Source of the DNA: Betaproteobacteria bacterium
GTDB lineage: Bacteria; Pseudomonadota; Gammaproteobacteria; Burkholderiales; Burkholderiaceae_D
DNA length: 56,008 nt
NCBI GenBank assembly: GCA_016868055.1
Contig: VGHX01000007.1
Coordinates: forward strand, 1-56,008
Reading direction: 5' to 3'
Below are positions 1-56,008 of this stretch, in pieces. Position 1 is the stretch's first letter. Each line of letters begins with the position of its first letter. A program made the translations under genes and the position numbers. Under the pieces are notes generated by a model. The model did no database searches. It was not told the DNA's origin and worked only from the letters and a program-made list of their open reading frames with translations.

Positions 1-721
1 TCACAAGGTAATTAACATCCAGGGTAGTGATCATCACGGCACAATTGCACGCGTGCGCGCGGGCCTGCAGGCGGTCGGCATGGGAATCCCCGCAGGCTAC
101 CCAGACTATGTGCTGCACAAAATGGTGACCGTCATGCGCAATGGCGAGGAAGTGAAAATTTCCAAGCGTGCTGGCTCTTATGTCACCTTGCGCGATCTGA
201 TCGAGTGGTCGGCAGGCGAGGCGCGCGACGCTGCCGGTGAGCGCAATCTCACGCGCGGTCGTGATGCCGTGCGATTTTTTCTGATCTCCCGTAAAGCCGA
301 TACCGAATTCGTGTTCGATGTTGATTTGGCGTTGGCGCAATCAGATGAAAACCCGGTGTACTACGTGCAGTACGCGCACGCGCGCATCTGCTCAGTGCTG
401 TCGCAGTGGGGTGGCGACGAGGCTATGCTGCGGACCGTGGACGTTAGCGCGCTGACGTCGCCGCGCGAGGCGGCCTTGCTCGCCAAGCTCGCCGATTTTC
501 CCGAGGTGCTGAAGAAGGCGGCCGATGAGCTCGGCCCGCACCAGGTCGCGTTTTATTTGCGTGAGCTGGCCGGCGAATTACACAGCTACTACAACGCCGA
601 ACGGGTGCTGGTTGACGATGCCACCATCAAGCACGCGCGGCTGGCGTTGTTGCTGGCCACACGCCAGGTACTCCGCAACGGCTTGGCGCTGATCGGTGTC
701 TCTGCGCCAGAGAGAATGTAA
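1..721 (+). CDS. argS: Arginyl-tRNA synthetase, C-terminal part (5' end outside the window)
   Basis: About 240 codons are visible; the reading frame is open from base 2. The first residues read [13 protein letters not shown], the class I region that precedes the KMSKS loop. The loop itself appears as KISKRAG followed by [11 protein letters not shown], typical of bacterial ArgRS. The remainder is the all-helical DALR anticodon-binding domain, ending in the usual arginyl-tRNA synthetase C-terminus (last codon ATG, then TAA). The enzyme charges tRNA-Arg in the cytoplasm. The SPOR protein gene starts two bases after the stop, so the two are probably cotranscribed. The identification rests on motif recognition and on the argS-SPOR-dsbA neighbourhood familiar from Burkholderiales. 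Confidence 0.95.
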
Positions 722-723
722 GC

Positions 724-1329
724 ATGGTCATGCCGCGTGGTGTTCAACAGCAGCGAGGCGGTACCACCGCCGGCCTGATCATCGGGCTCATTATTGGCCT
801 GTTGATTGCGGTCGGCATTGCAATGACCATCATGAAAACCCCGCTGCCGTTCATCGACAAGATCGGCAAGCCTTCGCAGTCGGCGGGTGATTTGGGTGAT
901 CCCAACAAATCATTGCAAGGCAGCACGCGTGATGCGCGTGACGCCGAATCAAATGCCGATCTAAAAACGCCGGCAGCGCCGCCGCCGGTCGCTGAGCCCA
1001 AGCGACCGAGCGCACCCGCGCCAGCCCCGCGCCCGAGCGAAAAGCCAGCCGCTGCGGCGTCACCGGATACCGCGCCGTCAGCAAGCGGCGCCGGCTTCAC
1101 CTACTATTTGCAGGCAGGTGCGTTTCGCGAGCGTCAGGATGCGGAGGCAACCAAGGCACGGCTCGCGCTCATGGGCGTAGCCGCTACCATTGCCGAGCGC
1201 AAATCAGAGATGGGCACGCTGTATCGTGTCCGGGTGGGGCCGTTTGATGATGTTGAAGGCATGAATCGCGCGCGCGTGCGCCTGTCCGACAATGGTGTCG
1301 ATGCGGCTGTTGTGCGTGTACCGAAATAA
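724..1329 (+). CDS. SPOR-domain inner-membrane protein
   Basis: A 201-residue bitopic protein. A short cytoplasmic N-terminus is followed by one membrane helix at about residues 16-38 (AGLIIGLIIGLLIAVGIAM). A Pro/Ala-rich periplasmic linker follows (about 75-120), then a C-terminal SPOR domain (about 123-201), with YYLQAGAF at its first strand and LYRVRVGPF at its third. SPOR domains bind denuded septal peptidoglycan, so a role at the division site or in envelope maintenance is likely. The start ATG is two bases after the argS stop. The dsbA-like gene follows closely, suggesting an argS-spor-dsbA unit. It resembles the FtsN/DamX/DedD architecture but is too short and too weakly specific to name. 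Confidence 0.85.
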   Translation: MVMPRGVQQQRGGTTAGLIIGLIIGLLIAVGIAMTIMKTPLPFIDKIGKPSQSAGDLGDPNKSLQGSTRDARDAESNADLKTPAAPPPVAEPKRPSAPAPAPRPSEKPAAAASPDTAPSASGAGFTYYLQAGAFRERQDAEATKARLALMGVAATIAERKSEMGTLYRVRVGPFDDVEGMNRARVRLSDNGVDAAVVRVPK

Positions 1330-1350
1330 TTTTTGATGAAGGATGGCTCC

Positions 1351-2004
1351 ATGCGACTCTTGCGCCGCTTGTTATTGATTGCCGGCTTCGGCTTGTTATC
1401 GCTGTCTGCCAATGGCGCGCCAAATGCGCCGGTGGAGGGTGTCGAGTACCAGCGCTTGTCGCAGCCGCAACCTACCGACACCGGCAAAAAAGTCGAGGTA
1501 CTGGAATTCTTTTGGTACAACTGCCCGCACTGTCATGCGTTCGAGCCGTATCTCGCGGAATGGGCAAAAAAACAAGGCGACCGTATCGTCTTGAGGCGTA
1601 TTCCGGTTGGCTTTCGTGAGTCCTTCGCGCCGCAGCAAAAGCTTTATTTCGCGCTAGAGGCCATGAACCGGCTTGACTTGCACAAGGCGGTGTTCGATGC
1701 GATCCACCAGCGCCGCATGAAGCTCAATACCGAGCCCGAGATCATGGCGTTCATGGAATCGCAAAACATCGACCAGAAAAAATTCAGCGAGACCTTCCAC
1801 TCATTTAGCGTGCAAAGCAAGGTGGCGCGTGTGCGTCAGCTGCAGGAAGCGTTTCGGATCGACGGCGTCCCAACTGTTGCCATCGATGGTCAGTACCTAA
1901 CCTCGCCATCGATTATTGGGCAGCACATGCGCGGTGCACCGGAAGAGTCTCTCAATAGCGCCACGCTGACCGTAATGGATGCGCTGGTCGCCAAGAAAAA
2001 GTGA
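1351..2004 (+). CDS. dsbA: Thiol:disulfide interchange protein, DsbA family
   Basis: Periplasmic thioredoxin-fold oxidase that introduces disulfides into exported proteins. The chosen ATG at 1351 has AAGGA seven bases upstream and begins a good Sec signal peptide (MRLLRRLLLIAGFGLLSLSA, cleavage near NGA-P). The longer reading from 1333 would put extra acidic residues before the n-region and is disfavoured. The active site CPHC is at residues 58-61, preceded by EFFWYN, and the cis-proline segment GVPTVAIDG lies in the C-terminal half. Length is 217 residues, normal for DsbA. The product is probably reoxidised by a DsbB that is not in this window. Confidence 0.88.
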   Translation: MRLLRRLLLIAGFGLLSLSANGAPNAPVEGVEYQRLSQPQPTDTGKKVEVLEFFWYNCPHCHAFEPYLAEWAKKQGDRIVLRRIPVGFRESFAPQQKLYFALEAMNRLDLHKAVFDAIHQRRMKLNTEPEIMAFMESQNIDQKKFSETFHSFSVQSKVARVRQLQEAFRIDGVPTVAIDGQYLTSPSIIGQHMRGAPEESLNSATLTVMDALVAKKK

Positions 2005-2035
2005 GTGGCTGTCGTTTTAGTGGCTATCGTTGTTG

Positions 2036-2425
2036 CTAGCGTTTTTTATAGGCGCGCACCAAGGCTCTCAGCATTTCGAGGCCGATTTGTCGGTGATGCT
2101 CGTCTAACTGATTCAGTAGTGAACTAGCCCTCTGATCGGTCATGCTCCTGTCAGTGCCGCCGTTTTTTTGGGTGTTGCCATTACCGAACCGCAGCCAGTC
2201 GGCCGGCACATCCAGCCAACTGGCGAGTGCGCGCAGCTTTTCTTGGGTTGGAATGGATTCACCCTGCAGCCATTTGCGGGCCGCATGCACTGTAACCGGA
2301 TGACCCTGGAAACGCCCGTTGAATTCTCGCGCCAATTGCGTTGGGCTATTGGGCGAGTACTCGGCGTTACGTAGCGCTTGTTGCAGCCTGTCGCTGAAGG
2401 CTGAGCGCTCTTCGGTAGAATTCAT
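2036..2425 (-). CDS. XRE-type helix-turn-helix regulator
   Basis: A 129-residue protein read from ATG 2425; a TTG three codons upstream is possible. The N-terminal half contains a Cro/C1-like helix-turn-helix: FSDRLQQAL, SPTQLAREFN, then HAARKWLQGESIPTQEKLRALASWLDV. The motif SIPTQEKL..LASWLDVPADWLRFG is typical of small XRE regulators related to phage and plasmid repressors. The C-terminal part is helical and probably dimerises. No target can be deduced. It converges with dsbA and is followed by no partner gene. Inverted repeats in the region upstream (2434-2497) could be its own operator. Confidence 0.75.
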   Translation of the reverse strand: MNSTEERSAFSDRLQQALRNAEYSPNSPTQLAREFNGRFQGHPVTVHAARKWLQGESIPTQEKLRALASWLDVPADWLRFGNGNTQKNGGTDRSMTDQRASSLLNQLDEHHRQIGLEMLRALVRAYKKR

Positions 2426-2433
2426 TGGACTCA

Positions 2434-2497
2434 ACTATTATTCATCGGCGCACTATTCCATGCGGCCGTGTAATAGTCAGTCCTAATCGAGACGATT
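2434..2497. promoter_or_regulatory. Inverted repeats upstream of the XRE gene, possible autoregulatory operator
   Basis: Two dyads lie upstream of the XRE start codon: AATCG-AGA-CGATT at 2485-2497, and a spaced pair ACTATTA (2434-2440) / TAATAGT (2471-2477). Small XRE regulators often repress themselves through such sites. No convincing promoter hexamers were found, so this is a weak call. Confidence 0.3.
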
Positions 2498-2620
2498 GTC
2501 TGTTAAAAAACAAATATTGCGAAAATAAAAAGAATTCGCTGCGTTGGCGCCACGCCAAACGCGTGCCGCTATGCTGCAGCGCAAACTCACAGCCGCGGTT
2601 CACGCTGGAAGAAAATTGGC

Positions 2621-3658
2621 TTACCGCACAAAGCGTATAACGCCATCATCATCATGGATGCGCCGCAATTCACCGGCGAACCACAAGCGGTGCAGATGCG
2701 CCAGCGCCTCCCCCATGGCGAAGGTGAGCTGATGCATATCCAGATCACGCCGGAACATCATGGGCACGATGTCGGCGGCTGAGCGCGGTACCTCGCAAGC
2801 AGCGCGCACCTCATCTAATCGCGCTGCATGGTGCTCCTGTAGCTGTCGCACGCGCTGATGAATACCGCGAAACGGTCTGCCGTGCGACGGCAGCACCAGC
2901 GTCTGCGCTGGCAAAGAACGAAATTGCTGCAGTGATTCGAGAAACTGACCTACGGCATCCGCTTCAGGCTCGATCGCGAACACCGATGTGTTGGTAGAGA
3001 TCTTTGGCAGCAGCATGTCGCCGGAGATCAAAATGTTTAGCGATTCGCAATACAGCGCCGCATGCTCGGGCGAGTGCCCGGTACCGATAATGATGCGCCA
3101 GTTATGGGAGCCGATGCGCAGCGCTACGCGCGGATCGAGTCGGATAAACTGCGCCGGCACTTTGGGCACCAGCGTCGGGTAGTAGGCTTTGCGCCCCTCG
3201 AGCTGCGACAACATGGCGGGATCGCGCAGCCCATGCCGGCGGAAATGCGGAATCGTCGCCGGCCCATCGGCGCCTGGCAGCCCGGCTGACATCATGCGCG
3301 CGAACCCATACTCTCCCACGCTCATCCACAGCGACACGCCCCATCGCTCGCATAACCAGTCCGCCAGACCCACATGGTCCGGGTGACAGTGAGTCACGAT
3401 GACGCGGGTAATCGGGCGACCATCAAGCACCTCGGTAAACACCTGCTCCCAGGCAGCGCGGGTGGCGTCGTTAGCAATACCGCAATCCACCACTGCCCAG
3501 CCATCGCCATCCTCCAGCAGCCACAAGTTGATATGGTTGAGCGCAAAAGGCAGACCCATACGGATCCATCGTACCTCGGGTGTAATCGACAGCGCAGCGC
3601 CGGTGGCTGGCAAAGTCTCGCCAAAAGGGTAGGACAACTCGGCTTCAAGAGCATTCAT
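2621..3658 (-). CDS. MBL-fold metallo-hydrolase, divergent from liuR
   Basis: A 345-residue protein with the metallo-beta-lactamase fold. The metal motif THCHPDH is at residues 89-95 and IIGTGHSPEH supplies the next histidine. SGDMLLP gives the bridging aspartate and LPSHGRPF the last histidine. A C-terminal helical extension of about 80 residues follows, similar to the MBL/LACTB2-like family often found near branched-chain acyl-CoA genes. The substrate is unknown; CoA-ester or glyoxalase-II-like hydrolysis are possibilities. It is transcribed away from liuR, and the 18-bp palindrome at 3729-3746 lies between the two starts, so LiuR may control both. Confidence 0.82.
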   Translation of the reverse strand: MNALEAELSYPFGETLPATGAALSITPEVRWIRMGLPFALNHINLWLLEDGDGWAVVDCGIANDATRAAWEQVFTEVLDGRPITRVIVTHCHPDHVGLADWLCERWGVSLWMSVGEYGFARMMSAGLPGADGPATIPHFRRHGLRDPAMLSQLEGRKAYYPTLVPKVPAQFIRLDPRVALRIGSHNWRIIIGTGHSPEHAALYCESLNILISGDMLLPKISTNTSVFAIEPEADAVGQFLESLQQFRSLPAQTLVLPSHGRPFRGIHQRVRQLQEHHAARLDEVRAACEVPRSAADIVPMMFRRDLDMHQLTFAMGEALAHLHRLWFAGELRRIHDDDGVIRFVR

Positions 3659-3726
3659 GGCGGCGCTTTCGGCAGCGGCGCGCGAGGGTTTGCAAAGCGT
3701 GCCCGCGCGCCTACAATAGCCAGCAA

Positions 3727-3748
3727 TTGACGTTTACGTAAACGTCCA
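3727..3748. promoter_or_regulatory. Probable LiuR operator between the MBL gene and liuR
   Basis: A perfect 18-bp palindrome, gacgtttacgtaaacgtc, occupies 3729-3746 and is extended by TT on the left (3727). TTGACG at 3727-3732 could itself be a -35 element for liuR, with a weak -10 (TCTACC) 17 bases on, so the operator would lie across the -35 and spacer. That position is usual for MerR-family regulators. A closely related sequence lies upstream of icmF (46946-46967). Confidence 0.7.
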
Positions 3749-3799
3749 TTCTACCCTTGCTGCGCTCACTATCCGGCGCCGGCATTGCTCCTCGTTGCC

Positions 3800-4219
3800 A
3801 TGGCCACCTACACCATTACCGAACTAGCGCGCGAATTCGACATCACGCCGCGCACCATTCGTTTTTACGAAGACCAAGGGCTGATCAGCCCCAAGCGCGA
3901 GGGCAGTAGCGGTCGGGTCCGGGTGTACGGCGCACGGGATCGGATCCGCCTGAAGCTCACGCTGCGTGGTAAACGGCTGGGCCTCACGCTATCCGAGATC
4001 AAGGATTTGGTCGATATGTACGACTCGCCCAAGGACTCCTCTGCGCAACTTAAACGTTTTCTGGTGGTGTTGGCGCGTCACCGCGAGATGCTTGAGCAGC
4101 AGCGTGAGGATCTGGAAGTGACGCTGTCGGAAATTGCCATGCATGAGGCGCAGTGCCAGCGCTTGCTGGACGAAGGACTGCACAAGCGTAAAAGCGGCGG
4201 CGTAAGACGCGTCGCCTGA
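3800..4219 (+). CDS. liuR: MerR-family regulator of the liu (leucine/isovalerate) operon
   Basis: A 139-residue regulator from ATG 3800. The alternative TTG at 3785 adds five residues with no support. The MerR winged helix-turn-helix is at the N-terminus: TITELAREFDITPRTIRFYE, then DQGLISPKREGSSGRVRVYG. It is followed by a helix-rich region (RLKLTLRGKRLGLTLSEIKDLVDMY) and a long coiled coil to about residue 120. This is the LiuR subgroup, which responds to branched-chain catabolic signals and controls isovaleryl-CoA genes. It heads the operon; liuA begins 27 bases after its stop. The palindrome at 3729-3746 is its likely autoregulatory site. Confidence 0.88.
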   Translation: MATYTITELAREFDITPRTIRFYEDQGLISPKREGSSGRVRVYGARDRIRLKLTLRGKRLGLTLSEIKDLVDMYDSPKDSSAQLKRFLVVLARHREMLEQQREDLEVTLSEIAMHEAQCQRLLDEGLHKRKSGGVRRVA

Positions 4220-4246
4220 TTCAACCTAAACCCGCAAGGAGTCTGC

Positions 4247-5431
4247 ATGCTGAACCTGCCAGGACTCAGCTTTGATCATGGCGACGATATCGCCGCACTA
4301 CGCGACGCTGTGCAGCAGTTTGCTGCGGCCGAGATTGCGCCACGTGCCGATCAGATTGATCGCAGCGACCAATTCCCGATGGACTTGTGGCGCAAAATGG
4401 GTGATCTCGGTTTGCTGGGCATCACGGCCGAAGAGGCCTATGGTGGTAGCGCGATGGGCTATCTTGCGCACATCATCGCTATGGAAGAAATTTCGCGCGC
4501 TTCCGCCTCTGTCGGGCTATCGTACGGCGCGCATTCGAATTTATGCGTTAACCAGATACGTCGTAACGGCAGCGACGAACAAAGAGCCAAATATTTACCC
4601 AAGCTGATCTCGGGCGAGCATATCGGTGCGCTCGCCATGTCGGAGCCCAACGCTGGCTCGGATGTTGTCAGCATGCGTTTGCGCGCGGATTTCAAAGGCG
4701 ATCGCTGGATCCTCAACGGCAGCAAGATGTGGATCACCAACGGCCCCGATGCCGACGTCTTGGTGGTGTACGCAAAAAACGATCTCGAGGCTGGGCCACG
4801 CGGCATCACCGCGTTTCTGATTGAAAAACACTTCAAAGGATTTTCAGTTGCGCAAAAGCTCGACAAACTCGGTATGCGTGGCTCGCACACGGGTGAGTTG
4901 GTGTTTCAGGATTGCGAGGTGCCAGCCGAAAACGTACTCGGCGGTTTAGGCCGTGGCGTGAATGTGCTGATGTCCGGCCTGGATTATGAGCGCGCGGTGT
5001 TATCGGGCGGGCCACTCGGCGTCATGCAGGCCTGCATGGATGTAGTGGTGCCTTATGTGCATGACCGCAAACAGTTCGGCCAGCCGATTGGCGAGTTTCA
5101 GCTCATCCAGGGCAAGCTGGCGGATATGTATTCAACCATGATGGCCTGCAAGGCCTATGTGTACGCGGTGGGTCAGGCATGTGATCGCGCTAAGGCGCCC
5201 GAGCAAGTGCGCGCCTTGCGTAAAGATGCGGCAGGTGCGATTTTGTACTCCGCAGAAAAAGCGACCTGGATGGCCGGCGAAGCGATTCAGGCACTAGGGG
5301 GCAACGGCTACATCAACGACTACCCGACCGGTCGGCTGTGGCGCGACGCCAAGCTGTATGAAATTGGTGCAGGTACCAGCGAGATCCGACGCATGCTAAT
5401 CGGTCGTGAGTTATTTGCTGAAACTGCCTGA
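4247..5431 (+). CDS. liuA: Isovaleryl-CoA dehydrogenase
   Basis: A 394-residue FAD enzyme that oxidises isovaleryl-CoA to 3-methylcrotonyl-CoA, the third step of leucine catabolism. AAGGAG precedes the ATG. Three points mark it as IVD rather than a generic acyl-CoA dehydrogenase. [13 protein letters not shown] places the catalytic glutamate at residue 248, the position used by IVD. The C-terminal segment reads [17 protein letters not shown], with AG where short-chain enzymes have the catalytic EG. The flavin segment [13 protein letters not shown] is intact. It lies directly behind liuR. Electrons would pass to ETF, which is not encoded here. Confidence 0.93.
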
Positions 5432-5447
5432 AAGGACACCACCTACC

Positions 5448-7241
5448 ATGCAGCATTTCCCGAAGCTATTGTCGTCACAGATCGCATTTGATATCGCCCG
5501 CGTCATCATGGACGGCTTTGACAAGCACTACCGTTTGTTTCGCGAAACCAGTCAGGCGGCACGCCGACACTTCGAGCAACTCACTTGGAAAGCAGCGCAA
5601 GCCGAGGCGCGCGAACGCATCGCGTTTTATGATCGACGTGTGCAAGAGTGCGTGCAGGCGCTCGAAGACGAATACGGCCAAGACGATTTAACCGATGCGG
5701 TGTGGCGCGAGGTCAAGCTTCATTACATCGGCATGCTGACCGAGCACCGGCAGCCAGAGTTAGCAGAGACATTTTTCAACTCGGTGTGCTGCAGCATCTT
5801 GCACCGCACTTATTTTAATAACGATTTTATTTTTGTCTGGCCCACTATCTCGACCGAGTACATCGAGCCGCGCGAGGCTATTCCTGCTTACCGTGTGTAT
5901 TACCCTGCAAAAGATGGCATGCGAAATGCGCTGCGCCGGATGATCACCAACTTTCAGTTTGCGGGCGAGTTCGCAGATCTTGAGCATGATCTTGCTTTGG
6001 TCGAGACACGCTTAAACGCTTTGCCCGGTAATGAGCGCCCGGAAGCAAATTACCAATTACAAGTATTGTCTTCGCCGTTTCTTCGCAATAAAGGCGCTTA
6101 TCTGGTGGGCAAGCTAGTCAATGGCAGCCAGAGCCATGGTTTTGTGATTCCGGTGCTGCACAATCGCTCAGGTGCTTTATTTATAGATGCGCTACTGACA
6201 GATCCAAGTCAGATCACGCTGCTGTTTTCATTTACGCGAGCCTACTTCATGGTGGACATGGAGGTACCCTCGGCGTATGTAAATTTTTTGCACGGTATTA
6301 TGCCGAGCAAGCCGCGTAGCGAGATCTATACGATTCTCGGTTTACAGAAACAAGGCAAGGCGGCGTTCTATCGCGACTTTCTGCATCACCTCGCGCACTC
6401 GTCTGACAATTTCGCGATTGCGCCCGGCATCCGTGGCTTGGTGATGGTGGTGTTTGCACTGCCGTCTTTTCCGTATGTGTTCAAAGTGATCAAGGATCAC
6501 TTCCCGGCGCCTAAAGAAACCACGCGCGAGCTGGTCAAAGAAAAATATCTGCTGGTGAAGTACCACGACCGCGTGGGGCGCATGGCTGATACCCTGGAGT
6601 ATTCGAATGTGGCGTTTCCGCGAGCACGTTTTCCGGATGAGTTGCTTGATGAGTTGAAAGAAGTGGCGCCCTCGCTGATCGAAGAAGACAGCGATCAGGT
6701 GATCGTGCGTCATTTGTACATTGAGCGCCGCATGACACCGCTGAACATCTGGCTAACCGAAGCCGAAGCGGCGGGGGACGAGGCGAAGATGGAGCATGGC
6801 GTGCGCGAGTACGGTAATGCCATCAAAGACTTGGTTGCAGCGAATATTTTTCCCGGCGATATGCTGTATAAAAATTTTGGTGTTACGCGCCAGGGCCGCG
6901 TGGTGTTTTACGACTATGACGAGATTGAGTACATCACAGATTGCAATTTCCGCGATATCCCGCCGCCGCGCAACGAAGAAGACGAGATGGCGAGTGAGCC
7001 TTGGTACTCGGTCGCCAAGAATGATGTATTCCCGGAGCAGTTTGGCGTTTTCTTGCTGGGCAACCCCAAGGTGCGTCACTATTTCATGCAGTACCACGCG
7101 GATTTGCTCACCGCCGAATACTGGCGCAATAAAAGAACCCGCATTCTTGACGGGCAGGTTGAAGATGTATTCCCCTACCCGCAAGAGATTCGTTTCATTC
7201 ATCAGCAAGGCGCAGGGGCGCCTTCAGCACAAGCGGCTTGA
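5448..7241 (+). CDS. aceK: Isocitrate dehydrogenase kinase/phosphatase
   Basis: A 597-residue bifunctional enzyme that phosphorylates and dephosphorylates isocitrate dehydrogenase, switching carbon between the TCA cycle and the glyoxylate shunt. AAAGGA lies before ATG 5448; an in-frame upstream start at 5406 would overlap liuA and is unlikely. The nucleotide-loop segment [12 protein letters not shown] is near residue 325. [11 protein letters not shown] (about 469) and [11 protein letters not shown] (about 486) form the kinase-like active site. The length is normal and no frame defect was seen. It is placed 16 bases after liuA and before the thiolase, inside the branched-chain operon, which suggests coordination of acetyl-CoA production with shunt control. 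Confidence 0.95.
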
Positions 7242-7256
7242 TACCAGGAGATAGAC

Positions 7257-8438
7257 ATGCAAGATCCGATTGTTATCGTCGGCGCAGCGCGAACCTCGAT
7301 GGGCGCGTTTCAAGGCGACTTCGTCTCACTTGCGGCGGCTGATCTTGGTGCGGTCGCCATACGCGCAGCGCTTGAGCGCGCGGGCGTTTCAGCAGATAGC
7401 GTAGACGAGGTCATCTTTGGTAACTGTTTAATGGCCGGCCAAGGGCAGGCGCCAGCGAGGCAAGCGGCGATCAAAGCGGGCGTGCCGGTATCTGCAGGTG
7501 CGGTGACACTATCGAAGATGTGCGGCTCGGCGATGCAGGCAACGATCTATGGCGTCGACTCACTGCTTGCGGGTACCAACCATGTCGTGGTGGCCGGCGG
7601 CATGGAATCCATGACCAATGCGCCGTACTTGATTCCGAAAGCGCGCGGCGGCTATCGTATCGGGCACGGCATGATGTATGACCACATGATGCTCGATGGT
7701 CTGGAGGATGCCTATGAGCGCGGTCGTTCCATGGGCACCTATGCTGAGGACTGCGCCGATAAGTATCAGTTCACTCGCGAGCAACAAGACGCTTATGCGA
7801 TTGCGTCGGTTCAGCGAGCGCAGGCCGCTGCAGCGGCGGGGTCATTTGACTGGGAAATCGCACCGGTCACGGTCGCCGCTAAAGGTGGCGATATCGTCAT
7901 CACGAAAGACGAAGGCCCGCTGAAAGCCAAGCCGGAAAAAATCAGTGCGCTTAAGCCGGCATTCAAAAAGGACGGCACGATTACCGCAGCGTCATCCTCT
8001 TCGATTAATGATGGGGCTGCGGCGTTGGTGCTGATGCGTGAATCTACCGCGAAAGCGATGTCGGTAACGCCGATCGCGCGTATTGTCGCGCATAGCCGGC
8101 ACTCGCAAGCACCCAGCTGGTTTACCACCGCGCCCGTTGGTTCAATACAAAAAATTTACGATAAAACCGGCTGGTCGACTGAGCAGGTTGATTTGTTCGA
8201 AGTAAACGAGGCCTTTGCTGCGGTGGCCATGGCAGCCATGCATGATCACGGTATTGCGCACGATAGGATCAATATTCACGGTGGCGCGTGTGCGCTTGGG
8301 CATCCGATTGGCGCATCCGGCGCACGCATCATTGTCACGCTTCTTGGTGCATTGAAAAAGACGGGTGGTAAGCGTGGCGTTGCCTCGCTATGCATTGGCG
8401 GCGGTGAAGCGACTGCCGTTGCTATCGAGATGCTTTAA
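7257..8438 (+). CDS. Acetyl-CoA C-acetyltransferase (thiolase II family)
   Basis: A 393-residue biosynthetic/degradative thiolase. The nucleophilic Cys89 sits in LSKMCGSAMQA, His349 in ALGHPIGASGAR and the second Cys379 in SLCIGGGEA. GGAG precedes the ATG by a few bases. Acting on acetoacetyl-CoA it would produce two acetyl-CoA, a logical end of leucine breakdown. Activity on 2-methylacetoacetyl-CoA from isoleucine is also possible. It starts 15 bases after aceK and is followed by an acyl-CoA dehydrogenase. Separating AtoB/PhaA-like from broader thiolases is not possible here. Confidence 0.92.
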   Translation: MQDPIVIVGAARTSMGAFQGDFVSLAAADLGAVAIRAALERAGVSADSVDEVIFGNCLMAGQGQAPARQAAIKAGVPVSAGAVTLSKMCGSAMQATIYGVDSLLAGTNHVVVAGGMESMTNAPYLIPKARGGYRIGHGMMYDHMMLDGLEDAYERGRSMGTYAEDCADKYQFTREQQDAYAIASVQRAQAAAAAGSFDWEIAPVTVAAKGGDIVITKDEGPLKAKPEKISALKPAFKKDGTITAASSSSINDGAAALVLMRESTAKAMSVTPIARIVAHSRHSQAPSWFTTAPVGSIQKIYDKTGWSTEQVDLFEVNEAFAAVAMAAMHDHGIAHDRINIHGGACALGHPIGASGARIIVTLLGALKKTGGKRGVASLCIGGGEATAVAIEML

Positions 8439-8466
8439 GTCCAGCTATTCAACGCGCCAGCTCGCC

Positions 8467-9597
8467 ATGGTTTTATCTGAACAGCATCACATGATTCGTA
8501 ATGCGCTGCGAGAGTTCTCGCAGCAGCAGCTGCGGCCCAATGCGGCAGCATGGGATCGCGAGCGACAATTTCCGCGCGAGGCACTCAAGCAGCTGGCGCA
8601 ACTCGGTGCATTTGGTGTCGCGGTACCTGAAGCCCATGGTGGCGCTGGCCTGGACTATCTGGCCCTAGCGATTGTGATTGAAGAAATTGCCGCAGGCGAT
8701 GGCGGTACCTCCACCATTATTTCGGTCAATAACTGCCCGGTGTGCAGCATCGGCATGAGCTACGCCGACGAAGCGCAGAAGACACAATGGCTACAGCCGT
8801 TGGCGCGTGGCGATATGCTCGGCGCGTTCGCGCTCACCGAGCCGCATGCGGGTAGCGATGCCTCGGCGCTTCGTACCACTGCGCGGCGCGATGGCGATCA
8901 CTATGTGCTGAATGGTGTGAAGCAATTTATTACCAGCGGCAAACATGCCGATGTGTGCATCGTGATGGCCGTCACGGATAAAGCGGCTGGCAAGCGCGGT
9001 ATTAGCGCGTTCTGGGTTCCCACCAACACGCCCGGCTATATCGTGGCCCGGGTTGAAGACAAGCTCGGTCAGCACTCGTCCGACACTGCCCAAATTGTTT
9101 TGGAAGACTGCCGCATCCCGGTAGCGAATCGGATTGGCGACGAGGGCATGGGCTACAAGATTGCGTTATCTGGCCTGGAGGGTGGCCGCATCGGTATTGC
9201 CGCGCAAGCGGTCGGCATGGCGCGCGCTGCATTTGAGGCAGCACTCGCTTATGCCAAAGACAGAGAAAGTTTTGACCAGACTTTGTTCAATCATCAAGCG
9301 GTGCAATTCAAGCTGGCCGACATGGCAACGCAGATCGAGGCAGCGCGCCAATTGGTGTGGCATGCAGCGAGCATGAAAGACGCTGGCGTATCTTGCTTGA
9401 AAGAGGCGGCGATGGCCAAGTTGTTTGCCAGCGAAATAGCAGAAAAAATTTGCAGCGATGCGATACAGATTCATGGAGGTTATGGTTATCTGGCAGACTT
9501 TCCGGTCGAACGCATCTACCGCGATGTACGTGTGTGCCAGATTTATGAGGGCACCAGTGACATACAAAAAATCTTGATCGGACGCGCGCTGGCCTAA
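8467..9597 (+). CDS. Acyl-CoA dehydrogenase, short/branched-chain type
   Basis: A 376-residue flavoenzyme from ATG 8467; the frame is open further upstream into the thiolase gene but a start there is unlikely. Unlike LiuA, it has the catalytic glutamate at the C-terminal position: IYEGTSDIQKILIGRA, Glu361. The helix-G position reads GLEGGRIGIAAQA without the IVD glutamate. This pattern fits short-chain, 2-methylbutyryl-CoA or isobutyryl-CoA dehydrogenases. The flavin segment AFALTEPHAGSDAS is intact. Its presence beside a thiolase suggests that the operon also handles isoleucine or valine intermediates. Confidence 0.9.
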   Translation: MVLSEQHHMIRNALREFSQQQLRPNAAAWDRERQFPREALKQLAQLGAFGVAVPEAHGGAGLDYLALAIVIEEIAAGDGGTSTIISVNNCPVCSIGMSYADEAQKTQWLQPLARGDMLGAFALTEPHAGSDASALRTTARRDGDHYVLNGVKQFITSGKHADVCIVMAVTDKAAGKRGISAFWVPTNTPGYIVARVEDKLGQHSSDTAQIVLEDCRIPVANRIGDEGMGYKIALSGLEGGRIGIAAQAVGMARAAFEAALAYAKDRESFDQTLFNHQAVQFKLADMATQIEAARQLVWHAASMKDAGVSCLKEAAMAKLFASEIAEKICSDAIQIHGGYGYLADFPVERIYRDVRVCQIYEGTSDIQKILIGRALA

Positions 9598-9995
9598 TGA
9601 ATAGCAACGACACACCTTGCCCTTGCGGCGGCAAACAGATTCACACCTGCTGCGGGCCTTTTCTGGCCGGTACCGCCGTCGCCGATACGCCTGAAAAATT
9701 AATGCGTCCGCGTTACAGCGCGTATGTCACGGGCGCGGAAGACTACTTGAAGGCTACCTGGCATCCGTCGACACGCCCGCAAGATACCGTTACCGACCCA
9801 TCGATGAAATGGCTGGGGCTCGACGTGAAATCAGTCACGCAAGAGGCTGATCAAGGTACGGTGAGCTTTATCGCGCGCTGTCGTGTCGCTGGCAAAGGCC
9901 ATCGCTTGCAGGAAACCAGTCGCTTCATTCGAGAAGACGGGCTCTGGTTTTATGTCGACGGTGAATTTGAAAAGCCATCCTCTGATAAATCGTAA
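9597..9995 (+). CDS. YchJ-like protein with an N-terminal SEC-C zinc motif
   Basis: A 132-residue protein. Residues 8-19 carry CPCGG...HTCC, the SEC-C zinc-binding motif, followed by the YchJ/UPF0225 core (LMRPRYSAYVTG, YLKATWHPSTR, FIARCRVAG, GLWFYVDGE). Unlike enterobacterial YchJ it has no second C-terminal SEC-C motif. The function of the family is not established. The start codon overlaps the last base of the preceding stop (TAATG), so translation is coupled. It is a passenger of the catabolic operon with no obvious metabolic role. Confidence 0.85.
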   Translation: MNSNDTPCPCGGKQIHTCCGPFLAGTAVADTPEKLMRPRYSAYVTGAEDYLKATWHPSTRPQDTVTDPSMKWLGLDVKSVTQEADQGTVSFIARCRVAGKGHRLQETSRFIREDGLWFYVDGEFEKPSSDKS

Positions 9996-10010
9996 ACGGA
10001 GACAGCGCAG

Positions 10011-11618
10011 ATGCCGGTGATTGAATCCAAGCTGAACTCGCGCTCGCCGGAGTTCGTGGCCAATGCGGCCGCGATGCAGGCGCTGGTGGATGATTTGCGT
10101 GCGCACTGCGAGCGTATTGCATTGGGCGGTGGTGCGGAGGCGCGTGCCAAGCATGTTGCGCGCGGCAAGTTGCTGCCCCGCGAGCGGGTGAATCAGCTGC
10201 TGGACCCCGGCACGCCTTTTCTCGAATTCTCCCAACTCGCCGCATTCGACATGTATGACAATGCCGCCCCAGCTGCGGGTGTCATCGCCGGCATCGGTCG
10301 CGTCAACGGGCAGGAGTGCGTGATTGTTTGTAATGACGCTACCGTCAAGGGCGGTACGTATTACCCGATGTCGGTCAAGAAGCATTTGCGCGCGCAGGAA
10401 ATCGCGCAGCAAAACAACCTGCCGTGTATTTATCTGGTGGATTCGGGTGGCGCTAATCTTCCGAATCAGGATGATGTGTTTCCCGATCGTGATCATTTCG
10501 GCCGAATTTTTTTCAATCAGGCCACCATGTCGGCGCAGGGCATACCGCAGATCGCCGTGGTGATGGGTTCATGTACGGCAGGGGGCGCGTATGTGCCGGC
10601 CATGAGCGATGAGTCCATCATCGTCAAGAATCAGGGCACGATTTTTCTGGGTGGCCCGCCGCTGGTGAAAGCCGCCACAGGCGAAGTGGTCAGCGCTGAA
10701 GATTTGGGTGGTGGTGATGTGCATACGCGCTTGTCGGGTGTTGTCGATCATTTGGCGCAAGACGATACGCATGCACTGGCAATCGCCCGCAGTATTGTGG
10801 GTAATCTGAATCGCAGCAAACCGCAATCGCTCGCCTTGCGTGAGCCCGTCGCGCCGAAATATGAGCCCAGCGATATTTACGGCGTGATTCCTACCGACAC
10901 ACGTAAGCCGTTTGATGTGCGTGAGGTGATCGCACGGTTTGTGGATGGTAGTGAGTTCGATGAGTTCAAAGCGCGTTTTGGTAGCACACTGGTGTGCGGA
11001 TTTGCGCATTTGTATGGCATGCCGATCGGTATTGTGGCCAACAATGGCATCTTGTTTTCGGAATCAGCACTGAAAGGCGCGCACTTCATCGAGCTGTGCT
11101 GTCAGCGCAAAATCCCTCTCGTATTTTTGCAGAACATCACCGGCTTCATGGTGGGTCGAAAATACGAGAACGAAGGTATTGCGCGCCACGGCGCGAAGAT
11201 GGTGACTGCGGTTGCAACAGCGCAGGTGCCGAAATTTACCGTCATTATTGGCGGCAGCTTTGGTGCAGGTAATTACGGCATGTGCGGGCGTGCGTTTGGC
11301 CCGCGCATGTTGTGGATGTGGCCGAATGCGCGTATCTCGGTGATGGGGGGTGAGCAGGCGGCCTCCGTCCTCGCAACCGTCAGGCGCGATGGTATCGAAG
11401 CCAAGGACGGCCATTGGAGCGCGGAAGACGAGGAGCAGTTTAAAGCACCGATTCGTGCGCAGTATGAGCATCAAGGCCATCCGTATTACGCCAGTGCTCG
11501 GCTGTGGGATGACGGCGTGATTGATCCGGCGGATACGCGCATGGTGCTGGCGCTGGGTTTGTCAGCGGCGCTCAATGCGCCGATTGCCGATACCAAGTTC
11601 GGCCTGTTCCGGATGTAA
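10011..11618 (+). CDS. liuB: Methylcrotonoyl-CoA carboxylase, carboxyltransferase (beta) subunit
   Basis: A 535-residue carboxyltransferase of the biotin-dependent acyl-CoA carboxylase family, the usual length for MCC-beta. It moves CO2 from biotin to 3-methylcrotonyl-CoA. Signature segments are [23 protein letters not shown] near the N-terminus, [18 protein letters not shown] in the acyl-CoA site, and [17 protein letters not shown] in the biotin site, with [11 protein letters not shown] towards the end. GGAG lies before the ATG. It works with LiuD; the two genes are separated by a bioA-like gene rather than by liuC. Propionyl- or geranyl-CoA carboxylase subunits are alternatives, but the liu context favours MCC. 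Confidence 0.93.
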
Positions 11619-11629
11619 GTCACGATCCG

Positions 11630-12949
11630 ATGAATTCCAACGTCAACGCGGATTGGGTAACGCGTAGTCTTGCCAGTGTCTGGCACCGCTGCACCCAGAT
11701 GCAGCATCACGAGACGCTGCCGCTGATGGCGATTAGTCATGGTAAGGGAGCATGGCTGTTCGACTATGAAGGCAACCGCTATCTGGATGCGGTGAGTTCA
11801 TGGTGGGTCAATCTGTTTGGTCATGCCAACCCACGCATTAACGCCGCGCTCACTGATCAGCTGGAAAAGCTCGAGCATGCAATGCTGGCCGGCTTTACCC
11901 ATGCGCCTGTTGTCGAGCTATCGGAACGGCTTGCAGCGAAAACCAATCACGCGCTGGGCCACTGTTTCTTCGCTTCGGATGGTGCATCTGCGGTCGAGAT
12001 TGCGCTGAAGATGAGTTTTCATGCCTGGCGTAATGTCGGGCAGTCGCACAAGCAGGAATTTGTTTGTCTAACCGGCAGCTACCACGGCGAAACCGTTGGC
12101 GCACTCGGTGTGACCGATGTGCCGCTGTTCACCGAGGCCTATGGCGGCATGTATCGCCGGGCCCATGGGGTAGCGTCACCTGCTGCTGTCGGAGAGGCAG
12201 AGGCCTTGATTGCGATGCGCACGCTACTGGCGCGTCGCGCGGGTCAGATTGCCGCGGTGATTGTCGAGCCTTTGGTGCAATGCGCGGGCGGCATGGCGAT
12301 GTATGAGGCGAGTTATCTCACCCAGTTGCGCGATCTATGCGATGAGTTTTCAGTACATCTGATCGCCGACGAAATCGCGGTTGGTTGTGGCCGCACCGGG
12401 AGTTTCTTCGCTTGTGAGCAAGCAGCCATATGGCCTGATTTCATGTGTCTCTCGAAGGGCATCAGCGGCGGCTATTTGCCTTTGTCATTAGTGATGACAA
12501 CGGATCAGATTTACCAAGCTTTCTATCACCCGGATGTCAGCCGCGCTTTCTTGCATTCGCGCTCCTATACCGGCAACCCTTTGGCGTGTCGTGCGGCCTT
12601 GGTGACGCTGGATATTTTTGATCAAGACGATGTGCTTTCAAAAAACTGTGAGCGTGCAAAAAAGTTGGGCGAAGCGCTGGCGAGAGTGGCCGGCCATTCG
12701 AACGTCAGAAACGCGCGGCAGACCGGCATGATCTGCGCGTTTGATGTCACACCGGAGCTCGCCGAGGGTTTCTCGCGACGATTTTTTGCGGAGGCTCTGA
12801 AGCTGGGTGTTTTGCTTCGCCCGATTGGTGCGACCGTGTACTGGATGCCGCCATTCATCGTGTCAGATGAAGAGATTACGTTATTGAGTGATGTGACGTT
12901 AGCGGTGTTAAACAAAGTTGCCGGGGTCAGTGAGCTTTCACAAGAATGA
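11630..12949 (+). CDS. bioA: Adenosylmethionine-8-amino-7-oxononanoate aminotransferase (BioA-like)
   Basis: A 439-residue class III PLP aminotransferase. Features match BioA: AVSSWWVNLFGHANPRI near the N-terminus (the SSWW segment is typical), FFASDGASAVEIALK, LTGSYHGETVGALGVTD, ADEIAVGCGRTG, and the PLP lysine in CLSKGISGGYLPL at residue 276. BioA transfers an amino group from S-adenosylmethionine to KAPA to give DAPA in biotin synthesis. It sits between the two subunits of a biotin-dependent carboxylase and 11 bases after liuB, so supplying cofactor for LiuD is a reasonable inference. No other bio gene is present in the window. Confidence 0.85.
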   Translation: MNSNVNADWVTRSLASVWHRCTQMQHHETLPLMAISHGKGAWLFDYEGNRYLDAVSSWWVNLFGHANPRINAALTDQLEKLEHAMLAGFTHAPVVELSERLAAKTNHALGHCFFASDGASAVEIALKMSFHAWRNVGQSHKQEFVCLTGSYHGETVGALGVTDVPLFTEAYGGMYRRAHGVASPAAVGEAEALIAMRTLLARRAGQIAAVIVEPLVQCAGGMAMYEASYLTQLRDLCDEFSVHLIADEIAVGCGRTGSFFACEQAAIWPDFMCLSKGISGGYLPLSLVMTTDQIYQAFYHPDVSRAFLHSRSYTGNPLACRAALVTLDIFDQDDVLSKNCERAKKLGEALARVAGHSNVRNARQTGMICAFDVTPELAEGFSRRFFAEALKLGVLLRPIGATVYWMPPFIVSDEEITLLSDVTLAVLNKVAGVSELSQE

Positions 12950-12968
12950 AATAACCGGGACAGACAGC

Positions 12969-14951
<1,983 letters not shown>

Positions 14952-14952
14952 G

Positions 14953-15873
14953 ATGCACCTGCCAACGCACGTCAAGCTAGTTGAGGTAGGCCCGCGTGAT
15001 GGCTTACAAAACGAAAAACAAACCATTTCGCTAGACATCAAGCGCGAGCTGGTGAATCGCTTAGCTGATGCAGGTTTACCGAATATCGAAGCAGCGTCAT
15101 TTGTTTCGCCCAAGTGGGTGCCGCAAATGGCGACATCAACCGAGCTGATGGCGAGCATTGATCGTCATCCGGGCACGTTGTATTCAGCCTTGGTACCGAA
15201 CATGAAAGGTTTTGAAGCAGCGCTCGCAGCGCGCGCTGATGAGGTGGTGATTTTTGGTGCTGCATCGGAAGCCTTCTCGCAAAAAAATATCAATTGCTCG
15301 ATCGCTGAATCAATTGAACGCTTCCGTGAGGTGGCTATTGCTGCCACATCAAACGGCTTAAGGCTACGTGGCAGTATCAGCTGCGCCCTTGGCTGCCCGT
15401 ATCAGGGCGAGGTGAATCCTGAATCGGTGGTTGATGTAGTAAAACGCATGCGTGATCTTGGTTGTGATGAGATTGATATCGCCGACACCATTGGTGTGGG
15501 TACCGCAGCCAAGGTGCAGCGCGTATTTGAGCAGGTGGCTAAGGAATATCCATTGACGCAGCTGGCCGGCCATTTTCATGACACCTACGGCCAAGCTTTA
15601 ACCAATATTTACGCAGCATTGACGATGGGCGTACGTATTTTTCATGCGTCGGTTGCTGGCTTGGGCGGATGTCCTTATGCAAAAGGCGCAACAGGCAACG
15701 TGGCAACAGAGGACGTGTTGTATCTTCTCGATGGTCTGGGTATTTCTACGGGAGTCGATATCAATGCGGTCGTCGATGCAGGGCAATTTATTTCACAACA
15801 TCTTGGTCGCTCATCGACCAGTCGTGCGGGTAATGCAATTACTGCGCGGCGCGCTTCGGAGCTTGCTACATGA
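14953..15873 (+). CDS. liuE: Hydroxymethylglutaryl-CoA lyase
   Basis: A 306-residue TIM-barrel lyase that cleaves HMG-CoA to acetoacetate and acetyl-CoA, the last dedicated step of leucine degradation. VKLVEVGPRDGLQNEK at the N-terminus carries the metal and catalytic residues. ISCALGCPYQG and HFHDTYGQAL supply the remaining metal ligands, and GLGGCPYAKGATGNVATED is the lyase signature with the catalytic cysteine. The ATG is two bases after the liuD stop. The step that makes HMG-CoA (LiuC hydratase) is not encoded in the operon. Confidence 0.95.
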   Translation: MHLPTHVKLVEVGPRDGLQNEKQTISLDIKRELVNRLADAGLPNIEAASFVSPKWVPQMATSTELMASIDRHPGTLYSALVPNMKGFEAALAARADEVVIFGAASEAFSQKNINCSIAESIERFREVAIAATSNGLRLRGSISCALGCPYQGEVNPESVVDVVKRMRDLGCDEIDIADTIGVGTAAKVQRVFEQVAKEYPLTQLAGHFHDTYGQALTNIYAALTMGVRIFHASVAGLGGCPYAKGATGNVATEDVLYLLDGLGISTGVDINAVVDAGQFISQHLGRSSTSRAGNAITARRASELAT

Positions 15874-16301
15874 AAGACACCCTGAAACCCGGCCTTCGTT
15901 TCGAATGGCAGACAACGATTCCGCCACGCTCTGCGGTTCCTGCTTTGTATGGCGAGCATATCGAGTTTGCGCGCGATATGCCGGAAGTTTTAGCGACAGG
16001 CTACATGGTGGGTTTAATGGAGCTTGCCTGCGCACGCGCCATCATGCCCTACATGGATTGGCCAACCGAGCAGAGTCTGGGAACGCATGTCAGCTTCTCG
16101 CATCTGGCCGCTACGCCACCCGGTATGACGATGACCGTTCGCGGCGAGTTGATTGCGGTCGAAGGGCGTCGATTGCGATTTCGCGTCGAGGCTTGGGATG
16201 GTCACGACAAGATCAGCGAGGGCGAGCATGAGCGCGCGGTCATCATCACCGACAAGTTCAACGCCAAGCTCGACGAAAAGAAGCAGCGCGCGCAAAGCTA
16301 A
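15870..16301 (+). CDS. Hotdog-fold acyl-CoA thioesterase, FlK-like
   Basis: A 143-residue single hotdog domain. Segments such as GYMVGLMELACARAIMPYMD, SLGTHVSFSHLAATPPGMTMTV and RRLRFRVEAWDGHDKISEGEHERAVI resemble the fluoroacetyl-CoA-specific thioesterase family, whose members hydrolyse small acyl-CoAs. The start overlaps the liuE stop (ATGA), so it is translationally coupled to the leucine pathway. A housekeeping role in releasing CoA from dead-end branched intermediates is plausible. The true substrate cannot be read from the sequence. Confidence 0.8.
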   Translation: MKDTLKPGLRFEWQTTIPPRSAVPALYGEHIEFARDMPEVLATGYMVGLMELACARAIMPYMDWPTEQSLGTHVSFSHLAATPPGMTMTVRGELIAVEGRRLRFRVEAWDGHDKISEGEHERAVIITDKFNAKLDEKKQRAQS

Positions 16302-16305
16302 AGCC

Positions 16306-16515
16306 GTGACTGAGGCTCGCCCGGCGTTTGACCCAAGAACGCACAGTGGTCTGCTACCGACGCCGTGTATCGGGGTCTGTGTCATGCATGCGCAAACCGG
16401 GCTTTGCACCGGCTGCTTGCGCACGATCGAAGAAATCATCGAATGGGGCATGGCAACCGAGGAGCGTAAAAGACATATCTGGATCGCGCTTGAGAGCCGT
16501 CGAACACAAACCTAG
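16306..16515 (+). CDS. DUF1289 cysteine-rich small protein
   Basis: A 69-residue protein from GTG 16306, four bases after the thioesterase stop. It carries PCIGVCVMHAQTGLCTGCLR followed by TIEEIIEWG, the four-cysteine pattern of DUF1289. Family members are probably zinc-binding; their function is unknown. The GTG start is chosen because upstream in-frame starts would overlap most of the thioesterase gene. Confidence 0.8.
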   Translation: MTEARPAFDPRTHSGLLPTPCIGVCVMHAQTGLCTGCLRTIEEIIEWGMATEERKRHIWIALESRRTQT

Positions 16516-16586
16516 ACCGCCACCAAGCCACCCGTACAACACCGACTCATGTATCTCATCTTCAGCGCGACCTACCGACACCTACC

Positions 16587-17507
16587 ATGAAGCTGCAACC
16601 GTCCATGCATGTTCTTGAGCGCGGCTGGCTCTCGTCGAATAATGTGCTGTTCAGCGGCCCGCACCGTACGGTCATTGTCGATACAGGCTATTGCACGCAC
16701 CAGCAGCAAACGCTGGCACTGGTGCAGCACCTGCTGAAAGATCGGCCTTTGGATGCGATCTACAACACCCATCTGCATTCCGATCATTGCGGCGGCAATC
16801 GAATATTGCAGCAGCACTACCCGGCCGTGCTCACCCACGTGCCTGCTGCGGAATTTTCGAGGGTCAATAACTGGTCGCGAATGAAGCCAACATTTGCTGC
16901 AACAGGGCAGCAATGCGAGGAATTTCATGCAGATGGGGCGGTACATCCCGGCGATTTCATTGAAATGGGCGATATGCAGTGGCAAGCCTTGTACGCTGCC
17001 GGACATCATCCTTATGGATATGTACTTTTCAACCGGGCCGATGGCATTCTGATCTCGGCCGATGCGCTGTGGGAGAAAGGTTTCGGCGTCGTGTTTCCTG
17101 CGCTGGATGGCTACGGTGGCTTCAAGGAAGTGCGGGCGACACTCGACCTGATCGATGATCTATCGCCGGCGCTTGTTATTCCAGGGCACGGCCGCCCGTT
17201 CACTGACGTCAAGGCAGCATTACGCGAGGCCTACTCTCGAATCGCTTATTTGGAAGAAGACCCAAAGCGGAACGCGCAGCACGGTATCAAGGTGCTGCTG
17301 AAGTTTTTATTAATGGAGCGCCAGCGCATCAAGCTGACCGAAGTTCCCGAACTGCTTTCCAAGGTGCCGTTGGTTACTGCCGCAAACCGCAACTACATGA
17401 ATTACGGCACGATCTACCTTGCGCATTGGGTGATCACGCAGTTGCGGCGGGCTGGCGCCGCGATCATCGAGAATGAATTCTTAGTCGATAGCGAGCCAAA
17501 TCGCTAA
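16587..17507 (+). CDS. MBL-fold metallo-hydrolase
   Basis: A 306-residue metallo-beta-lactamase-fold protein. The metal motif is THLHSDH at residues 61-67, followed by AAGHHPYGYVLF, GILISADALW (bridging Asp) and PGHGRPF (last His). The helical C-terminal extension of about 80 residues has no recognised motif. It is the last plus-strand gene of this block and lies 71 bases after the DUF1289 gene, so membership of the liu operon is possible but not certain. It is related in fold, but not closely in sequence, to the MBL gene at 2621-3658. Confidence 0.8.
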   Translation: MKLQPSMHVLERGWLSSNNVLFSGPHRTVIVDTGYCTHQQQTLALVQHLLKDRPLDAIYNTHLHSDHCGGNRILQQHYPAVLTHVPAAEFSRVNNWSRMKPTFAATGQQCEEFHADGAVHPGDFIEMGDMQWQALYAAGHHPYGYVLFNRADGILISADALWEKGFGVVFPALDGYGGFKEVRATLDLIDDLSPALVIPGHGRPFTDVKAALREAYSRIAYLEEDPKRNAQHGIKVLLKFLLMERQRIKLTEVPELLSKVPLVTAANRNYMNYGTIYLAHWVITQLRRAGAAIIENEFLVDSEPNR

Positions 17508-17556
17508 AAAATACCTCGCCTCGCTGAACCTGCGTTGATGTAACTGGGTGAGCTGC

Positions 17557-18528
17557 TCAGCGCGGAAATGAAGTGTCCATCACGCGCTGTCGCGCCTCGG
17601 CGTATTCGCGTTTCAAACGCGTGACCACCTCGGCTACAGTGGGCACATCTTCCATCAAGCCCACGCCTTGTCCTGCGCCCCAGATATCACGCCAGGCTTT
17701 GGCGCCGCTGGCGCTGGAGAAGTTCATGCTTGATTTATCAGCTTCAGGCAGATTATCGGGATCAAGCCCGGCGTTCGTGATAGATTTTTTTAGGTAGTTG
17801 CCGTGCACGCCAGTAAACAAATTAGTGTACACGATATCGGCTGCGCTTGATTCGACAATAGCTTGTCGGTAGCCCTCACTGGTATTGGCCTCTTGTGTCG
17901 CTAACCAGCGCGAGCCGATGTAGGCAAAATCAGCACCCATCGCTTGTGCCGCAAGAATGGCGTCACCATTAGCGATCGAGCCGGACAAGGCGATAGGGCC
18001 ATCGAAGAACTTGCGCACCTCGCCCACCAGCGCGAACGGTGACAGCCCACCCGCATGCCCGCCCGCGCCGGAGGCTACCAAAATCAAGCCATCAACTCCA
18101 GCCTCAAGCGCTTTGTGCGCGTGACGGATAGAGATCACATCGTGCAGAACGACACCGCCGTAGCTATGAATCGCTTCCAGCATTTCTTTGGGTGGCGCAC
18201 GTAACGAAGAGATGATGACCGGAACCCGGTGCTTGACGCAGACTTCAACATCGTGCGCCAGCCTATCGTTTGATTGGTGCACGATCTGGTTCACCGCAAT
18301 CGGACCGATCACTGCGTCCGGATGGGCAGCGCGGTGCTGCGAGAGCGCTTGCTCAATTTGTTGCAGCCATTGATCCAGCATCTCGGCGGGGCGCGCGTTC
18401 AGGGCCGGGAATGACCCGACCACGCCTGCTTTGCACTGCTCGATGACCAGTGCCGGACAGCTGGCGATGAATAAGGGCGCACCGATCACGGGCAAACTCA
18501 GATGCTGCAGGGCGGCGGGCAAGCGCAT
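17557..18528 (-). CDS. Nitronate monooxygenase family flavoprotein
   Basis: A 323-residue FMN TIM-barrel protein. PVIGAPLFIASCPALVIEQCKAGVVGSFPA at the N-terminus is typical of the NMO/2-nitropropane dioxygenase family. LILVASGAGGHAGGLSPFALV carries the conserved GAGGHAGG phosphate/active-site segment, and FDGPIALSGSIANG follows. It oxidises alkyl nitronates in characterised members, but many homologues have unknown substrates. It is the last gene of the minus-strand importer/ligase unit, 18 bases after the PaaK-like gene. Confidence 0.88.
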   Translation of the reverse strand: MRLPAALQHLSLPVIGAPLFIASCPALVIEQCKAGVVGSFPALNARPAEMLDQWLQQIEQALSQHRAAHPDAVIGPIAVNQIVHQSNDRLAHDVEVCVKHRVPVIISSLRAPPKEMLEAIHSYGGVVLHDVISIRHAHKALEAGVDGLILVASGAGGHAGGLSPFALVGEVRKFFDGPIALSGSIANGDAILAAQAMGADFAYIGSRWLATQEANTSEGYRQAIVESSAADIVYTNLFTGVHGNYLKKSITNAGLDPDNLPEADKSSMNFSSASGAKAWRDIWGAGQGVGLMEDVPTVAEVVTRLKREYAEARQRVMDTSFPR

Positions 18529-18546
18529 GTCACGACTCCATGATGA

Positions 18547-19800
18547 TTATTGATAACTACGCGCGTCTTCGATCACCTTGCCATCATTCGGCAAGCTACC
18601 AACAGCTTGTAGCTTTACATCGCCGCGCAGCTTGGTGACATCACGAATTGAGGCAATGATGGCCTCGACTTCCGGTAGTGACGCATCCACATGCTCAACC
18701 TCGCAGTGCAGGGTCATCTCGTCATTGGCCATTTCGCCTGATACAACGAGGCGCGCTTTTTTGATGATCGGGTGGCGCTTGACGATATCCGCGATTTGCG
18801 AGGGATGGACGAACATAGCGCGCACTTTGATGGTTTGATCAGCGCGTCCCATCCAGCCTTTGATGCGGGTGTTGGTGCGGCCACATGGAGATACACCGCC
18901 CATCACTGCCGACATATCGCCGGTCGCGAACCGGATCAGCGGGTAGTCGGGATTGAACGAGGTGATCACAATCTCGCCGACCTCGCCATCTGCCACCGGA
19001 TCACCGGTGCCAGGCCGCACAATCTCCAGCAGCAGCGTCTCATCCAGCACCATACCCGGATTTACTTTGCTATCGGTGAGAGTCTCATAGGCGATGTTGC
19101 CGATATCAGCCGAGCCATAGGTTTGCAGTACGAACGGCACACCATGCTCATTCAGCCATTGCCGCAAGGAGGGCGGCAGCGCTTCGGCACCCACTAGTGC
19201 CATCTGTAGCGAAGAAATATCCGCGCCCATTTCCTGTGCTTTTTCGATGATGATTTTTAAGAAGGAGGGCGTGCCGACATAGACCTTTGGTCTAACTAAT
19301 TGCATTGCCTGTACCTGCATCTCGGTCTGCCCACTACCGGCAGGAATGACCGGGCAGCCCAAATGCGCAGCGCCGCCTTCTACCATCAAGCCTGCCGGTG
19401 TGAAGTGATAGGCAAAACAATTTTGGATCAGGTCACCGCGTCGCACACCGAGCGCATGCAAAGGCCGCGCGTAGCGCCACCAGTCAGCGCCGCGGCCCTC
19501 AGGATCAAAAATCGGACCGGGCGACATGAAGATGCGCGATAGCTGCGCGGTGGGTGTCGTGTTCAGCCCACCGAAGGGTGGTTTGGTCTGCTGCAGCTCT
19601 TTCAGCGAAGACTTTCGGGTCACCGGCAACTGCGCTAGCGCCGCGCGGTTGTTGATGTCGCCCGCGTTCACACCCCGCAAGATATCTGACCATCCGGGCG
19701 CTTGCAGCGCGCGCGTTAGCAGCGACGGAAGCGCAGCAAACAGCGCCTGTTCACGCGCCGAAGGATCATTGGACTCGAGAGAGTCATAAAGCTCAGCCAT
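18547..19800 (-). CDS. Phenylacetate-CoA ligase family (PaaK-like) AMP-forming ligase
   Basis: A 417-residue AMP-forming ligase. The sequence RIFMSPGPIFDPEG stands where PaaK proteins have the nucleotide loop; VYVGTPSFLKIIIE, FVLQTYGSADIGNIAYE (adenylation A5-like) and PLIRFATGDMS follow, with a C-terminal domain ending in SLPNDGKVIEDAR. Length is that of PaaK, shorter than typical acyl-CoA synthetases. An aryl or arylacetyl acid substrate is possible. It lies downstream of livF with about 100 bases between, and is probably part of the same unit as the importer. Confidence 0.82.
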   Translation of the reverse strand: MAELYDSLESNDPSAREQALFAALPSLLTRALQAPGWSDILRGVNAGDINNRAALAQLPVTRKSSLKELQQTKPPFGGLNTTPTAQLSRIFMSPGPIFDPEGRGADWWRYARPLHALGVRRGDLIQNCFAYHFTPAGLMVEGGAAHLGCPVIPAGSGQTEMQVQAMQLVRPKVYVGTPSFLKIIIEKAQEMGADISSLQMALVGAEALPPSLRQWLNEHGVPFVLQTYGSADIGNIAYETLTDSKVNPGMVLDETLLLEIVRPGTGDPVADGEVGEIVITSFNPDYPLIRFATGDMSAVMGGVSPCGRTNTRIKGWMGRADQTIKVRAMFVHPSQIADIVKRHPIIKKARLVVSGEMANDEMTLHCEVEHVDASLPEVEAIIASIRDVTKLRGDVKLQAVGSLPNDGKVIEDARSYQ

Positions 19801-19901
19801 GGTGTCTCCAAGAATGCGCTAGTGTCGGCGCGCAAGCCGCCGCCGGAGGTATAAAAACACGCGCTTAAACTATGCAAGTGGGGTTTGGCAGCGGCTACCG
19901 A

Positions 19902-20711
19902 TCAGGCTAGCCAGCGCTTGCGGCGACGATAAAACTTCATGTCGCGGAAGCTCTTGCGTCCTGCGCCAGAAACGCCAAGATAAAACTCTTTCACGTCTTC
20001 ATTCGTCGCCAGTTCGCTTGCTTCACCTTCCATCACGACGCGACCGTTTTCCAGGATATAGCCGAAATCTGCGTAGCGCAGCGCGACAGTCGTGTTTTGT
20101 TCTGCCAGCAGAAAAGACACCTGCTCGCGCTTGTTGAGGTCACGCACGATTTCGAAAATTTCTTCAACAATCTGAGGCGCTAAACCCATCGAGGGCTCGT
20201 CAAGCAGAATCATGGTCGGCTTGCCCATCAGCGCTCGGCCTATCGCGCACATCTGCTGCTCGCCGCCCGAGGTATATCCTGCGAGCGAGGTGCGGCGCTG
20301 CTTCAGACGCGGAAAATAGTGATACACCCGCTCCAGTTCCTCTTTGAGCTGGGCGCGGCCGAGCTTACGGGTGTACGCCCCGGTCAATAAATTTTCTTCG
20401 ATTGTCAGGTGACCAAAGCAGTGACGTCCTTCCATGACTTGCGACAGGCCGCGTTTGACCAGCGCGTTCGGCGTTAGCTGATCAATACGCTCGCCATTGA
20501 ATTCCACACTGCCCTTGGTCACATCGCCGCGCTCGCCACGGAGCAAGGTGGAGATCGATTTCAGCGTGGTGGATTTACCAGCGCCGTTGGCACCCATCAG
20601 CGCGACGATTTTGCCGCGCGGGACTGACAACGAGACACCCTTCAGCACCAAGATGACGTGGTCGTAAATCACCTCGATGTTGTTGACGGTGAGGATGGAA
20701 GGAGTGCTCAT
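19902..20711 (-). CDS. ABC transporter ATP-binding protein, LivF family
   Basis: A 269-residue ATPase of the branched-chain amino acid (HAAT) uptake family. Walker A GANGAGKST, Q-loop region SQVMEGRHCFGHLTIEENL, signature TSGGEQQM and Walker B MILLDEPSMGLAP are all present. The C-terminus is longer and more basic than usual (RKSFRDMKFYRRRKRWLA). With the adjacent binding protein, two permeases and LivG-like ATPase it makes a complete importer. Confidence 0.9.
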   Translation of the reverse strand: MSTPSILTVNNIEVIYDHVILVLKGVSLSVPRGKIVALMGANGAGKSTTLKSISTLLRGERGDVTKGSVEFNGERIDQLTPNALVKRGLSQVMEGRHCFGHLTIEENLLTGAYTRKLGRAQLKEELERVYHYFPRLKQRRTSLAGYTSGGEQQMCAIGRALMGKPTMILLDEPSMGLAPQIVEEIFEIVRDLNKREQVSFLLAEQNTTVALRYADFGYILENGRVVMEGEASELATNEDVKEFYLGVSGAGRKSFRDMKFYRRRKRWLA

Positions 20712-20730
20712 GTCAGTCGCGCTGTTGTGA

Positions 20731-22023
20731 TTACTTCATGCAAGCCGGCGTTATGCCTTTTTCTTTTGCATAGGCGGCGGAGGTGTCTTCCAGTAGCTTG
20801 CGCACCAGCGCTTTATCACCGGTGATCCAGTTTTTGGAGACAGCGAACCATTTCTTGCCATCCCATTGCACAACTTTCACCGCACCAGAGCCTTCATGAT
20901 CATTACAAGAGGTTTTGATCGGCGGGAAGATGTCTTCAATGCCAAGCTCTTTCTGGCGCGCGCGATCCACATTCAAGTTCTCGAGACCCCAACGCACCTG
21001 CTCGCCATTCAGCGGCTTGCCTTTGCTGTACTTGGCTTGCGCATTACGCATCGCCTCGACCATCAGCACGGTAGCGACTAAGCCGCGGACGTACATCACG
21101 TTACCGACGCGATCGAGCTCTTTCAGACTGCCTTTGCCGTTTTTGTACAGCTTGTTTTGAATTTCTTCCAGCAACGGGAAATCGCCCGGCGTGGTGAAGC
21201 TCATGGTCTGGAAACCTTTGGCCGCGTCACCAGCGGGTTCGGTATCTTCCTCAGAGCCGGCCCACCACACGCCAATCATCTTCTCGCGCGGGAAGCCGTT
21301 GCGCTGCGCTGTCTTCAAGCCCACCGCGCTCATGACACCAAAAGTCCACATGATGACGTAGTCAGGGTTCGCTTGACGAATCTGCAGCCACTGCGACTGC
21401 TGCTCGTTACCCGGTGGCGTAATTGGTATCTTCACCAGCTCGAAGCCCCACTTAGCTGCTTCTGCCTCAAGCACCGGCAGCGGCTCCTTGCCATAGGCGG
21501 AGTCGTGGTACAGGTGGACGATTTTTTTACCTTTGAGCTTGTCCATGCCGCCCGACTTCTCGCCGAGATAGACCACCATGGAAGCGGCTTGATTCCAGTA
21601 GTTGGTAATGAGCGGGAACACCCATGGGAATACCTTGCCGTTGGCGGCATCCGAGCGTCCATAGCCCAGCGTGGTCATCGGTATCTTGTCTTTGCTGACC
21701 CGATCAAGAATGCCGTACGCGATACTGGTCGATAGTGGCTCGACAATCGTAGCCTTGCCTTTCAGTCGCTCGTAGCACTCGACACCGCGTGAAGGGTTGT
21801 ACTCGGTCTCGCACTCTTCCCACACCAGCTTGACGCCGTTGATGCCGCCGTTGGAATTGACCAGGTTCATATAGTCGATCATGGCACCGTAAAACGAGGT
21901 GCCGTTCGAGCCATAAGGCCCGACCCTGTACGACAGCAGCGGCACGTACTGCTCCTGCGCCCAAGCAAACGTACTGGCACTGAGCAACGCAGCGCTCAGC
22001 AGCAAGGATTTAATCAACTTCAT
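20731..22023 (-). CDS. Periplasmic substrate-binding protein of the LIV-type importer
   Basis: A 430-residue type I periplasmic binding protein. The signal peptide is MKLIKSLLLSAALLSASTFA, with cleavage near WAQE. The body has GYGRSDAANGKVFPWVFPL and a two-lobe arrangement typical of LivK/AmiC-like proteins. Conserved Cys pairs are absent. The ligand is unknown; the neighbouring CoA ligases point to a carboxylic or aromatic acid rather than an amino acid. It lies between livF and livM genes, with a short 29-base gap to the permease. Confidence 0.88.
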   Translation of the reverse strand: MKLIKSLLLSAALLSASTFAWAQEQYVPLLSYRVGPYGSNGTSFYGAMIDYMNLVNSNGGINGVKLVWEECETEYNPSRGVECYERLKGKATIVEPLSTSIAYGILDRVSKDKIPMTTLGYGRSDAANGKVFPWVFPLITNYWNQAASMVVYLGEKSGGMDKLKGKKIVHLYHDSAYGKEPLPVLEAEAAKWGFELVKIPITPPGNEQQSQWLQIRQANPDYVIMWTFGVMSAVGLKTAQRNGFPREKMIGVWWAGSEEDTEPAGDAAKGFQTMSFTTPGDFPLLEEIQNKLYKNGKGSLKELDRVGNVMYVRGLVATVLMVEAMRNAQAKYSKGKPLNGEQVRWGLENLNVDRARQKELGIEDIFPPIKTSCNDHEGSGAVKVVQWDGKKWFAVSKNWITGDKALVRKLLEDTSAAYAKEKGITPACMK

Positions 22024-22052
22024 GCTGTCCTCCTAGTTGAACGTAAAAACGA

Positions 22053-23111
22053 TTAGTGCGGGAAAGGCCACAACCGAAGCTTTTCCTTTGCGATCTGCCA
22101 TAGCCTCGCCAAGCCGAGCGGCTCGACAATCAAGAAGAAAATGATCATCGCGCCAAATACCATCAGCTCAACATTTGACGCCACTGCCGTTGAAATGCGC
22201 AGCATGTGCGCCAGATAATTCAACACGATCGGTAGCAGCACAATAAAGCCGGCCCCGAGAAATGAGCCAAGAATAGAGCCGAGGCCGCCGATCATCACCA
22301 TGAACAAAATTCGGAACGACAGATCCAGGCTGTAGGCTTCAGGTTCCACCGTGCCCAAGTAAGCGTAGGCATACAGCGCACCCGCCACGCCGCAGAAAAA
22401 CGAGCTGACGGCGAAGGCAAGCAGTTTCGTATGCAGCTGACGAATACCAATCACCTCTGCCGCCACATCCATATCGCGAATCGCCATCCAGCAGCGCCCG
22501 ATATTCGAGCGCACCATATTTTTTGCTGCCAAGGCCAGCACGCTGACGACCCCAAGCACCAACAGATACTTCAACTCTGGCGTGTCAAAGTGATAGCCCA
22601 ATAGGTTGATCTGCTGCGCGGTGATCACGCCGGAGGATGAGTAGTTGGTAAACCAGCGTATCTTGGTGAGCGCCCACACGACGAAGAACTGCGTGGCTAA
22701 GGTAGACGCTGAAAGATAAAAACCGCGCACCCGCAGTGATGGCAGGCCAAACACAATACCAACTGCGGCGGCGCACACACCGCCCAGAATAAATGCTACC
22801 AAAATCGGCATGCCGGGCACGCGCAGTACAAAATTGTAGGCACTGAAAGCGCCCACCGCCATAAACGCAGCCGAGCCAAGCGATACTTGGCCGGCGTACC
22901 CCGTCAAAATATTTTGACCAAGCGCCGCCAGTGAAAAAATCAGGAATGGCACCAAGATGGCCGATAGTAGATACGGCGTCGCAAATTGCGGTATCAATAC
23001 AAAAGCGATCAGCAGCAAGATCGCGATGCCGATGCGGTCTTGACGAATCGGGAAGATCTGCCCGTCTGTGGCGTAGCTGGTTTTGAATTGTCCCGCTTCT
23101 CTGTAAAGCAT
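22053..23111 (-). CDS. ABC transporter permease, LivM family
   Basis: A 352-residue integral membrane protein with about nine hydrophobic helices. It shows the LivM signatures GQNILTGYAGQVSLGSAAFMAVGAF and MVMIGGLGSILGSFLGAGF, which contact the ATPase subunits. A hydrophilic N-terminus of about 25 residues precedes the first helix. It pairs with the LivH-like permease encoded 89 bases upstream; the gap holds no gene. Confidence 0.9.
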   Translation of the reverse strand: MLYREAGQFKTSYATDGQIFPIRQDRIGIAILLLIAFVLIPQFATPYLLSAILVPFLIFSLAALGQNILTGYAGQVSLGSAAFMAVGAFSAYNFVLRVPGMPILVAFILGGVCAAAVGIVFGLPSLRVRGFYLSASTLATQFFVVWALTKIRWFTNYSSSGVITAQQINLLGYHFDTPELKYLLVLGVVSVLALAAKNMVRSNIGRCWMAIRDMDVAAEVIGIRQLHTKLLAFAVSSFFCGVAGALYAYAYLGTVEPEAYSLDLSFRILFMVMIGGLGSILGSFLGAGFIVLLPIVLNYLAHMLRISTAVASNVELMVFGAMIIFFLIVEPLGLARLWQIAKEKLRLWPFPH

Positions 23112-23200
23112 AGGCTTTCCGTATTTTTTAACGCTGTCAGCGCCCAGGCAATGCCTCTATCAGGGACGCGATTTTCACGTCACTACGTGAGACTCAGTAT

Positions 23201-24100
23201 CTACACACGGCGAATAATTTTCTCGCCAAACAATCCCTCTGGCCGCACCAGCAAAAACAGCAGCGCAAGCACATAGGGGAACCATCCTTCGATGCCGCCG
23301 CCAACAAACGGGCCAATATAAACCTCGGCCAATTTTTCGGACGCGCCGATAATCAAGCCGCCGATGATCGCGCCAGGTATCGAAGTAAATCCACCAAGAA
23401 TCAGCACTGGCAACGCCTTCAACGCGACAAAGGTCAGCGAGAACTGCACACCATTACGCGCGCCCCACAGCATGCCGGCGACCAGCGCGACAAACCCTGC
23501 AACGCCCCAGACAATGCCCCAAATTTGTTGCAGCGGTATACCGACAGCGAGTGCGGCTTGATGGTCGTCGGCGACGGCACGCAGCGCGCGACCAACCGAG
23601 GTGCGCGAAAAGAATAATGCCAATGCGGTGACCAGCAGCGCACATATTGCGGCCGAGGTGACGTCAAACTTCGAGACCAGAATATTGAAGTTATTCATCA
23701 GGCTTTCGAGCGGTACGTCTTCGATGCCCAAATCTAGCCGTTTTACTTCGGCACCCCATAGCAGCTGCGCCAGGCCTTCGATGAAAAACGACAGGCCAAT
23801 CGTCGCCATGAATAATGAAATTTCCGATTGATTGACCAGCGGTCGCAGCACCACTCGTTCGATGGACAGCGCCAGCACCCACATCACTGCCATGGTCGCG
23901 AGAATAGCGACCCACAGTGGCCACCCAAATTCGGTGATCGAGACGCAGGTCAGTGCAGCAAAAAACAGCATCGAGCCCTGCGCAAAATTGAATACGCCGG
24001 AGGCTTTGTAAATCAGCACATAACCGAGCGCTACCAGCGCGTACATCACGCCAGACAGCAGGCCGCCGATCAATACCTCAAAGAAGAAATTAATGTTCAA
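23201..24100 (-). CDS. ABC transporter permease, LivH family
   Basis: A 299-residue membrane protein, with GLLSGVMYALVALGYVLIYKASGVFNFAQG at the N-terminus and VLGGFTSIPGAIIGGLIIG near the C-terminus, both characteristic of LivH. The start overlaps the LivG-like stop by four bases, so the two are translationally coupled. Confidence 0.9.
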   Translation of the reverse strand: MNINFFFEVLIGGLLSGVMYALVALGYVLIYKASGVFNFAQGSMLFFAALTCVSITEFGWPLWVAILATMAVMWVLALSIERVVLRPLVNQSEISLFMATIGLSFFIEGLAQLLWGAEVKRLDLGIEDVPLESLMNNFNILVSKFDVTSAAICALLVTALALFFSRTSVGRALRAVADDHQAALAVGIPLQQIWGIVWGVAGFVALVAGMLWGARNGVQFSLTFVALKALPVLILGGFTSIPGAIIGGLIIGASEKLAEVYIGPFVGGGIEGWFPYVLALLFLLVRPEGLFGEKIIRRV

Positions 24101-24897
24101 TGCGGTACTCCTAAATAAGCATTGATCACTTCCTGATTATTTCTGACCTCATCCGGTGTACCGTCGCCGATTTTCTTGCCGTAGTCGAGAACCACCACAC
24201 GATCCGAAATATCCATGACCACACCCATGTCATGCTCGATCAGCACGATGGTGGTACCGAACTGATCATTCACATCCAGAATGAAGCGGCACATATCCTG
24301 TTTCTCTTCGACGTTCATGCCAGCCATCGGCTCGTCGAGTAGCAGTATTTGCGGTTCGGCGGCGAGCGCGCGACCAAGCTCTACTCGTTTTTGCAGGCCA
24401 TACGGCAAGCGCCCGACCGGCGTTTTACGTATATGCTGAATTTCAAGAAAGTCGATCACTTGCTCTACTTTGACCCGGTGCTCAATTTCTTCGCGTTGTG
24501 CTGGTCCGACGTACAGCGCTTGCAGCAGAAAATTCGAACGCATTTTCAGATTGCGACCGGTCATGATGTTATCCAGCACCGACATGCCGCGGAACAGCGC
24601 AATATTTTGAAAGGTGCGCGCGATGCCGCTCTTTGCGGCTGCGTAGGTATTCATGTCGCGACGGTGCTCGCCGCGGTAAATAATCTCGCCTTGCTGCGGA
24701 CGATAAACCCCGTTAATCACATTCAGCATGGAGCTTTTGCCAGCGCCATTGGGGCCGATGATGGCGCGGATCTCATGCTCACGCACATCAAATGAGATAT
24801 CAGTGAGTGCTCGTACGCCACCGAACGATAGCGAGATATTGCGCAGGTCGAGAATGACCTCGCCGATGTTGCGGCTACTGAGTTGGCTTTGCATCAT
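24097..24897 (-). CDS. ABC transporter ATP-binding protein, LivG family
   Basis: A 266-residue ATPase from ATG 24897, whose ATGA overlaps the stop of the acyl-CoA synthetase gene. A second ATG lies one codon on. Walker A is GPNGAGKSS and Walker B is ILLLDEPMAG. The usual LSGG(Q/E) signature is altered to LPYGLQKRVELGRAL, as is common in LivG proteins of this kind of cluster. An upstream in-frame extension back to 24924 would run into the synthetase gene and is rejected. Confidence 0.9.
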   Translation of the reverse strand: MMQSQLSSRNIGEVILDLRNISLSFGGVRALTDISFDVREHEIRAIIGPNGAGKSSMLNVINGVYRPQQGEIIYRGEHRRDMNTYAAAKSGIARTFQNIALFRGMSVLDNIMTGRNLKMRSNFLLQALYVGPAQREEIEHRVKVEQVIDFLEIQHIRKTPVGRLPYGLQKRVELGRALAAEPQILLLDEPMAGMNVEEKQDMCRFILDVNDQFGTTIVLIEHDMGVVMDISDRVVVLDYGKKIGDGTPDEVRNNQEVINAYLGVPH

Positions 24898-26858
24898 GCC
24901 GCCTGACGCGCGCCTGCGCTGCAAAAAGTTTTCACGTCACGAATCTCGAGATCGGCAGAGATCATGCCTTGTCTGCCATCTTCAAATTTCACCTGGGTCT
25001 CGATGTACTGACGTTGCTTGCCATCATATAGCGCGTCGATCAGTATCGCGTATTTCTGCGCGATGAAACCACGACGCACTTTGCGCGTACGGGTCAGTTC
25101 GTCATCATCCGGATCGAGCTCTTTATGCAATACAAGAAAGCGATGTATCTGCGAGTTGGCTAGCAGGGTATCGTGCGCGAGATCGGCGTTGACCTTCTCC
25201 ACGCAATCGGCGATCAGCGCATAGACTTCTTTCTGTCCGGCGAGGTCGGCATAGCCGCTGTACGGCAAGTTACGACGTTCAGCCCAGTTGCCGACTGCTT
25301 CCATGTCAATGTTGATAAATACATTGCAGGTAGCTCGGCCATCCCCAAACGCAACGGCTTCTTTAATGAAGGGGAAGAACTTCAGCTTGTTCTCGATGTA
25401 CTTGGGCGCAAATAGGGTGCCATCCGCCATGCGGCCGACATCTTTCGCGCGATCGATAATTTTCAGATGACCATCGCTATCAAAAAACCCGGCGTCACCC
25501 GTATGAAAGTAGCCATCGGCATCAACTGCGTCGGCGGTATCTTCAGGACGTTGGTAGTACTCGATCATCAGCCCTGGTGAGCGTACCAATACCTCACCAC
25601 TGTCAGCGATCTTCACTTCCACGCCGTCCATCGGTTTGCCAACGGTATCGAGTTTTACGTCGCCGGAGCGTTGCATGCACACCGTGACACAGGTCTCGGT
25701 CATGCCGTACAGCTGTTTCAGATTAATGCCGATCGAGCGATAAAAATCAAACAGGTCTGGTCCGATTGCTTCGCCACCGGTATAGGCTACGCGTATACGC
25801 GACATACCCAACACATTTTTCAACGGGCCGTAGACCAGTAGCTCGCCTAGCCCGTACAGCAGGCGATCACCGAGTGATACATCGCCTTTTCCGTCGAGCA
25901 GCCTCAAACCCACGCGCCGCGCTACTTTCATGAAGGTGTGAAACATAGTGCGCTTGATCGCACTGGCGTCTTCAATGCGAATCATCACTTGCGTGAGGGT
26001 GTTCTCATACACCCGCGGTGGCCCGAAATAATAGGTCGGGCCTATTTCGCGCAAGTCGGTGCCGACGGTTGAAGGCGACTCCGGGCAGTTGAGGCAGAAG
26101 CCGACGATATTTGAGAGTGCATAGGAATACAGAAAATCACCGACCCAGGCCAGTGGCAGGTAGCACAGGATTTCATCATCGGCTGACAATTGGTCGAACG
26201 CTGCAAGCGTGTTGCCGGTGGTGATCAGAGCCCGATGAGAATGGCAAACGCCCTTGGGACGACCGGTGGTACCCGAGGTGTACAGCATGACCGCAACATC
26301 GTCGGCGTGTCCCGCATCGACTTCATTTTGAAAGAAATCGGTGTGCTCACTGTGATAGCGACTACCGAGTACTTGGACCTCGTCGAACGCATGTAACCCG
26401 GGTTGCGTGTAGTTGCGTAGGCCGCGTGGGTCATCGTAGATGATGTGTGACAGCCCCGGCACGGTGGCGCGCGACTCGAGTAATTTGTCGACTTGCTCTT
26501 GGTCTTCGACCACAGCGAAATCAATACCGGCATTCTCAAGCACATAGGCCATGTCGGCCGCAGGTGCATCTTGATACAGCGGTACCGCAATGCCGCCGAG
26601 TGACTGCGCTGCTGCCATCGCCATGTACAAACGCGGGCGGTTGTCGCCGATGATGGCGAGGTTCATGCCCCTGCGAAAGCCGAGTTGCGCCAAGCCACAG
26701 GCGAAACTTCTTACCTCCTCAACGGCTTGCGCCCAAGTGATGGTTTGCCAAATGCCGAGGTCTTTTTCCCGGAAGGCAGCGTGATGCGGGCGCGTGACAG
26801 CGTGTTGCAACATGAGCCGGGGAAAGGTTTCCGCCGACCGCTTGTTTGTCTCCACCAT
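24894..26858 (-). CDS. AMP-forming acyl-CoA synthetase
   Basis: A 654-residue enzyme that activates a carboxylic acid as its CoA thioester. It has the P-loop-like VMLYTSGTTGRPKG, the A5-type QLYGMTETCV, YFHTGDAGFFDSDGHLKIIDRAKD (A7/A8) and a long C-terminal domain. The insert-containing length fits the long-chain/bacterial FACS-like synthetases that accompany LIV importers in Burkholderiales. It heads the minus-strand unit, overlapping livG by four bases. The substrate is unknown. A good promoter could not be identified upstream. Confidence 0.9.
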   Translation of the reverse strand: MVETNKRSAETFPRLMLQHAVTRPHHAAFREKDLGIWQTITWAQAVEEVRSFACGLAQLGFRRGMNLAIIGDNRPRLYMAMAAAQSLGGIAVPLYQDAPAADMAYVLENAGIDFAVVEDQEQVDKLLESRATVPGLSHIIYDDPRGLRNYTQPGLHAFDEVQVLGSRYHSEHTDFFQNEVDAGHADDVAVMLYTSGTTGRPKGVCHSHRALITTGNTLAAFDQLSADDEILCYLPLAWVGDFLYSYALSNIVGFCLNCPESPSTVGTDLREIGPTYYFGPPRVYENTLTQVMIRIEDASAIKRTMFHTFMKVARRVGLRLLDGKGDVSLGDRLLYGLGELLVYGPLKNVLGMSRIRVAYTGGEAIGPDLFDFYRSIGINLKQLYGMTETCVTVCMQRSGDVKLDTVGKPMDGVEVKIADSGEVLVRSPGLMIEYYQRPEDTADAVDADGYFHTGDAGFFDSDGHLKIIDRAKDVGRMADGTLFAPKYIENKLKFFPFIKEAVAFGDGRATCNVFINIDMEAVGNWAERRNLPYSGYADLAGQKEVYALIADCVEKVNADLAHDTLLANSQIHRFLVLHKELDPDDDELTRTRKVRRGFIAQKYAILIDALYDGKQRQYIETQVKFEDGRQGMISADLEIRDVKTFCSAGARQAA

Positions 26859-27227
26859 GGCGATCTGTTGGGCTTACGCCGCTGCCTTGTAGGCGCTGGC
26901 GATATTTATTTGTGAAATACGGCCAAGCAATGCATCGGCCTGTCGCCCGATCATAACCGACTCAACATGCACTTAGCATCGCATCAAGAGCAATACAGTC
27001 GGATTTCCATTTTGCATCGCAGCATATTGCGGACTGAAATCAGCTTGCCGCATCAGTGCAAATTTCAGACGCCGCCTAGTAGCGCGGCAAGCCAATTTAT
27101 GCGTCAACGACAAACAACTCGATGATTATCAATTTAAAAAACTCTTAATAAAATCATCCCCAGCTGCAGCTGCGTAAGAACCATCGGCAGCGAGTCATTT
27201 ATTTTTTATTAATGAAAAGGGTATCAA
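26859..27227. other. Intergenic region between the synthetase and the outer-membrane gene
   Basis: About 370 bases without a convincing gene. The left part is moderately GC-rich and should hold the promoter of the divergent synthetase/importer unit, though no clear hexamers were found. The right part, from about 27110, is markedly A+T rich and holds the probable promoter at 27126-27154 for the outer-membrane gene. Confidence 0.6.
27126..27154 (+). promoter_or_regulatory. Probable sigma70 promoter of the outer-membrane gene
   Basis: TTATCA (27126-27131) and TAAAAT (27149-27154) are separated by exactly 17 bases in an A+T-rich stretch. This gives four of six and five of six matches to the consensus. 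The predicted transcript would start about 65 bases before the reading frame that encodes the signal peptide. Confidence 0.5.
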
Positions 27228-27773
27228 ATAAAAAAAATCATTTTGCCGATGCTGCCGGGCGCGGCGCTGTGCTCGCCATGGCCGGCACTGGCCGAGAGCG
27301 CTTATCTCAAACTCGGCATTGGTCAGTCACGCTACAGCAGCCAGTTTGACACCTTCAGAGAGCGTGCGCTGACCGTGGCCTATGGCGCGCCGCTAGACTC
27401 AACCTGGGGCTACGAGGTGGGTTATATCCATTTTGGAGATGTCAACATCGGCGGACCTGGCCCATTGGCTGTTGGCTTGCGCTCGCAGGCCTTCTACGCC
27501 GCTGGGGTGGCCAATATGTCCCTGAATACTGCCACTCGCGCGTACACCAAAGTTGGTTTGGCGTTGGTTAACTCCAAAGCCAGCTTGGCGGTGGGTCAGC
27601 AATATGAAGGCCCAATGCCGGGAAACACTACCAACTTGATGGCAGGGGTCGGCCTTGACTACAAGCTCTCGCCGCAAATTGCCGCCAATATCGAGTACCA
27701 GTACTTTGGTGCTGCCGACCAGGTGCCGTATAACCTGAGCTCGTGGACTGTGGGTTTAAGTTACGGCTTCTAA
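27228..27773 (+). CDS. Outer-membrane beta-barrel protein with a non-canonical or frameshifted start
   Basis: The mature part (from about ESAYLKLGIGQSRYSS) alternates hydrophobic residues and ends in WTVGLSYGF, with the C-terminal Phe of an outer-membrane barrel. Segments such as GYEVGYIHFGDV and IAANIEYQYFGAA fit an OmpA/OmpW-like eight-strand barrel of about 155 residues. Upstream in frame are KKIILPMLPGAALCSPWPALA, an excellent Sec signal peptide, and then ATA at 27228 where ATG is expected; AAAAGGG lies six bases before it. TTG 27243 is the first conventional start but removes the basic n-region. Alternatively ATG 27212 reads MKRVSNKK and would join this frame if the A8 run at 27230-27237 had seven A's. 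The gene may be functional, phase-variable or damaged. Confidence 0.65.
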   Translation: MKKIILPMLPGAALCSPWPALAESAYLKLGIGQSRYSSQFDTFRERALTVAYGAPLDSTWGYEVGYIHFGDVNIGGPGPLAVGLRSQAFYAAGVANMSLNTATRAYTKVGLALVNSKASLAVGQQYEGPMPGNTTNLMAGVGLDYKLSPQIAANIEYQYFGAADQVPYNLSSWTVGLSYGF

Positions 27774-27777
27774 GTCG

Positions 27778-27843
27778 CCGCTAGCACCCTAAGGCCGGGC
27801 GGGCACGCTGATGCTTCGCCCGGCCGATCCAAGGGCTAGCGGT
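27778..27843. terminator. Nested inverted repeat, probable bidirectional transcription end
   Basis: An inner perfect stem GGCCGGGCG (27793-27801) / CGCCCGGCC (27817-27825) sits within an outer pair CCGCTAGC / GCTAGCGG. It lies between two convergent genes and overlaps the 3' end of the iminopeptidase gene. There is no T-run on either side, so it is not a textbook Rho-independent terminator. Confidence 0.45.
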
Positions 27844-28804
27844 TTGATTGTCGTAGCCCGGCAATCGCATCCGTCAATGCCGATGCGATTAGCGGATCGG
27901 CGGGCGTGTGGGTACCCCGCTCCACCCACACCAAGCGCGCCTGCGGGTTCGCAGCCTTTAACTTGATGGCGTTTTCCGGTGGGCAGATCAGGTCGTGAGT
28001 ACCGTGAATAATCACCATCGGCTCATCGTGCATCGCTGCCGCCGCTTCAAGTAAATCGGCTTCAGTGCAGAAACAATGCTGCGACAGGTAATGCGCCTGC
28101 AAGCGGTATTTGCCCAGGGTGCGCTCTGCAACCGGCTCTTGCTGCTTCGCAGCATCTTGTGACTTTGAAGAGGCGGCCGGCGTATCCAGCTTGCCTTCCA
28201 TAGCGCGCATCAACGCAGACTCGTAGTGTGACCAGCGTCGCGCGGCATCATGGGCTTGCGCGGTATCGCTGCTCAATAGTGCATGGCTCAGCGTACGCAG
28301 CACATCCGCCTGCTGCGCCTCATTCCAGCCGTGCGTCATCTGAGCCCAAGCTTGCGGGACCATGGCGCGAAGTGACTGAAAAAACCAGTACAGCTCGCGC
28401 GCACTCGCTAAAAAACTGCCGCGCAACACCATGCCCCTGATGTGTTCAGCGTGGGATGCGGCATACATCAGCGCCAGCGTTGCCCCCCACGACCCACCCA
28501 CCACCATCCACTGCTCAATGCCAAGGCGGGTGCGTATCAATTCAATATCGCCGACCAGACGTTGACTATCGTTGTTTTGCAGTTCGCCATGCGGCACTGA
28601 CTGTCCCGCGCCACGTTGATCAAACAGAACGACACGTTGTCGGCTCAGGTCAAACCACTCCAGCACAGAAGGTGAGGTCCCGCTGCCGGGGCCACCGTGC
28701 AGCACGACGGCAGCGGGCGCAGACGGCTTGCCGTATTGCGCCAGGTACAGGCGGTGTCCGTCGCCGGTGTCGAGCATCTGCTGGTCGAAGGCCTGAGGTG
28801 GCAT
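27836..28804 (-). CDS. pip: Proline iminopeptidase (alpha/beta hydrolase, peptidase family S33)
   Basis: A 322-residue cytoplasmic alpha/beta hydrolase that removes N-terminal proline from peptides. VVLHGGPGSGTSP gives the oxyanion loop, VVLFDQRGAGQSVPHG is the family signature, VGGSWGATLALMYA carries the nucleophilic serine, HGTHDLICPPENA the acid, and VERGTHTPADP the region of the catalytic histidine. A variable hydrophilic stretch (ASSKSQDAAKQQEPV) interrupts the cap. It is divergent from pqqB. Confidence 0.85.
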   Translation of the reverse strand: MPPQAFDQQMLDTGDGHRLYLAQYGKPSAPAAVVLHGGPGSGTSPSVLEWFDLSRQRVVLFDQRGAGQSVPHGELQNNDSQRLVGDIELIRTRLGIEQWMVVGGSWGATLALMYAASHAEHIRGMVLRGSFLASARELYWFFQSLRAMVPQAWAQMTHGWNEAQQADVLRTLSHALLSSDTAQAHDAARRWSHYESALMRAMEGKLDTPAASSKSQDAAKQQEPVAERTLGKYRLQAHYLSQHCFCTEADLLEAAAAMHDEPMVIIHGTHDLICPPENAIKLKAANPQARLVWVERGTHTPADPLIASALTDAIAGLRQSNR

Positions 28805-29087
28805 GCGAATCTTTCAGGGGCGGCGATAAAATGAGAGGCTTTATGCGTTGGGCTGCTGATGTCAAACACACTGGCGCTTGCTCCAAGATCGGCGAAAACG
28901 CTGCAGCTACAAGCAATTTGCGCGGCCAACTGTGTTCAACGGCCGGCGCCGATTATGCACCGCGAACGGGGTCGATCGGCGCTGCTGGTGGATTTTTTCT
29001 CGGCCAGCAGCGAGAGCAACTCGCTTTGGCTGGTCGAAGTACGCAGTGAAGCCTAGGCGCACTATTGAAAACAATCTCCGGAAAATC

Positions 29088-30020
29088 ATGAAAATTTTGG
29101 TACTTGGCTCTGCCGCAGGTGGCGGTTTCCCGCAATGGAATTGCAACTGTCCGAATTGTGCAGGTGTACGAAAAGGCAGCATGAACGCCAAACCACGCAC
29201 GCAGTCGTCGATTGCCGTGTCAGCTAATGGCACCGATTGGGCACTGATCAACGCCTCGCCCGATATCTTGCAGCAGATTCGATCCAATCCTGCATTGCAG
29301 CCTGCGCGTGCGATTCGTGATTCCGGCATTGCCGCGGTGATGGTGATGGATGCGCAAATTGATCACATCACCGGCTTGTTAATGCTGCGCGAAGGCCGCA
29401 AGAAAATGAATCTGTATTGCACAGAATCGGTATGGGACGACTTGAACCACGGACTTCCACTCGCCAAGGTTCTGTCGCACTACTGTGGTGTGGAGCGTCA
29501 TGCGATCGACGGCCTCTCCGCAGATGAAACGCACTTCGCGCCGATTGAGGTGCCGGGCATTGACGGCATTCGTTTTCACCCGATGCCCCTGAAGAGTAAA
29601 GCGCCGCCTTATTCACCCCACCGCAATAATCCGGGCCCCGGTGACAACAATGGCCTCATGATTGAAAGTAAAGTGACTGGTAAAAAAGTGTTCTACGCAC
29701 CGGGCCTCGGCGAGATCGAGCCCCATGTGCTGGACGCGATGCAGCAGGCGGACTGCGTATTGGTGGATGGCACTGTGTGGACCGGCGATGAGATGATCAC
29801 GCTCGGCCTGACGCAAAAAACCGCCGCCGATATGGGGCACCTGCAAGTGTCCGGCCCGGGCGGCATGATCGAGGTACTGGACGGCATTGGCGCACGTCGC
29901 AAGGTGCTTATTCATATCAACAACACCAACCCCATCCTGAACGAGGACTCGCCGGAGCGCGCGACACTGGCGCAACATGGCATTGAGGTGGCCTTCGACG
30001 GTATGGAAATTGAACTGTAA
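29088..30020 (+). CDS. pqqB: PQQ biosynthesis protein PqqB (MBL-fold)
   Basis: A 310-residue protein of the metallo-beta-lactamase fold, required for pyrroloquinoline quinone synthesis and proposed to hydroxylate the tyrosine moiety of the intermediate. The N-terminus [20 protein letters not shown] is the PqqB hallmark. It keeps [17 protein letters not shown] and [12 protein letters not shown]. The ATG at 29088 is chosen; the frame is open further upstream but without coding character. It begins pqqBCDE, with pqqC nine bases after its stop. No pqqA was found in the 283 bases upstream. Confidence 0.95.
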
Positions 30021-30028
30021 GGAATGTC

Positions 30029-30739
30029 ATGAACGCACCGACAAAATTGGAAGAGCAAATGCCCTGGAGCCGCGAAGAATTCGAGGCGATGCTGCGCGCG
30101 AAAGGTGACAACTACCACATCAATCACCCGTTCAATATTCGGATGAATGAGGGCAAGCTGACACCCGATCAAATCCGCGGTTGGGTGATTAACCGCTTCT
30201 ACTATCAGATGATGATCCCGATTAAAGACGCGGCGATCATGTCGAATTGCCCTGATCGCGAGGTGCGCCGTAAATGGGTTGATCGCATCCTTGATCATGA
30301 TGGCTACGGTGACAAAGAGGGCGGTATCGAAGCGTGGTCGCGGCTGGGTGATGCGGTGGGCATTCCTCGTGATGAGCTATGGTCACTCAAGAAAGTAGTG
30401 CCGGGTGTGAAATTCGCGGTGGATGCCTATGTGAATTTTGCGCGTCATCAGCCTTGGCAAGAAGCTGTTTGCTCCTCGCTGACCGAGATGTTTGCGCCGA
30501 AAATTCATAAAGACCGACTCGCGAACTGGCCCACCCATTACCCTTGGGTGAAAGACGAGGGGCTGGCATATTTTCGTAGCCGAGTACCGCTGGCCTTGCG
30601 CGATGTGGAGCATGGGTTGCAAGTTACGCTCGATTACTTCACGACGCGCGAGCAGCAAGAGCGCGCGCTCGAGATTCTGCAATTCAAGCTGGATGTGCTG
30701 TGGCAGATTTCAGATGCGATTGAAAAGGCGTATCCGTGA
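30029..30739 (+). CDS. pqqC: Pyrroloquinoline-quinone synthase
   Basis: A 236-residue all-helical oxidase that performs the final ring closure and eight-electron oxidation to PQQ. Conserved segments include [48 protein letters not shown] and [13 protein letters not shown]. Length is normal. It overlaps pqqD by four bases (GTGA). Confidence 0.96.
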
Positions 30740-31011
30740 GCGCACCCATGATTGATTTCGCAAGCAAGCCGAAACTGGCAAAGCTGTTTCGCATGCAGTA
30801 CGAAGAAGCGCAGCAAAGCTGGGTACTGCTGTACCCGGAAGGCATGGTGCAACTGAACCAGAGCGCCTCTGAAATATTGAAGCGCTGCGATGGCGAGCGC
30901 GATGTGCATGCCATTGTTGCCGACCTTGAGCAAACATTCAACGTTCAAGGCCTGGAAAAAGATGTCATCGGATTTTTAGAAATTGCTACCGAGCGAGGCT
31001 GGATTGTCTGA
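30736..31011 (+). CDS. pqqD: PQQ biosynthesis peptide chaperone PqqD
   Basis: A 91-residue RiPP recognition element that binds PqqA and presents it to PqqE. Signature segments: [24 protein letters not shown] and [13 protein letters not shown], then [15 protein letters not shown]. The GTG start at 30736 overlaps the pqqC stop; ATG 30748 is a shorter alternative. Confidence 0.94.
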
Positions 31012-32143
31012 CACCAAAAAAATAGCGCCACCCCTGTGGCTATTGGCAGAGATCACGTATCGCTGCCCGCTGCATTGTGTGTTTTGCTACAACCCGCTGA
31101 ACTACGCAGCCAACAAGAAAGAACTCAGCACCGAGCAGTGGAAAGAGGTTTTGCGTCAGGCGCGCAAACTCGGCGCGGCACAGCTGGGCTTCTCCGGCGG
31201 TGAGCCACTGGTGCGCGATGATCTTGAAGAGTTGATTGGCGAGGCGCATCAATTAGGCTACTACACCAACCTGATTACCTCCGGTGTGGGACTGACTGAG
31301 GCACGTATCTCGGCGATGAAGCAGCTGGGCCTGGACCATATCCAGCTATCGTTCCAGGATTCGACCAAGGAAATGAATGATTTCCTGTCGAGTACAAAAA
31401 CCTTCGATCTGAAGTCGCGCGTTGCAGCGCTGATCAAAAAATATGATTACCCGATGGTGCTGAATGTTGTGTTGCACCGGTACAACCTCGATCACATCGG
31501 CCGCATCATCGAGATGGCAGTCGAGATGGGGGTTGAATATCTGGAGTTGGCCAACACCCAGTACTACGCTTGGGCCAGCGTGAATCGTGAGCAGTTGATG
31601 CCTGCGCGCGAGCAGTTGGTGCGCGCCGAAGCCGTCGTTCAGGAGTACCGCGCCAAGCTCGGTAATAAGTTAAAGCTGCTGTTCGTGGTGCCTGATCTGT
31701 TTGAAGACAAGCCCAAGGCCTGCATGAATGGTTGGGGCTCTGTGTTCTTCGCTGTTGCAGCGGATGGCAGTGCCTTGCCCTGCCATGCAGCGCAGTCAAT
31801 TCCGGGGCTGACTTTCCCGAATGTCACCGAGCAGTCGCTGCATGACATTTGGTACAACAGTGACGCCTTCAACGCGTTCCGCGGCTATGAATGGATGAAA
31901 GAGCCCTGCCGTAGCTGCTCTGAAAAAGAGAAAGATTTCGGTGGCTGCCGGTGCCAAGCCTTTGCGCTCACAGGCGACGCTCGCAACGCTGATCCGGTGT
32001 GCGGCAAATCGCCACAGCACGATGTGGTGAAGCAGATCGTGCTGCAAACCAAACATCGGCCAGTGGAAGAGAAGCCGCTGGTATTCCGCAACGATATCAA
32101 TTCAGTGCGGTTTGCTGAAGAAGCGGAAAAGCAAACGTCTTGA
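31004..32143 (+). CDS. pqqE: Radical SAM enzyme PqqE
   Basis: A 379-residue radical SAM protein that crosslinks Glu and Tyr of PqqA. The [4Fe-4S]-SAM motif CPLHCVFC is at residues 21-28. The SPASM region [25 protein letters not shown] and the downstream cysteine cluster ([19 protein letters not shown]) bind auxiliary clusters. TTG 31004 (reading [13 protein letters not shown]) is chosen, with CGAGG a few bases upstream and an eight-base overlap with pqqD; TTG 30983 is an alternative. It is the last gene of the pqq run. Confidence 0.93.
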
Positions 32144-32190
32144 TGGTTGGTTCAGCCTTGTCGCGCTAGCAGGGGCATGGGCGGTGGCTT

Positions 32191-32994
32191 TCAACCGCCG
32201 CGCGCCGACTTGATCAAGCCGCGTTGTGGGTCGTAGCCAGCGGCTGCGATCCAGTAGAACAGCAGAGTGCACGCCAGCACCACCCAAATCGATCCCGAGA
32301 ACTCGCCATACAGCGCGTAGCGCACCGACTCAACCGCGTGCGTGAATGGGTTCAGTGCAGAGATTTGATAAATCCATTGAGCACCGGCGTCGCGCATGCG
32401 ACCAATCGGATACAGCGCCGATGACAAGAAAAACATCGGGAAGATGACGAAGTTCATCGTGCCCGCAAAATTTTCCAGCTGACGGATGTACACCGACAGC
32501 ATCAAGCCAAATGCCGACAGCATGAGCGCGCCGGCAATCAGCGCCGGTAGCGCAGTGAGTAGCTGCCACGGTGAGAGACCGATTTGCCAAATCACCACCA
32601 GAATCATGAACGCTATTGCTTGCAGTACTGATAAAAACGCACCGCCCATTAACTTGCAGGCGAGCAGGTAGGCGCGTGGCAGTGGCGCGGTAAGTAGCAA
32701 ACGCATGACCCCCATCTCGCGGTCATACACCATCGCGAGAGAGGATTGCATACCGTTGAATAGGCACACCATCAGCGCCAAGCCCGGCACCATGTACAGC
32801 CGATAATCCAGCGATGCGTCAAACGGCATGACGGTGCCGAGGTCAGGCATCTGACGAAAACCGGCAGCGAACACCACCATCCACAGCAGCGGGCGCACCA
32901 GCGACGAGGCCAGTCGACCCGGTTGGCGTAAAAATTTATGAACCTCACGCCCAGCCACGGCGGCGAGCGCCAGACGCGCATGTAGCAGCCTCAT
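32191..32994 (-). CDS. ABC-2 type exporter permease
   Basis: A 267-residue membrane protein with about six helices and the ABC-2 pattern GREVHKFLRQPGRLASSLVRPLLWM, LMVCLFNGMQSSLAMVYDREMGVMRLLLTAPLPR and MNFVIFPMFFLSSALYPIG. It overlaps the ATPase gene by four bases and converges on pqqE. ABC-2 pairs beside pqq genes or PQQ-dependent dehydrogenases are a recurrent arrangement; the cargo is not established. Confidence 0.88.
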   Translation of the reverse strand: MRLLHARLALAAVAGREVHKFLRQPGRLASSLVRPLLWMVVFAAGFRQMPDLGTVMPFDASLDYRLYMVPGLALMVCLFNGMQSSLAMVYDREMGVMRLLLTAPLPRAYLLACKLMGGAFLSVLQAIAFMILVVIWQIGLSPWQLLTALPALIAGALMLSAFGLMLSVYIRQLENFAGTMNFVIFPMFFLSSALYPIGRMRDAGAQWIYQISALNPFTHAVESVRYALYGEFSGSIWVVLACTLLFYWIAAAGYDPQRGLIKSARGG

Positions 32995-33740
32995 GCCTTG
33001 GCCTCCGCTTTGGTCAACTGTAAAAATGCATCCAGTAGCGAGTCTTGCCCGGCTTGCTTGCGTAGTGCTTTGGCGTCGCCATTAAAACGTACCGCGCCAG
33101 CGGCCATCACCACGATCCGATCCGCGGCTTCCGCTTCATCCACCAGATGCGTCGCCCACAGCACGCCCATCGCGCGCTCACGGCACAGCGCTTTGACATC
33201 CGCAATGATTGCCGCACGAGATGCGGGATCAATCCCCACAGTCGCCTCATCCATCAGCAGCAAATGCGGTTGCGATAGCAGCGCGCGCGCTAATTCGACT
33301 TTGCGCCGCGTACCACCGGAAAGATTGCGGCAGGTATCGCTCGCGCGATCTGTCAGGTTAAATCGTTGTAGCCAGTGGTTGATGCGTTGCTGCGCCTCGG
33401 CGCGGGGAATGCCATGCAGGTCCGTCTGAAACCGCAAGTTGGCCTGTACCGTCAAATCCAGGTCCAGCGCCGGTTGCTGAAATACGATGGATAAATCTGC
33501 CAGTGCTTTGATCGGCTCATGTCCGATGTCGTGACCCATCACCCGAGCACTACCCCCATCAGCCACGAACAAGCCGGACAACATTTGAAACAGCGTCGAC
33601 TTACCCGCACCGTTCGGCCCAAGTAGCGCGACAAACTCGCCCACAGCGACAGAAAAGCTGACGGTATCGACCGCCTTGCGCGTACCGAAATGTTTGCTCA
33701 GCTGGTCAATGACCAAGGGATCAGGGAAGAGCGTTGTCAC
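32991..33740 (-). CDS. ABC-2 type exporter ATP-binding protein
   Basis: About 249 residues from GTG 33740, giving VTTLFPDPLVIDQLSKHFG at the N-terminus. The longer frame back to a TTG at 33809 has no support. Walker A is GPNGAGKST, the Q-loop is IVFQQPALDLDLTV, the signature is LSGGTRRKVELARAL and Walker B is LLLMDEATVGIDP. The QQPALD segment is typical of the exporter ATPases linked to PQQ systems. It is the partner of the permease with which it overlaps. Confidence 0.88.
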   Translation of the reverse strand: MTTLFPDPLVIDQLSKHFGTRKAVDTVSFSVAVGEFVALLGPNGAGKSTLFQMLSGLFVADGGSARVMGHDIGHEPIKALADLSIVFQQPALDLDLTVQANLRFQTDLHGIPRAEAQQRINHWLQRFNLTDRASDTCRNLSGGTRRKVELARALLSQPHLLLMDEATVGIDPASRAAIIADVKALCRERAMGVLWATHLVDEAEAADRIVVMAAGAVRFNGDAKALRKQAGQDSLLDAFLQLTKAEAKA

Positions 33741-33800
33741 GAGACGTCCAAATATTTTTTTGTGGCCGGATTGTAGCGGCAGCGGAGATTTCGCGTTGTG

Positions 33801-33820
33801 CCTGATCAACTTCGATCAGG
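33801..33820. repeat. Perfect 7-bp inverted repeat upstream of the ABC-2 operon
   Basis: CCTGATC-AACTTC-GATCAGG lies 61 bases upstream of the ABC ATPase start and 94 bases after the ROK kinase gene. It may be an operator or the end structure of the upstream transcript; no T-run follows. Weak call. Confidence 0.3.
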
Positions 33821-33913
33821 GCAGTCAATTAGCGATTTGCGCTGGACTGCATCCCGATGGGACTATGGAGTGAGCAAGACTCAACGAAGAGTCAGTTAGC
33901 ATTCAAATGCTGC

Positions 33914-34900
33914 TCAGCGAGCAGGTAGCGGTATGGATTGGAGGTGTTTCCATGGCGTGTGCGTGCGCCAATCTTCAATCCATTGCGGCGGCATCACTAG
34001 CGCGAGCGCGCCGAGGTCTGTGACTAATTCGCCCAAAGCCGCACTCTCAACCTTCACGCCGCTCGTCAGTGCTTCGAAGCGACGGCTGATCTCTTCTTGC
34101 ACCAGCGGCTTGAGCAAATCTTCGTTATGCCGCCACACGCTGCCCCCCACCAAAATCGCTTCGGTGTCGAGGATGGTCACCAGGTTATACAGCGCGCGTC
34201 CAAACCAATGCGCAGCATAGGCGACCGTGCTAAGCGCATCGACATCGCCATTGCGCGCTGCAGAAAAAACTTCGGCTAGCGGTTTGCCGACCCGCTTCTC
34301 GAGATTGCGACCGCCAAGTAACCCCTCCAGATCACCTTGATTGCCGCAGCCACAAACACCGGCTTCTGTGTCGGTGAGCAGCATATGACTACCGTGTCCT
34401 GCATTATTCGCTTTACCGTTCAGGATATGACCGTCAACACACAGGCCAAAGCCTATGCCGGTACTCCAGGTGACATACATAGAATTCGCAGGCGCATTGC
34501 CAAAGGCCCGTTCGCCATGCAAACCTGCGACACAATCATTAACGATGTTTACCGTAGAGAAGCGTTCGCGAAGCACTGATTCCAGCGGTAGAAATGTCCA
34601 GTCGTTGGGCAGATCATCACCATTCGGTAGCCCGCCACAAATATTGGGCGGCATGAATCCGAGTTGGCCATCGCGTAGCGCGAATGGTCCGCAACTACTC
34701 ACGCCGATGCTGGAAATAGATGGCGCATCGATGCCTAGCTTGTCGCAACAGGCATCAATCATTCGCAAGCCTTGTCGCGCAATAGTGTCAGGCGCACCCG
34801 AGCGTTCGGTGGCTTGTGTTACCCGCAGCAGTGGGCCGCTTGCATCAGCAATGCAGGCGGCCATCTTGGTGCCGCCAATATCGAGCGCGGCGATATGCAT
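33914..34900 (-). CDS. ROK-family sugar kinase
   Basis: A 328-residue actin-like ATPase sugar kinase. ALDIGGTKMAACI is the phosphate-1 motif; NIVNDCVAGLHGERAFG and YVTWSTGIGFGLCVDG give the catalytic Asp and phosphate-2. The zinc region reads HGSHMLL...GVCGCGNQGDLE, with Asp in place of the last cysteine of the usual CxCGxxGCxE. It may be a glucokinase, N-acetylglucosamine kinase or fructokinase; specificity cannot be assigned. The start is three bases after the ettA stop, so they form an operon. Confidence 0.85.
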   Translation of the reverse strand: MHIAALDIGGTKMAACIADASGPLLRVTQATERSGAPDTIARQGLRMIDACCDKLGIDAPSISSIGVSSCGPFALRDGQLGFMPPNICGGLPNGDDLPNDWTFLPLESVLRERFSTVNIVNDCVAGLHGERAFGNAPANSMYVTWSTGIGFGLCVDGHILNGKANNAGHGSHMLLTDTEAGVCGCGNQGDLEGLLGGRNLEKRVGKPLAEVFSAARNGDVDALSTVAYAAHWFGRALYNLVTILDTEAILVGGSVWRHNEDLLKPLVQEEISRRFEALTSGVKVESAALGELVTDLGALALVMPPQWIEDWRTHTPWKHLQSIPLPAR

Positions 34901-34903
34901 GGC

Positions 34904-36571
34904 TTAGGTACGCAGCGGCTTATAGCGAATACGCTTGGGCTTGGCGCCTTCTTCACCCAGGCGCTTCTTCTTGTCGGCTTCGTACTCCTGATAATTACCG
35001 TCGAAGAAAACGACTTGTGACTCGCCTTCGAACGCAAGGATGTGCGTTGCGATCCGGTCGAGGAACCAGCGATCGTGCGAGATCACCAGCACGCTGCCAG
35101 CAAACTCCAACAAGGCATCTTCCAGCGCGCGCAGTGTTTCAACATCCAGATCATTCGACGGCTCATCCAGTAGCAGCACATTGCCGCCCTGCATGAGCGT
35201 CTTGGCGAGATGCAGACGGCCACGCTCACCGCCGGACAGATTGCCGACGATTTTTTGTTGATCAGCACCTTTAAAGTTGAAGCGACCGAGATAGGCGCGT
35301 GATGGCATTTCGAATTTGCCCACCGTGATCAGGTCGGCGCCACCGGCGACATCGTCAAACACAGATTTTTTGTTGTCCAGGTCGGCGCGTGATTGATCGA
35401 CGACGGACACTTTAACGGTAGGCCCCACTACAATGTCACCGGAATTAGGCCGCTCTTTGCCACTGATCATGCGAAATAGCGTGGATTTACCTGCGCCGTT
35501 CGGACCGATAATGCCAACAATCGCGCCGGGTGGAATTTTGAATGACAAATTGTCGATCAACAGGCGGTCACCAAAGCCCTTGCTGACGCCTTTGAACTCG
35601 ATCACTTCATTACCCAAACGCTCTGCGACCGGAATAAAAATTTCCTGCGTCTCGTTACGCTTCTGGTATTCGTATTCAGACAATTCATTGAAGCGCGCGA
35701 TACGTGCCTTGCTTTTTGCTTGTCTTCCCTTCGGGTTTTGTCTGACCCACTCGAGCTCTTTTTTCAGTGCTTTTTGACGCGCTGACTCAGTCGCTTCTTC
35801 TTGCTTCAAGCGACCTTCTTTTTGCTCCAGCCAGGAAGAGTAATTACCTTTCCAAGGAATGCCATGGCCGCGGTCGAGCTCAAGTATCCACTCAGCGGCG
35901 TTATCGAGGAAGTAGCGGTCGTGAGTGATTGCCACCACGGTACCTGAGAAGCGCTGCAAAAATTGCTCGAGCCAGTCAACGGATTCGGCGTCAAGGTGGT
36001 TAGTAGGCTCGTCGAGCAGCAACATATCCGGCTGCGACAGCAGCAGCTTGCAGAGCGCCACACGCCGTTTTTCACCGCCAGACAGCACGCCGATGTTTGC
36101 GTCCCACGGCGGCAGGCGCAGCGCATCCGCCGCTACCTCGAGTTGTAATTCCAGATTGCCGCCATCTGCCGCGGCGATGATCGCCTCAAGCCGCTCTTGC
36201 TCCTTGGCCAGCGCATCAAAGTCCGCATCCGGCTCGGCGTAGGCAGCGTACACCTGCTCGAGTTTTGCGCGCGCCTCAAACGCTTCACCCAGACCACTCT
36301 CCACCTCTTGTCGGACGGTCATCTCGGGATTCAGTTCGGGCTCTTGCGGCAGGTGACCGATTTTCAGATTCGGCATCGGCACGGCATCACCCTCGATATC
36401 CTTGTCGATACCGGCCATGATTTTCAGCAGCGTTGATTTACCGGAGCCGTTTAAGCCCAGCACGCCGATTTTTGCGCCGGGGAAGAAGGAGAGCGAAATA
36501 TCTTTCAGGATTTGACGCTTGGGCGGAACGATCTTGCCCACGCGGTGCATTGTGTAGACGTAATTAGCCAT
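34904..36571 (-). CDS. ettA: ABC-F protein EttA, translational throttle ATPase
   Basis: A 555-residue soluble protein with two ABC ATPase domains. The first has GLNGSGKST and LSGGEKRRVALCK, the second GPNGAGKST and LSGGERGRLHLAK. Between them are the arm and the basic linker (RQNPKGRQAKSKARIARF). The N-terminus ANYVYTMHRVGKIVPPKR is characteristic of EttA. It binds the ribosomal E site and gates translation according to the ATP/ADP ratio. ATG 36571 is used; a longer frame upstream has no support. Confidence 0.95.
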   Translation of the reverse strand: MANYVYTMHRVGKIVPPKRQILKDISLSFFPGAKIGVLGLNGSGKSTLLKIMAGIDKDIEGDAVPMPNLKIGHLPQEPELNPEMTVRQEVESGLGEAFEARAKLEQVYAAYAEPDADFDALAKEQERLEAIIAAADGGNLELQLEVAADALRLPPWDANIGVLSGGEKRRVALCKLLLSQPDMLLLDEPTNHLDAESVDWLEQFLQRFSGTVVAITHDRYFLDNAAEWILELDRGHGIPWKGNYSSWLEQKEGRLKQEEATESARQKALKKELEWVRQNPKGRQAKSKARIARFNELSEYEYQKRNETQEIFIPVAERLGNEVIEFKGVSKGFGDRLLIDNLSFKIPPGAIVGIIGPNGAGKSTLFRMISGKERPNSGDIVVGPTVKVSVVDQSRADLDNKKSVFDDVAGGADLITVGKFEMPSRAYLGRFNFKGADQQKIVGNLSGGERGRLHLAKTLMQGGNVLLLDEPSNDLDVETLRALEDALLEFAGSVLVISHDRWFLDRIATHILAFEGESQVVFFDGNYQEYEADKKKRLGEEGAKPKRIRYKPLRT

Positions 36572-36938
36572 GAATATGATTAGAAAATGAAATGAATTTG
36601 CGGCAGGACGTCGCAACAACAGCAGAGGATACCCGAAGCGCGGCTTCATGCCACTGCTGGCTGAACGCTATGCCTAAATCCGGCTACGGCCGGGGCAAGG
36701 TTGCCGACCCGCTGCACTAGTCTAGAGGTAGCCTACTCACCTCATCAAAATACCCGCTGCTCTGCCACGGTTGACGGATTGCTTGTAGGCATCGAGAAAA
36801 AATTACAACAGATTAAGGGTGAAAACCATCTTTTCGCTGCGGAAAAGCGCGATAAGCACTGGGGAAAAGAACTTAGAGACATAAGAAAACACCGATCGGC
36901 ATGTTCGTTTGTCGGACATTCTTATCAACTCATTTCCT
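36572..36938. other. Intergenic region between divergent ettA and the orphan gene
   Basis: About 367 bases with no convincing gene. Composition changes inside it: the left part resembles the core genome, whereas from about 36775 it is A+T rich like the orphan gene. A small hairpin CCGGC-TACG-GCCGG (36680-36693) is the only dyad noted. No perfect HrpL-type box or strong sigma70 promoter was found. Confidence 0.55.
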
Positions 36939-38366
36939 ATGACCATGAGCAAAAACTACCAACTCAAACGCACTGAAAAGAACTTTCCCAGTTTGTCGCC
37001 CCTGATCGCCCCCACCTCGACAGGCCAACCGCAGAAATTGCAGCCGTTGATGACCACAAAATCCGGGACCGACACAAATTTACTTGGTCCGTCTAGTCAA
37101 CACGTTTTACCGCCAAATTCATCCGGGTCATCAAGTTCATCAAGCTATCCAGCTTTCTCGAGCTCTTCTGATTTCCCAACCTCTTCAAGCTATCCAACCT
37201 CCTCAACCTCCTCAACAAGTTCTGCAACATCTGCTACGTCGTCTTTTGCTCCCGTAGCGCCTTCACAATCTACAGAAGTTTCCGATGGACTTGAACAAGT
37301 ACAGAAGCTGATGGCGAAGATCGATGAATTCATTTTAAATCCCTCTACAGAAAAGCTAAGCGAGACGAGCCAATCGATTAAAGACTGCCTGGAAAATATT
37401 AATTTCAAGAAGTTAGCGGAATATCCCGAGTATGAAAACGATCTAACGACACTTGCCGAACGCGTCATCGCATTTTGGACTGCAGCCGGAACATCAAGCA
37501 ATGTACTGTCTGATAACCAGACGATTACGCTTGAGTTGGCGGCAAAAGCAAGCTACGGATTAGATGCCTGCATCAAGTGGGATAAAGCCAATTCCATTTT
37601 TAAAAAGAACGACTGGCAGGTTTTAAGGCCAGCGATTTGCCAGCTGATGCGTAAACTGATTAACAATATCGATAAAAATAACTTAATTGTTGTCAATCAC
37701 AAAAATGATACTGGCAAGCTGTTATCACTACTTGCATGGATTGGCGCCGGAATTCAATATAGGGTACCGGATTTTGGCTCACCAAATGCTCCCAAAGATG
37801 GCTCGGAAGATATTGCCCTACTTTACGGATTCATTAATAAAGACGGTCATCCATCGCTAATTGAAATCACAAATAATCTCGTTAAATGTTTGTTGAACGC
37901 TCCCGTAGCGAATTTTGATACCCGGCAGATTTGTAAGATGGCGATGCGATTAGGACGGATGATATCGAGCGACTTGCTGGCAATTTTAGAGAGTTCAAAT
38001 AAACCTTGGATAGAATCAGCCGAGTTAACTAAAGCGCTTGAGAAGTTCTTTCTGTCGAATTTGCTAGATCAATACAAAGACGCAGGACACATTTATCCTT
38101 CGAATTTTTTTGATGCTATCGCCGCTGATAATCTTTGTGAAAGCTTGTTAATATTTTTCTCAGCAGGAGTTCTAAGCTGGGAAAGCAAATCGCACCGGTT
38201 GATTGCCCAAAAAGCTGCCACATCCATAAAAAAAGTTTCTGCAGGAACGCAGACAGATTCAAACTTCGTTAAAAGAAGCACAGCATTTCTGACAGAGGCA
38301 ATTAAAAATGTGCCTGAAGAATTGGCTGATGTATTCAACCAAGCGTTTGCAACACTAAAGAACTAA
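36939..38366 (+). CDS. Orphan Ser-rich helical protein, candidate secreted effector
   Basis: Not recognised. 475 residues from ATG 36939; ATG 36945 or TTG 36909 are alternatives, none with a clear ribosome site. Residues 1-35 are basic and polar (SKNYQLKRTEKNFPSLSPLI), and about 45-110 are low-complexity Ser/Thr/Pro with runs such as SSGSSSSSSYPAFSSSS. From about 115 to the end it is predicted helical, with Asn/Lys-rich segments and no membrane helix or catalytic motif. Base composition is foreign: three 60-base lines counted inside the gene hold 33-37% G+C, against near 60% in neighbouring ettA. It has its own terminator, converging with rarD. A disordered polar N-terminus with a helical body fits a type III effector, but no homology was seen. 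Confidence 0.7.
   Translation: MTMSKNYQLKRTEKNFPSLSPLIAPTSTGQPQKLQPLMTTKSGTDTNLLGPSSQHVLPPNSSGSSSSSSYPAFSSSSDFPTSSSYPTSSTSSTSSATSATSSFAPVAPSQSTEVSDGLEQVQKLMAKIDEFILNPSTEKLSETSQSIKDCLENINFKKLAEYPEYENDLTTLAERVIAFWTAAGTSSNVLSDNQTITLELAAKASYGLDACIKWDKANSIFKKNDWQVLRPAICQLMRKLINNIDKNNLIVVNHKNDTGKLLSLLAWIGAGIQYRVPDFGSPNAPKDGSEDIALLYGFINKDGHPSLIEITNNLVKCLLNAPVANFDTRQICKMAMRLGRMISSDLLAILESSNKPWIESAELTKALEKFFLSNLLDQYKDAGHIYPSNFFDAIAADNLCESLLIFFSAGVLSWESKSHRLIAQKAATSIKKVSAGTQTDSNFVKRSTAFLTEAIKNVPEELADVFNQAFATLKN
37125..37262 (+). repeat. Low-complexity Ser/Thr/Pro-coding tract in the orphan gene
   Basis: Irregular TCA/TCC/AGC-type serine codons alternate with Pro, Thr, Tyr and Ala codons. Recurrent units are near YP-SS and SYPTSS. 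The codons vary, so this is not a pure microsatellite, but slippage could change its length. Confidence 0.6.
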
Positions 38367-38398
38367 GCGACACCTTCAATTACGCCACTACCATTTCA

Positions 38399-39313
38399 CT
38401 AACTTGAATTCGCCTGGTATTCACCGGGCGATTTTTTTTGCTGGTCGGAGCGCGTAGTGATTCCGCGCGCCAGACCATCGACGGAGTAGATCAGCAATCC
38501 AGACCAAATAAGCGCAAAGCCGATAAGCTTGGAGCCACCAAACGGTTCGTTGAAAAGCCAAACGCCGATCAGTAGCTGCAGGCTGGGGCCGATGTACTGT
38601 AGTAGCCCGACCAAATAGAGCGGAATGCGGCGCGCGCCATAAGCAAACAGCAGCAGCGGTATCGCCGTAACAGGTCCGGCGGCGATCAGCAATAACGAAA
38701 GCGGAAGATCACTACCAAACGCATGCGATGAGCCTGCATCGGGCACTAGTAAAAACACGCTTGCGGCAGGAAGAAGTACCAGCGTCTCGACACTTAAGCC
38801 TTCTAACGCGCCCAAGGCAGCGGTTTTTCTGAGCAGGCCGTATAGGCCGAACGTCACCGCTATCACCAAACCGATCCAAGGCAACTGCCCGGCGCTGAAG
38901 GTCAGCCAAATCACACCACAGGCCGCCAAGGCGACAGCGATCCACTGTGTCAGGCGCAGGCGCTCGCCCAAGCCAATACCGAACAGCACGTTGAACAATG
39001 GCGCGATGAAATAACCCAGGCTCGCATCAATGATGTGATCGTGGTTTACCGACCAGATATACACCACCCAATTGGTAGCAAGCATCAGCGCGCTGGTGAC
39101 AAAAGTGATGATGATGCGTGGCTTGGCTCGCACCAACGCCAGCCAATCCCATTGCCGCCGAAGAGCAAGCAAGCTCATCAATAGCACGACTGACCACAGT
39201 ACGCGATGTGACAAAATTTCTAACGACGGCACCTGCTTCAGGAGTCTTAAATACAATGGGAAAACACCCCACAACGTAAAAGCAGTACCGGCGGCAATTA
39301 CGCCCCTCAGCAT
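38399..39313 (-). CDS. rarD: EamA-family transporter RarD
   Basis: A 304-residue inner-membrane protein with about ten helices. It belongs to the drug/metabolite transporter superfamily; ITFVTSALMLATNWVVYIWSV and SLGYFIAPLFNVLFGI are RarD-typical. ATG 39313 with GAGG six bases upstream is chosen; the longer frame back to 39514 overlaps the photolyase gene. It begins seven bases after the photolyase stop, so it may be cotranscribed with the photolyase genes. RarD is linked to chloramphenicol sensitivity in enterobacteria; the substrate is unknown. Confidence 0.85.
   Translation of the reverse strand: MLRGVIAAGTAFTLWGVFPLYLRLLKQVPSLEILSHRVLWSVVLLMSLLALRRQWDWLALVRAKPRIIITFVTSALMLATNWVVYIWSVNHDHIIDASLGYFIAPLFNVLFGIGLGERLRLTQWIAVALAACGVIWLTFSAGQLPWIGLVIAVTFGLYGLLRKTAALGALEGLSVETLVLLPAASVFLLVPDAGSSHAFGSDLPLSLLLIAAGPVTAIPLLLFAYGARRIPLYLVGLLQYIGPSLQLLIGVWLFNEPFGGSKLIGFALIWSGLLIYSVDGLARGITTRSDQQKKSPGEYQANSS
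38410..38439 (+). terminator. Rho-independent terminator of the orphan gene, inside the rarD 3' end
   Basis: Stem TCGCCTGGT (38410-38418) / ACCGGGCGA (38423-38431) with one T-G wobble, loop ATTC, followed by eight T's (38432-38439). It works for the plus strand and lies within the last codons of the convergent rarD gene. Confidence 0.8.
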
Positions 39314-39320
39314 GATAGCC

Positions 39321-40904
39321 TCATTCCAGTCCGAGGGATAACTGCGGTGTTGATGGTGCCTCTGCCTTGGTTGAGTCTGCAGACTTTGGCTTTGACTTGG
39401 ACGGCCGGCGGCCTTCACGCGCTGGGTTGCGGCTGCCATGTTTATCGAAGACGCGCCGTGCTTCTTCGCGTGCTTCAGGTTCGCGGCGCAGTGCCCACAT
39501 GGTCTCGCGTGCATGGCGCGCTGCCGCTAGGTGATCGACGACCGGCTCCGGATACGTGCTGCCAATGATTACCCCGGTGTGTTGCTGAACCGCCGATGGC
39601 ATAGTCCACGGCTCGAAAATAAATTCGTTAGGCACGTTCACAAGTGCGGGTAGCCAGCGCCTGACGAATTCACCGTCCGGGTCTTGATCTTGCGCCTGCT
39701 TGACGGGGTTGTAGATGCGCAGGGTATTGATGCCAGTGACCCCCGACTGCATTTGAATCTGTGAGTAATGAATACCGGGCTCGTAATCAAGAAACTCCTG
39801 AGCCAAGTGCAATGCCGGCTCACGCCAATGATTCCATAGCTGATAGCTTGAAAAGCTCACCAGTAATGCCCGCATTCGAAAGTTGATCCAACCGGTTTCA
39901 GCCAGCATGCGCATGCAGGCATCAATTAAAGGAAAGCCGGTTTCTGCTTTACGCCAGCGCTCGAAGTACTCGCGATTGAAGTGTGGCTCACGCAAGCCAT
40001 CAAAGCCACGATGCATATTGCGCGTTTCAATCTCGGGCTCGGATTCCAGCTTTTGCACAAAGTGGCAACGCCAATGTAGTCGGCTCTCGAAAGACTTTAA
40101 GCCCTCGAGTGCGCCTTTGGGCCTCACGTGTGCAGGCATGGCATTCAGCTCGGCGCGCGTCTTCCACACTTTGTGTACAAGCTCTCTGATCGACAAGCTG
40201 CCGTAGGCAATATGAGGCGACAGCCGCGAACATAAATCTGCTGCCGAGAGTGGGCTCGACATGCCAAAGCGGTAGTGCGACAAGCGCTGTGAAAGAAACT
40301 GCTTCAGCAATTGTGCCGCTTGCTTGCGACCACCTTTTTGCCGCAGAGGTTTATCGTTATCCGGCAGACCCATCCAGTGCGGCAGCATGATGCCATTGGG
40401 CGTCAGCGTGCCCTCTGGTTTGCCTAAGAAATCTGGCGCTGCAAGCGGCGCAGGCTTCATGCGTTGCATCCAGAGATCAGACCACGCGTCACGCGAGCTG
40501 AGTTTGCGAACAACACCATTCGACGGGAATTCTCGCCACATAATGCCGTTGGCGCTGCACCATTCAGCGACGCGCTTGTCGCGCTCGTAAGTAAGTACAT
40601 TCCCCGTTTCTTCATGCGAGTACAGCGCAAATGGCCCGAATGTATCGAGTACTCGCTGAAAGATCGCGATTGCTTCGCCATATTGCGCAAGCAGCGGACT
40701 ACCACGCGCGGACAGGGCTTGGTCAAGCTCGGTCAAACATTCATTGATGAAGCCAATATGTTGCGTAGCGAAATCTGGCGCACGAATCAGGCTGGGCTCG
40801 TAGATATACAGTGGCAGTACTTGACGATGCTTGGCAGCCTCGACCAGCGGCGCATGATCAAACACACGCAGATCGCGCTTGAACCACACGATGCCCAGCT
40901 TCAT
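39321..40904 (-). CDS. Photolyase/cryptochrome-family protein, atypical
   Basis: A 527-residue protein from ATG 40904, which overlaps the stop of the upstream gene (ATGA); ATG 40913 is an alternative. The N-terminal alpha/beta antenna domain starts KLGIVWFKRDLRVFDHAPL. The FAD-binding domain has LSPHIAYGSLSIREL, TGFPLIDACMRMLAETGWINFRMRALLVSF, and then DYEPGIHYSQIQMQSGVTGINTLRIYNP, where classical enzymes have a DGDLASNNxxWQW-like segment. A basic low-complexity C-terminus (RRPSKSKPKSADSTKAEAP) follows. No iron-sulfur cysteine cluster is visible in the C-terminal half. It may be a light-driven repair enzyme or a light sensor. Confidence 0.82.
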   Translation of the reverse strand: MKLGIVWFKRDLRVFDHAPLVEAAKHRQVLPLYIYEPSLIRAPDFATQHIGFINECLTELDQALSARGSPLLAQYGEAIAIFQRVLDTFGPFALYSHEETGNVLTYERDKRVAEWCSANGIMWREFPSNGVVRKLSSRDAWSDLWMQRMKPAPLAAPDFLGKPEGTLTPNGIMLPHWMGLPDNDKPLRQKGGRKQAAQLLKQFLSQRLSHYRFGMSSPLSAADLCSRLSPHIAYGSLSIRELVHKVWKTRAELNAMPAHVRPKGALEGLKSFESRLHWRCHFVQKLESEPEIETRNMHRGFDGLREPHFNREYFERWRKAETGFPLIDACMRMLAETGWINFRMRALLVSFSSYQLWNHWREPALHLAQEFLDYEPGIHYSQIQMQSGVTGINTLRIYNPVKQAQDQDPDGEFVRRWLPALVNVPNEFIFEPWTMPSAVQQHTGVIIGSTYPEPVVDHLAAARHARETMWALRREPEAREEARRVFDKHGSRNPAREGRRPSKSKPKSADSTKAEAPSTPQLSLGLE

Positions 40905-42052
40905 CGATGCCATCCCCGTTGTGGGTGGGCTTCGGTACAGTGCGACCAGAATGCAGAAAACGAGCGGCAGGTCTTGGCGGGATTGGCAAACTGCCGCGGC
41001 GCGTCTGCGAGCTGTGTGCACAGCTGCGGCAGCAGACCATCGTAGCCGGGGTTCAGCGTGGCTACTGATTCAACATACGGCGTTTCAGAAAGCATGTCTT
41101 TCAGTTCGTTGAGATCACCGATGAATAGTGCATCCGTGATAGCCATCATTCTATCTGTCACGAACTGCCAGCGCCGCGCTGACCATAGGAAGCGCGCATG
41201 GAAGGGCAGGTGGATGACGCCAATACGAAGCCCATCGAAGGAGCGCTGAGATAGCATCCAAGGATGAACCAACTGAACGCGCTCAGCTTTTGGGATGGTC
41301 GATGTTATCAGGGCGGATGGTCTCGTAAGCAGACCGGGCTCTTCCACCCCCACCAATGACGGTACCGTGTTGATAGTTTGATTGCGTCGCGCGATCTGGT
41401 CGAGATGCTCGTAGCTGGTATCCAGCACGCTTCCGGCACAGTGCCAGTCGGCCGCGGCGTAGTGCGCAACATTTTCGGCGTTGAACAGGTAGGGCTTGCT
41501 ACTGAAAGTGGCGGCGACCCACTGCCACGATAGATGGTTTGACGCCAGATCGCCGTCCAGCAGATGGGCAAACATCCAATCCGCACCCATGCGCCAGTGT
41601 ATTTTGCGCAAATGAATGACATAGCTTGCCAGCCACATGCGCGCATGATTATGCAAATAACCGGTGGCGTACAGCTGATGCACGGCGCGATCAATCACCG
41701 CTAGTCCGGTGCGACCTTCACGGATATCGTCGGGCAGCTCGTCGGCGTAGCGTACGCCCGGGAGGCCAGGCCGCATATCTGAAAGAATTCGCTCGTCCTC
41801 GCGGCTCCACACGTGATGAAAAAATTCACGCCAGCCGAATTCAAACGCCAGTTTGTCGGAGAGCTTGAGTTTCGGCAGCCGCTCAAATAATTCCGGGATC
41901 GTGATGAAACCGTGTGTGATGTACGGCGATAGTCGTGTGACCCTGCCATTGAGATGATTACGGGTTTTGCCATACGCGGCGACGTCGATCGCCGACAGCC
42001 GCGCATGAAGGGCGGTGTCGGTCGGTTCGAAATGTTCAGGTTTGAGACGCAT
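40901..42052 (-). CDS. Photolyase-like protein with the FAD domain first
   Basis: A 383-residue protein that begins directly in the photolyase FAD-binding domain: VTRLSPYITHGFITIPELF, FEFGWREFFHHVW, GLAVIDRAVHQLYATGYLHNHARMW and LLDGDLASNHLSWQWVAATF are all near-canonical for class I photolyases. It lacks the N-terminal alpha/beta antenna domain. After about residue 235 comes a segment (ERVQLVHPWML, LRIGVIHLPFH, ITDALFIGDLNELKDML) that could be an alpha/beta domain, so the order of domains may be reversed. The start codon lies within a hairpin. It is 39 bases downstream of the orphan gene with the HrpL box and overlaps the next photolyase gene by four bases. Confidence 0.78.
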   Translation of the reverse strand: MRLKPEHFEPTDTALHARLSAIDVAAYGKTRNHLNGRVTRLSPYITHGFITIPELFERLPKLKLSDKLAFEFGWREFFHHVWSREDERILSDMRPGLPGVRYADELPDDIREGRTGLAVIDRAVHQLYATGYLHNHARMWLASYVIHLRKIHWRMGADWMFAHLLDGDLASNHLSWQWVAATFSSKPYLFNAENVAHYAAADWHCAGSVLDTSYEHLDQIARRNQTINTVPSLVGVEEPGLLTRPSALITSTIPKAERVQLVHPWMLSQRSFDGLRIGVIHLPFHARFLWSARRWQFVTDRMMAITDALFIGDLNELKDMLSETPYVESVATLNPGYDGLLPQLCTQLADAPRQFANPAKTCRSFSAFWSHCTEAHPQRGWHR

Positions 42053-42075
42053 GCCGCATTGTAATGTTGCGGCAT
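42051..42075 (-). promoter_or_regulatory. Hairpin overlapping the start codon of the photolyase-like gene
   Basis: Perfect inverted repeat ATGCCGCA (42051-42058) / TGCGGCAT (42068-42075) with a nine-base loop. In the minus-strand mRNA the last two bases of the 3' arm are part of the AUG start codon. It could hinder initiation or bind a regulator. No T-run follows, so it is not a terminator. Confidence 0.45.
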
Positions 42076-42091
42076 GAGTAATGCAGAAAGT

Positions 42092-43444
42092 TTATTGCAT
42101 CGGGCCGCGAAGAAAATCACGGTAATAGGCGGGTAGTTCATTAAGAACTTCCGTCGCTTCAAAAGGAGGTAGCGTCTCGATCCAACCCTGTAGGTGTCTA
42201 CATAACTCGGCGCCGTTCTTTGACAAGACGAAGGCTTGTTGATTAAGGTTGTTGGAAGGTGCAACTCCTAATATTTCGGTATACCTGTAGGCTGATCCGG
42301 TTACCTTGGTGCACGCTCGTATCAGTTTTTCATCAAAATATAATTCCTTCATCTGCTTGATACAGCCAACGATGAAACTTGTAAGTAAATTCCAAGCTTC
42401 ATTATGCTTCAAAAAAGAAAGTTGGTCATATTCGAAAGCATATTCGAGTGCAAGATAAATATCCAGTATCGACTCTTTGCGTTTTTCTGGGGGCATTGCG
42501 CGTAGCTGATTGAAAATTTCATTCGTGAATTCTTCGCTGCCCATGGCAGCCAATGGCAACAAGTCCGTAATCTTGACATCACGAATGATATCGTTGACGA
42601 AACCCATCTCTTCGCAAAAGGTACGAATGGAAGACCTGCCATCATACTTGAGGCCAGCCAGATCTATTTCAAGTAAAAGAGGTAGGGAGTTGTTAAGTAT
42701 TTTATGTTCGACCAGTAGCTTTAGTTGGGTCACTGTAAACTGGGTGCGCATTTTCTGCGATTGACCTTTTCTTTGCGTGGCAGGCCTGAGAAGAGGCAAT
42801 AACGCTTGTACGTCTTTCTCAAATCGCTCCGGACCTCGGGCCTCTTTCTCTGTTTTGAGGTTTTCTATGATCCATTCATTAACCTTAGATACATCCTTGC
42901 CATAAACCTTATTGTCTGACCAGCAAAGTACAGCCAGGTTGGCCGCGAGGCGCGTGTCAGGCGACAATGTCGTGAGGAGTAGCTGGTCGTAGATGCCGCC
43001 GGCTGCCAACTTGTCTAGGTACCTGCGGACATAATTAGCCTCGACTTTGCCGCTACCGGAAATCTTCATCAGATCCGCTCTCAGTCGTGGGAAGCGGCGC
43101 TCAGAATGCGCAGCATCCACGCTGAAATAACCCTGGCGACTGGTCAGGATCATGCCTTTCCACTCGGCGGCGGATTTGAGCTCGCTTGCGATCCTGGTGG
43201 TGACGTCGAGCGGCAGCGTCCAGTGGAAGCCGGGGTGGTTGAGCTTTACGCTGAATTCGCCGGCGGCGATTTCTTTTCGGCATCCCAACAGTGCCAGCAG
43301 GCTCTGCTTCTCCGACATTGTTGGTGGAACAGCCGGTGTTGGTGAAGGTGTGTCTGTGACGGTGGCTTCATTGACGCGAGCGCGCGTGGCAGCGGCGCCG
43401 TAAACTTGGTGAGTGTCAGGCCGTTCAAATGTTGTGCGTTTCAT
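42092..43444 (-). CDS. Orphan protein behind a HrpL-type promoter, candidate type III effector
   Basis: Not recognised. 450 residues from ATG 43444; ATG 43447 immediately before it is equally possible, with GAGGA just upstream. Residues 1-45 are Thr/Ala/Pro-rich and probably disordered (TRARVNEATVTDTPSPTPAV). The rest is largely helical, with Leu-rich segments (LKLLVEHKILNNSLPLLLEI, ILDIYLALEYAF) and no membrane helix or known catalytic motif. Composition is mosaic: lines sampled near the 5' end hold 57-58% G+C, whereas several in the 3' half hold 32-38%. The promoter match GGAACC-N15-CCACNNA at 43472-43499 is the strongest functional clue. The photolyase genes follow at 39 bases. A type III effector fits all this but is inferred. 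Confidence 0.75.
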   Translation of the reverse strand: MKRTTFERPDTHQVYGAAATRARVNEATVTDTPSPTPAVPPTMSEKQSLLALLGCRKEIAAGEFSVKLNHPGFHWTLPLDVTTRIASELKSAAEWKGMILTSRQGYFSVDAAHSERRFPRLRADLMKISGSGKVEANYVRRYLDKLAAGGIYDQLLLTTLSPDTRLAANLAVLCWSDNKVYGKDVSKVNEWIIENLKTEKEARGPERFEKDVQALLPLLRPATQRKGQSQKMRTQFTVTQLKLLVEHKILNNSLPLLLEIDLAGLKYDGRSSIRTFCEEMGFVNDIIRDVKITDLLPLAAMGSEEFTNEIFNQLRAMPPEKRKESILDIYLALEYAFEYDQLSFLKHNEAWNLLTSFIVGCIKQMKELYFDEKLIRACTKVTGSAYRYTEILGVAPSNNLNQQAFVLSKNGAELCRHLQGWIETLPPFEATEVLNELPAYYRDFLRGPMQ

Positions 43445-43471
43445 CATGGTCCTCGTTGAATAAGCGAGGAC

Positions 43472-43499
43472 TAGGTGGCAGGTGTATTGCGCGGGTTCC
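43472..43499 (-). promoter_or_regulatory. HrpL-type (hrp box) promoter
   Basis: On the minus strand: GGAACC (43494-43499), 15 bases, CCACCTA (43472-43478). This matches the HrpL ECF sigma consensus GGAACC-N15/16-CCACNNA at all eleven fixed positions. The box ends 27 bases before ATG 43444, leaving room for a transcript start, a short leader and the GAGGA ribosome site. It is the only full match I found in the window. Confidence 0.75.
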
Positions 43500-43615
43500 T
43501 GGGATGCTTGCGGTGCCGATAGCCGCGTTACCCGCACGGTGCAGAATCGCGTTGATCCCACATGAGCATGTGCGTGAACCTACGCGAGCTGGAGGATGTG
43601 GTGGAGGCGAGCGTT

Positions 43616-46600
43616 TTACATGCTGCGTCGGTACTGCCCACCTACCTCGAACAAGGCCTCGGTGATTTGTCCTAGCGAACAGACGCGTGCCGCTTTCATT
43701 AGCTGCGCGAACACGTTTTCGTCATTAATCGCAGCTTGCTGGAGCGCGGCCAAGGCCTTGGGCGCCTGGTCTTTGTGCCGCACATGAAAATCAGTCAGAC
43801 GCTTCAGCTGCGATTGCTTTTCGTCTTCAGTCGAGCGCGCCAGCGCAAGCGCCTGCGGGACGGTATCGCCATTAGGATTACGGAACGTATTCACGCCGAT
43901 GATGGGTAAGCTACCGTCATGCTTCTTGTGCTCGTACAGCAGCGACTCTTCCTGAATCTTGCTGCGCTGGTAGCCGGTTTCCATGGCACCCAGTACGCCG
44001 CCGCGCTCGGCAATACGCTCGAATTCTTGCAGCACCGCTTCCTCAACCAGATCGGTCAACTCATCAAGTACAAATGCGCCTTGGTTCGGGTTCTCGTTTT
44101 TCGCCAGGCCCCACTCGCGGTTGATGATCAGCTGTATCGCTAAAGCTCTGCGTACTGATTCATCGGTAGGCGTGGTGATCGCTTCGTCATACGCATTGGT
44201 ATGCAGCGAGTTGCAGTTGTCGTAGATCGCGATTAGCGCTTGCAGTGTGGTGCGGATATCATTGAAGTCAACTTCCTGCGCATGCAGCGAACGACCGGAC
44301 GTTTGAATGTGGTACTTGAGTTTCTGGCTCCTGTCGTTAGCGCCGTATTTTTCCTTCATCGTCACCGCCCAAATGCGGCGCGCGACGCGACCAAGCACGG
44401 TGTATTCCGGGTCCATGCCGTTTGAAAAGAAGAACGACAGGTTTGGCGCGAAGTCATCAATATGCATACCGCGCGCGAGATAGGCTTCAACAAACGTAAA
44501 GCCGTTTGATAGCGTGAATGCAAGCTGCGAGATGGGATTGGCACCGGCTTCGGCGATGTGATAACCCGAGATAGAGACTGAATAGAAATTGCGTACCTGA
44601 TGATCGACAAAGTATTGCTGTATGTCGCCCATGACCTTGAGTGAAAATTCGGTCGAGAAAATGCAGGTATTTTGGCCTTGGTCTTCTTTCAGAATATCGG
44701 CCTGCACCGTGCCACGAACGTTTTTCAGTACCCATGCCTTGACTTGCGCCGCTTCCTCCGCAGTCGGCTCCCGTCCTTTCTCGGAACGGAATTTATCGAG
44801 CTGCTGGTCGATTGCGGTATTCATGAAGAAGGCCAGTATCGTCGGTGCAGGGCCATTAATCGTCATCGATACCGAGGTGGTCGGATCGCATAGATCAAAG
44901 CCGTCATAGAGCACCTTCATGTCATCCAGCGTCGCGATCGATACCCCCGAGTTGCCGACCTTGCCGTAAATATCCGGGCGTAGCGCGGGGTCAGCACCAT
45001 ACAGTGTGACCGAGTCAAACGCGGTGGATAAGCGCTTGGCTGGCATACCTTCGGATACCAGCTTGAAACGGCGATTGGTGCGAAACGCATCGCCTTCGCC
45101 CGCAAACATACGGGTGGGGTCTTCATTCTCTCGCTTGAATGGAAACACCCCTGCAGTGAACGGAAAGTACCCGGGCAGATTTTCTTTCGTTAACCAGCGC
45201 AACAAATCGCCATGATCCGCATACTTCGGCAACGAGACCTTGCGCACACGATTACCTGAGAGGGTCTCGGTGTACAGACGAGTGCGGATTTCCTTGTCAC
45301 GGATTTTGACGACATGCTCGTCGCCTTCGTAGTGGCTGCGAATTTCCGGCCAAGCTGCCAATGCCTGACGTGCATCTGCATCCAGCGCGTGTTCACGCTG
45401 TGTAATCAACCCATCAATATCTGCCGCCTTGCCGGCGGCTGCCAGCATGCGCTTAGCTTCTGACAACTGCTGATGCTCACGCGCGATGATCGCTTGTTTT
45501 TCAACACGTCGGTGATACGAGCGTACGGTGTCGGCAATCTCGGCCAGGTATCGGCTACGTGCCGGTGGCACGATGGCATGACGGCCGCTGGAGAAGCGCG
45601 CTGCCACTGGCGCCAGTTTGCCAGCTTGTGTTTGAAGGCCACGTGCCTGCAGCAGTGGCAGCAGGCCGTGATACAGCGCACTGACGCCGTCATCGTTGAA
45701 ACGCGACGCTTGTGTGCCTAAGACGGGCATTTGCTCAGGCGTTTGTGTCCATGCTTCGCGGTTGCGCTGCACTTGTTTCGCGACATCGCGCAGTGCGTCT
45801 TGAGCGCCTTTGCGGTCGAATTTATTGATCGCAATCGCATCCGCAAAATCGAGCATATCGATTTTTTCCAGCTGCGATGCGGCGCCGAACTCTGGCGTCA
45901 TGACATACAAGCTGACATCCACATGCGGCACGATCGCCGCATCACCTTGGCCGATACCGGAGGTTTCAACAATCACCAGATCAAAGCCGGCGGCACGACA
46001 AGCCGCAATCACATCAGGTAGCGCCTGCGATATTTCCGAGCCAGCCTCGCGCGTCGCGAGTGAGCGCATGAAGACACGGCTATTGCCATGCCATGGGCTG
46101 ATGGCATTCATTCGAATACGATCGCCCAGCAGCGCGCCACCCGATTTTCGACGTGAAGGATCGATCGATATCAACGCAATGTTCAATGCGTCACTTTGAT
46201 CGATTCGCAGACGTCGTATCAATTCGTCAGTTAATGACGACTTACCCGCGCCGCCTGTACCCGTAATGCCGAGCGCAGGTATATTCTTTTGCTTGTCTGC
46301 TTCATGCAGCGCAGCGCGAAGTTCAGACGAGACTTTATTGTTTTCCAATGCCGTGATTAGTTGCGCCAGTGGTCTGTGACGATCTGCAATGTCTCCTTGC
46401 TGTAGTGCGCTGATACTGGTTGGGGCGTAAGTCGACAGATCGCTGTCGCAGGTTTGAACCATGTAAGAGATCATGCCAACCAGGCCCATGCGTTGCCCAT
46501 CTTCCGGGCTAAAAATCCGCGTGACCCCGTACTCGTGCAGTTCATTGATCTCGTTGGCGACGATCACACCGCCACCACCACCAAATACCTTGATGTGCGC

Positions 46601-46894
46601 GCCACCTCGCTGCCGCAGCAAATCGATCGTGTATTTGAAGTACTCGAGATGGCCACCCTGATAACTCGATACGGCAATGCCGTGGGCGTCTTCCTGCAAA
46701 GCAGCGGTCACAATGTCATCCACCGAACGGTTATGTCCTAGGTGAATTACCTCAGCGCCTTGCGACATCAGAATACGGCGCATGATGTTGATGGAGGCGT
46801 CGTGACCATCAAATAAGGAAGCTGCAGTGACAAAGCGCACTTTGTTTTGAGGCGTGTAAGCGGTGAGGCTCTGCGCGACGGAAAGGTCGGTCAT
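43616..46894 (-). CDS. icmF: Fused isobutyryl-CoA mutase IcmF
   Basis: A 1092-residue adenosylcobalamin enzyme. Domains in order: B12-binding domain with the lower-ligand motif LFDGHDAS (His31) and [11 protein letters not shown]; a MeaB-like G-protein domain with [17 protein letters not shown]; and the mutase TIM barrel ([66 protein letters not shown]). It interconverts isobutyryl-CoA and n-butyryl-CoA; some family members also act on isovaleryl-/pivalyl-CoA. An operator like that of liuR lies 52-73 bases upstream. The length is normal. Confidence 0.95.
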
Positions 46895-46945
46895 GGGAAT
46901 GTGCTCCGGACGGCCGGCATGGCGCCAGCCGCAATGATTTTCCGA

Positions 46946-46967
46946 TTGACGCTTACGTCAACGTCAA
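46946..46967. promoter_or_regulatory. LiuR-like operator upstream of icmF
   Basis: A near-palindrome with arms TTGACGCTTAC and GTCAACGTCAA, mismatched at two of eleven pairs. It shares TTGACG, TTACGT and AACGTC in the same spacing with the perfect site before liuR (3727-3748). It lies 52-73 bases upstream of the icmF start, suitable for transcriptional control. Confidence 0.68.
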
Positions 46968-47002
46968 GGCGACTGAGTATAGCCGGAAACAATCCCCGCT
47001 GA

Positions 47003-47563
47003 TTAAGCCCGCCGTGCAGCGGTAAGCTGTGCGAGCCGCGCGCTCGCCATGTCTTGCAAGCCGCGTAGCGCAAAGTTGCCGCGCGCGAGCTCTGTCACCC
47101 ATTGATAGAGGTGGCTGGCTTGCTCGGACTGTTCAACTGCCTCAAGGCATTCGGCTAGGCGGTACGCTGACGCCGCATCGGCCTCATTGAGCTGCAGCGC
47201 GACCCGGTAGAAATGTACAGCTGAGGCAGGCTGGCCCAGCCGCTGCAGACAGGTGCCAGCTAAAAAACAGTGCTCGGGGTCATCTGACGCGTAGGAGGCG
47301 CAGACCATCGCCAGCGGAAGTGCAAGCAGGAAGTCGCCGTCGTCGCACAGCCTAGTGGCAAGCCGCCGGGACCGCACAATAGCTTCAGCGCCGAGCTGAA
47401 GGCACGACGCGAGTGTTTGATTTTTTGCAAGCGACGACTGCCAGCGTTCAAGGTGTTGTGGCATTTGCTCGAGCAATTCCATCGCAAGTAGAACGCTGTC
47501 GCGAATTTCTGGGTCTGGGCTATGAACTGCCGAGGTCGCGGCTTGTTTGAGTAAGGGGTTCAT
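47003..47563 (-). CDS. SycD/LcrH-like TPR protein, probable class II type III secretion chaperone
   Basis: A 186-residue protein from ATG 47563; the frame is open further upstream, overlapping the neighbouring gene. Three tetratricopeptide-like repeats cover about 74-176. The middle part, HCFLAGTCLQRLGQPASAVH then FYRVALQLNEADAASAYRLA, ends in AECL at 137-140. The spacing of F-L-G-x-C-x-Q-x-x-G-Q, A...Y..A and AECL is that of LcrH/SycD/IpgC. Such chaperones bind the two hydrophobic translocators of type III secretion systems. The adjacent upstream gene encodes a small two-helix membrane protein, a possible client. A generic TPR protein is the alternative. Confidence 0.6.
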   Translation of the reverse strand: MNPLLKQAATSAVHSPDPEIRDSVLLAMELLEQMPQHLERWQSSLAKNQTLASCLQLGAEAIVRSRRLATRLCDDGDFLLALPLAMVCASYASDDPEHCFLAGTCLQRLGQPASAVHFYRVALQLNEADAASAYRLAECLEAVEQSEQASHLYQWVTELARGNFALRGLQDMASARLAQLTAARRA

Positions 47564-47618
47564 CACTTCTTCGGGTCGCGCCGCCGCAGCCTTAGCCGCA
47601 GCGGTATCAAAAACAAGC

Positions 47619-48032
47619 TCAGGCCGTTGCGGTCGATGGTGCCAGATTTTCTCTGCCGATCTGCGTCGAGAGCATGCCGAGGAACCCGACTGTGAGCATG
47701 ACCCCACCGCTGCCCAGCATCACTCTGTGCAGGTTAGCCTCCGGATCGTTGGGACTATTTAGTTCGTTACCGCCGACAATCATCAAAGCCATGCCTGCAA
47801 CAGCACCTAAACCGCAAAACACACCGACGGCGATACGCACGGGAAGGGGGCAGATGGGTATCAGATTTTTCTCAGCGGTAGTTGAACTTGTGGCGCGGGC
47901 AATTTGGCCTTCTGCATAGCTGCCTTGTGCATTTTTCGTATGTTTCACCTGTTCTTCTGAGCTCGATGAATCTGCGCTGTCGATATAGGAGGAGCTATTG
48001 CTGGCGTGATGGGTGTGTACTGTCCTTGGCAT
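47619..48032 (-). CDS. Small Ser-rich protein with two membrane segments
   Basis: Not recognised. 137 residues from ATG 48032, with AAAGGA nearby upstream. Residues 1-55 are polar and Ser/His/Thr-rich (ASNSSSYIDSADSSSSEEQ), without acidic residues in the first twelve. Two hydrophobic helices follow, about 65-87 (VRIAVGVFCGLGAVAGMALM) and 103-124 (RVMLGSGGVMLTVGFLGML), separated by a short polar loop (NELNSPNDPEAN), and a short polar tail. There is no Sec signal peptide. A polar N-terminus with a helix hairpin is seen in type III translocators and membrane-inserted effectors. The chaperone-like gene starts 55 bases downstream. Confidence 0.7.
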   Translation of the reverse strand: MPRTVHTHHASNSSSYIDSADSSSSEEQVKHTKNAQGSYAEGQIARATSSTTAEKNLIPICPLPVRIAVGVFCGLGAVAGMALMIVGGNELNSPNDPEANLHRVMLGSGGVMLTVGFLGMLSTQIGRENLAPSTATA

Positions 48033-48279
48033 AATGTGATTTCCTTTCGTGTTAAATGTGGTTGTCGATGGCGCCACTATTGAACGTTGACGGTGCCAAA
48101 GGCATGCGTAACCACGCTTTAGAAAAAATCACCAAGATTTGATTTTCGCAGCGAGCAACCCGATATCGCCTTATCAGTCGTTTCGATCAGCGGACATTAA
48201 TGCTCAGATTTCCGCCGATGACTCATTTCGCTGCCATGCGATCAGCAACTATCTGCGCAATGCAGTGCTAAAAGCGATG

Positions 48280-48630
48280 CTATAGAAGGTCAATGCCGAA
48301 AGGTCTCAACAGATACGCAAGCGCCGCAAAACAAACCAGCGTAATGGCGACGCAGCAAATAAGCGTTAGCCAGAAACTTATCCGTTGATATAAAAATGGA
48401 AAAGCCAAGAACATCGGTAAGGTGGGCAGCACGTACCAGAAGGTGTACCACGCATGATTGGAGAGCTTTTCCTTCGGCTGATTTTCTACATGCAGCCAGA
48501 TGAGCGCGAGCACGGTCACCAAGGGTAGCGCTGCGATCAAACCACCCAGCTTGTCGCTGCGCTTGGCTACTTCAGAGGCCAGCACTACCACGCCGGCACT
48601 GAGAAGATATTTAGTGATTATCCAGGCCAA
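48280..48630 (-). CDS. DUF3147 membrane protein
   Basis: A 116-residue protein with four hydrophobic helices (ITKYLLSAGVVVLASEVAKR, GLIAALPLVTVLALIWLHVE, YTFWYVLPTLPMFLAFPFLY, FWLTLICCVAITLVCFAALA). It matches the DUF3147 pattern of small four-helix membrane proteins of unknown function. The start is TTG 48630, one base after the glmS stop, so translational coupling to glmS is likely. Confidence 0.78.
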   Translation of the reverse strand: MAWIITKYLLSAGVVVLASEVAKRSDKLGGLIAALPLVTVLALIWLHVENQPKEKLSNHAWYTFWYVLPTLPMFLAFPFLYQRISFWLTLICCVAITLVCFAALAYLLRPFGIDLL

Positions 48631-48631
48631 G

Positions 48632-50458
48632 CTACTCTACCGTCACCGACTTCGCCAGATTGCGCGGTTTATCAACATCAGTGCCGCGCGCGAGCGCAGT
48701 GTGATACGCGAGGAGCTGTAGAGGCACCACATGCAGAATAGGGGAGAGTGGTCCGTAGTGCTCAGGCATGCGAATCACATGTAAGCCCTCGCTTGAACTA
48801 ATACGAGAATCTGCATCGGCAAATACATACAGCTGCCCGCCGCGCGCGCGCACCTCCTGCATATTCGACTTCAGCTTCTCTATCAGCGCATCATTGGGCG
48901 CGACGGTAACCACGGGCATTTCTTCACTCACCAAAGCAAGTGGCCCATGCTTTAACTCACCCGCGGGGTAGGCCTCTGCGTGAATGTAAGAAATTTCTTT
49001 CAGTTTGAGCGCGCCTTCGAGCGCGATGGGGTAATGCAAGCCGCGGCCGAGAAATAGTGCATTCTCTTTGCGCGCAAACGCTTCGGCCCAGGCAATGATT
49101 TGCGGCTCCAACGCCAGCACCGATGAGATTGCGACCGGAAGGTGGCGCAAATGCTTCAAGTAGTTCGCCTCGGCTTCGTCGTTCAATCGACCACGCAGCT
49201 TGGCGAGCGTCAGCGTCAATAAAAACAGTGCAGTAAGTTGCGTAGTAAACGCTTTGGTAGAGGCGACACCAATCTCAACACCGGCGCGGGTTAGATAAGC
49301 AAGGCTGGTCTCGCGCACCATCGCCGAGGTAGCGACATTACAAATCGCGAGTGAGTGGCGATGGCCGAGTTGTTTGGCGTACTTCAGTGCTGCCAAGGTG
49401 TCAGCAGTTTCGCCTGACTGCGAGACCACCACGACCAAGGCATTCGGGTTGACCGCCGGTTCGCGATATCGGTATTCACTCGCAATTTCTACTTGGGTGG
49501 GAATGCCGGCAATGGATTCGAGCCAGTAACGCGCTGTCATGCCCGAGTAGTAGCTGGTGCCACAGGCAAGTACCTGAACACTATTGATACCAGCAAAGAC
49601 CTCACTTGCGCTCTCACCAAATACATCGGGCGCAAAGCCGAGCACACCTTCAAGCGTATCGCCAATCGCAGCGGGTTGCTCGAAAATCTCTTTTTGCATG
49701 TAGTGCCGGTAAGGACCAAGATCAATCGCACCGGAGTAGGCATGAACCGTCTGCGTTATACGCACTACTGACTGATCAGCTTTGTCAGTGATGTGCGCGC
49801 CGGTGAGTGTGACATCAACTACATCACCTTCTTCCAGATAAATAATCTGATCGGTGCTGCCTGCCAGCGCCATCGCGTCTGAGGCAATGAAAGTCTCTCC
49901 CTGCCCGATGCCCACCACCAGTGGGCAACCCAGGCGCGCCCCCACCACCCGATTGGGTTCGTCATCACAGAACACGGCAATAGCAAATGCGCCGTGCAGT
50001 TGTTTGACCGCTTGCTGTACGGTACGGAGCAAATCACCTTCATAGAGATCGTGAATCAGATGCGCGATGGCTTCAGTATCGGTTTGTGATTCGAACACAT
50101 ACCCCTTTTTACTGAGCATCTCCCGAAGTGATTCATAGTTCTCGATAATGCCGTTGTGTACGAGAGCGATTTTTGCGCGTTCCTTGTTGCCAGAAAAATG
50201 CGGGTGCGCATTGTTGGTAGCTGGTGCGCCGTGGGTAGCCCAGCGTGTGTGGGCAATGCCGGTATGGCCGACTAGCTCGGTCGCTTCAACCTGTGAGGCT
50301 AGCTCGGCAACGCGCGACACGCTGCGTGAGCGCTTTAGGCCTTGCTGGTGAACGGCCACACCGCAGGAGTCGTAGCCGCGATATTCAAGGCGACGCAAGC
50401 CCTCGAGCAGTACCGGAACGATATTACGTTGGGCGACGGCGCCGACAATACCGCACAT
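48632..50458 (-). CDS. glmS: Glutamine-fructose-6-phosphate aminotransferase
   Basis: A 608-residue enzyme that makes glucosamine-6-phosphate for cell-wall precursors. The N-terminal glutaminase begins [12 protein letters not shown] with the nucleophilic Cys2; [13 protein letters not shown] and [10 protein letters not shown] follow. Two SIS isomerase domains contain [37 protein letters not shown] and [15 protein letters not shown], and the C-terminus is [19 protein letters not shown]. It follows glmU by eight bases and forms a glmUS operon. Confidence 0.97.
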
Positions 50459-50466
50459 GCTTTGTC

Positions 50467-51825
50467 CTATTTCTTGATTTTGACTGGCCGTTGCCAGCCA
50501 GCGATGCTGGTTTGTTTTGCGCGCGATACGGTCAAGCTATCCCGAGGCGCATCTTTGGTGAGCGTGGTGCCCGCGCCTATGGTCGCGCCTTTGCCGACAG
50601 TGACGGGCGCGACTAATTGAGTATCGCTACCGATAAAGGCATCATCTTCAATCACGGTGCGATGCTTATTCGCACCATCGTAATTGCAGGTGATCGTGCC
50701 AGCACCGATGTTCACGCGTGCGCCTATAGTAGCGTCGCCGACATACGCCAGATGGTTCGCTTTGCTGTGCGCGTCAAACTGGCTATTTTTAATTTCGACG
50801 AAATTCCCGATATGGACATCGTCGCCCAACACAGTACCCGGACGCAGCCGCGCATAGGGACCAATCTGTGCCTCGCTGCCGATGGCTGCGCCATCAATAT
50901 GCGAGAACGCCTTGATTATGGCGCCACGACCAATGTGTGCATCACGAATCACGCAGTTGGCGCTTATGCTCACGCCATCACCGAGTACCACCTCGCCCTC
51001 AAATACGCAACCCACATCAATCGACACATCGCGCCCGCAGTGCAATGCACCGCGCACATCAATGCGGTTTGGATCAGCCAGCGTGACGCCATACTCGAGC
51101 AAAGCATCAGCAACGTTGCGCTGATAGATGCGTTCAAGCTCGGCCAGTTGTACCTTGCTATTCACACCTAATGTTTCCCAAACCTGCGCAGGTTGCGCTG
51201 ACTCAACCGTTATGCCATCTTTCACTGCCATCGCGATAATGTCGGTCAGGTAGTACTCTTGTTGCGCGTTGTTGTTGGAGAGTTTGCTCAGCCAGGCTTT
51301 CAGGGCGCGGGTTGGGGCAACCAAAATACCGGTATTGACTTCTCGAATAGCGCGCTCAGTGTCGCCGGCATCTTTCTGCTCGACGATGCGAACAATGCGC
51401 TTATCTTCGCGAACGATGCGGCCGTAGCCGGTGGGGTCGTCCAGATCCACGGTGAGAACCGCCAGCTTTTCTTTGCCAGCCTGGTCGATCAGTGTCTGCA
51501 AAGTCTGCGCGGTAGTGAGAGGCACGTCCCCGTACAACACCAGCGTCGGCATGTCATCGTCGAGCCCATCTGCCGCCTGCATCACTGCATGTCCGGTACC
51601 GAGTTGGGGTGATTGCAGCACAAAGTGCAAATCCTCTGCGGCTAATCGCGAAGGCACCAAATCCCCGCCATGACCGTGTACCACGCATACGCGGGAGGGA
51701 TTCAAGGCCCTAGCGGTGTTGATGACATGCGATAGCAGGGGCTTACCGGCTAGCGGGTGGAGAACTTTGGGCAAATCGGACTGCATGCGCTTGCCCATGC
51801 CGGCGGCGAGGATGACTACGTTCAT
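50467..51825 (-). CDS. glmU: Bifunctional GlmU (uridyltransferase / glucosamine-1-phosphate acetyltransferase)
   Basis: A 452-residue enzyme completing UDP-GlcNAc synthesis. The N-terminal pyrophosphorylase has [20 protein letters not shown]. The C-terminal part is a left-handed beta helix with hexapeptide repeats ([37 protein letters not shown]). It lies directly upstream of glmS. Confidence 0.97.
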
Positions 51826-52000
51826 AAGAGCCGCGAAAAGAAATTCAAAATTCTAGCATGCGTGTTCACACTGAAACCCGCCTGAACCGCGCAGGGCGCC
51901 GGTGGTTTACGAGTGCTCAATCCGACTGGATCTCGGCTGAGCAAGCAGCGGTGGATAGGCCGCTACGGGTTGGCGAAAACCGGCACTTGCGCCAGGGATC

Positions 52001-52909
52001 TCAGGCATGGATAGTCACGATGGATGTTTCCGGCGTAGCGCAGGGTTCATCGTCGAACGCGATATCGCCGTTTTTATCTGCTACACCAGTCGCTGCTAAC
52101 GACGAAAATTCAAATAATGAGCGATCCATCAAATGCGATGGAACCACCGTGGCGAGCGATGAAAAAATGTTTTCTACGCGCCCAGGATGTCTTTTCTCCC
52201 ACTCGCGCAACATGAGCTTGATCTGTTTGCGTTGCAGGTTTTCCTGACTGCCGCACAGATCACAAGGAATAATTGGAAACTGGCGCAGCTCGGCATAGCG
52301 CTCGGTGTCTGCCTCACGCACATACGCCATTGGTCTGATCACGATATGTTTGCCATCATCAGACTGCAGCTTGGGCGGCATACCTTTTAGTTTGCTGCCA
52401 AAAAACATATTGAGAAAGAAGGTCTCGATGATGTCATCGCGGTGGTAGCCGAGTGCGATCTTGGTCGCGCCAAGTTCACCGGCGACTCGATAAAGAATAC
52501 CTCGACGCAGACGCGAGCAGAGCGAGCAGGTGGTTTTACCCTCCGGTATCAATCGTTTGACAATGCTGTAGGTGTCTTGTGTTTCAATATGAAATGGCAC
52601 ATCGATGCTGCGTAAATAACCAGGCAGCACATCAGCGGGAAAGCCGGGTTGTTTTTGGTCGAGATTGACGGCGACAATGTCAAAGTGAATTGGCGCGCGC
52701 TCGCGAAGTGTTTGCAGGATATCCAATAGCGCGTAGCTGTCTTTGCCGCCCGACAGGCAGACCATCACTTTGTCGCCATCCTCAATCATATTAAAGTCAC
52801 CAATCGCCTGACCAACCAGGCGGCACAGACGCTTGTGCAGCTTGTTATTCTCGTAGGCGGTTTTTTCCGCTTGCCGCGCGGTGGGCCCGGCCATGGTCGC
52901 GTTATTCAT
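52001..52909 (-). CDS. ttcA: tRNA 2-thiocytidine biosynthesis protein TtcA
   Basis: A 302-residue PP-loop ATPase that thiolates C32 of certain tRNAs. The PP-loop is SGGKDS at residues 53-58. Conserved cysteines of the iron-sulfur site appear in [12 protein letters not shown] and [17 protein letters not shown]. The last 40 residues are less conserved. The ATG overlaps the folB stop by four bases. Confidence 0.95.
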
Positions 52910-53304
52910 GTCGCGTTTTTAAAGTGGAGTACTTCAACGCCGACAGAGTCGCAGTCTGGGTAGACGTCGGGCTTTTGTGTTGAAACCTGCACCGCACGTA
53001 CTTTAGGATGCTGCAGCAAGCTTCGTGCAATGTCGTCGCACAGGGTTTCTTGCAAATGCGTGTGACCCTTTGCTAAGCGTTGTTGGATGGTGTTACGAAT
53101 GAAGTCGTAATCGAGCACTTCATGTAATTCGTCTTGAGTCGGGGTGGAATCAGCGAGCGGCACGTATAACTCTACGTTGAACAACACTCTTTGCTCACCA
53201 CGTTTTTCGAAGTCATGAACACCAATATTGCTCATGATCTGATAATTACGAAGGAATAGACGGCGGCAATCAGACAGCATCGGGTGCATCAAAAGGGAAT
53301 TCAT
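52906..53304 (-). CDS. folB: Dihydroneopterin aldolase
   Basis: A 132-residue tunnelling-fold enzyme of folate synthesis that converts dihydroneopterin to 6-hydroxymethyl-dihydropterin and glycolaldehyde. [39 protein letters not shown] and [15 protein letters not shown] are typical. Start codons at 53304, 53289 or 53280 are possible, as no ribosome site decides. It is coupled to ttcA and lies behind a FolM-like gene, so the three may act and be expressed together. Confidence 0.92.
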
Positions 53305-53334
53305 GTTGTTCAGTTAGAGATGATTTAATCGACC

Positions 53335-54102
53335 TTATGTCGCGAGAAACATGACATCGCGGGGTAAGGGGGTAAGATGCTGCCCGCCATCAACGATGAG
53401 CGTAGTACCAGTAATGCCGCGGGCGCTGGCTAAATAACAAACGGCTTGCGCGATGTCGTCGGCAGTGCTGCTTTTGCCGAGGACTGTTTGCTGGTGCGCT
53501 TTTTCAAATTGCGACGATGTTTGGTCGCCAGATACTAAAGTTAATCCCGGGGCCAAACCTACGACACGAAGCTTGGGCGCTAACGACATCGCGAGTAGCG
53601 TGGTGGCGGTGTGCAAGGCGCTCTTCGATAACGTGTAGGAGAGGAAGTCTGGATTGAGGTTGAATAATTTCTGATCCAGCAGATTGATAACGACGGACTG
53701 TGCATCTTCAGGCGTTGCCGCATGTAGCGCCTGCGCGAGCAATATCGGTGCAGCGAGGTTGCTATGCATATGCGCGTCCAGTCGCGCCTGATCAAAGCTA
53801 CGCGCATCGTCATACGCAAACAGCGAAGCGCTATTCACGACGCAGCTGATATGGCCAAGCTGCGCCACAGCGCGCGGCAGCAGTTGCCGAGTTTCTGTTT
53901 CGTTTGACAGATCACATTGAATGGCAATTGCGGCGCGCCCGAGAGATTTGATCGCGTCTACGGTGTCCAGTGCTTCGGCTTCGGATTCACGGTAATGCAC
54001 CGCGATGTCCCAACCATGCTGCGCTAACGCCAGCGCAATTTCGCGGCCCAGCCGTTTTGCGGCCCCGGTGACTAGCGCGGCCTTGCGTGGGAGACTATGC
54101 AT
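53335..54102 (-). CDS. Short-chain dehydrogenase, FolM/pteridine-reductase-like
   Basis: A 255-residue NAD(P)-dependent reductase. The nucleotide motif is VTGAAKRLGREIALALA; the TGxxxRxG form, rather than TGxxxGIG, is typical of pteridine reductases and FolM. The catalytic segment YTLSKSALHTAT follows VVINLLDQK. Immediate proximity to folB supports a role in dihydrofolate or dihydromonapterin reduction. It could alternatively be a generic SDR. Confidence 0.82.
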   Translation of the reverse strand: MHSLPRKAALVTGAAKRLGREIALALAQHGWDIAVHYRESEAEALDTVDAIKSLGRAAIAIQCDLSNETETRQLLPRAVAQLGHISCVVNSASLFAYDDARSFDQARLDAHMHSNLAAPILLAQALHAATPEDAQSVVINLLDQKLFNLNPDFLSYTLSKSALHTATTLLAMSLAPKLRVVGLAPGLTLVSGDQTSSQFEKAHQQTVLGKSSTADDIAQAVCYLASARGITGTTLIVDGGQHLTPLPRDVMFLAT

Positions 54103-54241
54103 GATTAATGATCTTTGATGAGATGCAGCATATCTGGCGAGGTCGGATTTGTTTGCACAGCATGATTAGGTTTAACTGACTGACGATCTTTCGCAGCACT
54201 TGCCCGCCGCAGACCGCACTACCTTCCCTACAATACCGCAC

Positions 54242-55381
54242 ATGTCACTGCCGCCTCCTTCTGCCGATGCTTTGCAAGCCTCGCGCGAATTACAGCGCCG
54301 TATTCAGAAAACCATTCTGGCGAATGACGGATGGATTTCATTTAGCCACTACATGGCGCTTGCCTTATACGCGCCAAGCCTTGGTTATTACGCGGGCGGT
54401 GCTGTCAAGCTGGGTAAGGACGGCGATTTTACAACCGCGCCGGAAATCAGCCCGCTGTTCGGCGCGACATTGGGACGATTCGCCGTTGAGCTGCTACATG
54501 GTACGGAGACAAGGCTGCTCGAATTTGGCGCGGGCACTGGCAAGCTTGCCGCTGATCTATTGCAAGCCATGGCTGATGCCGGGATACCGGTGACTAGCTA
54601 TCAGATTGTTGAGTTATCCGGCGATCTACGGGCTCGGCAGCAGCAGGCGCTGGCCGGGTTCAATCAAGTCGAGTGGCTGGATGCCCCCCCAAGGGCGTTT
54701 AGCGGCCTGGTAATTGCCAACGAAGTGCTTGATGCAATGCCGGTTCAGCTACTGATCAAGCAAAGTGGCCGCTGGCTTGAGCGTGGGGTGGCGCTTAACG
54801 AGCAGGCGTTTGTATTTTCAGACCGCGAATGCTTACCGGGCCTTGTCGAGCAAATACCTGAGGCGGATGACCTGCCTGAGGGTTATCTGACCGAGATTCA
54901 CCCGCAACAAGCCGGCTTTATTCGCCTGTTGGGCGACATGCTGGGCGCTGGCCGTGGCGGCGCCGCGCTGATGATTGACTACGGATTTCCAGCCTCGGAG
55001 TACTATCTGCCGCAGCGCTCCGCCGGGACGCTGATGTGCCACTACCGCCATCACGCGCATACTGATCCGTTTTATCTGCCTGGTTTGCAGGACATTACCA
55101 GCCACGTTGATTTCAGCGCGATGGCACGCGCCGGGATGGATGCCGGCTTGGGCGTGGGGTTTTACATGAGTCAGGCTGCCTTTCTAATCGGCGCTGGCTT
55201 GCCGAAATTGCTGGAGGAACCGTCGGCAGCCGACCCCCATCATTGGCTACCCTTGTCAAATGCAGTACAAAAACTCACCTCGCCTGCCGAAATGGGCGAG
55301 CTTTTCAAGGCACTGCTTTTGGTCGACCGGGTGGAGGTGCCAGCAAATATTCAGTCTCTCGATCAAAGCTACCGTCTGTAG
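54242..55381 (+). CDS. MidA/NDUFAF7-family SAM-dependent methyltransferase
   Basis: A 379-residue protein of the COG1565 family. WISFSHYMALALYAPSLGYY, GDFTTAPEISPLFGATLG and RLLEFGAGTGKLAADLL (SAM-binding) are diagnostic. Mitochondrial members methylate an arginine of complex I subunit NDUFS2; the bacterial role is not established. ATG 54242 is chosen over an upstream in-frame start at 54200. The gene is divergent from the FolM-like gene. Confidence 0.9.
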   Translation: MSLPPPSADALQASRELQRRIQKTILANDGWISFSHYMALALYAPSLGYYAGGAVKLGKDGDFTTAPEISPLFGATLGRFAVELLHGTETRLLEFGAGTGKLAADLLQAMADAGIPVTSYQIVELSGDLRARQQQALAGFNQVEWLDAPPRAFSGLVIANEVLDAMPVQLLIKQSGRWLERGVALNEQAFVFSDRECLPGLVEQIPEADDLPEGYLTEIHPQQAGFIRLLGDMLGAGRGGAALMIDYGFPASEYYLPQRSAGTLMCHYRHHAHTDPFYLPGLQDITSHVDFSAMARAGMDAGLGVGFYMSQAAFLIGAGLPKLLEEPSAADPHHWLPLSNAVQKLTSPAEMGELFKALLLVDRVEVPANIQSLDQSYRL

Positions 55382-55425
55382 CCGGTGGTTTTCCATTAAT
55401 GCATAATTCGGGTGAAGTCTGATAG

Positions 55426-55617
55426 ATGCGTTGGTTTATTGTTATTTTTCTGGCGCTGGTGCTACTGTCCTCGCTGCTGCCTTGGCTGGAACGTATGGGC
55501 CTCGGCCGGCTGCCAGGTGACCTGAATTTCAGTCTTTTTGGCTGGAAAATCCGGCTTCCGTTTGCATCGACCCTTGTCCTGACAGCGGTGTTTTTACTTC
55601 TGGGGCGCCTGATTTAA
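55426..55617 (+). CDS. DUF2905 small membrane protein, copy 1
   Basis: A 63-residue protein with two hydrophobic helices flanking the family motif GRLPGDLNFSLFGWKIRLPF. DUF2905 proteins are short, of unknown function. It is followed four bases later by a paralogue. Confidence 0.85.
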   Translation: MRWFIVIFLALVLLSSLLPWLERMGLGRLPGDLNFSLFGWKIRLPFASTLVLTAVFLLLGRLI

Positions 55618-55621
55618 TCTT

Positions 55622-55825
55622 ATGATCCGTTGGGTTGCATTCATTTTCGTGCTTTTAGCGGTATTTTATCCGCTTTTGCCGTTTTTTAAGCGACTTTGGG
55701 TTGGTCGTTTGCCCGGAGATTTCTGCTTTCGCTTCAAGGGTGTCGATTTTTGTCTCCCGTTTGGCTCGGCCTTGCTGTGGTCTTTGCTGGCCTTTTTGGC
55801 GGCCACTTTGACCAAGTTGATCTAA
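55622..55825 (+). CDS. DUF2905 small membrane protein, copy 2
   Basis: A 67-residue paralogue of the preceding gene; the motif reads VGRLPGDFCFRFKGVDFCLP. It differs in most helix residues and carries two cysteines absent from copy 1, so the duplication is old. Confidence 0.85.
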   Translation: MIRWVAFIFVLLAVFYPLLPFFKRLWVGRLPGDFCFRFKGVDFCLPFGSALLWSLLAFLAATLTKLI

Positions 55826-55831
55826 GCGCAA

Positions 55832-55861
55832 AAGCAGCGGCGAAGTGAGTGGCCGCTTTCA
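55832..55861 (+). terminator. Possible terminator after the DUF2905 pair
   Basis: Stem AGCGGC / GCCGCT with a ten-base loop lies soon after the second stop codon, followed by only three T's. It is weak but placed between the DUF2905 genes and the tRNA promoter. Confidence 0.35.
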
Positions 55862-55890
55862 GAAAACAAGCAAGAGGCACATTATGATAA

Positions 55891-55919
55891 TTGACGCTTT
55901 TTATGTTTTCCACTATAGT
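55891..55919 (+). promoter_or_regulatory. Strong sigma70 promoter of the tRNA-Tyr gene
   Basis: TTGACG (55891-55896), exactly 17 bases, TATAGT (55914-55919). Each hexamer matches the consensus at five of six positions. The expected start, about 55926, lies eight bases before the mature tRNA. Confidence 0.85.
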
Positions 55920-55933
55920 AAGCGGTTCCCTGC

Positions 55934-56008
55934 GGTGGGGTGGCCGAGTGGTTAATGGCAGCAGACTGTAAATCTGCCCTCTTGCGAGTACGCTGGTTCG
56001 AATCCAGC
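55934..56008 (+). tRNA. tRNA-Tyr (GTA), 3' end beyond the window
   Basis: Starts GGTGGGG; the D-loop region GGCCGAGTGGTTAATGGC and the anticodon stem GCAGA-CTGTAAA-TCTGC place GTA at 55968-55970. A long variable arm follows (CCCTCTTGCGAGTACG), then the T-loop GGTTCGAATCC. The acceptor 3' strand is cut off by the window edge. In betaproteobacteria such a tRNA-Tyr often leads a tRNA/tufB/rpl cluster. Confidence 0.92.

What the first reader, a model, noticed from the sequence alone, without database searches (positions are those of the whole stretch)
43472..43499. Perfect HrpL box in front of an unrecognised gene
The minus strand carries GGAACC-N15-CCACCTA, matching the HrpL-dependent promoter consensus at every fixed base, ending 27 bases upstream of an ATG with a ribosome site. 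Eleven fixed bases with two allowed spacings should occur by chance about 0.05 times in both strands of 56 kb, and this one is intergenic, correctly oriented and at the right distance. It implies a HrpL-type ECF sigma factor and a group I Hrp type III system elsewhere in the genome, a kind known from few betaproteobacteria (for example Herbaspirillum).
Basis: partly seen in the sequence, partly recalled or inferred. Interest (0 to 1): 0.85.

Follow-up and report, generated by a model that had tools for sequence, protein, structure and literature searches.

The report
Secretion-system promoter orphaned by deletion
A promoter-like DNA signal in an uncultured bacterium turns out to belong to the control circuit of a protein-injection machine, but in this genome a core part of the machine and half of its presumed controlling protein are missing, cut out at a position shared by many related species.

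Summary
The box is real: GGAACC-N15-CCACCTA at 43472-43499 (-), expected 0.03 times by chance in the window. It is most likely a genuine promoter of a type III secretion (T3SS) regulon read by an ECF sigma factor, but not evidence for HrpL or a group I Hrp system. Four of 21 genus genomes hold SctV of a Ysc-type T3SS; in two the whole cluster is seen between hom and thrC, with an ECF sigma gene at its thrC end. T3SS clusters carry the same box at the window's spacing: 19 times, against 0-5 at 17 other spacings. In the window's genome it also precedes two chaperone genes, an ankyrin gene and another unknown gene. Whole-genome counts, though, do not exceed the reversed control. In that genome sctV was not found, and the sigma is cut after region 2 and fused in frame to the SctV C-terminus. 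Ten of 18 readable genomes share this junction to the codon, scattered over the species tree. So the box is probably an orphaned or switched-off effector promoter; how the junction recurs is unexplained.

The parts
43472..43499 (-). ECF/hrp-type box GGAACC-N15-CCACCTA (-35 GGAAC, -10 CCACCTA)
   Evidence: same motif and spacing in T3SS clusters of relatives
43449..43471 (-). 5' UTR hairpin GTCCTCG-N9-CGAGGAC directly after the box, its 3' arm holding the ribosome site
   Evidence: -10.3 kcal/mol, none of 300 mononucleotide shuffles as low; as strong against shuffles in 2 of 6 homologues (G010a, G003), weak in the other 4
42092..43447 (-). 451-aa ORF (P0001), candidate T3SS effector of unknown fold; alternative start at 43444
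   Evidence: found in 5 of 21 genus genomes, own included; no Pfam family over cut-off and no NCBIfam match
43616..46894 (-). icmF-like fused mutase gene upstream (B12-binding, MeaB and mutase domains), the conserved neighbour
   Evidence: Pfam
40901..42052 (-). photolyase-like gene (FAD_binding_7) downstream; this ORF directly follows icmF without the insert in 11 of 19 genus genomes with icmF found
   Evidence: counted by eye from the listing; Pfam

Best explanation
The box is a promoter recognised by the ECF sigma factor of the genus's Ysc-type T3SS. It drives P0001, a fast-evolving candidate effector, as one member of a scattered effector and chaperone regulon. Transcription would start a few bases after the -10 element, so the mRNA would begin with a hairpin that holds the ribosome site. 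In the assembled genome of the window, sctV (all but its tail) and sigma region 4 are missing at a precise junction, so in these cells the box should be silent: an orphan or a switched-off promoter. Shown: the box, its spacing-specific enrichment in T3SS clusters, its place before chaperone and ankyrin genes of the same genome, the sigma gene at the T3SS locus, the fused junction. Inferred: that this sigma reads the box, that P0001 is secreted, the transcript start.
For: T3SS clusters and their ends from seven genomes (119,008 bases) hold 19 GGAAC-N16-NNACNNA, against 0-5 at each of the 17 other spacers from 8 to 25 and a shuffled mean of 2.2 (maximum 7 of 200 shuffles). For YYACNNA it is 14, against a mean of 0.45 (maximum 4). 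A control of 150 kb (the window and flanks, with sctD/needle remnants in three loci) holds 2 and 1, the window box included. 12 of the 19 lie in no ORF of 70 aa or more, each within 171 nt of the next start on its strand. The five distant homologues of P0001 read carry GGAACT or GGAACC, N15, TTACATA or TTACAGA at 53-55 nt from the ATG (window 52). In the own genome 5 of 11 relaxed matches lie about 24-66 nt before a start: P0001, an ankyrin ORF, a CesT operon, a SycD/LcrH-like chaperone and an unknown ORF. A full ECF sigma gene sits at the T3SS end in G007 and G015 and beside thrC in 5 more genomes.
Against: The closest orthologue, G008 (81% identity), has a degenerate box (TGAACT-N15-ATACATA). 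Whole-genome counts run against enrichment: own genome 11, reversed control 21; genus, strict form, 48 against 136, fewer than the control in 20 of 21 genomes and equal in one. The reversed pattern has another composition, so it is a rough control. Two of the 19 cluster boxes lie inside long genes (secretin, sctD), among them G011's only one; none was found in the short G004 and G009 pieces. No binding or expression data exist. Another ECF sigma, about 33% identical, exists in the own genome and others and could read the box.
Confidence: 0.8

Rival explanations
1. A true HrpL box: an HrpL orthologue and a group I Hrp T3SS control it, as proposed for Herbaspirillum.
For: The box matches the HrpL consensus exactly. 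A published wider hrp box, GGAACC/T-N15/16-C/T/GCACNNA, and the search expression of the same paper cover many T3SS boxes of this genus (passages). Herbaspirillum, of the same family (recalled), has hrpL and such boxes (passages).
Against: The T3SS found is Ysc-type with SctX/SctY, SctV closest to LcrD among solved structures. Among the FHIPEP matches compared in the genus, SctV is only of this type, the rest nearer to FlhA.
Confidence: 0.07
2. A chance match in an intergenic spacer; P0001 is read through from icmF.
For: The nearest orthologue lacks a good box; whole-genome counts are below the reversed control; only 168 nt separate the genes, so readthrough is possible.
Against: Spacing-specific enrichment in T3SS clusters and five promoter-placed boxes in the same genome, three of the other four before chaperone or ankyrin genes; distant homologues at the same place carry GGAAC-type boxes.
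Confidence: 0.1
3. The promoter is live in part of the window's own population: the T3SS is excised in some cells but intact in others, and the MAG shows only one form.
For: In G018 and G019 a contig ends where fused and intact sequences would part, and another contig starts with its last 114 or 121 nt and runs on into the fused tail. The SctV tail shows 56 synonymous against 1 nonsynonymous codon differences over 6 pairs. sctD and the needle-like ORF stay open in the four fused loci listed with both (G003, G018, G019, G020).
Against: The reciprocal (circle) junction was found in 0 of 21 genomes and no viral contig. No recombinase was recognised among the cluster genes listed or the ten scanned, save one integrase-core transposase in G007. 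No such contig fork was seen in G000 itself.
Confidence: 0.35

Closest known systems
HrpL / hrp box (Pseudomonas, Erwinia, Dickeya, Herbaspirillum)
   Same: ECF sigma boxes of the form GGAACC/T-N15/16-NCACNNA before T3SS operons and effectors (passages of PMC8809351, and PMC3487950)
   Different: Here the T3SS is Ysc-type, the -10 is looser (TTACATA is common), and no HrpL model was among the matches shown
BtrS of Bordetella
   Same: An ECF sigma that activates the bsc T3SS locus and a distant effector gene (passages of PMC10732220, and PMC2788067); a betaproteobacterium too (recalled)
   Different: BtrS was not compared in sequence here; the passages seen give no BtrS promoter motif and no excision
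Programmed excisions such as SP-beta/spsM in Bacillus subtilis
   Same: Precise excision of a large element that joins two gene parts (search listing and abstract start of PMC4191935)
   Different: Here the two sites share no word of 10 bases or more within 400 bases in the three genomes fully compared, no recombinase is known, and reversibility is unproven

Membership tests
HrpL regulon (hrp box) | box GGAACC-N15/16-CCACNNA upstream of a gene | tested here: met
   24 or 27 nt before the start
HrpL regulon (hrp box) | HrpL orthologue in the genome | tested here: inconclusive
   T3SS-linked ECF sigma found in the genus but truncated in the own genome; orthology to HrpL could not be tested, no HrpL sequence or model was at hand
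HrpL regulon (hrp box) | group I Hrp T3SS | tested here: not met
   SctX, SctY, SctD and SctV of Ysc type; LcrD is the best PDB match; tested on G015
Ysc-type T3SS (in the genus) | SctV, SctN, SctC, SctR, SctU, SctD, SctX, SctY over an NCBIfam cut-off | tested here: met
   genome G015; the needle-like ORF is below Pfam's cut-off (G020)
Ysc-type T3SS (in the window's genome) | sctV present | tested here: not met
   only FlhA found; other apparatus genes were not searched in G000
T3SS effector (P0001) | co-regulation with the T3SS | tested here: inconclusive
   shares the box; no expression data
T3SS effector (P0001) | secretion through the T3SS | not testable with these tools
   needs an assay
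F-box protein (P0001) | F-box domain near the N-terminus | tested here: inconclusive
   an F-box-like LPxDVxxxI motif by eye only; no F-box model among Pfam matches of 7 homologues up to E 10; fold model too poor to judge, pLDDT 49.9

The most novel reading that the evidence does not exclude
The T3SS of this genus is switched off by a site-specific, recurrent excision of about 30 kb that runs from inside its own ECF sigma gene to inside sctV. It leaves an in-frame sigma-region-2::SctV-tail fusion in the chromosome and orphans the scattered effector promoters, the window box among them; both states coexist within species.
Probability: 0.3. Interest if true: 0.92.

Novelty: new variant of a known kind. 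Interest (0 to 1): 0.75.

Why it matters
It gives an uncultured Oxalobacteraceae genus (one record title bears the name of a lake, Erken; that it is a lake is recalled) a T3SS and a box-marked list of candidate effectors, pointing to unknown eukaryotic partners. It suggests a hrp-type box working with a Ysc-type T3SS. It also exposes presence or absence of a T3SS at one codon-exact junction in many species, which read mapping can test and which could reveal a new way to turn a secretion system off for good or for a time.

Tried and rejected
F-box reading of P0001: motif by eye only; Pfam gave no F-box model and the AlphaFold2 model was poor (pLDDT 49.9), so no fold search was run.

Deletion as a one-off scar in G008: dropped when the same junction turned up in ten genomes.

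Homologous recombination at the junction: in G015, G001 and G011 the sigma and sctV sites share no exact word of 10 bases or more within 400 bases, and 16, 19 and 17 of the 60 bases around the junction match. For G007 the fetched piece held only 3 bases of sigma past the junction, so its values (one shared 10-mer, 7 matches) are incomplete.

Import of one fused allele across species: flanks on both sides track mostly the species neighbours, not the state. G015/G020 show a local dip on the tail side, so an old polymorphism is not excluded.

Assembly artefact: without a shared k-mer an assembler would hardly join the two sites in so many MAGs (inference); no reads were seen.

Counting boxes in whole genomes: fewer than the reversed pattern. 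A binomial figure for 5 of 11 rests on assumed background rates of 3-10% and is not used.

Literature: searches. No listed paper treats this genus's T3SS or such an excision by its title or abstract start; only listings and the passages named were read.

Full report
Observation. The box GGAACC-N15-CCACCTA is present at 43472-43499 on the minus strand; chance expectation in the window is 0.03. It lies between an icmF-like gene (Pfam domains) and a 451-aa ORF, P0001, 24 nt before the first ATG and 27 before the second. P0001 has no Pfam family over cut-off and no NCBIfam match.

Organism. The window is one contig (C7) of a 2.71-Mb genome in 195 contigs, given as 99% complete. Four congeners could be named from record titles: Burkholderiaceae, Oxalobacteraceae (two) and Noviherbaspirillum MAGs. 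21 genus genomes, the own included, were searched.

The gene. P0001 or a homologue was found in 5 of 21 genus genomes and in the same 5 of 56 genomes of genus, family and order. In the loci read they lie beside icmF, or beside icmF remains in tandem copies on short contigs. In 11 of 19 genomes with icmF found, the photolyase-like ORF follows icmF directly (counted by eye). The orthologue in G008 (81% identity) has TGAACT-N15-ATACATA at the box place. The five distant copies (about 25% identity) have GGAACT (4) or GGAACC (1), N15, TTACATA (2) or TTACAGA (3).

The system behind the box. An exact search for GGAACT-N15-TTACATA in the genus gave 5 matches in 5 of 21 genomes: two upstream of P0001 homologues, two before T3SS operons with LcrH/SycD-like genes (G001, G015) and one before a 155-aa ORF (G016). 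SctV (not FlhA) is present in G001, G007, G011 and G015, 4 of 21. In G007 and G015 the whole T3SS is seen between hom and thrC; in G001 and G011 it is split over contigs (hom and thrC confirmed by Pfam for G015). In G015 SctV, SctN, SctC, SctR, SctU, SctD, SctX and SctY pass an NCBIfam cut-off and an SseC-like translocator passes Pfam's. An ECF sigma gene lies at the thrC end, divergent from thrC; its region 2 spans residues 81-145.

The box is the T3SS box. In 119,008 bases of T3SS clusters and their ends from seven genomes, GGAAC-N16-NNACNNA occurs 19 times. The 17 other spacers from 8 to 25 give 0-5 each; shuffles give 2.2 (maximum 7 of 200). The YYACNNA form gives 14 against 0.45 (maximum 4). 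In 150 kb of other DNA, with the window and with T3SS remnants of three fused genomes, the counts are 2 and 1. Of the 19, 12 lie in no ORF of 70 aa or more, two lie inside long genes (secretin, sctD), five overlap shorter or antisense ORFs; by genome G001 3, G007 6, G015 6, G006 3, G011 1. The genus-wide search with YYACNTA gave 48 places against 136 for the reversed control. Ten of the 48 had been read; the other 38 were fetched. Five precede 155-aa ORFs of one look (L156, L160, L171, L176, L190; L156 is CesT by Pfam). Others precede ankyrin ORFs (L169, L185) or tandem unknown ORFs (L161). Others lie inside genes or before nothing clear, for example L159, L165, L166, L174, L183, L184.

Own genome. 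Of 11 matches to GGAACN16YYACNNA (reversed control 21), five lie about 24-66 nt before a start: P0001, an ankyrin ORF (C11), a CesT-chaperone operon (C55), a SycD/LcrH-like chaperone (C77; TIGR02552 E 1e-23, below its cut-off) and an unknown ORF (C27). The other six (C1, C18, C20, C24, a second site in C27, C114) are inside ORFs, far from a start or unclear.

The missing machine. sctV was not found in G000. Its T3SS sigma (C89:1216-1656) matches to residue 145, then runs in frame into the last 30-odd residues of SctV. The same codon junction is seen within one contig in G000, G002, G003, G005, G008, G016, G017 and G020. In G018 and G019 it is seen across two contigs that overlap by 114 and 121 nt. 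G013 breaks at the same sigma codon but runs into a needle-like gene (a homologue in G020 matches T3SS_needle_F below cut-off). Seven genomes have the full sigma (G001, G004, G006, G007, G009, G011, G015), four of them with sctV found. G010, G012 and G014 gave no T3SS sigma. So of 21: 10 SctV-fused, 1 otherwise fused, 7 full, 3 unread.

Recurrence. On a thrC+icmF tree of 21 genomes the fused (11, G013 included) or full (7) state needs 7 changes; well-supported branches force 5; shuffled labels need 5.8 on average. Close pairs differ in state: G015/G020 and G001/G017. Flanks on both sides track mostly the species neighbours. Tail codons differ 56 times synonymously and once not, over six pairs, two of them fused against full. 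The sites show no real homology in the three genomes fully compared; the stretch between them is 29.5 kb in G015 and 30.6 kb in G007. No recombinase was recognised in the cluster genes listed or scanned, apart from an integrase-core transposase in G007, and the circle junction was not found. Three readings remain: recurrent site-specific excision, an old two-allele polymorphism kept in many species, or repeated selection for this very fusion. The data do not decide.

Verdict on the finding. The system in the genus is Ysc-type, is most likely read by its own ECF sigma, and is not intact in the assembled genome. HrpL orthology is unproven.

Literature seen: passages of PMC8809351, PMC10732220, PMC3487950, PMC2788067; listings only otherwise.

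Noticed in passing
G000:C89:1216-1656 (L115; L138:1120-1728) and counterparts in 9 more genomes: ECF sigma region 2 fused in frame to the SctV C-terminal tail at one fixed codon; sctD and a needle-like ORF next to it stay open in the four loci listed with both.
   Followed up: partly
L116 / L140 (G013:C46:5746-6159): Same sigma breakpoint but fused to the C-terminus of a T3SS needle-like gene instead of SctV.
   Followed up: partly
window 43449-43471: A hairpin over the ribosome site starts right after the box (-10.3 kcal/mol); clear in 2 of 6 homologues.
   Followed up: partly
L161, L162, L154, L157, L175: Box-bearing ORFs that share a motif around GLPDQPDR (by eye), tandem in G008; Pfam shows no family in L175 and a weak TraB match in L161.
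   Followed up: no
L004:380-1274: In G008 a toxin-antitoxin-like pair (by eye) sits between icmF and the P0001 orthologue; a similar pair follows icmF in G006 (L033).
   Followed up: no
L005/L008 (G010:C205): Tandem copies of the P0001 homologue with a degraded icmF 3' end between them.
   Followed up: no
window 39321-42052: Two overlapping photolyase-type ORFs in a row downstream of P0001, followed by an EamA transporter ORF (38399-39514); not studied further.
   Followed up: no
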